A stretch of 64,000 nt of DNA from assembly GCF_001624705.1 (NCBI RefSeq), contig NZ_JSEO01000003.1:372001-436000 (forward strand). Direction: 5' to 3'. Under the pieces are notes generated by a model. That model ran no database searches. It saw only the letters and a program-made list of their open reading frames with translations, and was not told where the DNA came from. The stretch is from Marinomonas sp. SBI8L. GTDB taxonomy: Bacteria > Pseudomonadota > Gammaproteobacteria > Pseudomonadales > Marinomonadaceae. Every line of letters begins with the position of its first letter. Within the stretch, counting starts at the first letter, position 1. Below, one piece after another: positions 1 through 64,000 of the stretch. The position numbers and the translations under genes were made by a program.

Positions 1-1221
1 ATGGTTATAAAGGGTGATGCCCCTGATTTAATCGATTCTTTAGTTAAAATAGATGATAGTAAGGCTTTGAAAGCTTTTGAAAAACTGAATGAAAACTTTA
101 AATTTTTAAGAGAAGAGTCTAATAACGAGATTAATAGAACGTTTAATGCTATTAACTATGCAAATATTGGCAGTGGCATTGTATTAATTTTAATCGTGAG
201 TTTGGGCTGCTATGTTTTATATTTTATCTCTGTACCAAGGCTTAAAGAACTAACGAATGTCATTATCAAGACAAGTGATAGCCGTGATATGAGTATGAGA
301 GCGGAAATTAAAGGCAAAGATGAAATTGCAGAGGCAAGCCATGCCTTTAATAATCTCATGAGTGCCATGCAACAAGCCTTAGTAATAGTGGCTGGCTCTT
401 CCCGTAAGTTAGTAGAAGTAACGGCCAATATGTCCAAGCAATCAGCAGAGGCCAAAGTCTTGATGTTAAATCAGCAATCGGAAGCTGACTTATTAGCAAA
501 TGCAATGGGTGATATGGGACAAACTGCCCAACAAATGTCTACCAATATAAGCCTTGCTTCAAGGTATGCGCATGAGGCTGTTAGTGTTGCGAATGATGTT
601 GAATCCTCTATGTATTCAACAGCGGATAGTATTAGTTCACTTGCGAGTAATATTACTATTGCTGAAGAGACCATAGAGCAATTAGAAATTGAGGCATACG
701 AAATAGGTAGCATTTTAGAGGATATAAGTGGTATCGCAGATCAAACCAACCTCCTCGCCCTGAATGCTGCTATTGAAGCCGCTAGAGCGGGTGAGCAAGG
801 TCGAGGTTTTGCCGTTGTTGCCGATGAAGTACGTTCTCTTGCTTTACGCACGCAAGAATCCACAGAAAAAATAAAGTCTAAAATTGAGAGACTTCAGAAA
901 ACCACCAGTGAATCCGTTAATACGATGAAACAGGGTCAGATACTGTCAGAAAGTAGCGTAAAACTCGTCGAGAGTAGTAGTGATTCAATTCATCAAGTGA
1001 TCGAAAAAGTTAAAGAAATTTCAGGCGGAAATGAATTAGTGACGAATACTTTTGAAGAGCAAAGTAATGTGACCAATCAGCTAAACGTTAATATTAAATC
1101 CATACATCAAGCATCGATTAATACCTTAACAGGCACCAATATGATTGAAGAAACCTGCCTAGAGGTGTCTGACTTAACGGCTGATTTAGATAAAATGTTG
1201 AATAAATTTAAATTAAGTTAA
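1..1221 (+). CDS. Methyl-accepting chemotaxis protein, 5'-truncated by window edge
   Basis: Chemoreceptor that relays ligand binding to the CheA/CheW array. The visible part (406 codons) starts in what looks like the end of a periplasmic helical sensor domain. One membrane segment follows at about residues 56-78, then a HAMP region (about 79-130) and the cytoplasmic coiled-coil signalling domain. The hairpin tip with [20 protein letters not shown] lies near residue 245. The in-frame ATG at base 1 is probably not the start: a full receptor would have a first membrane segment and roughly 150 more residues upstream. There is no C-terminal CheR-binding pentapeptide. A terminator hairpin follows. 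Family certain, ligand unknown. Confidence 0.93.
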
Positions 1222-1242
1222 TCGTCTTAATGAAAGGAGATT

Positions 1243-1275
1243 AAAAATAGAGGCTAGTGCTTAGCCTCTATTTTT
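1243..1275 (+). terminator. Rho-independent terminator after chemoreceptor gene
   Basis: A 14-bp perfect inverted repeat (1243-1256 and 1262-1275) around a 5-nt loop has an A-run on the left and a T-run on the right. It can terminate transcription in either direction and lies 21 bp after the stop codon of the first chemoreceptor gene. Confidence 0.8.
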
Positions 1276-1313
1276 CGAGAATCTTTAGGTAGAAACCAGA
1301 TACGCAGTACTAG

Positions 1314-1598
1314 GGAACCTGCGAATAAGTCACCTCTTCTCAGTCTTTTCAGAAAACGTATCACACAAGGCGTTACTTTGACGTAATGTAGGTACCTTTC
1401 AAGAAGTGACAACACAGGGCGTGACTTTTTCTGAAATGCCGTTTTGGCATTATTCAAAGACCCGAAGGGCGTGGTCTAAAAGCCCTATCTTTATGTTGAG
1501 AACCTTATCAATAGAATCACTATTAAGTTGCGCTCCTCGCCATAAATCTAGCGGCTTTTATCCTCACGCTGAGGCGGGAGGACTTATTCGCAGGTTCC
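1314..1598 (-). mobile_element. MITE-like element copy A, 285 bp, IS5-type ends
   Basis: The terminal inverted repeats are GGAACCTGCGAATAAGTC and its complement, flanked by a perfect 4-bp direct repeat CTAG (1310-1313, 1599-1602). The ends and the YTAR-type duplication match what I recall of the IS5 group. No transposase is encoded. It lies in the opposite orientation to the copies at 26.8, 32.5 and 39.7 kb and carries about 22 extra bases (a segment around TGAATAATACC/GGCATTT) shared only with the 30.7-kb copy. The right end is 7 bp from the stop codon of the next chemoreceptor gene, so the element may act as its terminator. Confidence 0.85.
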
Positions 1599-1605
1599 CT
1601 AGGCA

Positions 1606-3246
1606 TCACACTTGATAGCGGCCTAAAAGCCTTTGTAGCTCGCTAGATAATGTCTCTAGTTCTTGGCTTGCTTGGGTGACTTTATCTGCACCGGTATTTA
1701 CTTCTTGGGATTGGGTGTTGATGGTGGCTAATGAAGTATTAATATTTTCAGCCACATGGGACTGCAAATCCGATGCATCTGCTATGTCTAAATTCATGTG
1801 TGTCATACGTTCAACAGCTTTGGCAATTTGAGTTAACGTCTCAGCAGCAAGTTGAGATTTGTTTTCTGCGCTATCGGCTTGAGTGGAGCACAGCTGCATT
1901 ATTTTTGAGGCTAAACTTGTGCCAGTTTGCAGGCTTTTTATGGCATCACGAATTTGGTCTGTAGAGGCTTGTGTCCTTTGTGCCAAGGTACGAACTTCAT
2001 CGGCAACCACGGCAAAACCACGGCCGAGCTCCCCTGCACGGGCAGATTCTATCGCCGCATTAAGGGCTAATAAATTGGTTTGATCAGCGATGTCTGTGAT
2101 CACATCAACCACTTGGCCTATGTTGTTGCTATCAGCATCTAAGATACTGATTTGACCTGATAACTTATTTATCTCTTCGATCAGGGCGTTGGTTGTTTGC
2201 ATTGAATCTTGTACGACTTCAGAACCTTCATTTGCTTGATTACTGGTGTTTTGGGCTTCTTTATTAGCGCTTTCAGATTGACCTGTCACCTTATTGGTGG
2301 ATTCGACCATTTGTTGCATAGCGCTGCTGACTTGTTCAACTTCCTCGCGCTGGGCATTGATTCTTAGCTTGGTTTCAGCGCTGATTTGGGTGAGCTCTGA
2401 AGAGGAGTTAGCAAGCTTAGCGGTCACATTGTTGAGCTCTTTAATTACATGGCGAATCATAGAGATAGTGGCATTGAAATGGGTTGCCATGGTGCCAATT
2501 TCGTCTTGTCTTTCGATTGGGATACTGGTGGTAAAATCCGCATCTCTAATAATGCGCTCCATACTATTACTTAAATCGTCGATGGGCTTCTTCACGGCAC
2601 GATAGAGAATAAAGCTGAGAAAAACTAATAGACTGATAAGAAAAAGGCTTAGGCTAGTGAGCCAAATAAGATGGACTTGATAATCTGCTTTAAGTACTTT
2701 GTTTTCTTTTTCCACTAGGCGCATTTGTAAATTGATGAGAGCCGCAATCTTATGACTAATGGGATCAATATCTTTATATAAAGGGCCAATTTGACGATTT
2801 AAACGAGAGGCGACTTTTGGGCTCATCTCGCTTAATCTGGTGATCTTCTGAGTGACTTTCTCTATGGCTTTGTCGGCATTTACAAATAAGACTTCGGCTT
2901 CTTCAGCGAGTAATCGCTCTTCAGTACTTAAGTTACGACTACGATAAGCAAGCCACTTCTCGCTTATTTCTGCTTGTGCTCGGTTAATACCCTCTAAGGC
3001 TTGGGTTGCATTGATCAACCCTGCATTGGCTTTATTGACTGAGTCAGTGACATAAATGGCATAGTCATCCGCAATAATCTTTAGGTTTTCAAGAGGTACC
3101 ATATGCTCTTGGTATACCTTTTCGACACCTTGATTAGCTGTTTTTAGTTGGATTAAGGAGGTGGCGACCACAATAAGTAGGCCAACCACTGGGAGCACTG
3201 AGAGCAAAAGGAGTTTACTTTTAATGGAGATATGAGGGATTTGCAT
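1606..3246 (-). CDS. Methyl-accepting chemotaxis protein
   Basis: Full-length chemoreceptor of 546 residues. Membrane segment 1 is at about 12-32, followed by a helical periplasmic four-helix-bundle type sensor to about 190. Membrane segment 2 is at about 193-216, HAMP at about 217-268, then a signalling coiled coil with the tip [20 protein letters not shown] near 387-406. No terminal NWETF-type pentapeptide is seen. It starts 37 bp after the universal stress gene and on the same strand, so it is probably the last gene of the tctC-tctAB-usp unit. That suggests it may report on a ligand handled by this transporter (inference). It ends right beside MITE copy A. Confidence 0.93.
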
Positions 3247-3283
3247 CTTAGTGCTCCTAGGTGATGAAGGTTTGTTTTATTTT

Positions 3284-4141
3284 TTAGTGCATCATAAAAA
3301 TAGGAAGATCAGACTTGGCCAGCATATGACGAGTAACACCGCCAAAGATTTGTTCACGCACACGTCGTCTTGTATAGGCGCCCATTATGATGAGTTGGCT
3401 TTGATGGTTTTTAGCGAAACTCATTAAAGCTTCACCTGTGGCGCTATGGCTATTATCGAACTGTTCAATAATGGTATTGATGCCATGGCATTTAAGATAA
3501 TCGGCTAGCTCATTGGGGCTTGGTTGACGATATCCCTTACGAGTACCTGTGGTGATAATGACTTGCTGGGCTCGTTTTAAAATTGGCAGCGCATGGCTTA
3601 TTGCTCGGGCCACTTCAGTACTGGCATTCCAAGCAATCAAGACCTTATCCGCTTTAAATTGGGTCATGGTTCTAGGGACTAGCAAAACAGGTTTGCCGCT
3701 GCGCATAATGGCGGCTTCAAAGGTAGCGGTAGAGCTACCTGATTTAGACTGAGGGATAATGACAAGGTCAGATACCTTGCCTTTTTCCGCGACTAGCTCA
3801 CTGCGTAAACCATTCACTTCGACCCAGTGGGCAGTGGTATTTCGGCTAGATGCTTTTTCGCTCAGTTTGATATCTAGCTTACGGCATAACTTAGCGAATT
3901 CTGTCTGCAGGGTTTGTGATTCAGACTGAGAGAACTTCCCCGCCAGTGACTCTAATTCTCGTACTAGCTTGGTAGGAATACCTATCGCACCTTCTGGGAT
4001 AAATTGTCTTGGGCTAACTTGAGCATGCAGCACTTCTAAATGACCATCAAAGTAGTTAGCCACGGAAAGCGCACCTTCAAGGCGTTCATTAATGTGGCCA
4101 CTGGTGGAGAGGGGCATTAATAAGGATTTTGGGGTAATCAT
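3284..4141 (-). CDS. Universal stress protein with tandem Usp domains
   Basis: Protein of 285 residues, about twice a single Usp domain. Domain 1 covers roughly residues 1-150 and domain 2 about 165-285. The second domain ends with the nucleotide-binding type loop MGAYTRRRVREQIFGGVT, resembling the G-x2-G-x9-G-S/T motif; the first domain lacks a clear copy (IIPQSKSGSS instead). It is a soluble cytoplasmic protein. It follows the fused TctAB permease by 24 bp, and usp genes downstream of TTT permeases are a recurrent arrangement. It is probably co-transcribed with the transporter; its precise role is unknown. Confidence 0.88.
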   Translation of the reverse strand: MITPKSLLMPLSTSGHINERLEGALSVANYFDGHLEVLHAQVSPRQFIPEGAIGIPTKLVRELESLAGKFSQSESQTLQTEFAKLCRKLDIKLSEKASSRNTTAHWVEVNGLRSELVAEKGKVSDLVIIPQSKSGSSTATFEAAIMRSGKPVLLVPRTMTQFKADKVLIAWNASTEVARAISHALPILKRAQQVIITTGTRKGYRQPSPNELADYLKCHGINTIIEQFDNSHSATGEALMSFAKNHQSQLIIMGAYTRRRVREQIFGGVTRHMLAKSDLPIFMMH

Positions 4142-4165
4142 AAAAAATCTCCGTGAGAAAACTCC

Positions 4166-6175
4166 CTAGCCTATCGGCCAGGGAAGTTGAACTAGATCTT
4201 GTAGCAGGCCACGGGGAAGATCTAACACCATGACATGAGATAGAACACTTAAGAATAAAACGGCACTCATAGTTAGGGAGGCGGTTTTTATAAAGGAGGT
4301 ACGCGCTTTTAAGACCAAGAAGGCAATAAAAAAGAGACTGATAGAAATAAGATAGCCAAGTACAAAACAACCCAGGATAAGGCCAACTAACCAATAGATA
4401 TAATGCATCAAGCTGGCAACACTTTGATCGCCCTTATAGCCTGCGACGATTTCATTATCAAAGTTCACAGGGTCATCAAACTTATTAGTAACAAGCTTAT
4501 AAAGCACAATACTGGATAATATGAGCATGAGACCAGATAAGCCTGCGGTAAACACGCCCCCTAAAAAGGATTGCTGTAAAGAGTCGTACAAACCATAGGC
4601 GAAGGTTAGACAAACCGCAGCGGCAAATATTACCTGTGGGCGAATGGAGTGCTGAGCTTTAGCTTGTGTTTGAGTTAGATTGTCTTTCTCAGCGCTCTCA
4701 GCGTCACTAGTATCATCTGACTTGCTTGCGTGTCTTGCTGCAAAGTAAATAGAAACCGCCGTCATGATGCCAATGATGATAACGCCCGGTTTTAATAAGA
4801 AGCCCCAACCATCAAACTGTACCGCTTGATATAAATAGGTTTCCATACCGCCAGCGAGTACAAAACCGATTAAAAAAGCCGGTCTTGGCCAACCAAAGCG
4901 CTTCATTAAAATACCTAATAAACCGATACCCAATAGTGCCATCAAGTCGCCAAGATCTCGGGTCGCTTGGAAAGCCGCAAAGCAGATCACCATGATCATG
5001 AATGGGGCCATTAAGGCGTAAGGTATGGTCGTGAGCTTAGCGACCCACTTAGATAGGATTAAACAAGCACCGGCACCAATAACATTCGCCATCGCAAGAG
5101 ACCAGACAATGGTGTAAGTGATGTCTAGGTCTGTGCTGACCATAGCAGGGCCTGGTTCAAGACCGATAAGTACCATGCCACCTAAGAAGACAGCCATACT
5201 GCCAGAACCTGGAATACCAAATAACAGGGTAGGGATAAGACCACCGCCTTCTTTGGCATTATTGGATGACTCTGGTGCTAATACACCACGCACATCACCT
5301 TTACCAAACTCTGACTTGTCTTTTGAGGTTTGAACCGCATGACCATAGGCGATCCAATCGACAACGCTACCACCAAGACCTGGGAGTGCGCCGACTATGC
5401 AACCGATAATGGCACAACGAATCGCTAGCCATTTGTTACGTACTAGATCTGTGATGCCTTCAACCCAACCACTGCCTAATTTAGAGGCTTCAGCAATAGG
5501 GCGATTTTGTCTTAATAGATCAATAATTTCGGGAATAGCGAAAATACCTAAGCCAACCACCACTAACGGAATACCATCCATTAGGTAGCTATTATCAAAA
5601 CTCATACGGTATTCACCGGTCGCAGGAGCGCCACCAATGCTGCCAAACAGCAAGCCAATGCCGCAGGCGCTCAAGCCTTTAATTAGGCTATTACCTGCTA
5701 GTACACCTACCATACTCAGTCCGAGTAAGGTCAGCATAAATAGCTCAGCCGAGCCAAACGCTAGGATGACAGGGCGAGCAATAAGAACAAATAAGGTTAG
5801 GACTAAAGCACCAAATAAACCGCCGAACAAAGAGGCAGAAAAAGCTGCCGATAAGGCTCTGGCTGCTTGGCCTTTTTTGGCCATGGGGAAGCCATCTAAC
5901 ACAGTGGCTTGAGACCCGCTTGAGCCGGGGATACCCATCAATACTGAGGTGAAAGTATCAGACGTTGGGATAACAGCAACCAAACCAATTAACATGGCAA
6001 GGGCCGAAACGGGCTCCATTCCGAATAAAAAAGGTAACAGGAGAGAGAGGCCTGCTATGCCACCTAAACCTGGAAAAATACCAATAGCGAGACCCAGTAA
6101 AACGCCGCCAGAAAGGTATAAAAGATGAGTGCCCGTGAGTATGGTTTGCAGGGCGATTAAGAATGCATCAATCAT
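4166..6175 (-). CDS. tctA: TTT transporter permease, TctA-TctB fusion
   Basis: Inner-membrane permease of a tripartite tricarboxylate transporter, 669 residues. The first ~485 residues are TctA, with the two characteristic glycine/proline loops IGIFPGLGGIAGLSLLLPF (about 32-50) and VGALPGLGGSVVDWIAYGH (about 262-280) plus FGIPGSGSMAVFLGGM. A charged linker (about 484-512) leads to a TctB-like small subunit of about 150 residues with several membrane helices. TctA is usually about 500 residues and TctB is usually a separate gene, so this is a natural fusion. The binding protein gene tctC lies upstream, 150 bp away across a stem-loop. The substrate is probably a di- or tricarboxylate (inference). 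Confidence 0.93.
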   Translation of the reverse strand: MIDAFLIALQTILTGTHLLYLSGGVLLGLAIGIFPGLGGIAGLSLLLPFLFGMEPVSALAMLIGLVAVIPTSDTFTSVLMGIPGSSGSQATVLDGFPMAKKGQAARALSAAFSASLFGGLFGALVLTLFVLIARPVILAFGSAELFMLTLLGLSMVGVLAGNSLIKGLSACGIGLLFGSIGGAPATGEYRMSFDNSYLMDGIPLVVVGLGIFAIPEIIDLLRQNRPIAEASKLGSGWVEGITDLVRNKWLAIRCAIIGCIVGALPGLGGSVVDWIAYGHAVQTSKDKSEFGKGDVRGVLAPESSNNAKEGGGLIPTLLFGIPGSGSMAVFLGGMVLIGLEPGPAMVSTDLDITYTIVWSLAMANVIGAGACLILSKWVAKLTTIPYALMAPFMIMVICFAAFQATRDLGDLMALLGIGLLGILMKRFGWPRPAFLIGFVLAGGMETYLYQAVQFDGWGFLLKPGVIIIGIMTAVSIYFAARHASKSDDTSDAESAEKDNLTQTQAKAQHSIRPQVIFAAAVCLTFAYGLYDSLQQSFLGGVFTAGLSGLMLILSSIVLYKLVTNKFDDPVNFDNEIVAGYKGDQSVASLMHYIYWLVGLILGCFVLGYLISISLFFIAFLVLKARTSFIKTASLTMSAVLFLSVLSHVMVLDLPRGLLQDLVQLPWPIG

Positions 6176-6274
6176 GCGCTCAAGCCTCTTAAAGTAATGA
6201 TATGGCGAACGGTTTTTCGACCACAGGTGTTGGTTAGGTGAGGCATGTGCGCTCTCCGATAAATGAGCTTCTCA

Positions 6275-6294
6275 AAGCCCTGAAAACAGGGCTT
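6275..6294 (-). other. Intercistronic stem-loop after tctC
   Basis: An 8-bp perfect stem (AAGCCCTG/CAGGGCTT) with a 4-nt loop sits between the end of tctC and the permease gene. It has no long T-run, so it may stabilise the upstream message or partly attenuate downstream genes, favouring high expression of the binding protein. Confidence 0.55.
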
Positions 6295-6325
6295 ATCAAA
6301 GTGAAAGAGTAAAGATAGTGAGGGA

Positions 6326-7432
6326 TTAAAAGCGTACGTTATACTTTTCAGTCAACCAGCTGCGGACCCACTCTTTATCTGCGTCTGAGATAGAAAGAGC
6401 TGTGTTAAAGGCACTGGTAGCGTCACCATAAATTGCTTGCGGGTAAAGGCCTAAAACCTTTTCAGAACGGCTCTTAAACTCGTCTGATTCAACGGTTTTA
6501 GCAATGGCATTCTGCCAAGTTTCAATCACTTCTTCTGAGGTCCCTTTAGGTAAGAAAATCCCTTTTTGAGCAGCAAAGCCTGCGACAAAGAAAGCTTTCC
6601 AAACTTTAAAGTCAGTACCAGAAGGGGCTTCGCCATGAATCATTTCATAGACTTCAGCGAAGTGAGGTAGGTCTGGGAAAGTTGGGTCTCTTTGCAAGCT
6701 ACCATCTTCAGCCAAAATACCCCAAGTCATGATAGGTACCGCTTTGCCTTCTTTAACCAAAGGTGTCACTTTTTTCAGGTAAGCGGCACTGGTTTGGTAA
6801 TCGATATTGACTTCACCACGTTCAAAAGCGAGACGACCTGCGCCACGACCTTTCATGCCAAAGATTGCTTTAACATCTATGTCTAACATGTCTAAAGCAA
6901 GTAGTGGGACTAGGTCTAACGAGGTTGCGCCTTGGCTACCATACTTAAGTTCTTGATTGCGTAATTTCACTAGGTCTTGCGCTGAGTTAATACCCAGATC
7001 AGCATTCACATAGAAGACACCACCTGTTGGTGTGGCAAGTACAGCGTGCCAATCTTGATATTCATATTTAACGCGACGATCACCTAATAGGTAAGGGAAT
7101 TGAGTTGAACCTGAGGTGCCTAGTACGTTAAGGCCGTTGTTTTTAGCACGACGTTGGAACTGGTTTGCCCCTTTGGTAGAGCCACCGCCAGGGATGTTTT
7201 TCACCACGACTACAGGTTCACCCGGTAGGTTTTTTGAGATCATAGGTGCATAGAAGCGCGCCCAAGTGTCCGAACCACCGCCTTCTTTGAAAGGGACAAT
7301 CCATTCAACACGTTTACCACTAAAATCAGTGGCTTGAGCAGGTACTGAAAGTGTTGCAAGCACAATACTTGCGCCTGTGATGATGCCTTGCATCAATCGT
7401 GTGATTGATTGTTTTTTAAGTTGATAACTCAT
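6326..7432 (-). CDS. tctC: TTT transporter periplasmic binding protein (TctC/Bug family)
   Basis: Extracytoplasmic receptor of the tripartite tricarboxylate transporter, 368 residues from the chosen start. A signal peptide covers about residues 1-34, with likely cleavage after VPAQA. The family features are the VEWIVPFKEGGGSDTWARF segment and KNIPGGGSTKGANQF near the N-terminus of the mature protein. I chose ATG 7432 because a GAGG ribosome site lies 8 bp upstream; earlier in-frame ATGs at 7471 and 7441 would place that site inside the gene. It is the first gene of a tctC-tctAB-usp-MCP unit. A TctD-type direct repeat sits 83-102 bp upstream. Confidence 0.93.
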   Translation of the reverse strand: MSYQLKKQSITRLMQGIITGASIVLATLSVPAQATDFSGKRVEWIVPFKEGGGSDTWARFYAPMISKNLPGEPVVVVKNIPGGGSTKGANQFQRRAKNNGLNVLGTSGSTQFPYLLGDRRVKYEYQDWHAVLATPTGGVFYVNADLGINSAQDLVKLRNQELKYGSQGATSLDLVPLLALDMLDIDVKAIFGMKGRGAGRLAFERGEVNIDYQTSAAYLKKVTPLVKEGKAVPIMTWGILAEDGSLQRDPTFPDLPHFAEVYEMIHGEAPSGTDFKVWKAFFVAGFAAQKGIFLPKGTSEEVIETWQNAIAKTVESDEFKSRSEKVLGLYPQAIYGDATSAFNTALSISDADKEWVRSWLTEKYNVRF

Positions 7433-7514
7433 TGTAAGCCTCATAATTATTTTTGTATTAAGGGTGACCATGCCTATGGTCGGGTTTACTCTTATTGCTC
7501 CACCTTAAAAAGGT

Positions 7515-7534
7515 AAGCTGTCACCAAGCTGTCA
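7515..7534. promoter_or_regulatory. Direct repeat, candidate TctD binding site upstream of tctC
   Basis: AAGCTGTCA occurs twice with an 11-bp period (one helical turn), the usual architecture of OmpR-family response-regulator sites. The 20-bp sequence is identical at 19 positions to the one at 10088-10107 upstream of tctD. It lies between galD and tctC, so tctC has its own regulated promoter. Confidence 0.65.
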
Positions 7535-7575
7535 CAGACGACTTGGTGTGGTTTTATTGAAAATGGATAAACTGA

Positions 7576-8706
7576 TTAGGATGCTTGCAGTTTTAAAGGC
7601 GTCCAAATACGGCTAGGGACATACAGGTCGCCTCGAAATAAACGTCTAGCAGTGCGAACTAGTCCTGCTTGATGAATTTCAGAACGCTCTTGCTTAAGCG
7701 TCATGTTTAACGCGATCGTGATTTTTCCACTTGGGTGTTCAATAACGACTTGCTTCGCTTTATCGCTACCCTTGCTATTAACTTGGTTATCAAGTGCTAT
7801 GGGGGTTAAGCCTTCTGCGACTGTGCCTGGAATGGCGGAGCAAACACTGACGCAAATAGCACCTGTTGCAGAGTGGCTGGCATGGCAGTTGTGGGGGACG
7901 AAATAGCGAGAAGTAATGCTGCCACCCTGTTGTGGTGTACTTAGTAGACCAACTTTGGGAATCACTTGATGAGAAACATCTCCCAATCCCATTTTTTCGC
8001 CTGCGATTAAACGAATCGCTTCGATACGCGCAAGCAAACTTTCATTATTATCTAGGCTCTGTTTGGACTCATTGCCTTTAATACCAAGGCTTGTGGCAGG
8101 GATAAGCACCATAGGCATAGCGGCATCTATGCAACTGACTTCTGTCCCTAGAATCGAATCCTTTAGCTGGCCTGTTGGGAATAGCTTGCCTGTTTTTGTC
8201 CCTGCAACATTCAAGAAGTTGAGCATGACAGGTGCCGCACTACCTTCCACGCCATCAATTTGAGTTTCACCTTCATAATTAACAAAACCATCAGGTGTTT
8301 GTACTAAGACATGGATGAAAGAGTTGGTGTTTAGGTTGCGCACTCTGACTAAAGTTTCGCCTAATTGAGCACGGACTAAACCGGACTCTATGGCGAAAGG
8401 GGCGGCGCCAGAGAGGATGTTGCCACAAGATGGCGCGGTATCTACGGACATGTCATCGATAGAGACTTGTGCAAACAAATAATCAATATCCGCTTCTGGA
8501 CTCTCTGAAACCGAAATGATCGCCGCTTTACTGGTTAAGCTGGTGGCACCACCAATACCGTCAATTTGTTGACCCGTACATGATCCCATCGCTGACAATA
8601 AAACCTGTTTTTGTGTTTCCCAATCCCTAGGTAAATCATTCGCCAAAAAATAAGGTCCACGTGACGTACCGCCACGCATCATGGTGCAGGGAATGGATGT
8701 TTGCAT
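7576..8706 (-). CDS. galD: PrpF-superfamily isomerase, probable 4-oxalomesaconate tautomerase
   Basis: Protein of 376 residues of the PrpF/DAP-epimerase fold. The start CTMMRGGTSRGPYF (about 7-20), DGIGGATSLTSKAA (about 48-61) and APSCGNILSGAAPFA (about 91-105) match GalD-like tautomerases. The Lys of SLTSK and the Cys of SCGN correspond to the residues proposed for acid/base chemistry in PrpF. GalD interconverts keto and enol oxalomesaconate in gallate breakdown; a methylaconitate-type isomerase is the alternative. It is the first gene of the minus-strand unit leading into the TTT transporter and faces a LysR gene across 423 bp. The rest of the gallate pathway is not in the window. Confidence 0.8.
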   Translation of the reverse strand: MQTSIPCTMMRGGTSRGPYFLANDLPRDWETQKQVLLSAMGSCTGQQIDGIGGATSLTSKAAIISVSESPEADIDYLFAQVSIDDMSVDTAPSCGNILSGAAPFAIESGLVRAQLGETLVRVRNLNTNSFIHVLVQTPDGFVNYEGETQIDGVEGSAAPVMLNFLNVAGTKTGKLFPTGQLKDSILGTEVSCIDAAMPMVLIPATSLGIKGNESKQSLDNNESLLARIEAIRLIAGEKMGLGDVSHQVIPKVGLLSTPQQGGSITSRYFVPHNCHASHSATGAICVSVCSAIPGTVAEGLTPIALDNQVNSKGSDKAKQVVIEHPSGKITIALNMTLKQERSEIHQAGLVRTARRLFRGDLYVPSRIWTPLKLQAS

Positions 8707-9129
8707 GAGGTCACCTCGAGCTATAGTTTAGATTTTCTAAATCAAAATGCTGTTTTTTATTTTAGGACTTGCTGATGTGGGCTAAAGTACCGTGGAGGCT
8801 TTTGACTGACAAACGATAAGATTTAGCTATTTGGTATAGAAAAACTACACTGAAAAATTAGCGCAATAGATAAAATTAAAAATAAAGTGATTTCTATCTA
8901 GGGTTGATGAAAAATATTATATTTCTAATTTATTGTTTTAATTATATTTATTTTTAATATCTTTCTTCTTTAGTGATTGTTCTTTGTAGGGTTTTAGAAT
9001 CTTGATTTAGTAATAATGATGCTATAGAAAAATCGTTTTATAAGTTAGAAACGCTAATGAAAAAATGATCTCTACCAATAACGCTTATAAAAATAATAGA
9101 ATAACTAAACTGAAAAAGTGGAAAATACG
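8707..9129. promoter_or_regulatory. AT-rich divergent control region between galD and lysR
   Basis: This non-coding stretch of about 420 bp separates divergently transcribed galD and the LysR gene, the usual location of LysR operators. It is very AT-rich, especially 8870-8960. A short direct repeat TATAGAAAAA occurs near 8836 and 9023. I could not define a convincing T-N11-A operator or promoter by eye. Confidence 0.45.
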
Positions 9130-10020
9130 ATGAAACGCTTACCTCCTTTAAAAGCGATGCAGGCATTTGAAGCGGCTGGACGGCATCAAAGTCTTAAAAA
9201 AGCAGCGGATGAGTTATGTGTCACCACAGGCGCTATTAGCCAGCAAATTAAGTTGTTGGAAGCCCATTTAGACGTTGAGTTGTTTAAGCGCTTAAATAAA
9301 TCTGTGCGCTTAACAGAAGCGGGTAGAGCTTGTCTTCCTCTCATTGAGCAAGGGTTTGAGCTGTTAGGTGATGCCGCAGCAAAAGCACAAACCTATAGTG
9401 AACAAAAGCTCATTACCATTAGCGTGGCGCCTTCTTTTGGCGCGAAATGGTTATTGCCTCGATTAGAGCAGTTTAGGCGTAAACACCCTGATATTGATTT
9501 ACGTATTGACGCCTCAACTCGACTCATCGATTTTGCCCATGATGATGTGGATATTTCGATTCGTTATGGGGCAATCAAGGAGAAAGGAATGCATGTGGAA
9601 TCTCTTTCTCATGAAGAGCTGTTTCCTGTTTGTAGCCCTCACCTGATGACCCAGTGTGCCAGTTTAGAAGCCCTAAGTGATTATCCTTTATTGCACCTTG
9701 AGCGACGTTCTGCGGACAAGTCCTTTCCCGGTTGGGCCGAATGGATTGAAGAGAATGGGCTAAATAAAGACGCCTTTAAACATGGGCCAAGATTCAGTAT
9801 GTCGAGCATGGTGTTACAGGCCGCAATAGATGGGCAAGGGGTGGCGATGGCCAGCAGCGTATTGGCAGCGGATGATTTAAAAACAGGGCGTTTAATTCGG
9901 CTTTTTCCGCAATCATTAAGGGCGAAATATAACTATCACCTAATATGTACTAAAAGCCTGTCACAAAGGGCTGATGTGGTGAAGTTTATTGATTGGATCA
10001 AGCAGGAGATTCTCACATAA
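9130..10020 (+). CDS. LysR-family regulator, GcvA-like
   Basis: Transcription regulator of about 296 residues. The N-terminal winged helix-turn-helix (LPPLKAMQAFEAAGRHQSLK through FKRLNKSVRLTEAG) has the opening typical of the GcvA/AmpR subgroup. A LysR substrate-binding domain follows (about residues 90-295). I chose ATG 9130; GTG 9118 is an alternative adding four residues, with no ribosome site. It is divergent from galD-tctC-tctAB and so the natural candidate regulator of that catabolic unit (inference). Confidence 0.9.
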   Translation: MKRLPPLKAMQAFEAAGRHQSLKKAADELCVTTGAISQQIKLLEAHLDVELFKRLNKSVRLTEAGRACLPLIEQGFELLGDAAAKAQTYSEQKLITISVAPSFGAKWLLPRLEQFRRKHPDIDLRIDASTRLIDFAHDDVDISIRYGAIKEKGMHVESLSHEELFPVCSPHLMTQCASLEALSDYPLLHLERRSADKSFPGWAEWIEENGLNKDAFKHGPRFSMSSMVLQAAIDGQGVAMASSVLAADDLKTGRLIRLFPQSLRAKYNYHLICTKSLSQRADVVKFIDWIKQEILT

Positions 10021-10087
10021 ATTGTGTTTTTGCCGCTGATGAAGTGATTCTAAACACCCAGTGAATGGCGTGTTTACATAGTCTTGA

Positions 10088-10107
10088 AAGCTGTCAGCAA
10101 GCTGTCA
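10088..10107. promoter_or_regulatory. Direct repeat, candidate TctD autoregulatory site
   Basis: AAGCTGTCA is repeated with an 11-bp period, differing at one position from 7515-7534. It lies about 140 bp upstream of the tctD start, which suggests autoregulation. Relative to the gene it controls, its orientation is opposite to that of the tctC site. Confidence 0.65.
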
Positions 10108-10249
10108 TGGAAAAAACTTATTTGTCTTAACAGACTTATTAGTGGCTGCTAATATTTTGATTATTCAGTAAGACATTTTTATTGAATATGAGTCTAGGAT
10201 GGATGGAATAGATTAAGGAAAAGAGCCAGTGCCACTTAGGTAATGATTT

Positions 10250-10921
10250 ATGAGAATACTGATTGTTGAAGATGATGAGGTATTAGGCGAAGCCATTAAT
10301 CAACGTATTTTAAAACAAGGTCACGGGGTGGATCTTGTGACCAGTGGTGCCGATGCAAATGACATTTTAAGGCACCAAGAATACGACCTTGTGATCTTGG
10401 ACCTGAACTTACCAGGCATGAATGGTGAGCAAGTATTAAATAAACTCAGAATCAGAAAAACCATTACTCCTGTACTTATTTTAACGGCCAGAGATGAGGT
10501 GAAAGATAGAATCCAGTTACTGGATCTTGGAGCAGATGATTACCTGACTAAACCCTTTGATTTTGGTGAGTTTGATGCAAGGTGTCGTGCTCTATTAAGG
10601 CGCCAACAAGGCCAAGCCCATGATCTTATTCAATATGGCAATCTTAGCTTAGATAGAAAGGCCTGTAGTGTGTATGTAGATCAGGTTTTAATCGATCTAA
10701 AGCAAAGAGAGTTTCGATTATTAGAAGTCTTTTTAACTCATACAGGTTGGGTGCTCAGTAAAGATGATTTGATCGACCACCTCTATAACTTTGATGAGCC
10801 ACCAAGCCCTAATGCGATTGAACTTTATGTTGCAAGGTTAAGAAAAAAACTGCAAAAGAGTCAGGTTGAAATCCGCACCCTAAGAGGGCTTGGCTATATT
10901 TTGGAAGCTTTGAATGATTAG
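10250..10921 (+). CDS. tctD: OmpR-family response regulator (TctD-like)
   Basis: Two-component response regulator of 223 residues. The receiver domain (1-120) has the acidic pair D8/D9, phosphoacceptor D51 in VILDLNLPG, T79 and K101. The C-terminal OmpR/PhoB winged helix (about 127-220) ends LYVARLRKKLQ...RGLGYIL. It overlaps the sensor kinase gene by 8 bp, so the two are translationally coupled. Position next to a TTT transporter and the shared direct repeat support the TctD assignment; QseB-like is the sequence-only alternative. Confidence 0.88.
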   Translation: MRILIVEDDEVLGEAINQRILKQGHGVDLVTSGADANDILRHQEYDLVILDLNLPGMNGEQVLNKLRIRKTITPVLILTARDEVKDRIQLLDLGADDYLTKPFDFGEFDARCRALLRRQQGQAHDLIQYGNLSLDRKACSVYVDQVLIDLKQREFRLLEVFLTHTGWVLSKDDLIDHLYNFDEPPSPNAIELYVARLRKKLQKSQVEIRTLRGLGYILEALND

Positions 10922-12353
10922 CCCTTCTGGCAAATCTATTCGTGGGCAATTGATCTTAATGACCTTGCTCCTTTTGTGTATTGCGAGTTTTATTACTTTC
11001 TTTTTAGCTAATAGTTATGGCCAGCGTTCTGCTCAGATTTCCTACGACAGATTGCTTACCAGTGCGGCAATTCAAGTGGCTGAAAGCATTAGTATGAAGG
11101 AGGGGAGAATTACGGTAGACCTGCCTTGGTCTGCTTTTGAAATATTATCCTCAGCGCCAAATGATAGAGTTTTTTATCAAATCAAAGACAAAACAGGGCA
11201 AAAAATAACAGGCTATGATGCTTTACCAACTAGCAAGGATAAAAGACAAAGAGCTAACTTTGATGCTCCTCAGCATAAACCTGATTCTTACTTTTTTGAT
11301 GCTAGTTATGATGGTGAGCCAGTCAGGTTTCTTGTCTATAAAAAACGTCTGACAGAAGCTAATTATTCTGGTGATGTGAGCATCCAAATTGGGCAGACCG
11401 TGATTGCTAGAGAGGCTCTAGCAAATGAAATTAGTTGGCGTGGTATTCAGCTTGTCTTTCCCTTTATTTCTGTGGGTTTTATTTTAGTTATGCTAGGTAT
11501 TTGGCAATTACTAAAGCCCATAAATAAACTCAATCGAGCGCTTTCTTCTCGTACAGGTTTTGATCTGTCGAAAATTGATTTACCCGTGCCGACAGAGCTT
11601 GAGCCGTTAGTGCAAAGTATTAATCATTTTATGGGACAGCTAGAGAACAACTTGAATCAACTGCAGCGCTTTACCAGTGAAGCGGCCCATCAATTAAGAA
11701 CGCCACTGGCTGGGTTAAAATCCCAAGCACAAAACGCCGTGTCCGAAGAGGATGAAGATGTCAGACATAAGCAGCTTTTACGTGTGATTGAGTCATGCGA
11801 TATGCTAAATCATACTGTAACTCAGCTACTGATGCAGGCAACCTTATCCCATCGTTTTCAAAGCCAACAGTTAACTCAAATTGATCTTGTTAAAATGACA
11901 AAAACAGTATGTAAACAGGTGGTTGTGTCTGCGTTACAGCAAGAGGTTGAAATTGCTTTTGAGGGAGAGAAAGCATTTGCAAAAGAGCAGCAAGCTCACA
12001 TTTTAGGAGATGAGTTCGCATTAGAGCAGATGCTAAGAAATATTCTAGAAAATGCGATTAAATACAGCCCAGCTCATTCAGTTGTTGTGGTGAGTCTAGC
12101 CAAAATTGATGCCAGCTCAACGCCTAAGATTGCCTTGTCTGTACAAGATAAGGGGATAGGGATACCTGATAGTGAAAAGCCCCATGTATTTGAGCGCTTC
12201 TATCGTAGTGCCAATAATCCGCGTTCTGGCACTGGCTTAGGTTTAGCAATTGCCAAAGAGGTAGTTGATCATCACGGGGCATCCTTAGAGCTTGTTGATA
12301 ATGCGCCCACAGGTCTTATTGTGAACATAAGCTTTGAATTGCTGGAACCTTAA
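10914..12353 (+). CDS. tctE: Sensor histidine kinase (TctE-like)
   Basis: Membrane histidine kinase of 479 residues. Membrane segment 1 is at about 12-34, followed by a periplasmic sensor of about 140 residues. Membrane segment 2 is at about 179-200, then a HAMP-like linker. The HisKA box is AAHQLRTPLAGLKS with H259, and the ATPase domain carries an N-box ILENAIKYSP and G-boxes DKGIGIPD and GTGLGLAIAKE. It phosphorylates the adjacent TctD. The binding-protein gene starts one base after its stop, so that protein may be a co-sensor delivering ligand to the kinase (inference). Confidence 0.88.
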   Translation: MISPSGKSIRGQLILMTLLLLCIASFITFFLANSYGQRSAQISYDRLLTSAAIQVAESISMKEGRITVDLPWSAFEILSSAPNDRVFYQIKDKTGQKITGYDALPTSKDKRQRANFDAPQHKPDSYFFDASYDGEPVRFLVYKKRLTEANYSGDVSIQIGQTVIAREALANEISWRGIQLVFPFISVGFILVMLGIWQLLKPINKLNRALSSRTGFDLSKIDLPVPTELEPLVQSINHFMGQLENNLNQLQRFTSEAAHQLRTPLAGLKSQAQNAVSEEDEDVRHKQLLRVIESCDMLNHTVTQLLMQATLSHRFQSQQLTQIDLVKMTKTVCKQVVVSALQQEVEIAFEGEKAFAKEQQAHILGDEFALEQMLRNILENAIKYSPAHSVVVVSLAKIDASSTPKIALSVQDKGIGIPDSEKPHVFERFYRSANNPRSGTGLGLAIAKEVVDHHGASLELVDNAPTGLIVNISFELLEP

Positions 12354-12354
12354 T

Positions 12355-13446
12355 ATGATAAAGTTTTTATCTGCTTTTATCCTCTTGATGATAAGTTTTA
12401 CTGCGCTAGCCAATAAGCAAGAAAATGCCTTGAGCGAGAGCGCCAGTAAGCTGATTTTAAAAGTAAAAGGTGCGGCAGATACGCCAGAAATAACGCCTTT
12501 GTTTAACGCTTTTATGAACCGCTTTCCGAATATTATTGTGCAATATGAAGAGCTAGGTTCACGTGAGTTATACCAAGAATTTCTGGCTGGCGAATTGGCT
12601 GATGCGGATGTTATTACAAGCTCCGCCATGGATTTACAAATCAAGTTAGTTAACGATGGCCATGCCCAAGCTTATCGTTCTGAGCAAACTCGTAGCTTGC
12701 CAGAATGGGCGAACTGGCGAGATGAAATTTTTGGTTTTACCTATGAGCCAGCAGTCATTGCTTATAACCATGATTTCATTTCTCGTAATTCCAGCATCAT
12801 AGCGCCGAGCTTGCAAAGCCGAGCACAGATGTTGGAGTTTATACGGCAAAATTCACACAGACTTAAAGGGCTGATTGGTACTTTTGATATTGGAAAAGTC
12901 GGCATTGGCTATCTTTTATGGGCACATGATAGTCAGCAATCTAGTAGTTATGGGCGTGTATTAGAGTCTTTTGGTATTCATGATGTCCGTCTTTATCCGA
13001 GTAGCGCTGCTATGCTCAAGGCTTTAGCAGATGGAGAGATAGCAATCGCTTATAATTTGCTCGGTTCCTACGCTAAATCTTGGGCTAAAACCTACCCTCA
13101 AATTAAGTTTGTACTTCCAAAAGATTACACAGTCGCGATTATGCGTACGGCTTTTATCCCGAAAACAGCACCGAATGCGAAACTCGCGAAAGTGTTTTTA
13201 GATTTTTTATTATCTCAGCAAGGGCAACAGGTACTTGCTCAGCAATCGAACTTATTTCCTATTAATGCCAAAGTGAGAAAAGACTACTTGAATACCTCGT
13301 TCGATCTATCGGATACGGGTAATACTAGGCCCATTGCATTAGGGCTAAAGCTCTTGGTTTTAACGGATGAAATGAAGCGAAAAATCATTTTAGATGAATG
13401 GTCTCAGGCGTTAATTAAACCTGAAAAGGGCTCTCCTTTAGAATAA
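12355..13446 (+). CDS. Periplasmic solute-binding protein coupled to TctDE
   Basis: Extracellular solute-binding protein of the iron/thiamine-type (SBP_bac_1/AfuA-like) class, 363 residues from ATG 12355. A signal peptide MIKFLSAFILLMISFTALA is followed by mature protein beginning near NKQENA. An upstream in-frame ATG at 12334 lies inside tctE and would lose the signal sequence. The body has the family pattern LILKVKGAADTPEITPLF, DADVITSSAMD and AIAYNLLGSYA. No ABC permease or ATPase lies next to it. As the third gene of the tctD-tctE operon it is more likely a ligand-presenting partner of the kinase than a transporter subunit (inference). Confidence 0.8.
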   Translation: MIKFLSAFILLMISFTALANKQENALSESASKLILKVKGAADTPEITPLFNAFMNRFPNIIVQYEELGSRELYQEFLAGELADADVITSSAMDLQIKLVNDGHAQAYRSEQTRSLPEWANWRDEIFGFTYEPAVIAYNHDFISRNSSIIAPSLQSRAQMLEFIRQNSHRLKGLIGTFDIGKVGIGYLLWAHDSQQSSSYGRVLESFGIHDVRLYPSSAAMLKALADGEIAIAYNLLGSYAKSWAKTYPQIKFVLPKDYTVAIMRTAFIPKTAPNAKLAKVFLDFLLSQQGQQVLAQQSNLFPINAKVRKDYLNTSFDLSDTGNTRPIALGLKLLVLTDEMKRKIILDEWSQALIKPEKGSPLE

Positions 13447-13462
13447 AGTTGAGCCCTTTTTT
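13424..13462 (+). terminator. Terminator of the tctDE operon
   Basis: The stem AAAAGGGCTC/GAGCCCTTTT is followed by a T-run. The left arm lies within the last codons of the binding-protein gene. It also faces the end of the convergent phnE gene and could serve both strands. Confidence 0.75.
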
Positions 13463-13486
13463 GAATGCTATTGTTAACTGAAATCG

Positions 13487-14284
13487 TTAGATTAAACGTT
13501 TACGAATATTCACCACGATAATCTCAGCGACGATAACAACGGCAAAGATAGAGAGTAATGCGACTGCCACTCGTTGCCATTCAAACAGGTTCATTGAGTC
13601 ACTTAATACCACACCGATACCGCCAGCACCGACCAAGCCTAATACCGCTGATTCACGTACGTTAATGTCCCAACGAAATAGCACGATACTGAAAAAGGCT
13701 GGCAGGATTTGCGGCCAGTAGCCTTTTAGTAGTACTGACATCCAAGAGGCGCCAGTAGCTCTTAAGGCTTCAATCGGCCCCATGTTTACCTCTTCAATCG
13801 CTTCACCTAATAGCTTGCCGACAAAACCGACAGAACGAAAGGCAATGGCGAGTACGCCGGCGATAACTCCTGGACCAAAAATAGACACAAACAAGAGTGC
13901 CCAAACCAGTGAGTTTACTGATCGAGAAGAAACTAAGAAGAATCGTGCAATCCAGTGTACCCAAGGGGATGCCACAATATTGCTCGCATTCATCAAGGCC
14001 AAAGGCAGGGCGAAGATCAAGGTAACTAACGTACCTAGGGTGGCGATGTTAAGGGTTTCTATCATGGCGTCATGGACTGTCACAGGATAGTAAGCAAAAT
14101 CAATAGGCCACATACGGCTGAACATGTCTGCCATTTGTTCTGGTGCATCAAAGAAGAACTCAGGGATGACCTCGACCGATTGAATCGATTGCACCATAGC
14201 CATGATAAGTACTAGGTAAACCGCATAACGGGACAGCTTTTGCTTTAGGGTAAAACGCTGCCATTGATGATTCATTGTATTCAT
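13487..14284 (-). CDS. phnE: Phosphonate-type ABC transporter permease (distal PhnE)
   Basis: Inner-membrane permease of 265 residues with about six helices. It carries the ABC permease EAA loop variant IEALRATGASWMSVLLKGYW, followed by RESAVLGLVGAGGIGVVL, which marks the PhnE/PtxC class. It is the last gene of phnD-phnC-phnE-phnE, 19 bp after the preceding permease gene. Paired PhnE subunits are common in phosphonate and phosphite importers. The terminator at 13424-13462 may also end this transcript. The substrate cannot be told from sequence. Confidence 0.92.
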   Translation of the reverse strand: MNTMNHQWQRFTLKQKLSRYAVYLVLIMAMVQSIQSVEVIPEFFFDAPEQMADMFSRMWPIDFAYYPVTVHDAMIETLNIATLGTLVTLIFALPLALMNASNIVASPWVHWIARFFLVSSRSVNSLVWALLFVSIFGPGVIAGVLAIAFRSVGFVGKLLGEAIEEVNMGPIEALRATGASWMSVLLKGYWPQILPAFFSIVLFRWDINVRESAVLGLVGAGGIGVVLSDSMNLFEWQRVAVALLSIFAVVIVAEIIVVNIRKRLI

Positions 14285-14303
14285 TTAATTGGCTCCTAAA
14301 GGC

Positions 14304-15098
14304 TTATCTAAAGATATTTCTGACTATGTTAGACAGAAACTCGCCCAGCATGATCAAGGCAATAATGGTGATTAAGATGGCAGCAACAAAGTCATAATCA
14401 AAGCGCTGGAACGCAGAGAATAAGGTGCCACCAAGACCGCCTGCACCCACGATTCCCACCATGGTGGAGTTACGTAAGTTAGAGTCCAACTGATACACAG
14501 AAAAACCGATGAAACGGGAGAAAACTTGTGGCATCACAGAGAAAAGAATGACACTCACAAAGCCTGCGCCAGTGGCACGAATCGCTTCTACTTGCTTGAG
14601 TGAAATCTCTTCGATGGCCTCGGCAAACAGCTTAGCGATAAAGCCAATAGAGGCCACGATCAGAGTGAGTATGCCTGCTAGAGCACCAAAGCCGACACTT
14701 TTCACAAAGAGAATGGCGATGATCACAGGGTGAAACGTACGACACAAGGCAATGAAGCCTCGCATAGGCACACTGACCCAGTTTGGCATCAAGTTGCGGG
14801 CTGCAAAGAGACCAAAAAATAGTGACAGTACTATGCCTGAGACACTGGCGATAACCGCAATTTCTAAACTTTCTGCTAAGCCGCTTAATAACAGCTCCCA
14901 ACGGTCAAAGTTAGGTGGGAACATACGACCTAAAAGTTTGTCCGCATGGCCTAAACCTTGTGAAAATCTATCCCATGTGAGGCCCATAGCATTGAAAGAA
15001 TAAACCAGATAGACGCCTACAAGCGCCCAGATACCTGTGCTTACCCAGTTACGCTTAAAGGGATTTTCATACTCTTTGGAGGTGCTTAGTCCAGCCAT
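14304..15098 (-). CDS. phnE: Phosphonate-type ABC transporter permease (proximal PhnE)
   Basis: Second PhnE-family permease, 264 residues. The EAA-type loop is [20 protein letters not shown], followed by [18 protein letters not shown]. The two permeases are clearly paralogous and should form the heterodimeric channel. The start overlaps the end of phnC by 13 bp, indicating translational coupling. Confidence 0.92.
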
Positions 15099-15871
15099 GA
15101 TTCACCTCCATAAATTTGTTTAAGGTGTTCATCTGTGATGCCTTCTGGAGAGCCGTCATATACGACCACACCATTACTCATGCCTATCATGCGTTTGGCA
15201 AAACGGCTGGCGAGTTTAACGTCGTGAATATTGACCAGAGCAGGGATGTTTTTTTCCTCTGAGAAACGTTCTAGTAGCTCCATGATCTCAACCGCCGTTT
15301 TCGGGTCAAGGGAAGAGGTTGGTTCGTCGGCTAATAACACTCGCGGATTTTGCATAACAGCGCGGGCGATGCCAACACGCTGGCGCTGGCCGCCAGATAA
15401 ACTGTCTGCACGCTTATTGGCATGTTCACTTAGACCAACTGCTTCGAGTAATTCAAATGCGCCATTAATGTCCTCTTGGCTAAATTTACGACGCCAAGCT
15501 TGCCACGCACTCATATAACCAAGGCGACCGGTTAATACGTTTTCAATCACGGTTAAACGTTCAACCAAATTATATTCTTGGAACACCATGCCGACTTGGC
15601 GGCGTAGCTTACGTAATTCGCCCCCTTTAGCTTGGCTAAGGTCTGCATTATCAAACAAGATGGCCCCAGCGGTTGGGTCAATTAAACGGTTGATACAACG
15701 TAATAAGGTACTTTTACCTGTGCCTGATGGACCGATGATGGCGACAATGCCGGGTTCGCTGATATTAATGTCGATGCCCTTTAAAATCGGGTTACCTGGC
15801 ACGTATTCTTTCTGTAATCCTTTGATTTCAAGGAAGTTGGAGCGATCAACCGCCGCGTGAGTTGAAGACAT
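15086..15871 (-). CDS. phnC: Phosphonate-type ABC transporter ATP-binding protein
   Basis: ABC ATPase of 261 residues with Walker [10 protein letters not shown] (47-55), signature [15 protein letters not shown], Walker [10 protein letters not shown] and the switch-histidine segment VNIHD. The length and the region [19 protein letters not shown] fit PhnC. It energises import through the two PhnE permeases. It lies 120 bp downstream of phnD, beyond an intercistronic hairpin. Confidence 0.93.
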
Positions 15872-15904
15872 AATCTGTATCCTACAAGCAATAAGAGGTG
15901 CAAA

Positions 15905-15924
15905 CGACCTGGTTTCCCAGGTCG
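15905..15924 (-). other. Intercistronic stem-loop between phnD and phnC
   Basis: An 8-bp perfect GC-rich stem (CGACCTGG/CCAGGTCG) has a GAAA-type tetraloop on the transcribed strand and lacks a strong U-run. It probably stabilises phnD mRNA or attenuates phnC-phnE, as with the hairpin after tctC. Confidence 0.55.
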
Positions 15925-15991
15925 CTGATGAGCTATTTCAATTAATTAAATGTGCGGTAAAACTGAGGTGGTTAATTTGGCCTGTTAGCCA

Positions 15992-17032
15992 TTAACCATT
16001 GTTTTTAGCCGCTGCGGCAGCACGCTTTTTCGCCGCTTTTGCTGCGTCAGCTTCAGCTAAACGTTTTAGGCCTGTTTTGGTGTAAGCCGTGCCAGATGCG
16101 TGGGCAATGTCACGGATAACTTGCCAGTCAACTTTATAAGTAACCGGGTAGAAACGGTCCGCGCCACCAAAGGTTTCTTGCATATCCGCAGGGAAACGGA
16201 ATTCAGAGAAAGCTTTTTTGATTTTAGCGACTAGCTCTGGGTTCAAGTCATGAGCATAACCAAATGAAGAGGTAGGGAAGCGCGGGCTGGTGTAGATGAT
16301 ACGGAAATCGTCTGCATCAATTCGTTCTGCTGCCACCATACGTTTAAATACATCTGATGCGACAGGCGCGGCTTCATAGTCACCTGATAGTACACCCATG
16401 ATAGATTGGTCGTGCTTGCCAGAGTATTTCACCTTGTAGTCTTGATCAGGGGTAATACCTAATGCAGGGAAGATAGCGCGAGGGGCTAGGTTACCTGAGT
16501 TAGAGGAAGCTGAGGTATGTGCCACAACACGGCCTTTAAGGTCAGACATTTTATAAATATCACTGTCTGAACGGGCAATAGTAATCAGGTTATAACCTTG
16601 GAAACCGTCTGCTGTGCCTTTTACTGCGATGGGTACTAAACCACCTAGGTTAACCGCATAGCCAGTTGGGCCTGTGGAGAAACCGGCAATGTGTAAACGA
16701 CCAGAGCGAATGGCTTCAACTTCGGCCGCATTTGAGTGAACTGTGTAATAAACCACTTTTTTACCTGTGACATCACTTAGGTACTTTTGAAAGTCGCTAA
16801 AGGCATCCTTGTACACCGCTGGGTCTTCTACGGGCGTGTAGGTGAAAACCAAAGTGCTTGGATCACGCCACTTGCTAGGATCTTTTGGTGTGTCGGCAAC
16901 AAGGTCATAGTTGTCATCACAAAACTTGTCGTCTAATACGCCACGGTATTTACAGTCTTCTGCTTGTACAGCGCTGGCGCCTAAGAATAACGAACTAGTT
17001 AGAAGTAAACCGGTAAGCAATTTGTTTGGCAT
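15992..17032 (-). CDS. phnD: Phosphonate-type ABC transporter binding protein
   Basis: Periplasmic receptor of 346 residues from ATG 17032. The earlier ATG 17047 would place the AGGA ribosome site inside the gene. A signal peptide ends near GASAVQA. The PhnD/PtxB fold signature includes FTYTPVEDPAVYKDAFSDF, SGRLHIAGFSTGPTGYAV and AHTSASSNSGNL, the last being the anion-binding serine/threonine loop. The C-terminus has an unusual Ala/Lys-rich tail after about residue 325 (AKAAKKRAAAAAK). It is first in phnDCEE, preceded by a sigma-54-type promoter candidate. No phosphonate-degrading enzyme is nearby, so the ligand is open. Confidence 0.9.
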   Translation of the reverse strand: MPNKLLTGLLLTSSLFLGASAVQAEDCKYRGVLDDKFCDDNYDLVADTPKDPSKWRDPSTLVFTYTPVEDPAVYKDAFSDFQKYLSDVTGKKVVYYTVHSNAAEVEAIRSGRLHIAGFSTGPTGYAVNLGGLVPIAVKGTADGFQGYNLITIARSDSDIYKMSDLKGRVVAHTSASSNSGNLAPRAIFPALGITPDQDYKVKYSGKHDQSIMGVLSGDYEAAPVASDVFKRMVAAERIDADDFRIIYTSPRFPTSSFGYAHDLNPELVAKIKKAFSEFRFPADMQETFGGADRFYPVTYKVDWQVIRDIAHASGTAYTKTGLKRLAEADAAKAAKKRAAAAAKNNG

Positions 17033-17098
17033 CTCACTTTTCCTCATTAGATATTTTTATTTTTATCACCAATTGGGCAAGACCCTGATCGGAGATGA

Positions 17099-17126
17099 GT
17101 CAGCCCCACAATGTTGTGGATCTGAC
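17099..17126. promoter_or_regulatory. Imperfect palindrome over the predicted phnD start site
   Basis: A 28-bp dyad (arms GTCAG..CCACAA / TTGTGG..CTGAC with two mismatches) overlaps the position where a transcript from the adjacent sigma-54-type promoter would begin. It could be a second operator or a leader hairpin. Confidence 0.4.
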
Positions 17127-17134
17127 CCAGTTAG

Positions 17135-17151
17135 AGCAAAAGCAATACCAA
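17135..17151 (-). promoter_or_regulatory. Sigma-54-type promoter candidate for phnDCEE
   Basis: On the minus strand the sequence is TTGGTATTGCTTTTGCT. It has GG and GC dinucleotides exactly 10 bp apart and a TTGCT -12 block, matching the -24/-12 form TGGCAC-N5-TTGCW with a weak middle. It lies about 100 bp upstream of phnD, next to a sigma-54-dependent activator gene. Confidence 0.5.
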
Positions 17152-17247
17152 GTCTAAAATATTGTTTAATTTCATATGTTTACGATATTTTTAAAAATCT
17201 AAGTCACGGCTTTGGGACGCTTTAGTCTCATTGTTTTTTGTTAAATG

Positions 17248-17261
17248 GGACACATGTGTCT
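17248..17261. promoter_or_regulatory. Palindromic upstream activator site candidate for phnD
   Basis: GGACA-CATG-TGTCT contains the perfect 12-bp palindrome GACACATGTGTC. It lies about 125 bp upstream of the predicted sigma-54 start, the typical position for an enhancer-binding protein. A sister site GGACA-AAAA-TGTCC lies upstream of the kinase gene at 20681-20694. Confidence 0.5.
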
Positions 17262-17289
17262 TTTTTCTTGAGTCCCTTTGATGAAGCTT

Positions 17290-18639
17290 CTATGTCGCCT
17301 TAAAAACCTGCTTATCTAATTGATGTTTCTTCATTTTTCGATAAAGGGTTTTACGAGAGAGATCTAATAGCTCCGCCGCTTCATTAAGTTGACCGCCCGA
17401 TGCCCTAAGGCCTTGCTCAAGGATGCTGCGCTCAAATTGCTCCATGCGTTCCTCGTAGCTGCCGTTAGAATCTTCATCACGTTTAAGGGTTGCGAGAGAG
17501 GTTTCTGTGATACCTAAGACAAACCTGTCCACTGCGTTTTTGAGTTCTCGCACATTACCAGGCCATTTTTGCTCTAATAAAAAGGCAAGATACTCTGGGG
17601 TAAGTTCAGGCAAAGGGCGGTCGAATTGCTCGGAGGCTTTACGGGCATAATAGTGAAACAATGGCAGTACATCTTCTGGCCTGTCTTTAAGTGGCGGTAT
17701 GGTGAGGCTTGCCACATTGAGGCGATAAAAGAGGTCCTTTCTAAACTTCCCCTCTTCGCCTAATTGGGCAAGGTCATCTTTACTGGCGGCTATGACAGTG
17801 AGTTCAACGGGAATAGGCTGCGTGCTGCCGACTCTTTCTATGGTCCTGTCTTGCAACACTCTGAGAAGTTTTATTTGCACAGGCAAGGGCATGGTTTCGA
17901 TTTCATCAAGAAACAGAGTACCACCATTGGCGGCTTCTATCTTGCCGATATGACGTTTATTGGCACCAGTAAAAGAGCCTGCTTCGTGACCAAAGAGCTC
18001 ACTTTCAATCAAGCTTTCACTGATACCACCGCAATTTATGGCGATAAAACGGCTTTCATGGCGGCGGCTAAATTGGTGTAAGGCACGGGCGACCACATCT
18101 TTACCACAGCCGGTATCCCCATAAATAATGGTGTCCACATTGGCTTGGGCGAAGGCTGTTACATGCTGGCGTATGCCTTTAATGGCAGCGGACTCACCAA
18201 TAATAAAGTTCTCTAGGCCTGTTTGATTGGCAAGATTTTGCTTGAGGCTACGGTTTTCTAAAATGAGGCGGCGCTTCTCTATGGCCCTTTCTAATTGGCT
18301 AATTAGCTTGGCAGGTTGCAGCGGCTTTTCGAGAAAGTCATAGGCCCCTTCTTTCATTGCTTCGATGGCCATAGGAATATCACCGTGGCCACTCATCAAG
18401 AGAATGGGCAATTCAGAGTCTAGGGCTTGGAGTCTGGATAGCACACTCATGCCATCCATTTTTGGCATTTTTACATCACAGAGCACAACCACAGGGCTAT
18501 TTTTATTGAGAGAATCTAATGCCTGTTGAGCATCTAAGAAGGTGTCTACCTGAAAGTCTTCTAACTCTAAAAGCTCTGTCAGGGCTTCAATGATGGTTTG
18601 CTCATCATCTATGATAAGAATGCGAATCGCTTGCTTCAT
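17290..18639 (-). CDS. Sigma-54-dependent response regulator, DctD/PgtA-like
   Basis: NtrC-family activator of 449 residues. The receiver domain (1-120) has D11/D12 and phosphoacceptor D55. The AAA+ domain has Walker A GDTGCGKD (174-181), the sigma-54 contact loop as GSFTGA (221-226, where GAFTGA is usual) and Walker B TLFLDEIE (241-248). A Fis-type helix-turn-helix lies near 415-441 (LNEAAELLDLSRKTLYRKM). It overlaps its cognate kinase gene by 4 bp. The adjacent phnDCEE promoter candidate is its most likely target (inference). DctD and PgtA are close family alternatives, so no symbol is given. Confidence 0.9.
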   Translation of the reverse strand: MKQAIRILIIDDEQTIIEALTELLELEDFQVDTFLDAQQALDSLNKNSPVVVLCDVKMPKMDGMSVLSRLQALDSELPILLMSGHGDIPMAIEAMKEGAYDFLEKPLQPAKLISQLERAIEKRRLILENRSLKQNLANQTGLENFIIGESAAIKGIRQHVTAFAQANVDTIIYGDTGCGKDVVARALHQFSRRHESRFIAINCGGISESLIESELFGHEAGSFTGANKRHIGKIEAANGGTLFLDEIETMPLPVQIKLLRVLQDRTIERVGSTQPIPVELTVIAASKDDLAQLGEEGKFRKDLFYRLNVASLTIPPLKDRPEDVLPLFHYYARKASEQFDRPLPELTPEYLAFLLEQKWPGNVRELKNAVDRFVLGITETSLATLKRDEDSNGSYEERMEQFERSILEQGLRASGGQLNEAAELLDLSRKTLYRKMKKHQLDKQVFKAT

Positions 18640-20531
18640 TTTGTGCTCGCTTTTTGTAAAACCAATGTGAAACTACTGCCTTGTCCTTGGGTTGAGCTGA
18701 CGCGGATTTGGCCACTAAAATCTTGAATGATGTTGTAACTAATGGAGAGGCCTAGCCCTAAACCTCGGCCCACTTCTTTTTGGGTGAAGAAGGGGTCAAA
18801 TATCTGGTTGAGCTTATCGGCTTCTATGCCAATGCCAGTGTCGCTGACACTGATGAGTACTTGGCTTTCTTCTTCTGTTACTGCTATTTGAATTTGCTTT
18901 AAAGGCGCGCTGGATAAGGCATCCACCGCATTGCTAATAAGGTTTACCAAGACTTGTTCGAGGCGAATAGGCTCGGCCAATACGTTCAGGTCTTTGACAT
19001 TGTTTTGATACTCTAAATGGCTATTTTGTTCACGAATCTGATTCGACATTAACTCTATGGCATCAAGAATGACGGGCTCTAATAACACAGGGCTGAGTGC
19101 TGTACCCGCTTCACGAGCAAAGGCTTTAAGGTGACGAGTAATGCCTGCGATTTTATCTAATAGCTGGCGCATCTTCTCGATATTGAGTCTGGCTTTATCT
19201 GGCTGGGCCTTGTCTAAATGGCGTCCGGCCGTGTGCAAATAGCTAGCAATCGCGGTTAAAGGTTGGTTTATTTCATGGGTGATCCCCACACTCAATTGAC
19301 CAAGAGCGGCAAGTTTTCCGGCTTGGACTAGCTCGTTTTGGGTGCTCTTTAATTGGACTTCGGCGGCCAGCCTTTCTTCAATCTCGGCGGCGAGTTTTTG
19401 GTTAGTTTTTTCCACTTCTATGGCGGTTTTTTGGAAGTATTGCAGGTCTCTGGCCATACCTGATACTTCGTCATTACCCTTGATTAGTATCTGGGTATCA
19501 AGCTTGGAACTGGCAATGGCGCGCATGTTTTTTTGTAGCTCAATAATGCGCTGTAACACATCTCGTCTGACGTAAAACCAAGAGATGGCACAGGCAACAG
19601 CAAGGCTGGCTAAGGAGAGCAAAAGTATGCTGCTAATACTGGCATTGATGGACTTAATCGCTCCTTCTAAAGAACCACGAATACTGGTATTGGTTTGATT
19701 GGTATATTGATTTATCTGCGCCGCTAATTGTTGGATATGCTGCTGGCTATTTTCCAGAAAGAAGCTCTGTTGATAGAGCAAATCTAACTCTTCATTTTTC
19801 AATAAAAAGAGTTGTCCTTGGCGTGAACTCATTTCTAATAACTGGCTAAGAAGTTGACGCTTTAAACGGGGGATTTGTGGCAAAAAAGGCAGGCGCGCAC
19901 TGATTTCTCGGCCTAAATCTTCAAGCCGTAAAAAGGTGTAATCAAGATCGTTAAAGGAGGCTTCGTTACTGACTTTTTCGATAAGGCCTGAAAAGTAATA
20001 AAGCCGTCTGATGACTTCTTCTAATTGCTCACTTTGCTCTAGGCGATCGAACTCAACGATTAAATCTTGGAATAAAGGGAAGATGAGTTTGGATTGTTGA
20101 GTGAGTTTTTTGCGAATAACTTCTCGTCGTTCAACACTCTGATTTAACAGGGTTAAGTTGTTTTGGATCTGGGTGATGAGCTCTAAAAAATAGCGGTTAT
20201 AGTCGGGTAAATTACGCATCAAACCATCCATATCTTGAATCGCAATGTTCAAAGTATCCATGGCTTGATTACGGCTGACATTCGAGTCACTGGTGACGAT
20301 TAAAGGCGCAGTGGCGACGATTAAACGGCTTTTATCATTAAGGCGCGCTGCGGCATCTAGACCAGGAATATCCTGATGCTTGAGTAACATTAGCCTATCG
20401 CTTAGCTGCAAATAGGTGTTTGTCGCCAGCCCACTAGAGACGATGGTGATAGAGGAAATCATCACAAAAGCCAAAAATAAGCGACTGCCAATTCCTAGCT
20501 GTGAGAGCCAGTAAAATCGTTTTATTGCCAT
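18636..20531 (-). CDS. Sensor histidine kinase, DctB/PgtB-like
   Basis: Membrane histidine kinase of 631 residues from ATG 20531; TTG 20537 is an alternative, but AGGA lies well placed for the ATG. Membrane segment 1 is at about 17-38, followed by a long all-helical periplasmic sensor of about 260 residues, unlike the PAS-type DctB sensor and more like TorS/PgtB. Membrane segment 2 is at about 300-322, then HAMP and a coiled coil. The HisKA box is GITHEINQPLTAIASYL, with an HATPase domain carrying DTGIGIEADK and GRGLGLGLSIS. It should phosphorylate the following NtrC-type regulator. Confidence 0.9.
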   Translation of the reverse strand: MAIKRFYWLSQLGIGSRLFLAFVMISSITIVSSGLATNTYLQLSDRLMLLKHQDIPGLDAAARLNDKSRLIVATAPLIVTSDSNVSRNQAMDTLNIAIQDMDGLMRNLPDYNRYFLELITQIQNNLTLLNQSVERREVIRKKLTQQSKLIFPLFQDLIVEFDRLEQSEQLEEVIRRLYYFSGLIEKVSNEASFNDLDYTFLRLEDLGREISARLPFLPQIPRLKRQLLSQLLEMSSRQGQLFLLKNEELDLLYQQSFFLENSQQHIQQLAAQINQYTNQTNTSIRGSLEGAIKSINASISSILLLSLASLAVACAISWFYVRRDVLQRIIELQKNMRAIASSKLDTQILIKGNDEVSGMARDLQYFQKTAIEVEKTNQKLAAEIEERLAAEVQLKSTQNELVQAGKLAALGQLSVGITHEINQPLTAIASYLHTAGRHLDKAQPDKARLNIEKMRQLLDKIAGITRHLKAFAREAGTALSPVLLEPVILDAIELMSNQIREQNSHLEYQNNVKDLNVLAEPIRLEQVLVNLISNAVDALSSAPLKQIQIAVTEEESQVLISVSDTGIGIEADKLNQIFDPFFTQKEVGRGLGLGLSISYNIIQDFSGQIRVSSTQGQGSSFTLVLQKASTK

Positions 20532-20680
20532 TTCCAAATATCCTATTTTTATTGTTTTGGAAGAGCTTAGGTATCAAGTCAGCGTCAGCTGTTTACTAAA
20601 GAGCCGTTTTGCTAATAAAGCTAATGAAAGAATGATGCCAAGTTTGAAGGGCCATATACCTTACTTTTACTTTATGGAAA

Positions 20681-20694
20681 GGACAAAAATGTCC
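20681..20694. promoter_or_regulatory. Palindrome upstream of the kinase gene, sister of the phnD site
   Basis: GGACA-AAAA-TGTCC is a perfect 5-bp dyad with a 4-bp spacer, the same layout as 17248-17261. It lies 150 bp upstream of the kinase start and may mediate autoregulation of the two-component pair. Apart from this and the hairpin at 20855-20908, the 390-bp gap 20532-20920 shows nothing I can name. Confidence 0.5.
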
Positions 20695-20854
20695 CATTAG
20701 CTAAATTACTCGATACTGGCTTAAGTTAAAAGCGTTTGCTGTTTGAGCTTCTGCTTAAACCCATGCACAGGTTTGCTTGAAAGTGGAAGAAGTAGATGGG
20801 GAATCTGTGCTTGTGAGAAGTGAAGGCCAATTTATCAGGGGAAAAACTGGCTAG

Positions 20855-20908
20855 GGAACCTGCGAATAAGTCCACACGCTGAGGCGGGTGGACTTATTCG
20901 CAGGTTCC
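20855..20908. mobile_element. Minimal MITE copy F, 54-bp hairpin
   Basis: Both ends of the GGAACCTGCGAATAAGTC family are intact, but the interior is reduced to about 18 bases that are the outermost interior of the larger copies. The flanks are CTAG (20851-20854) and CTAA (20909-20912). The result is a perfect 21-22 bp stem with a short loop, a strong potential terminator between the kinase gene and gntR. Confidence 0.85.
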
Positions 20909-20920
20909 CTAAGAATGGTT

Positions 20921-21601
20921 TTATTTTGCGTTTTCTTGTTGTTCAACTAATAGGTCATGAATGGCTTGGCCTGCTTCTAAAATATGCTTTTTAAGCAGGG
21001 CGCAGGCGGCAACTTTATTGCGCTGACGACAAAGCGCGAGCAATTCACTGTGCTCTTGTTCTGCTTTATCAATGCGTGAAGTAAGCAGTAGTTGTAGACG
21101 AATATACCTGTCTGATTTTAGATTCAAGCTTTCGATAATTTCTTTGGCTTGGGGAAGGTCGGCAGCCTTATAAAGGGCAGCATGTAACTGATAATTTAAA
21201 TCACTCCAGCTTTCTACCTGAGAGCCCGTTTCTACTGCCGTTTCAAAGGCTTGAACTATCTTATCTGCCGCATCAAAGTCAGCTTCTGTCATATTATCGA
21301 TAGAGTTCTCTAGTACATGACACTCTATCATGGCTCTTAATTGAAAGAGCTCGTGAATCTTGGCGGGTGAGAGTTCAGTTGCGATGGCGCCTTTGTGAGG
21401 TTCGAAAGCCACTAAACCTTGGGCTTCTAATTGTAATAGGGCTTCTCGAACAGGTATTCGGCTGACGTCGAATTCTTTGGCTAGGGCCTCCTGGCGTAAT
21501 GCTTCTCCTGCCACAATTTCACCGGACAGGATTTTATTCCTTAATATGTCTGCAACCATTTGGGTTCGTGTTTTATAAACAGGCATAGAGTTTGTCATCA
21601 T
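20921..21601 (-). CDS. GntR-family regulator, FadR subgroup (hydroxyproline cluster)
   Basis: Regulator of 226 residues. The N-terminal GntR winged helix (about 14-75) contains EALAKEFDVSRIPVREALLQLE, and the C-terminal FCD ligand-binding domain (about 85-215) has FQLRAMIECHVLE and DLNYQLHAALYKAAD with the expected metal-site Asp and His residues. It is adjacent to hydroxyproline genes, like the FCD-type regulators of such clusters. Likely operators are the TGTATA-N3-TATACA dyads at 22873 and 24235. Several near start codons exist (21601, 21598, 21586) and none has a clear ribosome site. Confidence 0.88.
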   Translation of the reverse strand: MMTNSMPVYKTRTQMVADILRNKILSGEIVAGEALRQEALAKEFDVSRIPVREALLQLEAQGLVAFEPHKGAIATELSPAKIHELFQLRAMIECHVLENSIDNMTEADFDAADKIVQAFETAVETGSQVESWSDLNYQLHAALYKAADLPQAKEIIESLNLKSDRYIRLQLLLTSRIDKAEQEHSELLALCRQRNKVAACALLKKHILEAGQAIHDLLVEQQENAK

Positions 21602-21791
21602 GGAGTAGGGGCCGCGCTTCTGTCGTATGGTGGAGTCTCGTTATGGGGTTATTGTAACACTTTCACTTTAAAGCTTAATAAAAAGCTGAAGTTTAATATA
21701 ACCCTCAGCTTAGTATTTCTAAAAGCCCTTTTAATAAAACTTAACACTAGTTGGTCGTTATTATCTAACTTTGGCGTTCTTTAACTAAAAA

Positions 21792-22793
21792 CTATTTAAC
21801 TTCAAAGCCGTGGGCATAAGGGTCTTCATCATCCACCCAAATGGTATTGTGGCCATACACCTTAGCCCAACCTTGCACACTTGGCATGATGCCAATATGA
21901 CTACCGACTTGGGTAAGAGACTCAACTCGTCCATGAAATAAACTGCCGATAATGCTTTCGTGTACAAAGTCGTCGCCGACTTTGAGCTTGCCTTTGGCAA
22001 ACCATTGGGCCATTCGCGCACTGGTGCCTGTACCGCAAGGAGATCTGTCTATGGCTCTATCCCCATAAAATACAGCGTTTTTCGCTCGTGCCCCTTCTTG
22101 TGTGGGAGTACCTGTCCATAACACATGGGAAACCCCATTAACTGTGGCATCGTCTGGGTGAACACATTCTGCCGCTGCATCAACAAGCTGGCGTACGATA
22201 GGGCTTAATTGCAAAATTTTATCAGGACTAAAGTGCTCTAACCCTTGATAGTTTTTTTGTGGATCTACGATGGCGTAATAGTTACCACCATAGGCAATAT
22301 CGACCACAAGCTCGCCCAATTCCGGCACCTGTACCACGACATCTGTGTGGGCGAGATAGGACGCCACATTAAAAATACGCACGCTTTCTACCTTGTCGCC
22401 ATCTTGCTTGTATTCAATTCTAATTTTGCCAGCCGGCACATCTAGGATGAGCTGCCCCGGAACTTTTGGTTTGATAATGCCATTTTCAATGGCGCTTGTG
22501 ACTGTACCTATGGTGCCGTGTCCACACATGGGCAAGCAGCCACTGGTCTCGATAAAGAGTATTGAAGCATCGGCATCTTCAGAACAAGGAGGGTAAACGA
22601 TAGAGCCAGACATCATGGAATGTCCCCTTGGCTCAAACATTAGCGCTTGTCGAATCCAATCATACTTATTAAGAAAAAATTGGCGTTTTTGGCTCATTGT
22701 TTGACCTTCTAGATCAGGATAACCGCCTGCAACTAAGCGAACTGGGTTACCGCATGTATGAGCATCAATGCAAAAAAAGGTGCCTTCTCTCAT
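21792..22793 (-). CDS. lhpA: 4-hydroxyproline 2-epimerase (proline racemase family)
   Basis: Enzyme of 333 residues that should interconvert trans-4-hydroxy-L-proline and cis-4-hydroxy-D-proline. Both catalytic cysteines are present: C90 in PMCGHGTIG and C253 in DRSPCGTGTSA. This favours an epimerase over the trans-3-hydroxyproline dehydratases, which lack one. I chose ATG 22793, with AAGGA about 9 bp upstream; the open frame runs on to 22925 but would cross the promoter region. It is divergent from the FAD dehydrogenase gene over a shared operator. Neighbours supply the next pathway steps, so the assignment is strong although the family includes proline racemases. Confidence 0.9.
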   Translation of the reverse strand: MREGTFFCIDAHTCGNPVRLVAGGYPDLEGQTMSQKRQFFLNKYDWIRQALMFEPRGHSMMSGSIVYPPCSEDADASILFIETSGCLPMCGHGTIGTVTSAIENGIIKPKVPGQLILDVPAGKIRIEYKQDGDKVESVRIFNVASYLAHTDVVVQVPELGELVVDIAYGGNYYAIVDPQKNYQGLEHFSPDKILQLSPIVRQLVDAAAECVHPDDATVNGVSHVLWTGTPTQEGARAKNAVFYGDRAIDRSPCGTGTSARMAQWFAKGKLKVGDDFVHESIIGSLFHGRVESLTQVGSHIGIMPSVQGWAKVYGHNTIWVDDEDPYAHGFEVK

Positions 22794-22872
22794 CTTATTT
22801 TCCTTATCCGTTTTTATCGTAATTGAGGTTTTTAGAATGAATAGCGTTGCTTTATTTTTGATCAAAGGATAT

Positions 22873-22887
22873 TTTATACAATATACA
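22873..22887. promoter_or_regulatory. Operator candidate between lhpA and the FAD dehydrogenase gene
   Basis: TTTATA-CAA-TATACA differs by one base from the perfect dyad at 24235-24249. It lies 23 bp before the dehydrogenase start and 80 bp before lhpA, so one bound protein could silence both divergent genes. A GntR operator is inferred. Confidence 0.55.
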
Positions 22888-22910
22888 GAGTTCGGATGAA
22901 AGGATATTTT

Positions 22911-24161
22911 ATGAAGTCTTTGCAAGCGGATATTGCTGTTTTAGGTGCAGGTGTTGTTGGTGTCTGCTGTGCGCTCGCCTTACAAAAATCAGGCCATCAG
23001 GTGACCTTAATTGATAGGGATGGAGTGGGGGAAGGTTGCTCAAAAGGCAATGCTGGCCACTTTGCAACAGAACAGATTCTACCGCTCGCCACACCCGGTT
23101 TGATGTGGAAGATACCTAAAATGCTACTTGATCCTTTAGGGCCAGTGTCTATTCGCTGGTCTTATCTACATAAAATCACTCCTTGGTTAATTCGTTTTAT
23201 GCTCAATACGAGAAGCGGCCCTTTTTGTCAGGGGGTGGATGCTTTAACTGGATTAAATAATGCGGCTTTACCTGCTTGGTTAAAGGTGTTGGAAAGCTTA
23301 GGTGAGCAAAAACAAATTAAAGCGGATGGCTCTCTTTTGGTATTTGAATCGGAGAAGTCGGTTTTAGACTATGAAGACACTCATCTTTTTTTGAATGAGC
23401 AGGGGATTAAAACTCAATCCCTTTCGGGTTGTCAGGTAAGAGAACTAGAACCGGGTCTATCAGGCAATATATGTCATGGTGTTTTGTTTCCCAATACGGC
23501 CCATACGGCTGACCCTCATAAATTGACTCGTGTATTAGCTGAGCACTTTATCAAACAGGGAGGCAAGTTGATTGAGCAGGAAGTAGAAGCCTTAGGCATG
23601 AATGATGATGGCGTTGAGGTGAAACTTGATGGAAGTTCATATCAGGTACCTAAACTTGTTTTAGCCACAGGGGCTTGGTCAAAACATTGGGTGCAGGCAT
23701 TAACTCAGAAGAAGGTGCCATTAGATACGGAAAGGGGTTATCACCTCATGTTACCCAAAGTCGATAATAGTTTAAAAGTGCCTGTGACTTCTGCTGATAG
23801 ACGTTTCATTATGACGCCGATGAATGACGGGCTGCGCCTTGCTGGCACCGTTGAATTTGGTGGTTTGCATAGCTCACCAAATATGAAACGAGCTCATATG
23901 CTAGCAAGGCATGCACAAGTGTTGTTACCTAAAATTGATACTCAAGTTGGACAAACTTGGATGGGCTTTAGGCCTTCTTTACCAGACTCTTTACCCATCA
24001 TAGATAAGGTTGGCGCCAAAGGTCAGGTGATATTAGCCTTTGGTCATCAGCATTTAGGGTTAACGCAAGCCGCGGTGACAGGTGAGCTGGTGGATGCTTT
24101 AACGCATAACCAAAAACCTAAGTTAGATATGACGCCATTTCGTCATGACAGGTTTGCTTGA
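22911..24161 (+). CDS. FAD-dependent D-amino acid (D-hydroxyproline) dehydrogenase
   Basis: DAO-family flavoprotein of 416 residues. The dinucleotide-binding loop is AVLGAGVVGVCCALAL (about 9-24), with GCSKGNAGHFATE near 43-55. The C-terminal flavin region contains WMGFRPSLPDSLPIID and FAFGHQHLGLTQAA-type sequence. I chose ATG 22911, preceded by AAAGGAT at good spacing; ATG 22896 overlaps that site. In this cluster it should oxidise cis-4-hydroxy-D-proline to 1-pyrroline-4-hydroxy-2-carboxylate at the membrane/quinone interface. It has a clear paralogue in this window at 52623-53891. Confidence 0.88.
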   Translation: MKSLQADIAVLGAGVVGVCCALALQKSGHQVTLIDRDGVGEGCSKGNAGHFATEQILPLATPGLMWKIPKMLLDPLGPVSIRWSYLHKITPWLIRFMLNTRSGPFCQGVDALTGLNNAALPAWLKVLESLGEQKQIKADGSLLVFESEKSVLDYEDTHLFLNEQGIKTQSLSGCQVRELEPGLSGNICHGVLFPNTAHTADPHKLTRVLAEHFIKQGGKLIEQEVEALGMNDDGVEVKLDGSSYQVPKLVLATGAWSKHWVQALTQKKVPLDTERGYHLMLPKVDNSLKVPVTSADRRFIMTPMNDGLRLAGTVEFGGLHSSPNMKRAHMLARHAQVLLPKIDTQVGQTWMGFRPSLPDSLPIIDKVGAKGQVILAFGHQHLGLTQAAVTGELVDALTHNQKPKLDMTPFRHDRFA

Positions 24162-24234
24162 GAGAGGCTCTCTTACATCAAGTTGATTGATCACTGAGAG
24201 CTAAAAGGTGCTAAAAAATTTTGCAAAAATAAAT

Positions 24235-24249
24235 TGTATAAAATATACA
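24235..24249. promoter_or_regulatory. Operator candidate upstream of lhpC
   Basis: TGTATA-AAA-TATACA is a perfect 6-bp dyad with a 3-bp spacer, about 68 bp upstream of the DapA-family gene. It matches 22873-22887 in layout and all but one half-site base. Confidence 0.6.
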
Positions 24250-24317
24250 TAAATTGAATCGTAAGTATAAATCGGCTTTTAAAATAAGCCAAAACCTCAT
24301 GTTAAAAGGATAAGAAA

Positions 24318-25196
24318 ATGAATATTGAAGGTGTATTAGTTCCTGTCGTTACCCCGTTTACTACAGATGGCAGTATAGATTTTGCGGCCCTTGCTAACTT
24401 ATTGGATTTTCAAATTGATGCTGGTGTGAAAGGTATTGTTGCCTGTGGTACTACAGGTGAGTATTACACCTTCAATGATGAAGAGCGTTATAAAGTAATG
24501 GCCTTTATTGCTGAGCATGTGGGTGATAGAGCCTTGTTGATTGCTGGAGTGAATGACTTATATACCCAAGGTTCTGTGCTTAAGGCTAAACAGGCAAAAG
24601 AGCTAGGTTATACCTGCTTAATGCTCGCGCCACCTATCTATTGCTTGCCGCAAGAAAACGAAATTATTCAACACTATAAAACAGTCAGCCAAGAAGCTGA
24701 TATGCCAATCATTATGTATAACTTCCCTGCGCGCTCTGGTGTTGAAATCAGTGTTGAGGCGGTGATCGAGCTAAGTACAGATAAGAACATTGTTGGGATT
24801 AAGGAAAGTAGTGGTGACTTTAGCCGTGCCTTGTCGTTAATTAATGCCAAGTTAGACAACTTCCAAGTGGTGTGCGGCAGTGACGATCAGGCGGCAGACT
24901 ACTTGTTCTGGGGTGTACGTGCTTGGATAGGTGGTGCAGCTAACTACTTACCTTCTCAACATGTCGCCTTGATTGAAGCGGCTAAGGCGGATGATCTTGC
25001 GAAAGTAAGAGACATAATGACAGCTATTTTACCCGTGATTAAGCATCAAGAAGCGGAAGATTATAATCAAAAAGCTAAGTTAGGTTGTGCCCATGTTGGC
25101 GTGCCTGTTGGGAATGTCCGCGCCCCTTTACTGCCTGTGAGTGCTGAATCTCAAGCTGAGTTTATCGCTTTATTAGACCAAGCTTTATCGGCATAG
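24318..25196 (+). CDS. lhpC: 1-pyrroline-4-hydroxy-2-carboxylate deaminase (DapA family)
   Basis: Class I lyase of the DapA/NAL fold, 292 residues. It has GTTGEYYTF near 44-52, the proton-relay tyrosine Y134 in IMYNFPARSG and the Schiff-base lysine K162 in VGIKESSGDF. In a hydroxyproline cluster this family member deaminates 1-pyrroline-4-hydroxy-2-carboxylate to 2-oxoglutarate semialdehyde. By sequence alone a dihydrodipicolinate synthase is possible, but the context favours LhpC. A good AAAGGAT ribosome site is present, and the gene is 9 bp from the aldehyde dehydrogenase gene. Confidence 0.87.
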   Translation: MNIEGVLVPVVTPFTTDGSIDFAALANLLDFQIDAGVKGIVACGTTGEYYTFNDEERYKVMAFIAEHVGDRALLIAGVNDLYTQGSVLKAKQAKELGYTCLMLAPPIYCLPQENEIIQHYKTVSQEADMPIIMYNFPARSGVEISVEAVIELSTDKNIVGIKESSGDFSRALSLINAKLDNFQVVCGSDDQAADYLFWGVRAWIGGAANYLPSQHVALIEAAKADDLAKVRDIMTAILPVIKHQEAEDYNQKAKLGCAHVGVPVGNVRAPLLPVSAESQAEFIALLDQALSA

Positions 25197-25205
25197 GAGG
25201 CCAGT

Positions 25206-26729
25206 ATGCAGTCATTTAATTCAACATCTAAGTCAGCTTCTAGCTCAAAGCTTCTTAAAGAAGATGTGTTTCAGCTTGGGCGAAAACAGGCCTTATACGC
25301 AGGTGCTTTGATCAAAGGTTATGCAAATAATGAAGCGCAAGCCTTTAAGACACTGAACCCTTTTGACCATAGTGTCATTGGTAAGGTGGAATCTTGTGAT
25401 GAAAAGCATGTTAATGAGGCGGTTAAGGTTGCTAGAGAAACCTTTGAATCGGGTGAATGGGCGAGTTTACACCCGGCCGAGCGAAAAGCGGTGATGCAAA
25501 ATTGGGTGGCTTTATTGACGGAGCATGCTGAAGAATTGGCAGCACTGGATTGTATTGATGCAGGTAAACCCATTGCAGAATGTTTAGCGACAGATATTCC
25601 TGAAACGATACAAACCTTCACCTGGTATGCAGAAGCGATAGATAAGGTCTTTGGAAAGGTCGCGCCCACTCATGGGGATAACCTTGCCCTTGTAGTGAAA
25701 GAAGCTGTTGGTGTGGTGGCGGCTGTATTGCCTTGGAACTTTCCGGCTCTTATGTTCGCTTGGAAAGTCGCTCCTGCTTTGGCAGCGGGGAATTCTGTGA
25801 TTGCAAAACCTGCTGAGCAAACCTCTTTGAGCGCTTATCGTATGGTGCAACTGGCCTATCAAGCGGGCATCCCTGAAGGGGCGCTTTCTTTGATTACAGG
25901 CTTTGGTGAGGATGTCGGCAAACCTCTTGGCTTACATAATGACATTGATATGGTGTCTTTTACTGGCTCCACGGAAGTAGGGCGCTTGTTCCTAACTTAT
26001 GCGGCCCAATCAAATCTAAAGGGTGTGGTGCTAGAGTGCGGTGGAAAAAGCCCACAAGTGGTGTTTGATGATGTTTATTCTGTCGAAGAAATTGCCGATG
26101 ATGTGCTCTCAGCAGCCTTTTGGAATATGGGGGAAAACTGCAGCTGTGGTTCACGCTTGATTGTGCATCAAGATATCAAAGAGGCGTTGTTAGCCGTATT
26201 AAAAAGACGCCTTGAGGATTGGAAATTGGGCGACCCTCAAGATCCAGATGTCGCTATTGGCCCTATGGTCGAACAGGTGCATTTTGATAAGGTGCTTTCT
26301 CATTTGGAAATAGCCAAACAAGAAGGTGCGAAATTGATTCAGGGTGGCAGGATATCTGATTTAGGGGCGGGTATGTGTATTGAGCCGACTGTCTTTGATG
26401 AGGTTACACCGGAGATGACTTTGTTTAAGCAAGAGGTTTTTGGCCCTGTGCTGGCCGTGGTGAGTTTTGCCACGGAAGAAGAGGCGATCAAACTGGCTAA
26501 TGACAGTGAATATGGTTTGGCAGCGTCTTTATATACAGCGGATATTCGCCGTGCTCATAGAGTGTCTAAGGCAATCAAAGCAGGGACTGTTTCGGTTAAC
26601 TGCTTTTCTGAAGGGGACATATCAACACCTTTTGGAGGCTATAAAATGTCTGGTTTCGGTGGACGTGATAATGGTTTAGAGGCATTTGAGCAATATCTGC
26701 AAACCAAGACAGTTTGGTACGCTAATTAG
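25206..26729 (+). CDS. Aldehyde dehydrogenase, probable 2-oxoglutarate semialdehyde dehydrogenase
   Basis: NAD(P)-dependent aldehyde dehydrogenase of 507 residues. It has the PWNFPALMFAWK substrate/cofactor segment, the general base E277 in VVLECGGKSP, the catalytic cysteine C312 in MGENCSCGSR and the terminal PFGGYKMSGFG motif. Sequence style resembles the PuuC/KauB branch. Placed after lhpC with an AGGAGG-like site, it should oxidise 2-oxoglutarate semialdehyde to 2-oxoglutarate, feeding the TCA cycle. A MITE copy lies about 90 bp after the stop codon. Confidence 0.88.
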   Translation: MQSFNSTSKSASSSKLLKEDVFQLGRKQALYAGALIKGYANNEAQAFKTLNPFDHSVIGKVESCDEKHVNEAVKVARETFESGEWASLHPAERKAVMQNWVALLTEHAEELAALDCIDAGKPIAECLATDIPETIQTFTWYAEAIDKVFGKVAPTHGDNLALVVKEAVGVVAAVLPWNFPALMFAWKVAPALAAGNSVIAKPAEQTSLSAYRMVQLAYQAGIPEGALSLITGFGEDVGKPLGLHNDIDMVSFTGSTEVGRLFLTYAAQSNLKGVVLECGGKSPQVVFDDVYSVEEIADDVLSAAFWNMGENCSCGSRLIVHQDIKEALLAVLKRRLEDWKLGDPQDPDVAIGPMVEQVHFDKVLSHLEIAKQEGAKLIQGGRISDLGAGMCIEPTVFDEVTPEMTLFKQEVFGPVLAVVSFATEEEAIKLANDSEYGLAASLYTADIRRAHRVSKAIKAGTVSVNCFSEGDISTPFGGYKMSGFGGRDNGLEAFEQYLQTKTVWYAN

Positions 26730-26822
26730 CGCATTAAGAGAAATTAATCTTTCTTCCCTTCAAGTTGCATTGAGAGAGATAGGTGTTAGTCTTAATTTAG
26801 TTTTCACTTATATGTAGATTAA

Positions 26823-27085
26823 GGAACCTGCGAATAAGTCCTCCCGCCTCAGCGTGTGGATAAAAGCCGCTAGATTTATGGCGAGGAGCGCAACTTAATA
26901 GTGATTCTATTGATAAGGTTCTCAACATAAAGATAGGGCTTTTAGACCACGCCCTTCGGGTCTTTCAGAAAAAGTAACACCCTGTGTTGTCACTTCTCGA
27001 AAGGTACCTACATTACGTCAAAGTAACGCCTTGTGTGATACTTTTTCTGATAAGACTGAGACGAGGTGACTTAATCGCAGGTTCC
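26823..27085 (+). mobile_element. MITE-like element copy B, 263 bp
   Basis: The ends GGAACCTGCGAATAAGTC and GACTTAATCGCAGGTTCC have flanks TTAA (26819-26822) and TTGA (27086-27089). The interior carries a CCCTTCGGG hairpin and a larger inverted repeat beginning TCAGAAAAAGTA. It has no transposase. It fills most of the gap between the aldehyde dehydrogenase and binding-protein genes. Confidence 0.85.
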
Positions 27086-27152
27086 TTGAACTTTATATTA
27101 AATATCAATGGTTTATTTACTATCTCTCGATGCAAATTTTTTGAGGAAGTGT

Positions 27153-28169
27153 ATGTCTTTTCATTACTCTATCAGTGCTTTTCTCCTTGCTTGTGTAATA
27201 AATATAACAGGACTATCTGCAACAGAAGTTAACCATGATGCAACCAATAAAAAGCTAAACATCGTTGTAATTGGCAAGACTAAAAATGACAGTTTTTATG
27301 AACAATCCTATGAAGGCTGTAAAAAGTTTGCCAAAACTGTGGGTGACATTAATTGTATTTATGATGGACCTCAGGACTTTCAAAATATCCGTTCTCAAGC
27401 TTACATTATTGAGTCTTATTTAAAGATAGGGGTAGATGGTTTACTTATTTCAATCACAGACTCAAGCTTTCTCGTTAACCGGGTATTAAAGCAGGCTAAA
27501 GAGGCAAAAATCCCCGTCATTACTTTTGATTCAGATTTATTAGCAAAAGATAAAGCCTATCGATTAGCTTATGTGGGCACTAATAATTTTGATTATGGTG
27601 TGGCGCTTGGTAACCAAGCAAAGGCATTTAAAAAAGCGGGTGAGACTCAGATATGCATTCAGTCTGGACATGATACAACGCCAAATTTGAATGCGAGAAT
27701 TGATGGTGTTAGATATGCTTTAGCGGGTACCCATGTGACTCGATTACAAGGTGAAAATGGCTGGACAGAGTATTCAAGATGCCCGTTTTATACCTTAGGT
27801 AAAAGAGAGCATGCCGTTAGACAGCTAGAATATATACTTAATCTTGAACAACCACCTATCTTTCTTGCTGTAGCTGGATTTGCTCAGTTTTCACCTGACT
27901 ACGTTGACAGAATTAAGCCTTATCAAGCAAAAATAAAAGCAGGTAAGGCTGTTATTATTTCAGCAGATGCCGAAGAGGTTCAGTTAAAAGCAATTGAAAT
28001 AGAGTTATCTAATATTAATATTGGACAAAAGCCTTTTGAAATGGGGCGCTTAGGGACAGAGTTGTTATATCAATATGTAACTCAAAACAAACTGCCTGAA
28101 AAAGACATCTACTATCAGGACTTTTATTACTGCACTCCAGAGAATGTGAATGAATGTGTGGTTAAATAA
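27153..28169 (+). CDS. Orphan periplasmic sugar-type binding protein (RbsB-like)
   Basis: Periplasmic binding protein, type I fold, 338 residues. A signal peptide covers about residues 1-25 (ending near LSATE). The ligand-binding fold shows IVVIGKTKNDSFYEQSYEG, GVDGLLISITDS, IPVITFDSDL and YVGTNNFDYG. ATG 27153 is chosen because GAGG lies 7 bp upstream; the open frame reaches 27108 inside the MITE flank. No ABC permease or ATPase is adjacent. It may feed a distant transporter or a chemoreceptor/kinase. The nearest promoter must lie inside or right after MITE copy B. Confidence 0.82.
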   Translation: MSFHYSISAFLLACVINITGLSATEVNHDATNKKLNIVVIGKTKNDSFYEQSYEGCKKFAKTVGDINCIYDGPQDFQNIRSQAYIIESYLKIGVDGLLISITDSSFLVNRVLKQAKEAKIPVITFDSDLLAKDKAYRLAYVGTNNFDYGVALGNQAKAFKKAGETQICIQSGHDTTPNLNARIDGVRYALAGTHVTRLQGENGWTEYSRCPFYTLGKREHAVRQLEYILNLEQPPIFLAVAGFAQFSPDYVDRIKPYQAKIKAGKAVIISADAEEVQLKAIEIELSNINIGQKPFEMGRLGTELLYQYVTQNKLPEKDIYYQDFYYCTPENVNECVVK

Positions 28170-28307
28170 CAGACTTATGCACAATTTTTAGCCGTATTTA
28201 ATACGACTTTATTGTGAATTAGCGATTAATTGATTCTTTTTTAACCTTGTTTTTGGAAAGGAAAGTACCAATATCATAGGGATGTAACAGTAAAGGATTT
28301 GGATATT

Positions 28308-28538
28308 GTGAAAAGCTTAAAGGCTTATAACCCGCAACTAAAGTATAAAAAAATTATCCGTGAGAAGGCCATCTCAAGGGCGAAAACACGCATTATTATT
28401 GCTGGCCGTACTCCAGAAGAATTTAGTCAGGAAGACTTAGAGGCTGTGGTACAAGAGGAAGAAAATAAGCTTAAATCTGACATTAAGAGTAAGGGACTAC
28501 TAGCTGTTCTAGCGCTATTAGGTGTGAGCTGGCTCTAA
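28308..28538 (+). CDS. Small hypothetical protein with C-terminal membrane anchor
   Basis: Uncharacterised protein of about 76 residues. GTG 28308 fits a GGA seven bases upstream; TTG 28299 is another possible start. It is basic and helical in the first two thirds, with acidic SQEDLEAVVQEEENK, and ends in a short hydrophobic stretch LLAVLALLGVSWL. The stop codon touches the start of the next membrane-protein gene, so the two are probably one unit. I recognise no family. Confidence 0.6.
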   Translation: MKSLKAYNPQLKYKKIIREKAISRAKTRIIIAGRTPEEFSQEDLEAVVQEEENKLKSDIKSKGLLAVLALLGVSWL

Positions 28539-29059
28539 TGATGAATCAAATTTTTCGTATCACCTTTGTGACCTTTATTTATAAGCGTTACAAGCAAACA
28601 ATCTTGTCTACTGCCTTACTTTTATTAGTTTTATGGCTAATCGAAAAAATTCATCAAGACTTTGTGAATTACAGTCAACTTAACGAAGATACTAGCTTTC
28701 TTGCTGTTTCCTTTGGACTTAAATGGTTTGCCTTTGCTTGTGTGACTGGCCTATATACTGCTTGGAATCTGTTTTTTAAACGAGAGAGTTTTAAAAAAGA
28801 AAGTCTTAGTAAGGCTGAGCGTAAAAAGTACGGCCAGCTATTAAATGATGAAGACGAATTAGAAGATGACCTAATCGCAAAAATGCGTGCTCTTCCCACA
28901 TCGAAAGCCACATCAAAATTTACAGCAAAAACCACTGAAAAAGAGCCTCAAAATGAAAAGGATGGAGAAGATGCCAAGCCCGATCCTTTTGCTCAAATTC
29001 GCGATAAAGAAACCTTAAAGTCAAAAGCTGACTTTGTGTTACATAAAAAGCCTAAGTAG
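28538..29059 (+). CDS. Hypothetical two-helix membrane protein with charged tail
   Basis: Protein of 173 residues. Hydrophobic segments lie at about 22-40 and 58-78, and the cytoplasmic C-terminal half is highly charged and probably disordered (rich in Lys, Glu, Thr, Ser). It overlaps the end of the preceding small gene by one base and is followed 19 bp later by a DUF1801 gene. I recognise no function. The arrangement suggests a small cell-envelope accessory pair. Confidence 0.65.
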   Translation: MMNQIFRITFVTFIYKRYKQTILSTALLLLVLWLIEKIHQDFVNYSQLNEDTSFLAVSFGLKWFAFACVTGLYTAWNLFFKRESFKKESLSKAERKKYGQLLNDEDELEDDLIAKMRALPTSKATSKFTAKTTEKEPQNEKDGEDAKPDPFAQIRDKETLKSKADFVLHKKPK

Positions 29060-29078
29060 GGCACTTTGAAGGGTAATT

Positions 29079-29510
29079 ATGATGAATGAAGTAGTTAGGA
29101 AAAAGTTTGACACTTACCCTGTTAAGGTGAGAGCCAAGCTTGAGTACTTAAGACAGCTTATTCTAGAAGTGGCCGCTAATACAAATAAGGTAGGAGAAGT
29201 AGAAGAGACCCTAAAATGGGGTGAGCCTGCTTATATTACCCTGCCTATCCAATATGAAGATAAATCAGGCAAACTCAAAAAAGCAAAAGCCCCTGGTACC
29301 ACAATTCGTATTGACTGGAAGAGTAAAAGCCCAGATCAGTATGCCCTCTACGTGAACTGCCAAACCAGTTTGATTGATTCTTTTAATTCTCTTTTCCCTA
29401 ATACCTTTACCTTTGAAGGCTCAAGAGCTGTGGTGTTTAGACTTGATGATGAGCTGCCTGAAGAAGCGCTTAGAGTCTGTATTCAAATGGCGCTGACATA
29501 CCATTTATAG
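29079..29510 (+). CDS. DUF1801-family protein
   Basis: Small soluble protein of 143 residues resembling DUF1801/YdhG-like proteins: VRAKLEYLRQLILEVA, then VEETLKWGEPAY, TTIRIDWKSKSPDQYALYVNC and a C-terminal helix. The fold is related to frataxin/CyaY. GAAGGG lies before ATG 29079. Biochemical role unknown. The 207 bp after it hold no gene I can support. Confidence 0.75.
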   Translation: MMNEVVRKKFDTYPVKVRAKLEYLRQLILEVAANTNKVGEVEETLKWGEPAYITLPIQYEDKSGKLKKAKAPGTTIRIDWKSKSPDQYALYVNCQTSLIDSFNSLFPNTFTFEGSRAVVFRLDDELPEEALRVCIQMALTYHL

Positions 29511-29717
29511 GCTTTCATTCACACCAGTTAAAAGGATGGAAAGCTCATTCAGAGCGAAACTTTTTGCCCTCATATTTAGCTCTCTTATTTGCCCTTCATA
29601 TTTGCTCCAATAAGGGTTAATTACTATGCTTATTTATGACGTGTGTTAGGTAAGAGAGGGATGACTTATTAGGCCTGACGGTGATTGATAAGCATTTAAC
29701 TTAGGAAGCCTCATCCT

Positions 29718-30716
29718 ATGATTAACCTTAATACCTGTATTCTTGAACAACCCAATATCGATTTTGAAAAATGGCAAGTTTTAGTCAATATGATGGCTGA
29801 AATTTACGGTGCATCTAGTGGCGTTGTCGTTCAGTTTAGAAATGATATTTTTAATGTTGTTTCGGCGAGTAACAATGACGGTAGCTTTCTTGAGGTGAAT
29901 GCCAGTTGGCCTTGGGAAATGAAAAGTTTTTGCCGCCGTATTATGGAAACGCGAAGTGTTCTTTATGTGAATGACGCAGAAAATTCGAATGAATGGTGCA
30001 GTGCTCCCCCTGTTAGTGAAGGGCCTGTTCGCTCATACCTTGGTTACCCTCTTTTTTGGCCTGATAACTCTTTATTCGGTTCAATTTGCGTAATAGATAC
30101 TATCCCAACGGATTATTCAGAGAGCTTTGTGAAACTCTTAGGTCAGTTGAAAAAAGTGATTGAAAGTGAGCTCCAACATGTTTTTGATCATGAAAGAATT
30201 TCTAAGTTACTAGAAGAGCAAAGTGAGCAGCAAGAGCAGCTTAAACAACTTGCTCTCTATGACAGTTTGACAGGCTGCGCCAATCGCAACTTTCTTAGTG
30301 AACGTATCGCCTTTGCTATTGCTCGATCTGAGCGAGAAAAAACCAAGTTCTCTCTTTTATATATGGACCTGAATAAGTTTAAAGCCATTAATGATACCTA
30401 TGGCCACAAGGCTGGAGATCAGGTTTTAACGGCGATTGCGAATCGAATCAATAGCACAATAAGACGTACTGATTTGGTGGCAAGAGTGGGTGGTGATGAA
30501 TTTGTTATCGTCTTTAATAATCTGGTAAATGCAGAGGATATTATTAATCACTTAAATGACAAAATTCTTGAACCTATCCCCTTTGAAAATAAGCCTTTGC
30601 AGGTTTCAGCGACTTTTGGTGTGAGTGTTTACCCTGAGGATGGTCACAATATGGATAAACTTTTAGATGTGGCTGATAAACGTATGTATTACCAAAAAAT
30701 CAGGGCAAGAAGCTAG
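29718..30716 (+). CDS. GAF-GGDEF diguanylate cyclase
   Basis: Cytoplasmic cyclic-di-GMP synthase of 332 residues. A GAF sensor covers about residues 20-155, a short coiled coil (LLEEQSEQQEQLKQ) follows, then a GGDEF domain about 165-330 with YDSLTGCANRNF, KAINDTYGHKAGDQVL and RVGGDEFVIVF. The active-site GGDEF is intact, and RRTD five residues before it forms the inhibitory I-site, so the enzyme should be active and product-inhibited. No EAL domain is present. The stop codon abuts MITE remnant D; its insertion could have replaced the last residues. Confidence 0.92.
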   Translation: MINLNTCILEQPNIDFEKWQVLVNMMAEIYGASSGVVVQFRNDIFNVVSASNNDGSFLEVNASWPWEMKSFCRRIMETRSVLYVNDAENSNEWCSAPPVSEGPVRSYLGYPLFWPDNSLFGSICVIDTIPTDYSESFVKLLGQLKKVIESELQHVFDHERISKLLEEQSEQQEQLKQLALYDSLTGCANRNFLSERIAFAIARSEREKTKFSLLYMDLNKFKAINDTYGHKAGDQVLTAIANRINSTIRRTDLVARVGGDEFVIVFNNLVNAEDIINHLNDKILEPIPFENKPLQVSATFGVSVYPEDGHNMDKLLDVADKRMYYQKIRARS

Positions 30717-30916
30717 GTCTTTTAGACCACGCCCTTCGGGTCTTTGAATAATACCTAAACGGCATTTCAGAAAAAGTAACGCCCTGTGTTGTCACTTCTC
30801 GAAAGGTACCTACACTGGTTTTCTATTAGTAAACGCAAAGTAACGCCTTGTGTGATATTTTTTCTCATATACCTTAGAAGAGCAGACTGAGAATAGGTGA
30901 CTTAATCGCAGGTTCC
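30717..30916 (+). mobile_element. Left-truncated MITE copy D
   Basis: Homology to the family begins right after the cyclase stop codon (CTTTTAGACCACGCCC) and runs to an intact right end GACTTAATCGCAGGTTCC followed by CTAG. The left third is missing. It has the 22-base insert shared with copy A and a unique substitution around 30816-30830. It is a degraded copy. The 250 bp between it and the next gene show nothing I can name. Confidence 0.8.
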
Positions 30917-31172
30917 CTAGTCTGCTACTTTTTGAACTGATTTCCTTTCTGACATTTCTTCTATTTTTTATAAGCCTGAATGGCATAGGTTTTGCTGAGA
31001 TTAGCTTAATGCTTTTTCTACACCTAATACTGGTTTTTTGGCCATCTTGTAAGGCTAATCGGCTTTGCATTGCTCTAAAAAGGTGCGATTTGATGATGCG
31101 TTTAAATCAAGAGGTTTGTGTATTGAACAAAGTGAACCTATGCAAAGTATAAAAACAAATAAGAAGAGAGAT

Positions 31173-31688
31173 ATGGAATTTAGAGAGTTAAGCTCTATCA
31201 AAGGGCATGAAAACGGGTTTAAAGAGTTGTTAATTGATAGCATCGAAAGTGGCGCTTCAATTGGTTTTATTACACCTGTTAAGGGCGATGAAATTAGTAC
31301 CTATTGGAATGGAATTGAGTCGGACCTCGCCTTGGCGAAACGTAAATTATTTGCAGTTTTCGAGGGCGATGAACTAGTGGCATGTGTGCAGCTTTCTTTG
31401 TGTGCCAAAGCTAATGGTGCCCATAGGGCGGAAGTTGAAAAACTCATGGTAAAAACGACTTCAAGAGGCCAAGGTATTAGTAAAAAACTGATGAAGTTGA
31501 TGGAATGTGTCGCTGTCGAAATTGGCTTAACACTTTTGGTATTAGATACTAGAGTAGGTGACTTAGCATCAAACTTATATCGTTCGATTGGTTACATTGA
31601 AGCAGGTAAAATTCCACAATTTGCACTTGGCTCAAATGGTAAGTTAGAAAGCACAGTATATTTTTATAAATTGTTAACAAGATTATAA
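31173..31688 (+). CDS. GNAT-family N-acetyltransferase
   Basis: Acetyl-CoA-dependent transferase of 171 residues. Motif A is RAEVEKLMVKTTSRGQGISK, with the acetyl-CoA loop R-G-Q-G-I-S, followed by LTLLVLDTRVGDLASNLYRS and YIEAGKIPQF. ATG 31173 is chosen after AGAGAGAT; the longer frame from 31065 has an atypical, non-conserved-looking extension. Substrate unknown. The next gene, HAD-like, starts 44 bp later and may be co-transcribed. Confidence 0.85.
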   Translation: MEFRELSSIKGHENGFKELLIDSIESGASIGFITPVKGDEISTYWNGIESDLALAKRKLFAVFEGDELVACVQLSLCAKANGAHRAEVEKLMVKTTSRGQGISKKLMKLMECVAVEIGLTLLVLDTRVGDLASNLYRSIGYIEAGKIPQFALGSNGKLESTVYFYKLLTRL

Positions 31689-31732
31689 GTTTGAGTTTTT
31701 AAACGGCATAAAGCTTAAGGAAGGGAAAGTTG

Positions 31733-32401
31733 ATGGCAGCGATAAAAGCAATTCTTTTTGATCACGATGGAACCTTAGTTGATTCTGAGTTTATTCATTA
31801 TCAAATGTGGGTAGCGATATTAAAGCCCTATGGTGTGACGCTAACCGAGGATGATTACATCAAGGAATATGCTGGTATTCCAAGCCCTGCTAATGCCAAG
31901 ACTATGGTCGAAAAATATGGTCTTACCTATACGGCAGAAGCACTAAATAAAGCGAAGGCACTGGCAACAGATAATTACCTTTCAAATCAGGCATTTCCTT
32001 TAGTAGATTCAGCCAAAGAGGTGATAGCAAGTTTGGCCCAAAAAGAGGTGAAGCTTGCCATTGTGACTGGCGCTGGTGGAGATGCACCTAGAAATACGCT
32101 TAAGCAAAATAATCTAGAAACTTACTTTGAGACTATCGTCTCTGGGGATGACGTTGAACACAGTAAGCCAGCACCCGATTGTTATTTATTAGCTGCAAAG
32201 AGGCTAGGGCTTGAGCCTCATGAATGTGTTGCTATCGAAGATACGGCAAATGGCGTCAGTGCGGCTGCAGCAGCGAATGTTCCTTGTGTCGCAATTGCAA
32301 CAAAAATGTCACAGCATCAGGATCTGAGCAAGGCGATTAAGATAGTTGCTAGTTTAAAGGATGCGAAAAATTGGATTAAAAATCAGTATTTTAGTTTTTA
32401 A
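31733..32401 (+). CDS. HAD-superfamily phosphatase/phosphomutase, subfamily IA
   Basis: Hydrolase of 222 residues with nucleophile motif FDHDGTLVDSE (about 9-19), motif II IVTGAGGD, motif III lysine in SGDDVEHSKPAPDCY and motif IV AIEDTANGVSAA. The helical cap after motif I fits the beta-phosphoglucomutase/phosphoglycolate phosphatase group. The substrate is unassigned, as these enzymes are promiscuous. AAGGAAGGG precedes ATG 31733. A MITE copy lies 63 bp after the stop. Confidence 0.88.
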   Translation: MAAIKAILFDHDGTLVDSEFIHYQMWVAILKPYGVTLTEDDYIKEYAGIPSPANAKTMVEKYGLTYTAEALNKAKALATDNYLSNQAFPLVDSAKEVIASLAQKEVKLAIVTGAGGDAPRNTLKQNNLETYFETIVSGDDVEHSKPAPDCYLLAAKRLGLEPHECVAIEDTANGVSAAAAANVPCVAIATKMSQHQDLSKAIKIVASLKDAKNWIKNQYFSF

Positions 32402-32464
32402 TTTCTTTAGGCGCATGTCGTTTTCTTAATATCATTTTTTTAATTATTTCATTGTTTTACTTAA

Positions 32465-32727
32465 GGAACCTGCGAATAAGTCCTCCCGCCTCAGCGTGTG
32501 GATAAAAGCGCCTAGATTTATGGCGAGGGGCGTAACTTAATAGTTATTCTATTGATAAGGCCCTCAACTTAAAGATAGGGCTTTTAGACCACGCCCTTTG
32601 GGTCTTTCAGAAAAAGCGTCACTCTGTGTTGTCCCTTCTCGAAAGGTACCTACATTACGTCAAAGTGACGCCTTGCTTGACGCTTTTTCTGAAAAGACTG
32701 AGAAGAGGTGACTTAATCGCAGGTTCC
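32465..32727 (+). mobile_element. MITE-like element copy C, 263 bp
   Basis: Same family as copy B; flanks are TTAA (32461-32464) and TTAG (32728-32731). The interior large stem is a perfect 17-bp pairing (32605-32621 with 32678-32694) reading GCGTCA/TGACGC, where copy E has GTATCA/TGATAC. The remaining about 210 bp up to the next gene hold no feature I can support. Confidence 0.85.
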
Positions 32728-32939
32728 TTAGCTCTGTTACTAAAAGCCTCATTAACATTTGAGATTTTTTAGCTGGAACGACACAAGGAATCATTATTGT
32801 TAATAAGTGTGTTAAAACGCGATTTTTTGGCATTTAACTTGTTATAACGTGGCTAGAAACGAACTTCTTCTCTATAACTTTGTAGGAGACTTTTATTTGG
32901 TTGTCTTAATTTAACTTGTGATGCTAAAGGGCAAAGAAA

Positions 32940-33707
32940 GTGAGAAATATTGTTTTTCTATCTGTCATTCTGATTTTTTTCCCTGCTGTAAACGGATTTT
33001 CGCAGACTCTTAAAGTGGCTACTGGGGAGTATTCACCAACAATAGGCGCTAATTTAAAACACGGTGGTTATGCTACTCATATGATGACTCTGGCTTTTGA
33101 AAGCCAAGGTATTAGCTTGGATGTAGATTATATGCCTTGGAAACGAGCCTTGGTGAGTACGCAAAAGGGAGATTATGATCTTTCCTTTTATTGGTTTTTT
33201 TCCGAAGAAAGGCAAAAAAGTTTTTACTATGGCGATGCTTTAATTCAGTCCAATATACACTTTTTTCACCTCGAAGCTCTTAACTTTGATTGGCAAGGCT
33301 ATGATGATCTTGAACCTTATTTTGTCGGCTTAACGGCAGGTTACCACTATTCATCAGAGCTTGATGTATTGGTCAATGCTGGTGAACTTAATAGTCATGT
33401 AACCACTCGTGATATAGATAATGTGAACATGCTATTAGCCAGTCGTATTGATATTTTTCCCATGACGCTCCTTGAAGGTTTTTATCTGATAAACAACCGT
33501 TTTCCACCAGAGTCCGCTAAAAAAATTACTTATCATCCTAAGGCGCTATCGACACCAACGGGTCATCCTATTTTTCCCAAGGTGAATGAGAAATCACTAA
33601 GATTACGCCAGATTTATAACCAAGGTATCAAGGAGATTAAAGCTAAGGGAATACTAGAAGAATACGAACAAAAAATGATTGATGGTTGGTACGAACAAAC
33701 CAATTGA
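32940..33707 (+). CDS. Periplasmic amino-acid-type binding protein (SBP_bac_3-like)
   Basis: Periplasmic protein of 255 residues with a signal peptide (about 1-21, before QTLKVATGEYSP). The body resembles solute-binding family 3: TLKVATGEYSPTIGANLKHGG, VDYMPWKRALVSTQKGDYD (a motif common in this divergent group) and a C-terminal YNQGIKEIKAKGILEEYEQK helix. The start is GTG. There are no transporter genes beside it. Such stand-alone members are frequent in marine gammaproteobacteria and their roles are mostly unknown. Confidence 0.8.
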   Translation: MRNIVFLSVILIFFPAVNGFSQTLKVATGEYSPTIGANLKHGGYATHMMTLAFESQGISLDVDYMPWKRALVSTQKGDYDLSFYWFFSEERQKSFYYGDALIQSNIHFFHLEALNFDWQGYDDLEPYFVGLTAGYHYSSELDVLVNAGELNSHVTTRDIDNVNMLLASRIDIFPMTLLEGFYLINNRFPPESAKKITYHPKALSTPTGHPIFPKVNEKSLRLRQIYNQGIKEIKAKGILEEYEQKMIDGWYEQTN

Positions 33708-33873
33708 CGATAAGTGGCTTATTTGAAGTAGGGCCTGATAGAGCAAAAGTGTAAATCCTCTCCGTGTTATTTCATCCATTTTTACCTTAGTTTCTTAGTA
33801 TCAATGTTTAAGACAACTGAGATACAGAGAATTTTCCTGAAAAACCTACCAATAAACGGTTAAGGACAGCAAA

Positions 33874-34410
33874 ATGAAAGTTTTATCTCTAAGTTGTGAT
33901 AATAAACATGGGTTTTCTAAAAAACCAGTAACACAGCTTACCTTGATCGCAGGTTTAGGCGTCGAAGGTGATGCTCATTGTGGCGAGACCGTTAAACATA
34001 GATCTCGAGTAAAAGCAGACCCAACCCAGCCTAATTTACGCCAAGTTCACCTAATTCATTCAGAACTTCTTACTGAGTTACAAGCAAAAAGCTTTAATGT
34101 TGAAGCTGGCTCTTTAGGTGAGAATATCCTCACCCAAGGCGTCGATTTACTCTCTTTGCCAAAAGATACCTTACTCCATCTAGGTGATGAAGTTGTATTA
34201 CAAGTGACAGGGCTTAGAAACCCTTGTGCCCAGTTGGATCATTATCAAAAAGGTTTGACCCAAGCTGTGCTTGATAAAGATGAAGAGGGCAATCTCGTAC
34301 GCAAAGCTGGCATCATGGCGATTGTCGTGAAAGGAGGGGAGCTTTTAATAGCGGATGCCATTAAGGTTGAGTTACCTGAAAAACCGTATCAAAAGCTTGA
34401 AAGAGTTTAG
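33874..34410 (+). CDS. MOSC-domain protein
   Basis: Protein of 178 residues with the MOSC fold found in molybdenum-cofactor sulfurases and YiiM-like reductases. The GVEGDAHCGETVKHRS, QVHLIHSELL, EAGSLGENILTQG and GLRNPCAQLD segments carry the conserved Cys thought to bind the cofactor sulfur or Moco. It is a single-domain form. Immediate neighbours are unrelated, so the partner is unclear. Confidence 0.87.
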   Translation: MKVLSLSCDNKHGFSKKPVTQLTLIAGLGVEGDAHCGETVKHRSRVKADPTQPNLRQVHLIHSELLTELQAKSFNVEAGSLGENILTQGVDLLSLPKDTLLHLGDEVVLQVTGLRNPCAQLDHYQKGLTQAVLDKDEEGNLVRKAGIMAIVVKGGELLIADAIKVELPEKPYQKLERV

Positions 34411-34482
34411 GGTTAAAAGTTACGGTAATGATAGATTTAGCTTTATCTAAACGATGAATGCTATTACGAAGTAGAGGTTATT

Positions 34483-34875
34483 ATGGCTCATAAATATTAT
34501 GGTTCTTGTTTATGTGGCGCTATTAGCTTTAATGTTACTGGTTTTAGTGAAAGCGCAGCAAATTGCCACTGTACTATGTGTCGAAAGTTCCATGGAGCTG
34601 CTTACGGAACACTAGTGAGTGTGACGGGCTTAACTTGGTTAAAAGGCTTTGAATTAATGAAGCACTTCACAGCAAAGAATGGGACTCAAAGAAGTTTCTG
34701 CCAAGAGTGTGGTTCTAGTTTAGGGTTTAGAGTTAAAAATGCGAGTATTAATGAGATTGAGATAGCAATTTCAACGTTTGATGAAGATATTCCTATTAAA
34801 ATTGATGCTCAAATTTATACAGAAGATAAAGCTAACTGGAGTGAATTACAGCAAGGTATCCCATCATTTAAGTAA
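34483..34875 (+). CDS. GFA-family zinc protein
   Basis: Protein of 130 residues of the glutathione-dependent formaldehyde-activating (GFA/CENP-V) family. The zinc ligands are in GSCLCGAISF, CHCTMCRKFHGAAYG and FCQECGSSLGF. Members bind zinc and glutathione-type thiols; most have no proven reaction. It is the first of two adjacent GFA genes here, with a third at 58332 and a relic at 60034. Confidence 0.88.
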   Translation: MAHKYYGSCLCGAISFNVTGFSESAANCHCTMCRKFHGAAYGTLVSVTGLTWLKGFELMKHFTAKNGTQRSFCQECGSSLGFRVKNASINEIEIAISTFDEDIPIKIDAQIYTEDKANWSELQQGIPSFK

Positions 34876-34910
34876 GGACGAAATGAAAGCTAGCTAAAGG
34901 AATAATTAAA

Positions 34911-35252
34911 ATGAAACTAACTTGTCATTGCGGCAATATCGAATTAACAGCGGCTTATGTTCCTCAAGAAATAGCCAATTGTAATTGTTCCATTTGCCGT
35001 CGTTATGCGGCTTCTTGGGCCTATTATGAGCCAAAGGATGTTAATATCTCCCACACTCAAAAAGCCTCAGGCGCTTATATTTGGGGGGATAAGGAAGTCG
35101 CTTTTCATCACTGTACTTTATGCGGCTGTATTACTCACTATGTAACGACAGATAAATGTGATGCCAATGTGACGGCTATCAATATGTGTATGGCTGATAA
35201 TGAGATTAAAGATGCTATTCCAGTTCGAAAAATTGATGGGGCGGTTTATTAA
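34911..35252 (+). CDS. Short GFA-family zinc protein
   Basis: Protein of 113 residues, a divergent GFA-family member with LTCHCGNIEL, NCNCSICRRYAASWAYY and HHCTLCGCITHY. It is shorter than its neighbour and not a recent duplicate of it. It is 35 bp downstream and likely co-transcribed. The function is probably thiol/aldehyde related, unproven. Confidence 0.86.
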   Translation: MKLTCHCGNIELTAAYVPQEIANCNCSICRRYAASWAYYEPKDVNISHTQKASGAYIWGDKEVAFHHCTLCGCITHYVTTDKCDANVTAINMCMADNEIKDAIPVRKIDGAVY

Positions 35253-35310
35253 TAAAATCAATTTTCAGGTTTGATTAAATCTGATATTTAGAAATAAAGA
35301 TTATTAAAAA

Positions 35311-35766
35311 ATGAATAACGAAAAGTTTTTAGAAGTAATTGATTCAACACCTCTTGTGTCTATGGATTTATTAATAGAAGACAAGCAAGGGCGTGTATTA
35401 TTAGGTAAACGTCTTAATAAACCAGCACAAGGTTTTTGGTTTGTTCCAGGCGGGCGAATTCGTAAAAATGAAACCCTATCTGATGCCATTGTTAGAATAT
35501 CAAAAGCAGAGTTAGGTGTTGAAGTAACACTTGATAAAGCGCGTCTTATCGGGGCGTTTGATCATATTTATGAGGATAACTTTGCCGCAGCTAAAGGTAT
35601 CAATACCCATTATGTCGCCATGGGTTATCAAATTAAATTAAACGATGATTTTAAGATAAAAACCGATGAGCAACATTCTGATATTTATTGGTGGTCAAAA
35701 GATGATCTGCTTGAAGATGAAAGTGTTCATAAAAATACCAAACTTTATTTTCAGAACCGTGATTAA
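35311..35766 (+). CDS. gmm: GDP-mannose mannosyl hydrolase (Nudix family)
   Basis: Nudix-fold enzyme of 151 residues. The Nudix box is GGRIRKNETLSDAIVRISKAELGVEV-like (about residues 49-73). It has the Gmm departure from the standard consensus: the glutamates of REUxEE are partly replaced (RISKAELG), as in GDP-mannose hydrolases that release mannose and GDP. Length and the start TPLVSMDLLIED fit Gmm. It is followed by a phosphohexomutase gene, which makes a GDP-mannose link plausible. Confidence 0.85.
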   Translation: MNNEKFLEVIDSTPLVSMDLLIEDKQGRVLLGKRLNKPAQGFWFVPGGRIRKNETLSDAIVRISKAELGVEVTLDKARLIGAFDHIYEDNFAAAKGINTHYVAMGYQIKLNDDFKIKTDEQHSDIYWWSKDDLLEDESVHKNTKLYFQNRD

Positions 35767-35860
35767 TGCTTAGAATGTTTGAATTCACATACTAACTCGG
35801 CTGTGTTTTTTTATACGAGCGGCCCTATTTAAAAACAATATTTAATAAAGAGATAACTTG

Positions 35861-37279
35861 ATGTTACTAAGTTCAACAGAAATACAGCAGTCTGGTATTC
35901 AATTTGGTACAAGTGGTGCGCGAGGCTTAGTGACTCAGTTTAGTGCTAATGCCTGTGCTGCATTTACCCATGCTTTTATTTCTTGTATGCAAGGCGAGTT
36001 TCATTTTGACAAGGTCGCGATTGCGATTGATAACCGACCAAGTAGTCCCGCTATGGCACAAGCGTGTGTGAAGGCATTAGAGCAACTTGGCCTAGAAGCT
36101 ATTTATTATGGTGTGGTGCCAACTCCCGCTTTGGCTTACATCTCAATGCAAGATGAAATCCCTTGTATCATGGTAACCGGCAGTCATATCCCTTTTGACC
36201 GTAATGGACTTAAGTTTTATCGTCCTGATGGGGAAATTACTAAGGCAGATGAAAAAGGCATTTTAACTGCTGAGGCTGAGTTCGAAGCGATTACTGACTT
36301 ACCTGAGCTGGTGGTTAACCATAAAGCCGCTTCTGTCTATATTGAGCGTTATATCTCTTTGTTTGATTCTTCTTTATTGTCAGGAAAGCGTGTTGGTATT
36401 TATGAGCATTCCAGTGCTGGTAGAGATTTATATGCTGATATGTTTAAAGCTTTGGGTGCTGAAGTCATTGCCCTAGAGCGTAGCGATGAGTTTGTGCCGA
36501 TTGATACTGAAGCGGTTTCAGAGGCGGATAAACTGAAAGCGAAAAACTGGTCAGCAGAATATGACTTAGATTTTATTTTCTCTACCGATGGGGATGGCGA
36601 TCGTCCTTTAGTATCGGATGAGAAAGGCAATTGGTTACGCGGTGACGTACTAGGTCTAATCTGTGCTGATGCAATGGATATTGAAGCCTTGGCTGTGCCT
36701 GTCAGCTGTAATACCGCTATTGAGAAGAGCCAAGCGTTTGAACATATTACTCGTACTAAGGTTGGTTCGCCTTATGTGATTGCAGAATTTGAACCCTTAG
36801 CAAAAGACTATGCGAGTGTTGCAGGTTTTGAAGCCAATGGTGGCTTTTTATTAGGTTCTGATGCCATAGTGAATGATAAAACAATTAAGGCACTACCAAC
36901 CCGTGATGCCGTATTGCCAGCACTTATGCTGCTTGCTGCAGCGAAAGAAACGGGAATAGCGAGCTTAGTGAATGCGCTGCCACAAAGAGTGACTCACAGT
37001 GATAGGATTCAAAACTTTGCCACACAAAAAAGCCAAGGGATTTTAGCCCAAGCGAAAGATGCGCCTGAGGCATTTTTACAGAGCCTAAATTTCCTTGATG
37101 CCAAGCTTGCTTCTCTTGATACGACAGATGGGTTGCGCATGACATTAGCCAATGATGATGTGGTGCACTTTCGCCCATCAGGTAATGCGCCAGAGCTTCG
37201 TTGCTATGCAGAGTCCGTATCGATTGATCAGGCTAAGTCTTTAGTTGATCACGCTTTAAAACAGATCCAATTAATCTAA
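35861..37279 (+). CDS. Phosphomannomutase/phosphoglucomutase family enzyme
   Basis: Alpha-D-phosphohexomutase of 472 residues. It has the N-terminal FGTSGARG, the phosphoserine loop VTGSHIPFDRNGLKFY, the metal loop STDGDGDRPLV, the sugar loop GFEANGGFL and the phosphate loop FRPSGNAPELRCYAE. It should isomerise mannose-6-P and mannose-1-P (ManB/CpsG type), supplying GDP-mannose precursors. The upstream Nudix gene degrades GDP-mannose, and no guanylyltransferase is in view. ATG 35861 is preferred over TTG 35858. A terminator follows. Confidence 0.88.
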   Translation: MLLSSTEIQQSGIQFGTSGARGLVTQFSANACAAFTHAFISCMQGEFHFDKVAIAIDNRPSSPAMAQACVKALEQLGLEAIYYGVVPTPALAYISMQDEIPCIMVTGSHIPFDRNGLKFYRPDGEITKADEKGILTAEAEFEAITDLPELVVNHKAASVYIERYISLFDSSLLSGKRVGIYEHSSAGRDLYADMFKALGAEVIALERSDEFVPIDTEAVSEADKLKAKNWSAEYDLDFIFSTDGDGDRPLVSDEKGNWLRGDVLGLICADAMDIEALAVPVSCNTAIEKSQAFEHITRTKVGSPYVIAEFEPLAKDYASVAGFEANGGFLLGSDAIVNDKTIKALPTRDAVLPALMLLAAAKETGIASLVNALPQRVTHSDRIQNFATQKSQGILAQAKDAPEAFLQSLNFLDAKLASLDTTDGLRMTLANDDVVHFRPSGNAPELRCYAESVSIDQAKSLVDHALKQIQLI

Positions 37280-37298
37280 CTATTTTAGTTTTAGATGA

Positions 37299-37331
37299 AG
37301 AGCCTAACGGAGTAATTCGTTGGGCTCTTTC
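37299..37331. terminator. Bidirectional terminator between phosphohexomutase and Rid genes
   Basis: An 11-bp stem (AGAGCCTAACG/CGTTGGGCTCT, one G-T pair) with an 8-nt loop is followed by T residues. It lies between two convergent genes. Confidence 0.7.
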
Positions 37332-37355
37332 TATTCTTACATGACTTTTTTACTC

Positions 37356-37805
37356 TTAAATCGCTAAAATAGCCTCTACTTCAACGTTGAGATCTGCCGA
37401 AAATAACGCCTCTATCTTGATGAGAGAACTTGCAGGCAGATGGGTTTGATAAATATCTGAAAGGGTTTGTCTTAGTGCTAGCATATCAGATAAATCAGTC
37501 ACAAAAATTGTCACTTTAATGAGCTTGCTTAAGCTGCTGCCAAGGGCCTTTGCCATGAAGTCAATTTGTCTGAAAACCTCTTTCGTTTGCTCTGATATTG
37601 AGCCTTCTTGTGCCTGTGTTCCAAATGCTGTCATACCAGATGTATAAAGTGTGTTGCCGTGAATGACGGCGTGGCTATAGGGCCCAGCAGGAAGGCCAAG
37701 TTCAGGAAAGTTGATTGGCTTAACTATTAATTCATTTCCCACCATGTCGCTTTCGGTAATTTCATTTTTTAAAAGTTTCTGCTTTGTTGTTTCCTTATCG
37801 ATCAT
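37356..37805 (-). CDS. Rid-family protein, non-canonical active site
   Basis: YjgF/YER057c/UK114 (Rid) family member of 149 residues. It has the LPAGPYSHAVIHGNTLYTSG and EQTKEVFRQIDFMAKALGS segments. In RidA enamine deaminases the loop PARS supplies the catalytic arginine; here it reads PASS (HLPASSLIKIEAL), so classic enamine hydrolysis is doubtful. ATG 37805 is chosen after GGGAGG. It overlaps the DUF2798 gene by 4 bp (ATGA). It is the last gene of a three-gene unit facing a LysR gene. Confidence 0.87.
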   Translation of the reverse strand: MIDKETTKQKLLKNEITESDMVGNELIVKPINFPELGLPAGPYSHAVIHGNTLYTSGMTAFGTQAQEGSISEQTKEVFRQIDFMAKALGSSLSKLIKVTIFVTDLSDMLALRQTLSDIYQTHLPASSLIKIEALFSADLNVEVEAILAI

Positions 37806-38029
37806 TTTAGAGCCTCCCATTTGCCCGCTAACTTTGTTGATATTTTATGGACTTCTGGGCCAATAAAGAAGGCAATAATTGCTGCCACAGGCCAAGCCCC
37901 AAGAAAGGCTTGTCGCCAATATGATAAAAACTCATTGTTAAGCCCTAGATTAATCCAAGTCACCCAGCAGCTCATAAGCGAAGAGAGCAAAAGAGACATG
38001 AGCAAAGCGAATAGAATTCGTTGTTTCAT
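37802..38029 (-). CDS. DUF2798 small membrane protein
   Basis: Membrane protein of 75 residues with two hydrophobic helices (about 5-25 and 44-60). The pattern FALLMSLLLSSLMSCWVTWIN, FLGAWPVAAIIAFFIGP matches DUF2798. It overlaps both neighbours by 4 bp, a tight operon with a quinol-monooxygenase-like gene and a Rid gene. Function unknown. Confidence 0.85.
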   Translation of the reverse strand: MKQRILFALLMSLLLSSLMSCWVTWINLGLNNEFLSYWRQAFLGAWPVAAIIAFFIGPEVHKISTKLAGKWEALK

Positions 38030-38337
38030 AGGGTATCTCCGAGCTTTTCGATGTAATCCACTTGGGTTAGTTCTAGGGATAAATAATGCAAAGTATGGGG
38101 TTCTTGAAAATGCTGAGTGAGAGCTTCTTGATCAGTCCACTTTTCCCATAGGGTGAATTTATGAGGATTATCATTATTGGGCTTTACCTCAAATTGAAAA
38201 CATCCAGCTTCTTCTATCGTGGCTAATCTTAGTTTCGCTAACTCCTCACTGGCTGTTTGTGGATTTTTATCATCCGGCACAGTAAGCCCAGCGCTAACCC
38301 ATAGAAAAGATGAATTTGAAAGATGAGAGTCAGTCAT
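38026..38337 (-). CDS. Antibiotic-biosynthesis-monooxygenase (ABM) family protein
   Basis: Dimeric ferredoxin-like ABM-domain protein of 103 residues: LRLATIEEAGCFQFEVKPN, KFTLWEKWTDQEALTQHFQ and HTLHYL. Such proteins include YgiN-type quinol monooxygenases, which need no cofactor. AGGAG lies 7 bp before ATG. It is the first gene of the ABM-DUF2798-Rid operon, divergent from a LysR regulator, a quinone/reactive-metabolite handling layout (inference). Confidence 0.83.
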   Translation of the reverse strand: MTDSHLSNSSFLWVSAGLTVPDDKNPQTASEELAKLRLATIEEAGCFQFEVKPNNDNPHKFTLWEKWTDQEALTQHFQEPHTLHYLSLELTQVDYIEKLGDTL

Positions 38338-38440
38338 GAAAAGCTCCTTGGTCTAGGTAATTAAGATAGGTTTAGTTTGTATTGTTGCGCTTATGATGTG
38401 TATGCTTTATTAATCAATCTTAAATTCCGGAAATGGAATC

Positions 38441-39346
38441 ATGTTAGACGACATAGTGTTATTTATTCATATTGTTCAGCAACAAGGTTTAGCGCCCGCT
38501 GCAAGGGAGTTAGATATGCCAGTTGCTACTGTCACTAGACGGCTGCAACGGCTTGAAAATTCAGTGAGATGTCGCTTAATTCATAGGACTGCGAGGCGGT
38601 TCGAGCTTACTTCTGAAGGCGAAATATACTTTCGAGCTTATAGTCATTTGGTAGATCAATTTGAACAAACTCAACAGAGTTTAAGCGGCGAGCTAAATGA
38701 TATGCGCGGAACTCTAAAAGTCATGGCACCTATCAATTTATCGGCAGGTTTTTTACAACCTATGTGGTCTGGGTTTATCCAAGAATTTCCTGATATTCAA
38801 TTAGAGTTGAGTTTGAGCAACCAACTTGAAGACATGCTAGCTGAGAAAGCTGATTTAGCGATACGTGTTGGTCCCCAGCCTGATTCCGCTTTTTATCAAA
38901 AAAGGCTTGGAGAGGTCGGTACTATGTTAGTTGCTTCACCTGATTATATTGCTAAGTTTGGCGAGCCTAAAAGCATAGCTGATTTAAGTCAGCATAAGTT
39001 AATTGCTTCTCAAGCGATTATGAGTTGGACACTCCAAAAGCCAGATGGAAAAGAAAAAACGAGTTTATCACCGGCGCTTTCTACCTTGGTTAATGATGTG
39101 AATATAGCGGCTTCTTTTGTTCGAGATGGTCTAGGTATCTCCCTGTTACCGACTACCGAAGTTCAGGATTATTTAAACAAAGGGGAAATGGTAAGAGTGC
39201 TAGCCGATTTGCAAGGGTTAGATAGAGTTGTCTATGCTGTTTGGCCAAGTGGACGTTTGATGAATGTGAGAGCAAAACGTTTGTTAGCCTTCATCGAACA
39301 TTATTTTATGGAAAAAAGTACTCTCGAAGTGATTAACTGTCGTTAA
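38441..39346 (+). CDS. LysR-family regulator
   Basis: Regulator of 301 residues. The N-terminal helix-turn-helix contains LFIHIVQQQGLAPAARELDM and TVTRRLQRLENSVRCRLIHR, followed by an effector-binding domain (about 90-295). It belongs to the CrgA/DsdC-like large group often controlling a divergent redox operon. It faces the ABM-DUF2798-Rid operon over about 100 bp and probably regulates it. Confidence 0.9.
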   Translation: MLDDIVLFIHIVQQQGLAPAARELDMPVATVTRRLQRLENSVRCRLIHRTARRFELTSEGEIYFRAYSHLVDQFEQTQQSLSGELNDMRGTLKVMAPINLSAGFLQPMWSGFIQEFPDIQLELSLSNQLEDMLAEKADLAIRVGPQPDSAFYQKRLGEVGTMLVASPDYIAKFGEPKSIADLSQHKLIASQAIMSWTLQKPDGKEKTSLSPALSTLVNDVNIAASFVRDGLGISLLPTTEVQDYLNKGEMVRVLADLQGLDRVVYAVWPSGRLMNVRAKRLLAFIEHYFMEKSTLEVINCR

Positions 39347-39451
39347 TACTTATGGTTAAAAGCGAGCTTTAGTCACTCGAGATAATGGTTTTCTTTGAGT
39401 TAACTTTTTAGTTAACGTATTTACTCTCTTCTGCTTTATGGATGAAACAGT

Positions 39452-40606
39452 ATGAAAAGTGTTTTTGAATATTGTGAAAGTAACATCTTAGTCATACCTC
39501 AAGCCCTTCATGGCATGCAGGATGTTGAGCCTTTATTGCTCGATGATAATGTCGGATTTTTCTATAAATGCTTACAAGACGACTTATTAGATATTGAGTT
39601 TTATAGTAACTTTCCATGCTTGGTTTATATTGAAAAAGGGCAAGAAACGCTCACTAACTCAGATAACCAAACTCTTGTTTTAAAAGAAAATAGTGCCATA
39701 TTTTTACCCTAAGGCTAAAGGAACCTGCGAATAAGTCCTCCCGCCTCAGCGTGTGGATAAAAGCAACTAGATTTATGGCGAGGAGCGCAACTTAATAGTG
39801 ATTCTATTGATAAGATCTTCAACGTAAAGGTAGTGCTTTTAGACCACGCCCTTCGGGTCTTTCAGAAAAAGTATCACCCTGTGTTGTTACTTCTCGAAAG
39901 GTACCTACATTACGTCAAAGTAACGCCTTGTGTGATACTTTTTCTGATAAGACTGAGAAGAGGTGACTTATTCGCAGGTTCCTTAAATCTACATTCGGAT
40001 TTTGTACAGTCTACCGAGAGTTTAAAGGCCCATTTGGTTTTCTTTGATCAAGCGCTGATTACTGAATTCCTCAGTAAGGCGATGCCTTCTCATTCCCAAG
40101 GAAAATCAGGCTTTAGCGCTATTGTTTGTGATTCATTAATCCAATCATTTTTTGAGTCGATTAAAGAGATAAAATCACAAAGGCGCTGCTCTAAAGGCTT
40201 GGTGCGAGTGAAGCTACTAGAATTGCTACATTTACTCGAATTGAGCGAACCAAACCTAGTCTCTTATCTTACTGAGAGCACACAAAATACAAGCGTACCT
40301 AAGCGTAATTTATCCCGCTTACTCTCCACGAGCGATATTCTAAAGCTATCAATTAATGATATGGCCCATTTGTCAGGGCGAAGCTTATCGACCTTTTTAC
40401 GAGACTTTAAAGCCTTGTACGACACTACCCCTAAAAAATGGTTGCAAGAAAAACGTTTGTTAAAGGCAAAAGATCTTTTAAGTGACACTGACTTAAGTGT
40501 CACTCACATTGCTAACGAAATTGGCTACGACAATGTTTCCCACTTTATTAGCGCTTTTAAAACCCGCTATGACATCACCCCAAAACAATTAAAAAAACAA
40601 CTTTGA
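39452..40606 (+). pseudogene. AraC-family regulator gene split by MITE copy E and an in-frame stop
   Basis: The N-terminal fragment (39452-39712, 86 residues) is an AraC cupin-like start ending KENSAIFLP-stop. The C-terminal fragment (from 39987, ending 40606) resumes with LHSDFVQSTESLKAHLVFFD and carries both helix-turn-helix motifs (INDMAHLSGRSLSTFLRDFK; VTHIANEIGYDNVSHFISAF). Removing the 263-bp element and one copy of a 4-bp duplication rejoins the two parts in one frame as FLP-stop-GLNLHSDF. So the gene carries both the insertion and an ochre codon. The C-terminal fragment could still be expressed as a bare DNA-binding domain from a start inside the element. It probably once controlled the monooxygenase gene that follows. 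Confidence 0.88.
39720..39982 (+). mobile_element. MITE-like element copy E, 263 bp, inside an AraC gene
   Basis: Ends are GGAACCTGCGAATAAGTC and GACTTATTCGCAGGTTCC; flanks are TAAA (39716-39719) and TTAA (39983-39986). The interior stem pairs 39862-39877 with 39932-39947 perfectly over 16 bp. This is the only copy with a clear coding target, which gives direct evidence that the family transposes. Confidence 0.9.
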
Positions 40607-40698
40607 CGCATAAACGTTATTTGTGAGTGTTTTTGGGTAGTTCGATAAAGCCCCTGTGATTGAATAAGGTTTGAAATCAATGACAGGAGTTATGAATC

Positions 40699-40989
40699 AT
40701 GAGTGTTAGAGTTACCTTAAACTGTGTATTAAAAACCAATAAAACAGACACCTTAATTTCTTTCCTAGACACTAATTTGCCTAATGTAAGGGGTTTTGAT
40801 GGTTGCTTAGGCGTTGCTGTCTATTTTGATGTTGAGCGAGGAGAAATGTTATTGGAAGAAGCCTGGATGAGTGAGCAAAAGCATTATGCTTATATCAAAC
40901 ATATTGAAGAAAATGGTGTGTTAGAGCAACTGACCGCCTTTTTTGAAATGCCTCCTAGCATTAAATATTTTACCAAAGCTGATATCTAA
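40699..40989 (+). CDS. ABM-family (quinol monooxygenase-like) protein
   Basis: Small protein of 96 residues of the ABM/YgiN fold: RVTLNCVLKTNKTDTLISFL, NVRGFDGCLGVAVYFD, EEAWMSEQKHYAYIKHIEEN. A cofactor-free oxygenase on a quinol or phenolic substrate is the family role; the substrate is unknown. It lies directly after the disrupted AraC gene, whose product may have controlled it. Confidence 0.82.
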   Translation: MSVRVTLNCVLKTNKTDTLISFLDTNLPNVRGFDGCLGVAVYFDVERGEMLLEEAWMSEQKHYAYIKHIEENGVLEQLTAFFEMPPSIKYFTKADI

Positions 40990-41005
40990 CCTTTCTAGTA
41001 AGGCA

Positions 41006-41047
41006 CTGATTTTAAGGAGCTGATTTTAAGGAGCTGATTTTAAGGAG
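41006..41047. repeat. 14-bp tandem repeat, three copies
   Basis: CTGATTTTAAGGAG occurs three times head to tail in the gap between the monooxygenase-like gene and the LysE gene. Each unit contains a Shine-Dalgarno-like AAGGAG, but no start codon follows at a proper distance. Slippage expansion is the simplest origin. Confidence 0.85.
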
Positions 41048-41133
41048 TAGGCTTTAATACTTGCTCCTTTCTTTCGTTAATGGCTAAATGCAATCCCTTG
41101 ATGAGTTAATCTTTAACAATATCAGGGAGCCTT

Positions 41134-41796
41134 ATGATAGACCTCAGCGTGTTACCTTTCTTTTTTACCGCTATTTTCTTTTTAGCGATTTCCCTAGGAC
41201 CAGATTTATTACTGCTATCGAGCTACTCATCAAGTAAGGGATTTATGGCGGGTGCCATGGCGTCTATTGGTGTGCTACTGGCTGGTGTTGTGCAAACGAG
41301 TTTGGTTGCTTTTGTCCTGGGTGAACTCATGATGGCCATGCCAATTATCGCTCTAGGGGTCAAATTAGTTGGGGCAGCTTATCTAACTTATATCGGCCTC
41401 AAGATGCTCTTCACTTGGTATAAAAGTGTCGCTAATTATGAGCAAAATCAAGACACTCAGACGCGTGTCGAAGGGCATTCTAAAACCATAAAAATATCGA
41501 GTTTTAGCCTGATAAATAAAGGGCTACTCAATAACTTATTAAACCCCAAAGCGCTCTTATTCTTTAGTTTATTTTTACCTCAATTCACCCATGATGGCTC
41601 CGACCTCACGATACAGATTCTGATACTAGGCCTTATTTTAAGTCTGTTCGTCTTTGTGATTAATCTGGCTTTTTCTTTTACCTTTAGCCAACTAGGGCGC
41701 TTTTTGGGGAAAAAGTTAACATTAGGACAGCATATAGACGGGATATTAGGGGTGATCTTTCTTGGTCTCGCAGCGCGTTTGGTAAGTAGCAAATAG
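41134..41796 (+). CDS. LysE-family translocator
   Basis: Inner-membrane exporter of 220 residues with about six helices. The family signature is near the N-terminus (FLAISLGPDLLLLSS, normally SPGP), with LVGAAYLTYIGLKML and LNPKALLFFSLFLPQF. The LysE/RhtB superfamily exports amino acids or related small molecules; the substrate is not predictable. AGGGAG lies before ATG 41134. Confidence 0.87.
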   Translation: MIDLSVLPFFFTAIFFLAISLGPDLLLLSSYSSSKGFMAGAMASIGVLLAGVVQTSLVAFVLGELMMAMPIIALGVKLVGAAYLTYIGLKMLFTWYKSVANYEQNQDTQTRVEGHSKTIKISSFSLINKGLLNNLLNPKALLFFSLFLPQFTHDGSDLTIQILILGLILSLFVFVINLAFSFTFSQLGRFLGKKLTLGQHIDGILGVIFLGLAARLVSSK

Positions 41797-41883
41797 AAGT
41801 ATTGTCGTATTTATTCAATCATTCTTAAGGCTGTTTTTTTATTATTTCTTTATCAATATATATTTAGATAATAGGGAAACAGC

Positions 41884-42696
41884 ATGTTAAAAATTAAACC
41901 TATAGACGATCTAAGCAAGCCTGAATTAAAGATCTTAAAACAAGGTTTTTTCGAGCAAGCGAATGGCCCTTTAGATGGCATGTGGCACTTTGGTTTTGTT
42001 CCTATGAGCACTCACTTCGGCTTTTACTTTGAGGATGAGCTAGAAGGTTTTTGCTGCGTAAATAGCGAGTCATATCTCATCCAATTTTACCTTTCGCCTA
42101 AATCCAATATTCATGGCCCTGATTTATTTAAACTCATTAGCCAAGGTAATAGCTCTGTCATTGGTGAGATAAAAGGTGCCTTTGTCAGTACTGCAGAAAT
42201 ACAATATTTAAACCTATGTTTAGATAACGGGATTGGTTACAAGGTTAATGCCCATATGTATCGTCAAGAATTAAAGGGTGTGCTTGAAACTGAGTTAGAG
42301 ATGCAGTTAGCTAATAAGTCTGAATTAGCCCGTTTTGTTAGTTTCGCAGCAATGAATATAGGTGCACCAGAAGCTTGGTTAAACGACTATTATGGGAATT
42401 TAATTGGGCGTAATGAGCTGTTTGGTTATTGGTCTGAGGATGAGCTTGTTGCAACAGGAGAATGTCGTTTATTTGATGAGATACAAACTGAGTACGCTGA
42501 CTTAGGCATGATAGTGAGTCAATCACATCGAGGAAAAGGGCTGGCGACTCAAGTACTGAAATGCTTAACTAATATGGCTTCAAAGGAAGGACTTGCCTGT
42601 ATCTGTTCGACAGAAGCAGGCAATTTGGCGGCACAAAAAGCCATATCAAGAGCGGGACTTTCAGCCTCTCACCGTATTATTCAATTTGAGTTTTAA
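41884..42696 (+). CDS. GNAT-family acetyltransferase, two-domain
   Basis: Protein of 270 residues. The C-terminal half (about 140-270) is a GNAT domain with motif A ADLGMIVSQSHRGKGLATQV and the Asn/aromatic region EAGNLAAQKAISRAGL. The N-terminal half may be a degenerate GNAT-like or substrate domain. Acetyl-CoA transferase of unknown substrate. The next gene is an AraC regulator on the same strand. Confidence 0.82.
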   Translation: MLKIKPIDDLSKPELKILKQGFFEQANGPLDGMWHFGFVPMSTHFGFYFEDELEGFCCVNSESYLIQFYLSPKSNIHGPDLFKLISQGNSSVIGEIKGAFVSTAEIQYLNLCLDNGIGYKVNAHMYRQELKGVLETELEMQLANKSELARFVSFAAMNIGAPEAWLNDYYGNLIGRNELFGYWSEDELVATGECRLFDEIQTEYADLGMIVSQSHRGKGLATQVLKCLTNMASKEGLACICSTEAGNLAAQKAISRAGLSASHRIIQFEF

Positions 42697-42768
42697 TCTT
42701 TTTTAGGTGGAAAATATGATGTCAGTTTGGGGTATTCCCCAGGATAAAAAGTTGAGTATTAACAAGGC

Positions 42769-43677
42769 ATGATTAATTGGATACAAGCCCCTAAATCAGA
42801 GCGATTAAGTAACTTGATAGAGTGTTATTGGTTTATCGAAAAAACCAAAGACGCCACAAGTTACCCGTATCCAAAACTCAACCCAGACCCAAGCGCACAC
42901 TTGATATTATCACCTTCGGATCAGGCCTATTTTTATGGGCTCGATCTCCATGAGGGGGGTGAAACAGAGCATCTTGTATCCAATCAAACGGGGGGCTCAT
43001 CTGGCCTTGGAAGTCACTGGTTATATCCGCATCAGCAAACTTTACAGCTTGATCACAGGCAGGCATTTGTTCACCTAGGTATTAAATTTCGCCCAGGTGC
43101 TTTATATCGTTTAAACCTTAATGAGAATGATGAGTTCGATAGCCAAACGGTACTAAATCAAGCTAAAGCAGCTCAGTTGCAAGTACTCATTAAAGAGAAG
43201 CTGTTTACGAAAGAAAATCTATTCGTTGAGGAGCTCATCTCATTAGCTCGTGAAGAAGCTGAGCTTTGTTGTGATCAATTGGATAAGCTTTTACTGCCTT
43301 GGCTTAATCAAGTGAAAGAGGATAGACATAGTGAGCTGGTGAGGAGCGTTTTACCGCTTATTTCAACAACGAATATCTCATCCTTAGGAAAAAGCTTAAA
43401 TTGCTCTCAGCGTACCTTAGAACGCAGTTTTATCAGGGTGACAGGGTTAAGTTTAAAACAATACCAAGCAATGAATAAGCTTGAGGTTTTACTTGAGCAT
43501 TTATATCAAAAACAGGCTCAAGACATAGATTGGGTTGAGGTCGCCTTTGAATTTGGCTTTAGTGACCAACCTCATCTTATTCGACACCTCAAAAAGCAAC
43601 TAGGGCAAACACCAAAGCGTTATGCGAAAGAAAGAGGTTTTACCATTGATGTTTATGGTGGTGTGAGTTCTTCATAG
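42769..43677 (+). CDS. AraC-family regulator
   Basis: Regulator of 302 residues. The N-terminal domain opens IECYWFIEKT and contains PDPSAHLILSPSD and VHLGIKFRPGALYRL, typical of the DUF6597-type AraC proteins. The C-terminal AraC helix-turn-helix pair spans about 205-295 (ISSLGKSLNCSQRTLERSFI; VEVAFEFGFSDQPHLIRHLK). Target unknown; the LysE-type exporter gene downstream is a candidate. Confidence 0.88.
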   Translation: MINWIQAPKSERLSNLIECYWFIEKTKDATSYPYPKLNPDPSAHLILSPSDQAYFYGLDLHEGGETEHLVSNQTGGSSGLGSHWLYPHQQTLQLDHRQAFVHLGIKFRPGALYRLNLNENDEFDSQTVLNQAKAAQLQVLIKEKLFTKENLFVEELISLAREEAELCCDQLDKLLLPWLNQVKEDRHSELVRSVLPLISTTNISSLGKSLNCSQRTLERSFIRVTGLSLKQYQAMNKLEVLLEHLYQKQAQDIDWVEVAFEFGFSDQPHLIRHLKKQLGQTPKRYAKERGFTIDVYGGVSSS

Positions 43678-43842
43678 CTATCTCTTAGTCTCTTTTTAGT
43701 AATAAATCAGTAAAATAATTAATGACTATTTAATAATATTAATTTAACTAATTTTATTTTCTCAGATAACCTTCATTCTTTTTTATTAGATCAGGTTCAG
43801 AAAATGATGCTCTGACCATGATGTGTTATTGGAGGACGATGA

Positions 43843-44514
43843 ATGCCATCAATCGAAATTTTATTAGCTTTTACTCTAACCTCATTATTAATGAGCCTCT
43901 CTCCTGGTCCATCTAATTTATATGTCATGGCAAGGTCCATTGCGCAAGGTTTACAAGGTGGCTTAGTGGCTGCATTAGGCTTGGGTGTAGGGAGCTTAAT
44001 TCATGTCACCGCAGCTGTATTAGGTTTGTCGGTTTTATTTAGTCATTCGCCGACCCTGTATATGATGGTGAAGTTAATTGGTGCTTTGTATCTTATTTAT
44101 CTTGGGGTGAACTACTGGCGTGCACATTCTGGTTCTAGCTCTGAAAATAAGTCTGATGATGAAGCCTTGCCTGTTAAAAAGACAAAAAGCATGCCTCTTA
44201 AAAAGGTGTTCATCCAAAGTATTATCGTTGAAGTCACTAACCCAAAAACCGCCTTGTTTTTTATCGCTTTGTTACCACAATTTGTTGTACCTGAATCAGG
44301 CCCGATTGCGCTACAGCTTTTTGTGTTAGGTATGATTGCAGCGTTAACAGCCTTGCCTTGTGATATTTTAGTGGCCGTGTCATCCAGCAAGGTGGCTAGT
44401 TGGCTGTTAAAGCATAAGAATGCACAAGTAATACAGGATAAGGTCTCTGGCTCGATTTTATTTGGCATGGGGAGCTTTATTGCAGTCGGTGAAGTGGCAG
44501 GTGTTGAAGACTGA
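43843..44514 (+). CDS. LysE/RhtB-family amino acid exporter
   Basis: Membrane exporter of 223 residues with the RhtB signature SLSPGPSNLYVMARSIAQG near 20-38, VKLIGALYLIYLGVNYWR and the second-half motif NPKTALFFIALLPQFV. About six helices are predicted. GGAGG lies before the start. It is the second LysE-superfamily gene in 3 kb and differs clearly from the first. Substrate unknown. Confidence 0.9.
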   Translation: MPSIEILLAFTLTSLLMSLSPGPSNLYVMARSIAQGLQGGLVAALGLGVGSLIHVTAAVLGLSVLFSHSPTLYMMVKLIGALYLIYLGVNYWRAHSGSSSENKSDDEALPVKKTKSMPLKKVFIQSIIVEVTNPKTALFFIALLPQFVVPESGPIALQLFVLGMIAALTALPCDILVAVSSSKVASWLLKHKNAQVIQDKVSGSILFGMGSFIAVGEVAGVED

Positions 44515-44536
44515 TAAAAGAAAGGAACTTAATTAT

Positions 44537-45076
44537 ATGGATAAAAATGGATTCGATGCTGTTTTTGACAAAATTGTTGTGGAGTCTCTTGTAGGGTTAG
44601 GCTTTATAAAGAGTGGAAAAAGCATCTACTTTCTTGATGAGGAAATTAATGTAAGTCTTATTCGTTTAGGTGGTCGAAATGCTTGGCCTGGTGGAATTAG
44701 CCATGTGTTGTGTTTTAGGCATACATTTCTACCAAATCTCGACATGAAAGTTCCAGGCTCTTTCGAAAGTCAAGCTTTTTCATATCCAATAAAAATTGAT
44801 CCGGATAGTGTTGGTACCTTTTTGAATAAGGAGGATAAATATTACCCTCAAAATTTGAGATACGAGAAGGGGCGATATGATTATCAAGATAAACCAGATC
44901 ATCAGATATTCTCAGAATTGAAGAAGTTAAAAAATGATATTATTTCCTTTTGGGAATGGTCTAAGTCTATTACTCCCGTTTATCTTAAGGATGAAATATT
45001 ATCCAACGGTGAAGCCGCGTGGATAGAAAAGTTTTGGTTACAAGCATATGAATCAAAACTTGTAATCACGAATTAA
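44537..45076 (+). CDS. Hypothetical protein, possibly DUF4304-like
   Basis: Soluble protein of 179 residues from ATG 44537, preceded by AAAGGAA; the upstream frame overlaps the exporter gene. The N-terminus FDAVFDKIVVESLVGLGFIK and the following beta-rich LIRLGGRNAWPGGISHVLC recall DUF4304-type proteins, sometimes encoded near toxin-immunity genes, but the match is by eye only. No toxin-like gene is adjacent. Function unknown. Confidence 0.65.
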   Translation: MDKNGFDAVFDKIVVESLVGLGFIKSGKSIYFLDEEINVSLIRLGGRNAWPGGISHVLCFRHTFLPNLDMKVPGSFESQAFSYPIKIDPDSVGTFLNKEDKYYPQNLRYEKGRYDYQDKPDHQIFSELKKLKNDIISFWEWSKSITPVYLKDEILSNGEAAWIEKFWLQAYESKLVITN

Positions 45077-45165
45077 AATCTATTCAGTCATCAATTAGGC
45101 GTTAGAAGGCCCAGAATAAGCCAAGCTAGTTGATACTTATTTTGGGTGTGCGTGTTAGTTTTCTT

Positions 45166-46353
45166 TTATGCCCATTTAAATCGACGTACTTCATTACCCT
45201 CATCTGGTTTGGCTGGAATGTTAAAGGCCAATATTAATGAGGCAGCAGCCATAGCAGCACCTGCTAAAAAGACACTGGCAGGGGACACCAACCAGATTAA
45301 TCCAAAGGTCACTGGAATCACAACCGCTGCAATATGGCTGATAGTGAAAGACACGCCTGCAGTCGAGGCCATATCCGCTGGGTCTGCTATCTTCTGAAAG
45401 TAGGTTTTAATCGCCAGCGCCAAAGCAAAGAACAAGTGATCTATCACATATAAGCTACCTGCCATGATAGCCGAATCCACAAAAGCATAACCTACGAATA
45501 CCAGTATCAAACCTAGGTACTCAAAAATAAGGGCATTACGTTCGCCAAAGTGTCCGATCAACTTGCCAATTTTTTTCGCAAATAACCAATTAAAGGCATA
45601 GTTGATCAAGAACAAAAGCGTTATATCTGACGCAGAATAACCAAATTTTTCTACCATTAAAAAGCCTGCAAACACCACAAAGATTTGGCGTCTCGCACCG
45701 CTCATAAAGGTTAAGGCGTAATAGAGCCAGTAGCGTTTGCGCAACACTAGCTTTTTATTTTGTGGCACCTTAGCCTCAAAGTTAGGGAAGGCTAGCCAGA
45801 TAAATAGCACTATGGCTAGTGAGAGGCTGCCAGCAATAAGGTACACCCACTTAAACTCAAGTTGGAATATCTCTAATAAAACCCAAAGTCCAGAATAGGT
45901 AATGAGTGAGGCGAGCGCCCCAACGGAAATAAGCTTGCCTAATACCTCTGGCGCTTCTTCTTTTGTGAGCCATTGCAGGGATAAAGACTGCTTTAAGGTC
46001 TCAAAATAATGAAAGCCGATAGACATTAACAAGGTCGTACATAAAAGCCCTGCCACCGAAGGGAAAAAGCCCGTAATCGCCACGCCTAAAGTGAGCATCA
46101 CGAGTGAGAGCAACATGAACTTTTGTTCTCTTAAAAATAAGAGCACAAAGATGGCGGTAAAGGCTAAAAAGCCTGGGATCTCACGCACACTTTGTAATAA
46201 GCCAATTTCGGCGCCGGTAAAGTGTGCTTTTTCAATAACAAAGTTATTCAGTAGTGCCTGCCAGCTAGCAAATGCCATAGGTACGATAATAGATACCAGC
46301 ATGAGGAGATGCTTGGGAGTTTGCCAAGAATAAGCATTTCTATTGATTAACAT
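45166..46353 (-). CDS. Major facilitator superfamily transporter
   Basis: Membrane transporter of 395 residues with about 12 helices. Visible features are TGAEIGLLQSVREIPGF near helix 2, a central cytoplasmic loop (FEAKVPQNKKLVLRKRYWLY) and a second half beginning SGARRQIFVVF. A substrate is not evident. It is divergent from an AraC gene across 170 bp, as in drug-efflux pairs such as NimT/NimR, so an efflux role is plausible. Confidence 0.87.
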   Translation of the reverse strand: MLINRNAYSWQTPKHLLMLVSIIVPMAFASWQALLNNFVIEKAHFTGAEIGLLQSVREIPGFLAFTAIFVLLFLREQKFMLLSLVMLTLGVAITGFFPSVAGLLCTTLLMSIGFHYFETLKQSLSLQWLTKEEAPEVLGKLISVGALASLITYSGLWVLLEIFQLEFKWVYLIAGSLSLAIVLFIWLAFPNFEAKVPQNKKLVLRKRYWLYYALTFMSGARRQIFVVFAGFLMVEKFGYSASDITLLFLINYAFNWLFAKKIGKLIGHFGERNALIFEYLGLILVFVGYAFVDSAIMAGSLYVIDHLFFALALAIKTYFQKIADPADMASTAGVSFTISHIAAVVIPVTFGLIWLVSPASVFLAGAAMAAASLILAFNIPAKPDEGNEVRRFKWA

Positions 46354-46523
46354 TGTCTAATCTCTTCTGAAATAAATTGATATGAGACAGTCTATTCGTT
46401 ATTTTTTAGTCTTACTTTCTATGTTATGACGATCAATATCGATAAACAGACAATGTTGAAATGAGTGTTAACAATGAAAGTAAATAAAATAAAAAAGCCC
46501 ACTAAATCACAAAGCGAAAGATT

Positions 46524-47300
46524 ATGGCTAAGTTAACCTCGAACGAAAAAATTGAAAACGCAGGTGATAAATTCGTTCTTACCCATCAGATCGACATGCC
46601 AGCAGGGTATAAAGGGCAATTGCATCGACACATCTGGTATCAGCTTATGTATGCCTCAAGTGGGGTATTAAATGTTGAGTACCAGAATCAAATTATGTTT
46701 GTGCCACCGCAAAAAGCGATTTGGTTACCACCGAACTGTGATCATAGGGTAAGAGTGCCTGTAGGGGCGCATTTTCATAGTGTGTATTTTAGGCCTGATA
46801 CGGTTTCAGCCCTTGGAGATACGAGTAAAGTCTTAAGTGTTACCCCATTAGTGCGTGAACTGATTTTAGCTGTGGGCGAAATGACTCATGAAGATAAAGA
46901 GCTGGATGATAAGGATAAGCGACTCACGCAAGTTTTGATTGATCAGCTAAGTTTACAGGCGGATAGTGCTTTATCAGTTCTAATCCCTTCAGATAAGCGG
47001 TTAGCCGAATTAGTTAGGCAGATAATTCATACCCCAAGTAATGCAATGAGCCTAGAGGAGTGGGCTCAAACGCTTAACCTATCAAGTCGTACTATTACTC
47101 GAATTTTTACCAAAGAAGTGGGGATGGGTTTTAAAGAGTGGCGGCAAAAAGTACGTTTATTAGAGGCAATTAACTTGTTAGAGCAAGGTTTGCCAGTTAC
47201 TCAGGTTGCGTTAGAGGTAGGTTATCAATCTCCCTCTGCATTTACTTATGCCTTCAAGCAGGCGTTTGGGATAAACCCTGCTTCATATTTTGTAGGTTAG
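46524..47300 (+). CDS. AraC-family regulator with N-terminal cupin
   Basis: Regulator of 258 residues. The cupin-type N-terminal domain (about 20-110) has LHRHIWYQLMYASSGVLNVE and KAIWLPPNCDHRVRVP. The C-terminal helix-turn-helix pair is at about 155-255 (LEEWAQTLNLSSRTITRIFT; QVALEVGYQSPSAFTYAFKQ). This NimR-like class usually represses or activates a divergent transporter, here the MFS gene. Its stop codon overlaps that of the convergent DUF6463 gene. Confidence 0.9.
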   Translation: MAKLTSNEKIENAGDKFVLTHQIDMPAGYKGQLHRHIWYQLMYASSGVLNVEYQNQIMFVPPQKAIWLPPNCDHRVRVPVGAHFHSVYFRPDTVSALGDTSKVLSVTPLVRELILAVGEMTHEDKELDDKDKRLTQVLIDQLSLQADSALSVLIPSDKRLAELVRQIIHTPSNAMSLEEWAQTLNLSSRTITRIFTKEVGMGFKEWRQKVRLLEAINLLEQGLPVTQVALEVGYQSPSAFTYAFKQAFGINPASYFVG

Positions 47301-47707
47301 TTACTCTCTTGCAGCTTCTTTTCGATTCTTTGATTGATAAGATCTGGAATACCAAATAAGAGAATGAAACCTTGGATAAGCAATAAATAGGCAGTCTCAA
47401 AAGGCGAAAGGAAAACTAAAATAATCCCTATTATTATCAATCCCCAAGCTAAAGAAAGTGGTGGAATAAAGCCTTCTTTAAGTGCCTTTTGTAAGAATAA
47501 GCCTAACATGATTATCATAACGCCTGATATCAAGAACCAGACGATAGCTAAACGGTCAAATATAGGTTCATCATTGATGAAAATGCTCGAAAACCAATGG
47601 TCGTTGTGCATATTAACCAGAGATTGCCAGCCATAATAGGTTCCTATTAGGCAATGAAATATACCTGTTGCAACTAGGTAGTAGCCTGAATATTTCATTA
47701 GTTTCAT
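47297..47707 (-). CDS. DUF6463-like small membrane protein
   Basis: Four-helix membrane protein of 136 residues: YSGYYLVATGIFHCLIGTYY, DRLAIVWFLISGVM, IPPLSLAWGLIIIGIILV and LLIQGFILLFG. It is clearly paralogous to the gene at 49757-50161. GAGGAAG lies 5 bp before ATG 47707. An 8-bp inverted repeat (47734-47741, 47756-47763) lies in its promoter. Function unknown. Confidence 0.82.
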   Translation of the reverse strand: MKLMKYSGYYLVATGIFHCLIGTYYGWQSLVNMHNDHWFSSIFINDEPIFDRLAIVWFLISGVMIIMLGLFLQKALKEGFIPPLSLAWGLIIIGIILVFLSPFETAYLLLIQGFILLFGIPDLINQRIEKKLQESN

Positions 47708-47730
47708 CTTAACTTCCTCTCATTTATACC

Positions 47731-47742
47731 TGTTAAAGTGAA
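47731..47742. promoter_or_regulatory. 12-mer TGTTAAAGTGAA shared by two promoters
   Basis: The same 12 bases occur at 48725-48736 upstream of the SDR gene, in the same orientation. Here they form the left arm of the TAAAGTGA/TCACTTTA dyad. A shared regulator, perhaps the LysR encoded at 48883, is possible but weakly supported. Confidence 0.35.
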
Positions 47743-47955
47743 GTAATAAATTCCCTCACTTTATTTAGAACAACTCGTCTTTAAGCTTAGCGACAAAATA
47801 CAAAAAATCATGTTTGAACGCTCGAAATAAAGCGCGCATATTTTAGCATGTCAAAGCTGAAGCACATATCTAAAAAACATAGATAAGATATAAATTAGAT
47901 TCATCTTATGTTGCTGATTAAGATGGATTAAGTTACACCATACCTCCATTAGCCC

Positions 47956-48675
47956 TTATGATTTGTCCATTGATCCATTGATCCATTGGCTGTCAGGTCC
48001 GGTTAGAAAAGCGATAATATTTGCTATGTCTGCAGGGGTGCCTAGCCTTTGCATTGGGTTCATTTGAGATAAATGCTCAATTTGTTGTTGAGATTTATCT
48101 CGTAAGAAGAGTTCGGTGTTTGTTGGCCCTGGAGCTATTGCATTTACAGTAATACTTTTTCCTTTTAGCTCTTTGGCTAAAATATTTGTTAGCGCTTCAA
48201 CTGCTGCTTTTGTGGCGCTATAAATACCATACTCTTCTAGTTTTAACCCCAGTACACTGCTAGACATATTAATAATTCGTCCACCCTGATTTAACCTTTT
48301 GGAGGCTTCACGTAAGGTGTTAAAAGTACCTTTTAAATTGGTTTCGATTTGCTTTTCGAATAATTCATCGCTGCTATTTGCTATAGAGGCTAATTTCATG
48401 CAACCTGCATTATTAACTAGGATATCGACTTTACCCAAGCGAGTTTCTACTTGCTTAAAAAGGTGTCTGACGGACTCTGGGCTTGCGATATCACACTGGA
48501 TTGCGATTGCCTGATAGCCAAGCGAAGTGAGTTCTTTGACTAAGTTGATAGCTTGCTCAGAGCTTGAAACATAATTTATTGCAATACTAAAGCCTTCAAT
48601 CGCAAGTCTTCTGCTAATACTTGCCCCAATACCGCGTGATCCGCCTGTTATGATGGCGACTTTTTGATTAGACAT
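47956..48675 (-). CDS. SDR-family oxidoreductase with frameshifted C-terminus
   Basis: Short-chain dehydrogenase of 239 residues as read. It has the cofactor loop TGGSRGIGASISRRLA (about 10-25), NNAGCMKLAS, the catalytic Ser in NMSSSVLGL, YxxxK as YSATKAAVEAL, and NAIAPGPTNTELF. The end reads SQWINGSMDKS-stop. A tandem 8-bp duplication at 47967-47982 shifts the frame there; without one copy the reading continues as SQWINGQIIRANGGMV and stops at 47933, the usual family ending. The enzyme may be weakened or inactive. A LysR gene is divergent. Confidence 0.87.
   Translation of the reverse strand: MSNQKVAIITGGSRGIGASISRRLAIEGFSIAINYVSSSEQAINLVKELTSLGYQAIAIQCDIASPESVRHLFKQVETRLGKVDILVNNAGCMKLASIANSSDELFEKQIETNLKGTFNTLREASKRLNQGGRIINMSSSVLGLKLEEYGIYSATKAAVEALTNILAKELKGKSITVNAIAPGPTNTELFLRDKSQQQIEHLSQMNPMQRLGTPADIANIIAFLTGPDSQWINGSMDKS
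47967..47988. repeat. 8-bp tandem duplication causing the SDR frameshift
   Basis: CCATTGAT is repeated twice and followed by a partial third unit CCATTG. The insertion of eight bases changes the frame of the SDR gene nine codons before its expected end. Slippage on a short repeat is the simplest cause. Confidence 0.85.
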
Positions 48676-48882
48676 ACTTTTACCTCAATTTAGCTGATTA
48701 GAATAAGGGTGAGTATGACCTTTATGTTAAAGTGAATAATTGCTTATAAATTGATAATACAATTCCATTTATAATAATAATGTGAGCATTCGTTTTCATC
48801 TGGGATAGCTCAATGGCGTAAACTTAACTGCGGCAATTTAATTTTTTCGCTTAACCCATGTTTTTTAATTAAAGGGAAAGAA

Positions 48883-49770
48883 ATGGATAAATTTAAAGAG
48901 ATGCAGATCTTCTCCCGAGTGGCAGAGCGTAATAGTTTTACTCTGGCGGCAGAAGACTTAGTCGTGCCACGCGCCACAGTGACGAACAGTATTAAACGTT
49001 TAGAAAGCCGCCTTGGGGTTAGATTGCTAGAACGGACCACTCGCCAAGTGCGTTTAACTTTGGATGGAGAGCAGTATTATGAAAAATGCATCAAACTGCT
49101 TGGGGAGTTGGAAGAAGTTGAGAATAGTTTTTTAAAACACTCTCCTAAAGGTGTGCTAAGGGTCAATTTACAAGGGACACTTGCTAAACATTTTGTCATT
49201 CCTCGTCTTCCTGATTTCTTAAAGCGTTATCCAGATATTAAAATCCATATTGCTGAGGATGATCGACTTATTGACCTTGTAAAAGAGGGAATCGATTGTG
49301 TATTAAGAGCGGGTGAGTTACAGGATTCCAGTTTAATTGTGAAACCTTTAACTCAACTGGAAATTGTGACAGTGGCGAGTCCTGAATATCTTGATCAATA
49401 CGGAACGCCCAAAGATTTAAACGCTTTGCAGAACCATAATGGTATTGCCTATTCATTAGATGTAAAAGCCAGACCTTCTGAATTTGATTTTCTTGTCAAA
49501 AATAAGCTGGTTTCAGTACATTTGAATTCCCTGGTGGCCGTCTCAGGCGCTGAGGTTTATACCGCTAGCGCCAAAGCTGGATTAGGCCTGATACAAGTCC
49601 CTAAATACCGGATTAGGCATGAGTTAGAAACAGGTGAATTAGTGCCTATACTCACTCAATTCTCTGTGCCAAGCATGCCTGTCTCCGCTTTATATCCTCA
49701 TAAAAAGCATCTTTCTCAGCGCACAGGTGTTTTTGTTGATTGGCTTGCTGAGATTTTTAATAAGGCTTAA
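48883..49770 (+). CDS. LysR-family regulator
   Basis: Regulator of 295 residues of the CrgA-like group: FSRVAERNSFTLAAEDLVVP, ATVTNSIKRLESRLGVRLLE, then an effector domain from about 90. Good AAAGGGAAAG before ATG. It is divergent from the SDR gene, its likely target. Its 3' end overlaps the convergent DUF6463 gene by 14 bp. Confidence 0.9.
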   Translation: MDKFKEMQIFSRVAERNSFTLAAEDLVVPRATVTNSIKRLESRLGVRLLERTTRQVRLTLDGEQYYEKCIKLLGELEEVENSFLKHSPKGVLRVNLQGTLAKHFVIPRLPDFLKRYPDIKIHIAEDDRLIDLVKEGIDCVLRAGELQDSSLIVKPLTQLEIVTVASPEYLDQYGTPKDLNALQNHNGIAYSLDVKARPSEFDFLVKNKLVSVHLNSLVAVSGAEVYTASAKAGLGLIQVPKYRIRHELETGELVPILTQFSVPSMPVSALYPHKKHLSQRTGVFVDWLAEIFNKA

Positions 49771-50161
49771 CTACTCGCTTTCTCAAAGGTGTTAATATTT
49801 TTGCTTTTAGGCTACCTCGCATTAAAATAATGCCTTGAATAATAAAGAAATAAGCGCCTGATACAGGCATTATGATGGCGACAATAATACCTATTAGGAT
49901 AAAGCCCCAAGCTAAGGAAACGGGAGGAATAAAGCCTTCATCTAACGCTTTTTGAAGCATGATGCCAAATAGAATCCAGAAAATTCCTGACAGTAAAAAC
50001 CAAGAAATTGCCTCACGATCAAACAATATCTGATCGCCAGCCATGGTGCTGGCCAACCAATTATCTTGGTGCATGGCTAAGAGCGTTTCCCAACCTAAAA
50101 TTAAGCCAATAACACTGTGAAGTATGCCTGTTGCGATTAGGTAATATCCTGAATATTTCAT
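49757..50161 (-). CDS. DUF6463-like small membrane protein (paralogue)
   Basis: Membrane protein of 134 residues with four hydrophobic segments. It shares the start MKYSGYYL-ATGI-H and the block LQKAL-EGFIPP-SLAWG-I-IGII with the gene at 47297-47707. The pair brackets the SDR/LysR genes. It is downstream of a TetR gene on the same strand and may be in its operon. Confidence 0.82.
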   Translation of the reverse strand: MKYSGYYLIATGILHSVIGLILGWETLLAMHQDNWLASTMAGDQILFDREAISWFLLSGIFWILFGIMLQKALDEGFIPPVSLAWGFILIGIIVAIIMPVSGAYFFIIQGIILMRGSLKAKILTPLRKRVVKPY

Positions 50162-50192
50162 GGTTTTCTATCCTTAAAGTTTCAATTTAAAA

Positions 50193-50798
50193 TCAGTTAT
50201 CCTTGGGCATTGGCAAAAAAGCTTGAGATGCCATCGCTGTGACTCTTAATACGGTTTCGATAGAGGGTCTTGGATGTATCTGTTGCATGCCTAAAAAATT
50301 GGCATAGGCCATTAATGCGATATCTTCTGCTTCTTCTTTAGGAAGGCCAAGTTCGGCATAACATTGGGCTAAATAGCCTTGTCTTTGCTGGTCTATTTTT
50401 TCTAAGTGTCCGCTAATACTCGGCTCTTTTAATGCCCAGGCACGTATGTGCATTTCTGCCTCAATGTTTTGTCCTGCGATGACTTGATCCAGTTTATTTA
50501 ATCTTTCAAGTGGTGAGTCTTCTGTGTTTGCCTGCTTGATAAAATCTAATGTCATCTTTTCATACCAATGTGTCATCAGAGCATCAATAAAAGCGTTTCG
50601 ATTATCAAAGTGGTGATAAAAGGAGCCTTTGGTTACGCCTTTTAATTCGCATAAAGGAATGATCTTTAGAGACTCAGGGCCTTTTTTGATTAACACTTTT
50701 AGTGCAAATTCTAGCCAGTCTAATTGGCTACTTTTACTTTCTTTGTTTTTGCCTGTTTGGGCTTTATTTAAGTCTTTTTTTGTTTTTTTTGTATTCAT
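50193..50798 (-). CDS. TetR-family regulator
   Basis: Regulator of 201 residues. A lysine-rich N-terminal extension (about 1-25) precedes the helix-turn-helix region LKIIPLCELKGVTKGSFYHHF-like (about 45-65), followed by an alpha-helical ligand domain. It overlaps the DUF2867 gene by 4 bp. The 43-bp palindrome ahead of that gene is the natural autoregulatory operator. Confidence 0.9.
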   Translation of the reverse strand: MNTKKTKKDLNKAQTGKNKESKSSQLDWLEFALKVLIKKGPESLKIIPLCELKGVTKGSFYHHFDNRNAFIDALMTHWYEKMTLDFIKQANTEDSPLERLNKLDQVIAGQNIEAEMHIRAWALKEPSISGHLEKIDQQRQGYLAQCYAELGLPKEEAEDIALMAYANFLGMQQIHPRPSIETVLRVTAMASQAFLPMPKDN

Positions 50799-51307
50799 AA
50801 TCTTTTAGCTTTTAGCGCGTTATTCATCACAGTACGTGCGATGATGTAATGGAAAGGCAAAATGCTATTGACATAGAGCCTACCTATCAATGTTTTTTGG
50901 TTAACTAAGGTAGAAACGATGACTTGATCAGCCTGTTTTAACACAGAGATATAGAAGATCATATGCTTGTCTTCGGCATAAGAAATAATCTCATCTTGAG
51001 TCTTCTCAATGACAGTTAAGAAACCTGCTTTATCACCTATTGTTAACTCGTCGCTGCTTGGTGTTAGGTTATCTGCGCCTACTTCAAAACCAAATAATTT
51101 AACTATTCGATTACGAATTTTCATTAACTTAGAAACCCAGCTAGGCATGTGCGCAAAAATGGCGTGCTGTAATTGGCTTGGGCTCAAAGATGGCTTGTTT
51201 AGAGGCATTGAAAGGGCATCACGAAAATAGTGGCCTTCAACCTTACTTGCAAGCTTATCCTGTTTGGGTTCATCTAAGGTTTGAATATTGGAGAAAAGCC
51301 AAGTCAT
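50795..51307 (-). CDS. DUF2867-family protein
   Basis: Protein of 170 residues from ATG 51307, which has AAAGGA six bases upstream; longer in-frame starts lie in the palindrome region. It shows the DUF2867 pattern: YFRDALSMPLN, WVSKLMKIRNRIVKLFGF, FLTVIEKTQDEIISYAEDKH and VNQKTLIGRLYVNSILPFHY. This family is often found next to TetR genes or fused to NAD(P)-binding domains. Biochemical role unknown. It is first in the operon with the TetR gene. Confidence 0.83.
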   Translation of the reverse strand: MTWLFSNIQTLDEPKQDKLASKVEGHYFRDALSMPLNKPSLSPSQLQHAIFAHMPSWVSKLMKIRNRIVKLFGFEVGADNLTPSSDELTIGDKAGFLTVIEKTQDEIISYAEDKHMIFYISVLKQADQVIVSTLVNQKTLIGRLYVNSILPFHYIIARTVMNNALKAKRL

Positions 51308-51346
51308 AGTCATTCCTTTGTCTCTCATTGATAGTATGAAGCTAAA

Positions 51347-51389
51347 AACATTCAATACATACCATACTGTATGGTATGTATTGAATGTT
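51347..51389. promoter_or_regulatory. 43-bp near-perfect palindrome, TetR operator candidate
   Basis: Two 21-bp arms match perfectly around a single central T. The inner core is CATACCATAC-T-GTATGGTATG. The site lies 40 bp before the DUF2867 start, where it would cover a promoter. Arms of this length exceed a single TetR dimer site, so two dimers or nested binding are possible. Confidence 0.75.
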
Positions 51390-51439
51390 AGATAAAACTT
51401 GAATACTTGTAAAGAGAAAAAATGAATCGCTTCTAAAGG

Positions 51440-51799
51440 CTAATCTTGACGAGTGTTATTACTTTCTAGATGAGAAATGCCCCAAGCCCTTAAGGACTCA
51501 ATAACTGGCGCTAATGTTTTGCCATAGTCAGTCATGGAATATTCGACTCTAGGTGGCACTTCAGGATGAATTGTGCGTGAAATTAGCTTTGTTTCTTCTA
51601 ACTCTCTTAGCTGCTTAGTTAGCATTCTTTGGGTAATGTTGGGCATGATACGACGCAGTTCATTAAAGCGAATTGAAGTATCTTGATTACTGCTATCTAA
51701 CAGGTGATAAAGAATTGCGCCTTTCCATTTCCCTCCTATGATTTCGAGAGCTCTTTCTACTGGGCAACCAAGGTTACAGTCATAATCTGTGTGCGGCAT
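51440..51799 (-). CDS. HxlR-family regulator
   Basis: Winged-helix regulator of 119 residues from ATG 51799; TTG 51811 is an alternative. The family pattern is CPVERALEIIGGKWKGAIL, RFNELRRIMPNITQRMLTKQ and VPPRVEYSMTDYGKTL. Cys residues at about 8 and 12 are at the position used by thiol-sensing HxlR proteins. It is divergent from a flavodoxin-fold quinone reductase gene, a common electrophile-response pair. Confidence 0.9.
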   Translation of the reverse strand: MPHTDYDCNLGCPVERALEIIGGKWKGAILYHLLDSSNQDTSIRFNELRRIMPNITQRMLTKQLRELEETKLISRTIHPEVPPRVEYSMTDYGKTLAPVIESLRAWGISHLESNNTRQD

Positions 51800-51964
51800 T
51801 TTTACGTCCAAGGGTATACAAAAAGGTACTGAGTTCTTAAAAAGTGCCTTCTTATGTCGGCTAAATTTTTTGTTTATTCTGCTCCCTCACTCATGTTCTC
51901 GCAAGAGAAATTCATAGTCATATATTGAAGACATCAGATTGAAAAAGTAGATTGGAGAAAATAG

Positions 51965-52561
51965 ATGAAAACCCTCGTTTTAGTTGCCCATAAATACCTA
52001 GCGACACGTTCCATTGCTAACCAAGCCATAGTTGAAAGCCTAAATGCGATAGAAGGTTTGGAGATACGAGATCTGTACCAGTTATATCCTGATTTTAAAA
52101 TTGATGTCGCCAATGAACAGCAGGCATTGCTTGAAGCTGATTTGATTATTTTTCAATTTCCTATCCATTGGTATAGCGTACCTGGGATTTTAAAAGAGTG
52201 GATGGATCAGGTGCTGCTTTATGGTTTTGCTTATGGCAGTACTGGGGATAAATTGAAAGATAAGCGTTTGCTTATTTCAACAACATTGGGCGGAGATATC
52301 GCCTCTTATCAAGTCGGTGGACATAACAACTTTAGCCTTGAGACTTTATTTACGCCCTTAGAGCAAACCGCTGCCTTATGTGGGATGCACTGGCTATCGC
52401 CTATGGCCAGTGGCAATATGTTATACATACCAGATATTGCGAATAAAAAGGAAGATGTCGTCCAAAGAGCAAGTGCCTATGGCGCAAAGCTGAAGGAGCG
52501 GATTAGCTCGATTAAAGAGGCAGTTAAACCTATCTCTCCTCTTAAATGCGTTGTGAGTTAA
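51965..52561 (+). CDS. NAD(P)H:quinone oxidoreductase, flavodoxin-2 family
   Basis: FMN/FAD reductase of 198 residues similar to KefF/YwrO/MdaB. It has VLVAHKYLATRSIANQAIVE at the N-terminus, QFPIHWYSVPGILKEWMDQV (about 61-80), GSTGDKLKDKRLLISTTLGG and LCGMHWLSPMASGN. It should reduce quinones by two electrons. It is divergent from HxlR, and a terminator follows. Confidence 0.88.
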   Translation: MKTLVLVAHKYLATRSIANQAIVESLNAIEGLEIRDLYQLYPDFKIDVANEQQALLEADLIIFQFPIHWYSVPGILKEWMDQVLLYGFAYGSTGDKLKDKRLLISTTLGGDIASYQVGGHNNFSLETLFTPLEQTAALCGMHWLSPMASGNMLYIPDIANKKEDVVQRASAYGAKLKERISSIKEAVKPISPLKCVVS

Positions 52562-52579
52562 ATAACATTATTGGACAAG

Positions 52580-52606
52580 AAAGAGGGGGTTGTTAGCCCC
52601 TCTTTT
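52580..52606 (+). terminator. Terminator after quinone reductase gene
   Basis: An 8-bp stem AAGAGGGG/CCCCTCTT with a GTTGTTAG-type loop is followed by TTTT-like residues. It also lies 17 bp past the end of the convergent dehydrogenase gene and may serve both. Confidence 0.75.
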
Positions 52607-52622
52607 ACTCTTTGAGGGCTTG

Positions 52623-53891
52623 TTAAAATCGAGTCACTTTAAACGCGTTACAATTAATCTTAGGTGTTTTTTGGGTAACAATAGCGGTTAATAGTTCTGC
52701 ACTTGTTGCCGCTTGAGTTAATCCAAGGTGCTGATTTCCAAAAGCAAAAAAGATGCTTTCATACTCAGGGTGCTTATCTATTACAGGTAATGAATCTGGC
52801 ATAGTCGGTCGAAACCCCATCCAATCACTGGTTTTAATTTTTGTGCTTTTAAGTCGAGGGATTAGCTTTTGACTATGATAACGGAGAGATAAAAACCGTC
52901 GTTTAAAAGGTTTCAGCTTAAGTCCGCCTAACTCTGTCATTCCCACAGCTCTTAAACCTGAATGGAGTGGGCTCATCACAAACCTTCGTTCAGCAGAACC
53001 AATTGGGTGATTGAGTTTAAATGGATTATTTTTAAACGTAAGGTGATAGCCTCGCTCGGCTTCTAAAGGAATATTAAGACCGACTTTTTGTAGTAAACTT
53101 TTGCTCCAAGCACCAGTGCAAATAACCAGTTTGTCAAATGAGTAGCTGGCATCTTGTGTGATAAGTTTATTGGACTTATCGCCAGGTTGAATATCCTTGA
53201 CTGCCTCTTTGATGAAGTTCCCTTGCCTTGATAGAAAAGCAGAAAAAAGTACTTCGCAAAGCAGATGAGGGTCCTGTACGCGATAAGCGTTGGGAAAATA
53301 TAACGCATGATTTATTGTGCTGGAAAGAGCGGGTTCTAGCTTTTTCAATCTTTCACCTTGAACAAGCTCTGTTTGTATTCCCCATGCTTTTAAATAAAGA
53401 GCATGTTGTTTGGCTTGTTCTAGTTTGTTCTGCGACTCCCACACTAAGAGGTAACCGGATTTCACGAGTTGCCCACTAGCACCTATATCCAGTAAGCATT
53501 TTTTCCAAGCTGGAATTGATGCTTGGTTTAATGCTGATAAGGCGAGGCGTCCTTTTGCAGATGTGCTTGGGTGAGCGGCCGTAATAAATTTTACCAGCCA
53601 AGGTAAAATACGATGAAAGTACCCTAATGGAAGTGACAAGGGTCCATGTGGGTTTAGCCACATGGAAAGTGCACTGCGTAGGGTTTTAGTCGTGGATAAG
53701 GGGTCAATTAGCTCAGTCGCTAAGTAGCCCGCGTTACCAAATGACGCCCCTAACCCCGGTTCATTTTTGTCGATTAAGGTCACTTGAAAACCTTCTCGTT
53801 GTAACTCTAATGCGGTACAGAGACCGACCACCCCGGCACCAACAACGCCTACTGTGACAGGCTTAATTTTATTCGCGCCGAGGTTCTGCAT
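52623..53891 (-). CDS. FAD-dependent D-amino acid dehydrogenase (DadA-like)
   Basis: DAO-family flavoprotein of 422 residues. The FAD loop is VGVVGAGVVGLCTALELQ (about 13-30), with GLGASFGNAGYLATEL and the terminal WMGFRPTMPDSLPVIDKH plus FFAFGNQHLGLTQAATSAE. It is a paralogue of the hydroxyproline-cluster dehydrogenase at 22911. Its start overlaps the NhaC gene stop by one base. It should oxidise a D-amino or imino acid to the 2-imine; the reductase-like OCD gene upstream could then rebuild the L-form (inference). Confidence 0.88.
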   Translation of the reverse strand: MQNLGANKIKPVTVGVVGAGVVGLCTALELQREGFQVTLIDKNEPGLGASFGNAGYLATELIDPLSTTKTLRSALSMWLNPHGPLSLPLGYFHRILPWLVKFITAAHPSTSAKGRLALSALNQASIPAWKKCLLDIGASGQLVKSGYLLVWESQNKLEQAKQHALYLKAWGIQTELVQGERLKKLEPALSSTINHALYFPNAYRVQDPHLLCEVLFSAFLSRQGNFIKEAVKDIQPGDKSNKLITQDASYSFDKLVICTGAWSKSLLQKVGLNIPLEAERGYHLTFKNNPFKLNHPIGSAERRFVMSPLHSGLRAVGMTELGGLKLKPFKRRFLSLRYHSQKLIPRLKSTKIKTSDWMGFRPTMPDSLPVIDKHPEYESIFFAFGNQHLGLTQAATSAELLTAIVTQKTPKINCNAFKVTRF

Positions 53892-55375
53892 TAGATGTTT
53901 CCTTTTAGTGATTGGGGTTGCGCTGAATTTTCAGAGTTGGGTTGAGTATTCATGGTCTCTTCATCGGACTTTTTCGAGAACCAACCCGTTTGGGCATAAA
54001 TTATCCCAATCACAGGTGAGAGCCAACAAGCAAAAGCAAGGGGAATATAGAGTAGAGCACTGTAGTCACCTGATACGACAGTTAAACCTAAGGTCCCCAT
54101 TACAAATGCACCACCGGCATTCCATGGAATCAGTGGGGAGACCAAGGTACCGCCTTCTTCAATGGCGCGAGATAAGTTTAGACGGCTATATCCGTGCTTG
54201 CTGTATTCAGGCCCGTACATGCGGCCGGGTAGGGCGATAGATAGATAGACATCACCTGACACAACATTGGTCGCAACAGAGGTTAAAATAGCGCTAGTTT
54301 GTAATCCTCTAAAGCCTTTCGTTAATCTTAGTATCGATCTGACCACTGATTCTAAACAGCGGGTTCGTTCTAATGCGCCACCAAAGGCTAACGCAAACAT
54401 CATCAAGGTAATTACCCAGGTCATAGATGACACGCCACCTCGGTTAAGCAAGCTGTCTAACGATGCTGTATCAGTGTTAATTTTAAAGCCACTATGAGCG
54501 AAAGTCAGAACCTGGTTCAAGTTATAGTCATAGTTCACGGCTGCGACTATGGCGCCAAGAATAAAACCTGTAAATAAGGCTGGGATGGGAGAGACTTTAA
54601 AAAAGGCTAATGCCATCACGACAATTAAGGGGATTAGCGGTAAAACGCCAAGATCAAAGTGGGTACTTAAGCCTTCTTTAAATTGAGATATTTGAGCAAG
54701 TTGAGCAGTATCTGTCGCAGTTTGACCACCGACAATTAGATATATAACAAAGGCAATAGCCATAGCTGGAATGGTGGTTGGCATCATATTGCGAATATGG
54801 TCGAACACATTTGTTTCGGTCACCGCTGCGGCTAAGTTGGTGGTATCTGATAAAGGAGATATTTTATCGCCAAAAAAGGCGCCAGAAACCACTGCACCTG
54901 CACTCCAATAAATAGGCACGCCAAAAGCTGAGCCTATGCCAATTAGCGCAAGACCCACTGTTCCTACGGTTGTCCAGCTAGAACCTATGGATAGCGAAAC
55001 AACAGAGCAAAGTAACATAGAAGCCGCTAAGAACCAGCTAGGGTCTATCAGCTCTAAGCCATAATAAATGAGCATAGGCACCGTGCCGCTCGCAATCCAT
55101 GTACTTACCAGCATGCCTACAACAATTAGAGTTGCGATAGAGGGCATGGCGACATGCAGAACATGAAACGCACCAGACTCGATATCTTTCCAACGATAGC
55201 CTTGAGACCAGCCAACTAAAGCTGTAATTGCAAAGCCAATGGCTAGCGCAATATGAGGTGTAAAGTCATCATAATAAAAGATCTGAACACCTAATAAAGC
55301 GATGGTGAGAATGATAGGAATTAAAGCTAAACCTAGGCTTGGTATCGCTAGGTTTGGGGCATTATTTTTTTGCAT
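53891..55375 (-). CDS. NhaC-family Na+/H+ antiporter
   Basis: Membrane antiporter of 494 residues with about 12 helices. The NhaC features are GSSWTTVGTVGLALIGIG, GAFFGDKISPLSDTTNLAAA and TNVVSGDVYLSIALPGRMY. NhaC-type proteins exchange Na+ and H+, and some family members exchange amino acids. Here it is sandwiched between two amino-acid enzymes in one operon, so transport of the operon's substrate should be considered. Confidence 0.9.
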   Translation of the reverse strand: MQKNNAPNLAIPSLGLALIPIILTIALLGVQIFYYDDFTPHIALAIGFAITALVGWSQGYRWKDIESGAFHVLHVAMPSIATLIVVGMLVSTWIASGTVPMLIYYGLELIDPSWFLAASMLLCSVVSLSIGSSWTTVGTVGLALIGIGSAFGVPIYWSAGAVVSGAFFGDKISPLSDTTNLAAAVTETNVFDHIRNMMPTTIPAMAIAFVIYLIVGGQTATDTAQLAQISQFKEGLSTHFDLGVLPLIPLIVVMALAFFKVSPIPALFTGFILGAIVAAVNYDYNLNQVLTFAHSGFKINTDTASLDSLLNRGGVSSMTWVITLMMFALAFGGALERTRCLESVVRSILRLTKGFRGLQTSAILTSVATNVVSGDVYLSIALPGRMYGPEYSKHGYSRLNLSRAIEEGGTLVSPLIPWNAGGAFVMGTLGLTVVSGDYSALLYIPLAFACWLSPVIGIIYAQTGWFSKKSDEETMNTQPNSENSAQPQSLKGNI

Positions 55376-55448
55376 CTGTATTCTCCAGAAAGCGAAATAG
55401 CTTCGTCATTGTTTTTATTATCAGAGGTAAAAGCGCTAAGTTTTGGCG

Positions 55449-56414
55449 CTAGTTTTTTTCTTGTGAATAGGTTTTGTAAGCGAGTATCGCGGCGGCTAAA
55501 TCTTCCCTTGAATCACCCACAGACTTAAATAAGGTGATGGCTGTTTGTGGATCCGCAAGCGAATGACGGCCTGAATGTTGGCCCGAGCAAAGCTCTGAGA
55601 ATTCGGCAAGAATGACATCTTGAGTGATAGCACCTTGCTCAATCGGCATAATCAGGTCACCCGTTTCGCTTAATGCACCCGCTCTGGTATCGACAAAGAC
55701 AGCGCAATGTTGCATGGCATGATTATCTGTTTCGCGCATTGTTGGCGTGAAGCTACCGACTAGGTCTAGATGAGCGCCAGGCTTTAACCATTTACCTTGA
55801 ATTAAGGGAGTAGTCGACATAGTTGCGCAGCTAATAATATCGGCTTTACCTGCACAGGTTTCAAGTTCATCTTTTGGGCAGAAGTGTGCATTAATATCGG
55901 CAGCCTTAAGTTCATCAACTAGAGACTTTGCTGCATCCTCATTGCGATCCCATACACTTACCTTAGTAATGGGTCTAACGCTCATATGTGCAGGAATTAA
56001 ACGGCGCCCCATTCTTCCCGCACCAACCATTAATAATTCGCTGGCGTCTTCTTTTGATAAGAATTGAGAGGCTAAAGCAGATGCTGCCGCAGTACGACGA
56101 GCGGTTAATTCATTGCCTTCTAGTTGGGCTAAAGGTTGGCCTGTTTTTCCACAGCTAAGAAGGTAATGACTGCTTAATCCAGGTAGCTTAAGCGCTGCGT
56201 TACCTGGAAATACATTAACCTGTTTTATTCCTAAATATTCATTCTCCAGCCAAGCAGGCATAAGTAATAAAGTTGCGTCTGGGTTTTGCGCGACTTTAAT
56301 GTTGTGATGGTGGCGTACAGGTGAGTGAACTTTACGCGTAAAGATATCGTTTAGTGTGGAAATTAAAGCACTCCAAGGCAGCGCATTTTGAACTTGAGTG
56401 GCGTTTAGTTGCAT
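55449..56414 (-). CDS. Ornithine cyclodeaminase/mu-crystallin family enzyme
   Basis: NAD(P)-binding protein of 321 residues. ATG 56414 is chosen because the family normally starts LNATQVQNALPWSALI; the frame reaches 56447. It has QLEGNELTARRTAAASALAS (substrate Arg/Thr region), the dinucleotide loop MVGAGRMGRRLIPAH and DLVGSFTPTMRETDN. Members are ornithine cyclodeaminases or ketimine (pyrroline/piperideine-2-carboxylate) reductases. With the neighbouring D-amino acid dehydrogenase, a ketimine reductase is favoured (inference). Confidence 0.87.
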   Translation of the reverse strand: MQLNATQVQNALPWSALISTLNDIFTRKVHSPVRHHHNIKVAQNPDATLLLMPAWLENEYLGIKQVNVFPGNAALKLPGLSSHYLLSCGKTGQPLAQLEGNELTARRTAAASALASQFLSKEDASELLMVGAGRMGRRLIPAHMSVRPITKVSVWDRNEDAAKSLVDELKAADINAHFCPKDELETCAGKADIISCATMSTTPLIQGKWLKPGAHLDLVGSFTPTMRETDNHAMQHCAVFVDTRAGALSETGDLIMPIEQGAITQDVILAEFSELCSGQHSGRHSLADPQTAITLFKSVGDSREDLAAAILAYKTYSQEKN

Positions 56415-56547
56415 AACAGAATCTCTTATTGTTAGTCTTAGCTCCATGATAACGACAAGAAAAAACTGATAATTGACTGAGGCTACGGAGTTATTGACTG
56501 AAACTCTTGAAACCTAATGTTTCTCTCTTTAGATAGGCGTTTTCGCA

Positions 56548-57330
56548 ATGAATAAAAGTATGGCTCGGCGCAATTTAATTGCACGTCAGAGCGGTGAGCA
56601 TTGTCACGATTTCCCCCAGCTTCTGTTTGGTTTACATGGTCAAATGGCCTGTGAGTTCGAGGGTGAAACGGGTGAGCTTAGTAGTGGTAACCTTGCGATA
56701 GTGCCCTCGGATGAGGCGCATTTATTTAGCGGCTTAAGTGATGATAGTGAATTGTTTGTTATTGACTTAGCCCCTTTTGACCCCTTTATTAATGCCTTAG
56801 AAATAGCTTGTCAGACTTCGTTTAAAGAGACTCTGTTTCAGCAAGCTAACATTATTTCTCTCAATGCTGAGATGCTACCTTTACTTGATTTTGCCGCAGG
56901 GCAATTAGCTAAAAATCCAGGACAGCTTAATCCTCAAATTAACTGCCAGCTGGTGTCGTTATTTATGACTCAGTTATCGCAGCTTTATAGTGCTGATTCA
57001 GTAAGTGCTATGTTATGTCAGCGTCTTGATATGTTGCTATTAAATCGATTTATTGATCGCCGATTATTTGAGCCGCCAACTAATGCGGAGCTTGCGAATA
57101 TGATGCATGTGAGTGAAAGTCATTTTTATGCGTTATGCCAACAGCAAATCGGTATGACACCACAGCAATATTTGATGAGCAGGCGAATGAAAAAAGCACA
57201 ATTATTGCTCACCCAATCCAAAATGCCTTTGGTCAGTATCGCAGCAGAAACGGGTTTCTCTGACGCGTCTAGTTTCTCTCGTGCTTACAAAAGTTATTAT
57301 CAGAAAACTCCTGGCAGTAGCCGTCGCTAA
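56548..57330 (+). CDS. AraC-family regulator
   Basis: Regulator of 260 residues. The cupin N-terminal domain has SGEHCHDFPQLLFGLHGQM and GNLAIVPSDEAHLFSG. The C-terminal helix-turn-helix pair is at about 165-255 (NAELANMMHVSESHFYALCQ; VSIAAETGFSDASSFSRAYK). It is divergent from the OCD-NhaC-dehydrogenase operon, its probable target. Confidence 0.9.
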   Translation: MNKSMARRNLIARQSGEHCHDFPQLLFGLHGQMACEFEGETGELSSGNLAIVPSDEAHLFSGLSDDSELFVIDLAPFDPFINALEIACQTSFKETLFQQANIISLNAEMLPLLDFAAGQLAKNPGQLNPQINCQLVSLFMTQLSQLYSADSVSAMLCQRLDMLLLNRFIDRRLFEPPTNAELANMMHVSESHFYALCQQQIGMTPQQYLMSRRMKKAQLLLTQSKMPLVSIAAETGFSDASSFSRAYKSYYQKTPGSSRR

Positions 57331-57396
57331 CCTTTCAAGTTAAGTCACAGACAGAGTTAAGGTAACTAATTAAGATTGAGTAATAGGAAGATAATA

Positions 57397-57825
57397 ATGG
57401 AATATATTAAATCAAAAGATTCTGATGCTAATGACTTAGCGAACCTTAGGGCTCAAGCCATGAAACCCAGCTTAGTCGCCCTCGGCCGATTTGATGAAGA
57501 CAGGGTGAGGAATCGATTCTTAGAGACTTTTATCCCACAAGATACGATTAAGCTTACCCTTGAGGATGAGCTGATTGGCTTTTATGTCCTACGAACTCGT
57601 ACAGATCATATCTGGTTGGATCATTTATATATTAAACCTGAGCATCAGAATAAACAGCTTGGTAAAAAGGCTCTCACTAGAGTTATCGAGCTAGCGAAAG
57701 AAAAGGGCTTAGTCTTGCGTTTAGGCGCTTTAAAAGGCAGTCGTTCTAATAGGTTTTATCAAAATAATGGCTTTGTACAAACTCATGAAGATGAATTTGA
57801 TCTTTATTATGAATATGTTGGATAA
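57397..57825 (+). CDS. GNAT-family acetyltransferase
   Basis: Single-domain GNAT enzyme of 142 residues from ATG 57397, with AGGAAG upstream. Motif A is IWLDHLYIKPEHQNKQLGKK, with KAL helix and SNRFYQNNGFVQTHED at motif B. Substrate unknown. It lies 11 bp from the next GNAT gene and is co-transcribed with it. Confidence 0.87.
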   Translation: MEYIKSKDSDANDLANLRAQAMKPSLVALGRFDEDRVRNRFLETFIPQDTIKLTLEDELIGFYVLRTRTDHIWLDHLYIKPEHQNKQLGKKALTRVIELAKEKGLVLRLGALKGSRSNRFYQNNGFVQTHEDEFDLYYEYVG

Positions 57826-57836
57826 GGAGAAAGTGT

Positions 57837-58298
57837 ATGGAAATCAGAAAAATCACGAAAGAAAGATCAGATGTTCAGCATCTTTTAAATGAATCTGATT
57901 TATACATGCAAACTCTCTATCCAGATGAGAGTAATCATATGGAAACTCAGTCTTCTTTATTAAACGATCGTACGGATTTGATTGGCATTTTTTTAGAGGA
58001 TGAACTCGCCGCTATAGGGGCGGTAAAGCGTTTTAAGTCAAAGGACAGTTACGGAGAGATTAAGCGTATTTATGTACCTGAGAAACAAAGAGGAAAAGGC
58101 CTATCAAAAGCGATTATGTCGCACTTACATCAACTTCTTATTCAAGACGGTATTCCAATAGCAAAATTAGAAACAGGCATTTATCAGCCTGAGGCAATTG
58201 GTCTATATAAGTCCTTAGGCTATCGCGAGTGCGAACCTTTTGGCGAGTATCAACTCGATCCATTAAGTATCTTTATGGTCAAAACATTAACCAAGTAA
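57837..58298 (+). CDS. GNAT-family acetyltransferase
   Basis: GNAT enzyme of 153 residues. Motif A is EIKRIYVPEKQRGKGLSKAI, with ETGIYQPEAIGLYKSLGYRE as motif B. It is only distantly similar to the preceding GNAT. AAGGAGAAAG precedes the start. It is followed 33 bp later by a GFA-family gene on the same strand. Confidence 0.88.
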   Translation: MEIRKITKERSDVQHLLNESDLYMQTLYPDESNHMETQSSLLNDRTDLIGIFLEDELAAIGAVKRFKSKDSYGEIKRIYVPEKQRGKGLSKAIMSHLHQLLIQDGIPIAKLETGIYQPEAIGLYKSLGYRECEPFGEYQLDPLSIFMVKTLTK

Positions 58299-58331
58299 TG
58301 TGTATTTTAGCGTTTTAATAGGAGAGAGTAG

Positions 58332-58721
58332 GTGATTAAAGGAAGCTGTCTTTGTGGCAATGTTACTTATGAAATTTCGGGCGAAGTAGGCGATATCGTT
58401 CACTGTCATTGTGTTACTTGTCGAAAGGCCCATGGGGCAGCGTTTTCAAGTGTTGCGTCAGTGCCATTAGCTAATTTTCGGTTATCTGGTGCGGGAGAAT
58501 TAAGTCAGTTTGAATCCTCCCCAGGTAAAGTCAGACATTTTTGTGCAAATTGTGGCACTCAGATTTATGCAAAAAGAGAGGGTGCACAGCATATTATTTT
58601 ACGACTTGGCTCACTCGATGATGATATCTCTAGTAAAGAGATTGGCCATATTTGGACATCACAAAAAGCGAATTGGTACGAAATTAATAGCCCTTTACCG
58701 GAGCATCTCGAATTTGATTAA
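58332..58721 (+). CDS. GFA-family zinc protein
   Basis: GFA/CENP-V family protein of 129 residues, GTG start after GGAGAG. Zinc ligands are in GSCLCGNVTYE, HCHCVTCRKAHGAAFS and FCANCGTQIYA. The C-terminal part (LGSLDDDISSKEIGHI) is also found as a decayed relic at 60034-60142, so a second copy once existed nearby. Confidence 0.88.
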   Translation: MIKGSCLCGNVTYEISGEVGDIVHCHCVTCRKAHGAAFSSVASVPLANFRLSGAGELSQFESSPGKVRHFCANCGTQIYAKREGAQHIILRLGSLDDDISSKEIGHIWTSQKANWYEINSPLPEHLEFD

Positions 58722-58784
58722 AAATCGCATTCAGTATGGCTAAAAGGAGTGAAGGGTATTATTTAATTAGAGTGGTTATTGAAT

Positions 58785-59384
58785 CTAGCTGTTTTCTTTC
58801 CATGATTTAACAGTAGAAATAGCTATGTTCACATAGCCTTCTGCTGCTGTCCCATCTTCTGCATTTCTATTAATTAAGCCAATAGCTAGAAAGCACCCGA
58901 CAATAAAATCACCTGCATCTTCTGGATTTATACATGATTTAACTTTACCTAAAGACTGCTCTCTTTTGATTAAATCTATAGTAGCACTCTTCACACCTTG
59001 GTAGTGCTCAGCTGGGAATTTATCAATATTAGGATTATGAATAGAAATATTTTCAGCAAGTGTATTTACAAATAAACAGCCATACTTTCTGCTGTCTAAG
59101 TTAACGGGAGCTATTGTTCTTATTAACATTTTTTCGAAAACATCAATGCTTTCAGCATTAGCGATTGGAGCAATAATGAAATCTTTAGCGTCGACTTGGT
59201 AAGACCTTAACGCTTCTTCAAAAAGCCCTTCTTTACCATCAAATTGAGTTCTAATAGCAAATCTACCAAGGCCAATTTGCTCCTCGATGTTTTTTATTCC
59301 GAAATTGAGATAACCATTTCTCCTGAATGCCTCTCGCGCTTTTAGGATAGCTTCTTCTCTTACGTAGTTTTTTTTTCTAGGCAT
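58785..59384 (-). CDS. TetR-family regulator
   Basis: Regulator of 199 residues from ATG 59384; TTG 59393 is an alternative start. The helix-turn-helix region is about 10-55 (AILKAREAFRRNGYLNFGIK; IEEQIGLGRFAIRTQFDGKE), which resembles the AcuR/YxaF-like branch. It is divergent from a DUF4345 membrane protein gene. The palindrome at 59480-59503 lies between them and is its probable operator. Confidence 0.9.
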   Translation of the reverse strand: MPRKKNYVREEAILKAREAFRRNGYLNFGIKNIEEQIGLGRFAIRTQFDGKEGLFEEALRSYQVDAKDFIIAPIANAESIDVFEKMLIRTIAPVNLDSRKYGCLFVNTLAENISIHNPNIDKFPAEHYQGVKSATIDLIKREQSLGKVKSCINPEDAGDFIVGCFLAIGLINRNAEDGTAAEGYVNIAISTVKSWKENS

Positions 59385-59479
59385 ATAAATCAATCATCAA
59401 ATCATTCTGAAGCATAGTATTTGTTAGCTTTTAAGTAGATGCAAGTGCCTTGCACTTATTTTGATATGGAGATAAGTTT

Positions 59480-59503
59480 ATATCACTACGAGTGTAGTGA
59501 TAT
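59480..59503. promoter_or_regulatory. TetR operator candidate
   Basis: ATATCACTAC-GAGT-GTAGTGATAT is a perfect 10-bp dyad with a 4-bp spacer. It lies 20 bp before the DUF4345 start and about 95 bp from the TetR gene. Confidence 0.65.
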
Positions 59504-59522
59504 GAACTTTAAAGGTATTATT

Positions 59523-59930
59523 ATGAAAAACAGTAAAGCTTTAGTTCTAATTTTATTTGTTGCTGGTGTGATGTTGAGCTTTTTTGGAGGTTTTGCCGCT
59601 TTCTTTCCAGAAGCATATACAGGTCGTCATGATATAAGCATTTTAGGTAATGTTAATCTGTACAACGAATTTAGAGGAACGGGTGGGCTAATGCTTGCGA
59701 GTGGTTTGCTCATTTTACTAGGTGCATTTATAAAAGAGCTAGCCTATACCGCTACGATTGTTGCAGCGGTAAATTTTTTACTTTTTGCACTTGCTAGAGT
59801 GTTTTCTATCTTTGTGGATGGGGTTCCAGTTGACGGTATTATAAGAGCAACAGCTGTTGAAATGTTAGTGGGCCTTATATGTACGTGGGCATTTTTTAAA
59901 TATCGAAATGTTATTAAGGCTAAGGAATGA
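59523..59930 (+). CDS. DUF4345-like membrane protein
   Basis: Membrane protein of 135 residues from ATG 59523 (AAAGGT upstream), with four helices. The pattern FPEAYTGRHDISILGNVNLY, FRGTGGLMLASGLLILLGAF and VDGIIRATAVEMLVGLI matches DUF4345. The longer frame from 59439 reads through the operator and is rejected. It is likely repressed by the divergent TetR. Function unknown. Confidence 0.83.
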   Translation: MKNSKALVLILFVAGVMLSFFGGFAAFFPEAYTGRHDISILGNVNLYNEFRGTGGLMLASGLLILLGAFIKELAYTATIVAAVNFLLFALARVFSIFVDGVPVDGIIRATAVEMLVGLICTWAFFKYRNVIKAKE

Positions 59931-60033
59931 GTACCCATTTTTGAAAACAAGTTTTTCTTTCACCTATACATGAAAAGCTTCGAGTGCAGCCTGATTAAGC
60001 TATATTGCATATCAACTAGTATGCTTTGTATTC

Positions 60034-60142
60034 TTGGGCTCACTCGATGATGATATTTGCAGTAAAAAACAACTGTCTTTGGACATCAAAAAAGCGAATT
60101 GGAAAGAGACTAATGATCCTCTGTAGGGATGTCTAGAGCATG
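60034..60142 (+). pseudogene. Relic of a GFA-family gene (3' end only)
   Basis: About 110 bp resemble the 3' part of the GFA gene at 58332-58721. The translation FLGSLDDDICSKKQLSLDIK then KKANWKETNDPL-stop parallels LGSLDDDISSKEIGHI and QKANWYEINSPL. It has lost its 5' part and has a premature stop, so it is non-functional. The stretch 60150-60320 beyond it is very AT-rich and shows no gene. Confidence 0.75.
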
Positions 60143-60322
60143 AATAGTCACTAATAAAACTATTCACATTTTATTGGATATAAGCCTGTTTTATATTAAT
60201 TATTATAAGACAAGTTAGAAAACTAAATATTTAAAATAATCCTCCTTATATAAAATGTTTTCAATTACGCTATATTACATATATCTTTTTTGATTAAATT
60301 TATATTTTATTAGTCTAATAAC

Positions 60323-60351
60323 TTGACACTTATTGACTGTGTTGCTTACAT
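60323..60351 (+). promoter_or_regulatory. Sigma-70-type promoter candidate for the small peptide gene
   Basis: A perfect -35 TTGACA (60323-60328) is followed after 17 bp by TTACAT and overlapping TACATAAT, a weak -10 region. It lies about 55 bp upstream of the 47-codon gene, in AT-rich DNA. Confidence 0.45.
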
Positions 60352-60406
60352 AATATTTCCATTTAATTGGAAAACAATATAAAAAATATTATGAAGGAAT
60401 ATAGTT

Positions 60407-60550
60407 ATGAACAAAGTAAATGCTAGTCTTGCTAAAAAAGCCTTTTTCCAAACTGCTCAAAAAGGTGATAAGAAAACACAATTTAAAATGAAGCTAGAAA
60501 GTGATAAAAAAGCCTTTTGTGGCAAGCTGTGTTTACACACACCTAAGTAG
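60407..60550 (+). CDS. Small basic peptide with C-terminal CxxxC, candidate RiPP precursor
   Basis: A 47-residue open frame with an AAGGA ribosome site 8 bp before ATG. The peptide is strongly basic (12 Lys, only 3 acidic residues). It opens MNKVNASLAKKAFFQTAQ, has a Lys-rich middle and ends KKAFCGKLCLHTPK, with Cys 38 and Cys 42 in a CxxxC spacing and His 44. The motif KKAF occurs twice (10-13, 34-37). A -35 box lies upstream and a terminator-like hairpin follows directly, so it has its own expression unit. A GRDP-like gene comes next. Leader plus Cys-bearing core and a partner enzyme is how ribosomal-peptide clusters look, but a metal-binding or regulatory peptide is possible. I recognise no family. 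Confidence 0.6.
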   Translation: MNKVNASLAKKAFFQTAQKGDKKTQFKMKLESDKKAFCGKLCLHTPK

Positions 60551-60566
60551 CTTTTAGCATTGATTT

Positions 60567-60613
60567 AAGCGCCTTATTATTTTATAGGGAAATCAATAAG
60601 GTGCTTTCTTCTT
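60567..60613 (+). terminator. Hairpin between peptide gene and GRDP-like gene
   Basis: A 12-bp stem AAGCGCCTTATT/AATAAGGTGCTT (one G-T pair) is followed by TTCTTCTT. It would end most transcripts after the peptide gene and let a fraction continue, giving more peptide than downstream protein. Confidence 0.65.
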
Positions 60614-60665
60614 ATATTCATTATTCTTAATGAAATTGAAATATATTAAGTTGGCAGGTAATAAA

Positions 60666-61151
60666 ATGGAATTTCAAGAATTTGATATTAAAGACTTAAA
60701 AGATGATGTGGGTTTACCTCTTGCATTTCCTCATGTACCAAAATTAAAGAATTTAGAGGAGATCAAGGAATATATCTTCAATATGGATATGTCTATGATC
60801 TTTTTCAAGATGACAGACGAAGAGTGTGCCGGTGATTTGGGGCTTCTTTGGGATGAAGAAGATGCTGCATTTGCCATTAATCAATACCGTCAATATCTCT
60901 ATCTTATTCGAAAATACGATACCAACATTTCGCCCACTCTTGCTATAGATGCTGTTTGGCATAACCATATATTAGATACCAGAAAATATGTGCAAGACTG
61001 CCAAGCCATATTCGGCCATTATTTACATCACTTCCCTTATTTCGGTTCCCGGGATGAAGAAGACAGAAAACATTTAGAAATGGCTTTTGAAAATACTAAG
61101 ATGTTATTTAAAAAAGAATTTAACGTTGATATTGCTAAAGATGTTGAGTAA
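60666..61151 (+). CDS. Glycine-rich-domain-protein-like (GRDP-like) protein
   Basis: Soluble protein of 161 residues from ATG 60666, with AGG eight bases upstream; the frame opens at 60630 without a ribosome site. The conserved core is ISPTLAIDAVWHNHILDTRK (about 89-108), then YVQDC (108-112) and GHYLHHFPYFG (117-127). This D-x-x-W-H-x-H...Y-x-x-D-C...HH-x-P pattern matches the GRDP-like family (PF07173) as I recall it, first noted in plants. The His/Asp/Cys cluster suggests a metal site. No enzymatic activity is established to my knowledge. Position after the Cys-bearing small peptide gene suggests a joint role. Confidence 0.78.
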   Translation: MEFQEFDIKDLKDDVGLPLAFPHVPKLKNLEEIKEYIFNMDMSMIFFKMTDEECAGDLGLLWDEEDAAFAINQYRQYLYLIRKYDTNISPTLAIDAVWHNHILDTRKYVQDCQAIFGHYLHHFPYFGSRDEEDRKHLEMAFENTKMLFKKEFNVDIAKDVE

Positions 61152-61205
61152 ACGTTTTATTTAAATTGATTCTAATTTTTAATATTAATTTTATTGATTT
61201 ATTTT

Positions 61206-62099
61206 TCAAGTTTTGTTTTGTAATTTTTCAAAAATAAAATCTATAAGATACCTTGTTTTTAATGGTAGATACCGTCGTGAAGAATAATATATCCACATAG
61301 GTATAGGCGGAGGTGAATATTTACTTAATATGGGAATGAGTCTTCCTGAATTTAAACTCTCTTTTGCATGTAAGTAGGGAGAGTTTGTTATACCTAGCTC
61401 TTTTTCAGCAGCCTCTATTGCTAATTCTGGATTACTAATAGATAAACTCCCCAAAGGTGCATGTATTCTCTGTATCCCCTCAACTTGGTAGTTCCAATTC
61501 ATTTTCTGGCCAGAAGTTTTAGAGCGATAAGCAATACAATTATGCTGCCTTAAATCCTCAATACTTTTAGGTTCACCGAATATTTTAAGGTAATTAGGTG
61601 CGGCTACTGTGACGAACTCTAAATTATAGATCTTTTTTCCAATCAACTGGCTGTCACGGTTCATGATGTTACCTATGCCGATATCGAAACCGTTATCAAC
61701 AATATCTATCATTTTATCACTGAAATGAAGGTCAAATTCGATATCAGGATGAAGTATCGCAAAATCGAGTAATAATGGATAAATGACTTTTCTACCAAAG
61801 CTATCCGGTAGATTAATACGAATTAACCCACTAATCTGTGTTTGGTTATCCATTGTCATACTGACTTGATCCTCAAGCTGTTTAACCAGAGGCTCAATGC
61901 GTTTATAAAAACTTCTCCCTTCATCTGTTAGAACCAGAGAATGTGTCGAACGGTGAAATATTCGAGTATCTAATGTGCTTTCTAAAGCAGCTATGGCTTT
62001 GGATACTGCTGCTGCACTTATGCCACTTTCTCTAGCTGCTTTAGAGAAGCTACCCGCTTTCACAACGGATAAAAAAAGAGGTAGATGATTAGGAAGCAT
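61206..62099 (-). CDS. LysR-family regulator
   Basis: Regulator of 297 residues. The helix-turn-helix region is FLSVVKAGSFSKAARESGIS and AAVSKAIAALESTLDTRIFH, followed by a LysR substrate domain (about 90-292). It is divergent from a nitroreductase gene, its likely target. Confidence 0.9.
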   Translation of the reverse strand: MLPNHLPLFLSVVKAGSFSKAARESGISAAAVSKAIAALESTLDTRIFHRSTHSLVLTDEGRSFYKRIEPLVKQLEDQVSMTMDNQTQISGLIRINLPDSFGRKVIYPLLLDFAILHPDIEFDLHFSDKMIDIVDNGFDIGIGNIMNRDSQLIGKKIYNLEFVTVAAPNYLKIFGEPKSIEDLRQHNCIAYRSKTSGQKMNWNYQVEGIQRIHAPLGSLSISNPELAIEAAEKELGITNSPYLHAKESLNSGRLIPILSKYSPPPIPMWIYYSSRRYLPLKTRYLIDFIFEKLQNKT

Positions 62100-62214
62100 T
62101 TTAAACCTTTGGTTGAAGCCATTTTAACCTGATGATAACTACCACTATCAAGAATGACTAGCTAAATTAGCCTCCATACTATTTTTATTGAAAGGAGTGT
62201 TTATTTTGGAAAGC

Positions 62215-62970
62215 ATGAATAATCAGGTAATCGAGCAACAGTTGAATCGCCGTTCAGTGAGAAACTTCACCGGAGAATCAATAAAAGATGAAGACTTGTC
62301 TTTGATTTTAAAGGCTGCACAGCAAGCACCAAATGCGTTTAATGCTCAGTTTGTCTCCCTTATTGTGACCCGTGAAAAAGATAAAATTCAGCAGATAGCA
62401 AAGTTAGCTGGCGATCAACCACAAGTTGCTGGTGCTGATGTTTTCATTACAGTGGTTGTGGATTTTAAGCGTGGCGCTTTGGTAGCAGATATGATGAATA
62501 AAGAGTCTCAATTAGAAAGTTCAGCAGAGGGTATCATTGGAGGTGCGCTTGATGCTGGCATTATGTTGAGTGCTTTAGAGAGTGCTATAAATTCGCTGGG
62601 TTATGGTTCGACTATTATTGGAGGCATTCGAAATGACCCTGAAGGCATGGTATCTCTACTCGAACTACCAGCTAAAACCTTTCCAATTGCAGGAATTACG
62701 ATAGGTGTTCCAGACGAGTCCAAAGCGAGTCTAGTAAGGCCTAGATTACCTTTAGAAAGTTTTGCGATGGCTGAAAAGTATGATGTCAATGTCGTTAAAG
62801 AAGGTATTGTTCAGCACGATAAAGCCTCAAGAGAATGGTGGGATAAGCAGAACTTAAATCAGATGCCAGCTTACATAGAAAGCGTGGGTAACTTCTCTAG
62901 CCAAGTCTTTTATAAACAAATAGCTTCTTCTTTTTTAAAGCAAGGATTTGAATTTAAAAACGTAGATTAA
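62215..62970 (+). CDS. NADPH nitroreductase/flavin reductase (NfsA-like)
   Basis: FMN-dependent nitroreductase-fold enzyme of 251 residues. It has the N-terminal RRSVRNFTGESIKDEDL and QQAPNAFNAQFVSLIV segments, and LGYGSTIIGGIRNDP and GITIGVPDESKA in the second half, which favour the NfsA/FRP branch over NfsB. ATG 62215 has GGA seven bases upstream; TTG 62188 and TTG 62206 are alternatives. It should reduce nitroaromatics, quinones or flavins. A transporter gene follows on the same strand. Confidence 0.87.
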   Translation: MNNQVIEQQLNRRSVRNFTGESIKDEDLSLILKAAQQAPNAFNAQFVSLIVTREKDKIQQIAKLAGDQPQVAGADVFITVVVDFKRGALVADMMNKESQLESSAEGIIGGALDAGIMLSALESAINSLGYGSTIIGGIRNDPEGMVSLLELPAKTFPIAGITIGVPDESKASLVRPRLPLESFAMAEKYDVNVVKEGIVQHDKASREWWDKQNLNQMPAYIESVGNFSSQVFYKQIASSFLKQGFEFKNVD

Positions 62971-63063
62971 ACTCTTTAAGAAATAGCAGGCAAGAATCAG
63001 ATGTTTTTACCCATTGATACTTGCTAACTTGATGTCAGCACAATTCATTTTAGGAGTTTATGG

Positions 63064-64000
63064 ATGACATCAACAATCACTTCGTCAATGAGCCTGACCG
63101 TGTGGGGAGCCTTGATATTGCTCTCTGTACTCTGGGGCGGCTCATTTTTCTTTGTAGAGGTTGCACTAGTTGACTTTCCGCCTCTTACTTTAGTGGCATT
63201 AAGGGTTGGCATTGCTGCAATTACTCTTTGGTGTATCGCTTTTATTCTAGGGTTAAAGCCTCCTAAGGAACTCAAGGTTTGGTTAGCGTTTCTAGGTATG
63301 GGTCTACTGAATAATGTGGTGCCTTTCGTCTTAATTGTGTGGGGGCAAACTCAGTTAGCCTCTGGCTTAGCTTCTATCTTAAATGCGGCTACCCCTATTT
63401 TTGCTGTTGCCGTGGCAGGCTTTTTATTACCCGATGAGAAAGCAAGTTTGCTAAAAATTGTGGGCATTCTCATTGGCTTTATGGGGGTTGTCATCATGAT
63501 AGGCTTGCCTGCGTTAGCTGGTGTGGGTGGTTTAGTTGCTCAATTAGCGATAGTACTAGCAACCGTATCTTATGCTTTTGCTGGGGTCTTTGGTCGACGC
63601 TTTAAGCAGATGGAAATTAACCCTATTATCACGGCGACAGGGCAAGTGACAGGCTCTAGTTTAGTTCTCTTTCCCATTGCTCTTTTCTTCGACGGTCCTA
63701 TTAATTTCGCACTTCCACAAATGACGAGCTGGCTATCAGTTATTTCCTTAGCGGTATTTTCGACCGCAGTTGCTTATGTGCTTTATTTTAGAATATTGGC
63801 AGTCGCGGGGGCGACTAACCTAATGCTAGTCACGCTACTAATTCCTGTTTCTGCCATCTTACTAGGTTATTTTTTCTTAGATGAATCCCTTGAGATCATA
63901 CATTTTGTTGGCATGGGGTTAATTGCTTTAGGCTTATCTGCAATCGATGGCAGATTGTGGCGCCTCTTTTCTAGGTATTCGCCGTTAAAGCTAAAGGTGT
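63064..64000 (+). CDS. EamA-family (DMT) transporter, 3'-truncated by window edge
   Basis: Drug/metabolite-type exporter with two EamA repeats; at least 312 codons are visible and the frame is still open at base 64000. It has SVLWGGSFFFVEVAL near the first helix, VWGQTQLASGLASILNAATP in repeat 1 and TAVAYVLYFRILAVAGATNL in repeat 2. AGGAG lies 9 bp before ATG 63064. About ten helices are expected. It could be co-transcribed with the nitroreductase 93 bp upstream. Confidence 0.9.
   Translation, partial: MTSTITSSMSLTVWGALILLSVLWGGSFFFVEVALVDFPPLTLVALRVGIAAITLWCIAFILGLKPPKELKVWLAFLGMGLLNNVVPFVLIVWGQTQLASGLASILNAATPIFAVAVAGFLLPDEKASLLKIVGILIGFMGVVIMIGLPALAGVGGLVAQLAIVLATVSYAFAGVFGRRFKQMEINPIITATGQVTGSSLVLFPIALFFDGPINFALPQMTSWLSVISLAVFSTAVAYVLYFRILAVAGATNLMLVTLLIPVSAILLGYFFLDESLEIIHFVGMGLIALGLSAIDGRLWRLFSRYSPLKLKV

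What the first reader, a model, noticed from the sequence alone, without database searches (positions are those of the whole stretch)
60407..61151. Unannotated Cys-bearing peptide gene paired with a GRDP-like protein: candidate new RiPP-type system
Seen: a 47-codon gene with a strong ribosome site encodes a Lys-rich peptide ending FCGKLCLHTPK. A hairpin terminator follows, then a 161-residue protein with D-x-x-W-H-x-H, Y-x-x-D-C and HH-x-P motifs. Known: RiPP precursors are short, have a leader and a C-terminal Cys-rich core, and are often separated by an attenuating terminator from their enzymes. GRDP-like proteins have no settled activity. Inference: the GRDP-like protein may bind a metal and modify or chaperone the CxxxC peptide. 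The AT-rich flanks hint at recent acquisition. A nitroreductase gene lies 1 kb away but is LysR-controlled and probably separate.
Basis: partly seen in the sequence, partly recalled or inferred. Interest (0 to 1): 0.85.

Follow-up and report, generated by a model that had tools for sequence, protein, structure and literature searches.

The report
Peptide gene paired with GRDP-like protein
A tiny, previously unnoticed bacterial gene makes a short cysteine-bearing peptide together with a partner protein of unknown function, and relatives of the partner often carry many copies of a similar motif in their own tails, which points to an undescribed way of making modified peptides.

Summary
The 47-aa peptide (60407-60550) differs from its Marinomonas MED121 copy by 10 synonymous, 0 non-synonymous bases. 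The pair recurs in six loci of four lineages: KAFCGKLC is invariant, much of the leader varies, and no other nearby gene of at least 80 aa is shared by all. The partner is a helical GRDP-like protein with invariant D95/H99/H101/Y108/D111/H122.

In many relatives this domain carries cores in cis, as tandem A-[YFW]-[C/S]-[G/A/S/T] units: 3 or more in 66 of 122 tails, shuffled mean 2.5. Of 24 without tail Cys or Ser array, 18 have a separate peptide gene. Cis genes of one family lie near CHASE sensor genes in 22 of 22 genomes tested; some trans genes lie near transporters or TonB receptors.

Best reading: a RiPP-type module with GRDP as metal-dependent maturase or carrier of Cys/Ser cores. Architecture is shown; modification, metal and product are inferred. 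No MNIO gene was found in three FCGKLC genomes, and no paper linking GRDP/DUF1399 to peptide maturation.

The parts
60323..60352 (+). promoter-like TTGACA - 18 nt - TACATA
   Evidence: read directly; TTGACA and TACATAAT conserved in MED121; the consensus scan did not list it and found no more promoter-like sites than shuffles
60356..60373 (.). palindrome TTTCCA-N6-TGGAAA, possible operator
   Evidence: both arms conserved in MED121; not seen by eye in the other four loci
60394..60399 (+). ribosome site AAGGAA
   Evidence: sequence
60407..60550 (+). 47-aa candidate precursor peptide gene
   Evidence: purifying selection; homologues beside GRDP genes in four lineages
60509..60532 (+). invariant core codons KAFCGKLC (residues 35-42)
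   Evidence: identical in all six loci
60567..60606 (+). hairpin between peptide and GRDP gene, possible attenuator
   Evidence: z -4.0; the gaps of the five other loci also fold into hairpins, without a shuffle control
60666..61151 (+). GRDP-like protein, 161 aa, candidate maturase or carrier
   Evidence: Pfam PF07173; 69-71% identical in Aestuariispira, Kiloniella and G1287; helical model, pLDDT 79
60948..61037 (+). conserved D95xxWHxHILDTxxYxxDCxxxFGxxxHHxP block
   Evidence: D95, H99, H101, Y108, D111, G117, H122, P124 in 106 of 106 domains of at least 95 bits

Best explanation
A two-gene RiPP-type module. The 47-aa peptide is a precursor: a basic leader of about 34 residues and the core AFCGKLC near its C-terminus. 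The GRDP-like protein is its cognate maturase, or at least its carrier: its invariant Asp/His/Tyr block is proposed to hold a metal ion and to act on the Cys (in relatives Cys or Ser) that follows a bulky residue in the motif A-[F/Y/W]-[C/S]-small. In many relatives domain and cores are one polypeptide, so the reaction would occur in cis on a tandem multi-core tail; in the window's clade the core sits on a separate gene and is reached in trans. The hairpin between the genes would let the precursor be made in excess of the protein. The product is probably exported and serves as a signal or metal-handling peptide. Shown: gene pair, selection, invariant core, cis and trans forms, invariant polar block, links to CHASE sensors, transporters and TonB receptors in relatives. 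Inferred: metal, modification, cleavage, export, role.
For: Conserved pair with invariant core, the only thing found shared by the four lineages. Synonymous-only divergence from MED121. Same domain with cores in cis: Variovorax AWCSLEA-type x3, Cupriavidus PAYCARE-type, G689 nine AYCAGPH-type units, 4 to 19 units counted in 65 proteins. 66 of 122 distinct domain proteins of at least 80 bits have 3 or more core-like units; composition-preserving shuffles of the tails give a mean of 2.5, maximum 6 in 200. The trans core AFCGK recurs in a cis array (L171). Of the 24 with neither tail Cys nor Ser array, 18 have a recognisable peptide gene beside them. Variable leader with conserved end in two further trans sets, GGGHCQGGG[GS]W and CxGxC. 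Invariant D/H/Y block. CHASE gene near GRDP in 22 of 22 genomes against 0.16 expected. TonB-dependent receptor near the pair in 6 of 6 trans loci scanned, TonB in 3, ABC ATPase in 1; a MatE-like protein and its 28%-identical homologue; MFS in Aestuariispira.
Against: No modification, metal or product was observed. No fold comparison could be run and no convincing solved homologue was found by sequence. The core types differ widely (AFCGKLC, GGGHCQGGGW, CSGxCQS, CxDHACHxPSxCACR), so one chemistry for all is unproven. A single tail Cys is weak evidence: 397 of 944 control ORFs have one in the last 40 aa, against 72 of 122 GRDP proteins. Short Cys-bearing frames also occur near GRDP genes by chance, so only those with conserved ends, and Stanieria's repeat frame, were counted. 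The 122 are dominated by one sampled family with close relatives. The CHASE link lies within that one family and may be one ancestral event; one of two GRDP genes of G852 has no CHASE gene on its contig. The TonB loci were picked by eye before the scan (6 of 8). No transporter or receptor was seen beside the window pair itself.
Confidence: 0.6

Rival explanations
1. GRDP is only a leader-like carrier or recognition domain; the chemistry is done by an enzyme encoded elsewhere, such as an MNIO.
For: MNIO systems use partner proteins, and Cys-tailed TIGR04222 proteins were proposed as MNIO substrates (PMC12452194, passages). 9 of 15 genomes tested do hold an MNIO gene, the window's among them.
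Against: No MNIO found in both Kiloniella, Aestuariispira, G941, G377 and G647 (6 of 15; completeness is not told for the first three, 90% for G647), and no MNIO match lies next to a GRDP gene in the 15. The invariant Asp/His/Tyr block looks catalytic.
Confidence: 0.2
2. The peptides are unmodified thiol metal chelators (chalkophore- or metallothionein-like) and GRDP is their metallochaperone or loader.
For: Cys-rich ends; TonB receptors and exporters near some trans loci, as in methanobactin-type logic (recalled).
Against: 26 of 122 domain proteins have Ser arrays and no Cys in the tail, which cannot chelate by thiol; the fixed A-aromatic-[C/S] context is not needed for chelation.
Confidence: 0.12
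3. The 47-aa frame is a regulatory leader peptide whose translation controls the hairpin and so the GRDP gene (attenuation).
For: Hairpin between the frames.
Against: Amino-acid-level purifying selection and an invariant C-terminal core; similar cores fused in frame to the GRDP domain in relatives.
Confidence: 0.05
4. A defence or toxin-antitoxin type module, the peptide being a toxin or effector.
For: A viperin-like gene follows a Cys-tailed GRDP gene in two of three other Marinomonas genomes read (family test on one of them); sporadic distribution.
Against: The viperin link was seen in one genus only and not in its third genome (G011); cis fusions to tandem cores and CHASE sensors fit signalling or natural products better.
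Confidence: 0.03

Closest known systems
PF07173 GRDP-like (DUF1399), plant glycine-rich domain proteins
   Same: The window protein passes the Pfam cut-off; shared C-terminal block; the name itself refers to Gly-rich tails
   Different: Only profile positions 97-143 match; the bacterial proteins here are short, with Cys/Ser core arrays or a separate peptide; no paper found ties the domain to peptide maturation (listings)
TIGR04222 proteins, proposed MNIO substrates (PMC12452194, passages seen)
   Same: Protein with an unstructured Cys-bearing C-terminal tail proposed as RiPP precursor
   Different: TIGR04222 are membrane proteins often beside MNIO genes; the window protein does not match TIGR04222 and has no MNIO beside it
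Methanobactin / MNIO systems (recalled, and PMC12452194 passages)
   Same: Short Cys precursor with partner protein; exporter or TonB receptor near some relatives
   Different: No MNIO (MbnB-type) gene beside the pair; different partner protein
BURP-domain peptide cyclases of plants (recalled; PMC12186524 and PMC11253845 seen as listing with abstract start only)
   Same: Works-like analogy: metal enzyme domain and core repeats, in cis or in trans
   Different: No BURP match; copper and cross-linking not tested for GRDP

Membership tests
RiPP (general) | short ribosomal precursor with variable leader and conserved core | tested here: met
   at sequence level: and 114, 115 for relatives; translation itself not observed
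RiPP (general) | cognate maturation protein encoded with the precursor | tested here: inconclusive
   GRDP is the only gene of at least 80 aa shared by all loci and is fused to cores in relatives; activity unknown
RiPP (general) | post-translational modification and release of the core | not testable with these tools
   needs mass spectrometry
MNIO-modified RiPPs | MNIO (PF05114) enzyme with the precursor | tested here: not met
   not found in G985, G986, G987 (three FCGKLC genomes); in the window genome and G036 on another contig
TIGR04222 | match to the NCBIfam model | tested here: not met
   no NCBIfam family for the window protein at E up to 1
PF07173 GRDP-like | score above the gathering cut-off | tested here: met
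   23.1 against 22.7 bits; of 10 relatives scanned, 3 pass, 6 match below the cut-off and 1 has no match
PF07173 GRDP-like | full-length domain match | tested here: not met
   positions 97-143 of 143
Methanobactin | MbnB/MbnC pair with MbnA | tested here: not met
   no MNIO match next to the pair; MbnC not searched
BURP cyclases | BURP domain | tested here: not met
   Pfam scan at E up to 1 gives PF07173 and a below-cut-off TOPRIM_C match, no BURP

The most novel reading that the evidence does not exclude
GRDP-like domains are a widespread, undescribed class of self-modifying peptide maturases: a metal enzyme carrying its own tandem cores (A-aromatic-[Cys/Ser]-small), with a split two-gene form as in this window, whose products are sensed by CHASE-domain receptors in one bacterial family and recovered through TonB receptors in another group.
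Probability: 0.4. Interest if true: 0.95.

Novelty: new variant of a known kind. Interest (0 to 1): 0.86.

Why it matters
It would give a function to a domain (GRDP/DUF1399) known mostly by name, add a RiPP-type class with a new maturase family, and make a prediction testable in one co-expression experiment. The cis arrays beside CHASE kinases suggest a peptide signal for a receptor domain whose bacterial ligands are mostly unknown (recalled).

Tried and rejected
Rejected or led nowhere: Rfam search of the locus, two matches far below their gathering scores. PHROGs, no family. E. coli genomes, no match. Plasmid tblastn with the peptide, two hits at E 5 and 9. Viral contigs for the coding pattern of KAFCGKLC, none. 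NCBIfam match of the peptide to S-ribosylhomocysteine lyase (13 against 208 bits) taken as chance. Peptide matches in G023, G045, G046 (E 0.01-0.08): not counted, as a scan of their loci found no short C-terminal CxxxC frame at the match. A single Cys in a tail was dropped as an argument after the control. A peptidylglycine-amidation-like reading of C-G-K / S-G-R was considered, but Ala, Ser or Thr often stand at the Gly position. Nitroreductase/LysR as part of the system: rejected. In one search I had labelled L215 and L216 'none' and L217 'cis Cys' because of a ribosome-site filter; relaxed reading found the peptide in all three, so those three tree labels are wrong. The CHASE count by a home-made profile (43 of 69 rows) was replaced by Pfam matches in 22 genomes chosen from the 62 with a GRDP match. 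MNIO was tested in 15 chosen genomes. The '354 of 361 Cys' figure is over proteins chosen for such pairs; without that choice it is 370 of 481. An alignment for a second structure job was made but the job was not sent.

Full report
WHAT IS THERE. The window lies in a 5.19 Mb genome (G000) of the same genus as G036, whose contig C9 has the length of the Marinomonas sp. MED121 contig NZ_CH672429.1. At 60407-60550 an ORF of 47 codons with AAGGAA 7 nt upstream encodes MNKVNASLAKKAFFQTAQKGDKKTQFKMKLESDKKAFCGKLCLHTPK. At 60666-61151 follows a 161-aa protein with DxxWHxH, YxxDC and HHxP. Between them a hairpin folds with z -4.0. TTGACA/TACATA and a palindrome TTTCCA-N6-TGGAAA upstream are conserved in MED121; the consensus scan found no promoter excess and no terminator-like site, so these are my readings, not tool calls.

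THE PEPTIDE IS A GENE. Window and MED121 peptides differ at 10 synonymous and 0 non-synonymous bases; GRDP at 50 and 10. The two K. laminariae peptides differ at 5 and 1, while the DNA behind their stop codon diverges strongly.

THE PAIR RECURS. A scan of genome contigs with the GRDP protein gave six loci: MED121 (95%), Aestuariispira insulae (70%), two Kiloniella laminariae (71-72%) and two cyanobacteria (44%). The first four have the homologous peptide upstream; a later profile search added G1287. The gaps between peptide and GRDP gene are 102 to 424 bases in the six loci. In the six-row alignment M1-N-K, A9, K11, K22, Q25-F-K, L30 and K35-A-F-C-G-K-L-C42 are invariant and the rest varies; the window peptide is 46-54% identical to those of other genera. 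All-against-all BLAST of the neighbourhoods (about 5 kb on either side) shows GRDP as the only gene of at least 80 aa shared by Marinomonas, Aestuariispira, Kiloniella and G1287. The gaps fold into hairpins in all six, but only the window's was held against shuffles. The module is rare and scattered: 2 of 49 genomes of the window's genus have the peptide, 2 of 61 in Kiloniella's order have this GRDP type, and of 244 sampled in the window's order only the window's genome matched closely, with 3 more distant ones. This fits horizontal transfer; it is an inference.

THE FAMILY CARRIES CORES IN CIS. Plasmid hits and genome searches gave GRDP-like proteins in 35 of 369 (E up to 1e-5), 28 of 398 (1e-10), 62 of 195 (1e-15, one family) and 19 of 337 genomes (1e-15); the samples overlap in part. 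Reading their C-termini was the surprise: Variovorax AAAWCSLEAGKPAAAWCSLEADKTGPAWCSLDAG, Cupriavidus EPAYCAREATAAEPAYCARM, G689 nine AYCAGPH-type units, and in G689's family (f193, unnamed; probably Burkholderiales, an inference from the named Variovorax and Cupriavidus hits) arrays AYCGAA, AWCTRT, AFCGAPEKQAN, and Ser arrays AYSGRA and AFSGAP. In 65 proteins with at least 4 units (4 to 19 each) the unit is A (0.90) - Y/F/W/H/M - C (0.54) or S (0.46) - mostly G/A/S/T; spacers are looser. Over all 122 tails, 370 of 481 Cys follow Y/F/W/H/M; 66 tails have 3 or more units against 2.5 (maximum 6) in 200 composition-preserving shuffles; the 50 low-scoring proteins have none with 3. One protein, L194, mixes Cys and Ser units. 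An alphaproteobacterium (G1185) has PAMCGGMLK repeats. The window's AFCGK occurs in a cis array of G852 (L171).

CIS OR TRANS. Of 122 distinct domain proteins of at least 80 bits, 72 have a Cys in the tail and 26 more a Ser array. A lone tail Cys is weak, as 397 of 944 control ORFs have one in the last 40 aa; two or more: 44 of 122 against 154 of 944. Of the 24 with neither, 18 have a recognisable peptide gene beside them: six FCGKLC, four GGGHCQGGG[GS]W (Halomonas; P. savastanoi and P. amygdali plasmids), seven CxGxC, and Stanieria's AAFCFLM/AGFCFLD frame. The six left are L023, L060, L162, L192 (a fragment), L208 and L224; L224 has an unconfirmed 26-aa frame downstream. Chance Cys-bearing short frames also turned up, so frames without a conserved end were not counted, Stanieria's repeat frame apart. 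L208 lacks an array and has Arg at the H99 and H122 positions, as expected of decay. Eight loci of the CxGxC group (the seven and L217) have the peptide; the longer form CxGxCxSGxC holds in five of the eight.

TREE. 106 domains of at least 95 bits, 133 columns; few columns, and the bootstrap had not settled. The FCGKLC rows form one group (99/88). The Ser-array label needs 5 changes, at least 4 forced by starred branches, so arrays have switched between Cys and Ser more than once. Three labels in that run were wrong (L215, L216, L217), and one viral row labelled Ser-array (L122) also has Cys in its tail.

WHAT THE DOMAIN LOOKS LIKE. AlphaFold2 from 11 sequences: pLDDT 79, pTM 0.78, seven helices, the D95-H101 and Y108-C112 blocks on two consecutive helices, HH in the following loop. 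D95, H99, H101, Y108, D111, G117, H122 and P124 are present in 106 of 106; in the low-scoring group H99 (44 of 45) and H122 (45 of 46) stay, H101 is Phe in 22 and His in 20 of 45. A profile search of PDB sequences gave only two chance-level matches (E 0.09 and 0.63); fold comparison was not available. I infer a metal site; it was not tested.

CONTEXT. In 22 f193 genomes (chosen from the 62 with a GRDP match) with 2-8 CHASE matches each, a CHASE domain lies 556-1493 bp from the nearest GRDP domain in all 22; chance expectation 0.16 genomes; the second GRDP gene of G852 has none on its contig. These genomes share ancestry, so 22 is not 22 independent events. Pfam shows CHASE-HisKA_3-HATPase kinases in 7 of 9 neighbours scanned, a CHASE-GGDEF-EAL protein in Cupriavidus, and a GGDEF-EAL protein without CHASE in one locus. 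The Halomonas cassette is peptide-GRDP-MatE-like (20.2 bits, under the cut-off of 24.9) beside an AHL synthase; the P. savastanoi protein in the same place has no Pfam family but is 28% identical to it. Of the eight CxGxC loci, six that looked promising were scanned: all six hold a TonB-dependent receptor barrel, three a TonB, one an ABC ATPase. One of them has the same peptide as a Piscirickettsia salmonis plasmid. Aestuariispira has an MFS gene next to GRDP. Nothing of this kind was seen beside the window pair.

NOT MNIO. Cys-tailed TIGR04222 proteins were proposed as MNIO substrates (PMC12452194; passages by term search; GRDP does not occur in its text). PF05114 was not found in Aestuariispira, both Kiloniella, G941, G377 and G647 (6 of 15 genomes searched); in the other nine it lies on another contig than GRDP or far off, about 17 kb at the nearest. 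So MNIO does not seem to be required for the FCGKLC pair.

LITERATURE. Searches for GRDP, DUF1399, PF07173, GRDP-like, 'glycine-rich domain-containing protein(-like)', alone or with RiPP or precursor peptide, for CHASE domain with precursor peptide, for tandem or autocatalytic RiPPs and for Massilia-type RiPPs gave no paper that links this domain to peptide maturation, judging by listings and abstract starts. The library lacks most subscription journals.

CONCLUSION. The finding stands and is larger than stated: a conserved two-gene module that looks like the split form of a widespread domain-plus-cores family. I put 0.6 on GRDP acting on the peptide as maturase or carrier in a RiPP-type pathway, 0.4 on the bold form (a self-modifying metal enzyme class with receptor-linked products). 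The reaction is unknown; that both Cys and Ser occur at the core position favours chemistry on the beta-thiol or beta-hydroxyl residue over plain thiol chelation.

Noticed in passing
window 60037-60114 against 58608-58688: A 78%-identical degraded copy of the 3' end of the GFA-like gene lies before the peptide; a TetR-like and a small membrane-protein gene (58785-59930; all three names recalled, from no call) sit between the two copies and have no match near the MED121 pair, which suggests an insertion with duplication.
   Followed up: partly
window 60356-60373: Palindrome TTTCCA-N6-TGGAAA at the presumed transcription start, conserved in MED121.
   Followed up: no
L008 2115-3083, L010 2083-3051: A viperin-family gene (NF038283, 331.5 bits for L008) directly follows a GRDP gene whose tail reads ARCSDHACH-PS-CACRVPGACK in two other Marinomonas genomes, not in a third, G011.
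   Followed up: partly
L122, L125, L126, L237: Viral contigs carry GRDP-like genes with long Gly/Ser/His/Cys tails.
   Followed up: no
L045-L057, L070-L087: A second, low-scoring GRDP group, many with GGCGGCGG-like tails and apparent membrane segments; relation to TIGR04222 not settled.
   Followed up: partly
L208 4892-5362: A GRDP gene without an array has Arg at two otherwise invariant His positions, as if decaying together with the loss of its cores.
   Followed up: no
L017 1071-2628: A LuxR regulator and an acyl-homoserine-lactone synthase lie beside the Halomonas peptide-GRDP-transporter cassette.
   Followed up: no
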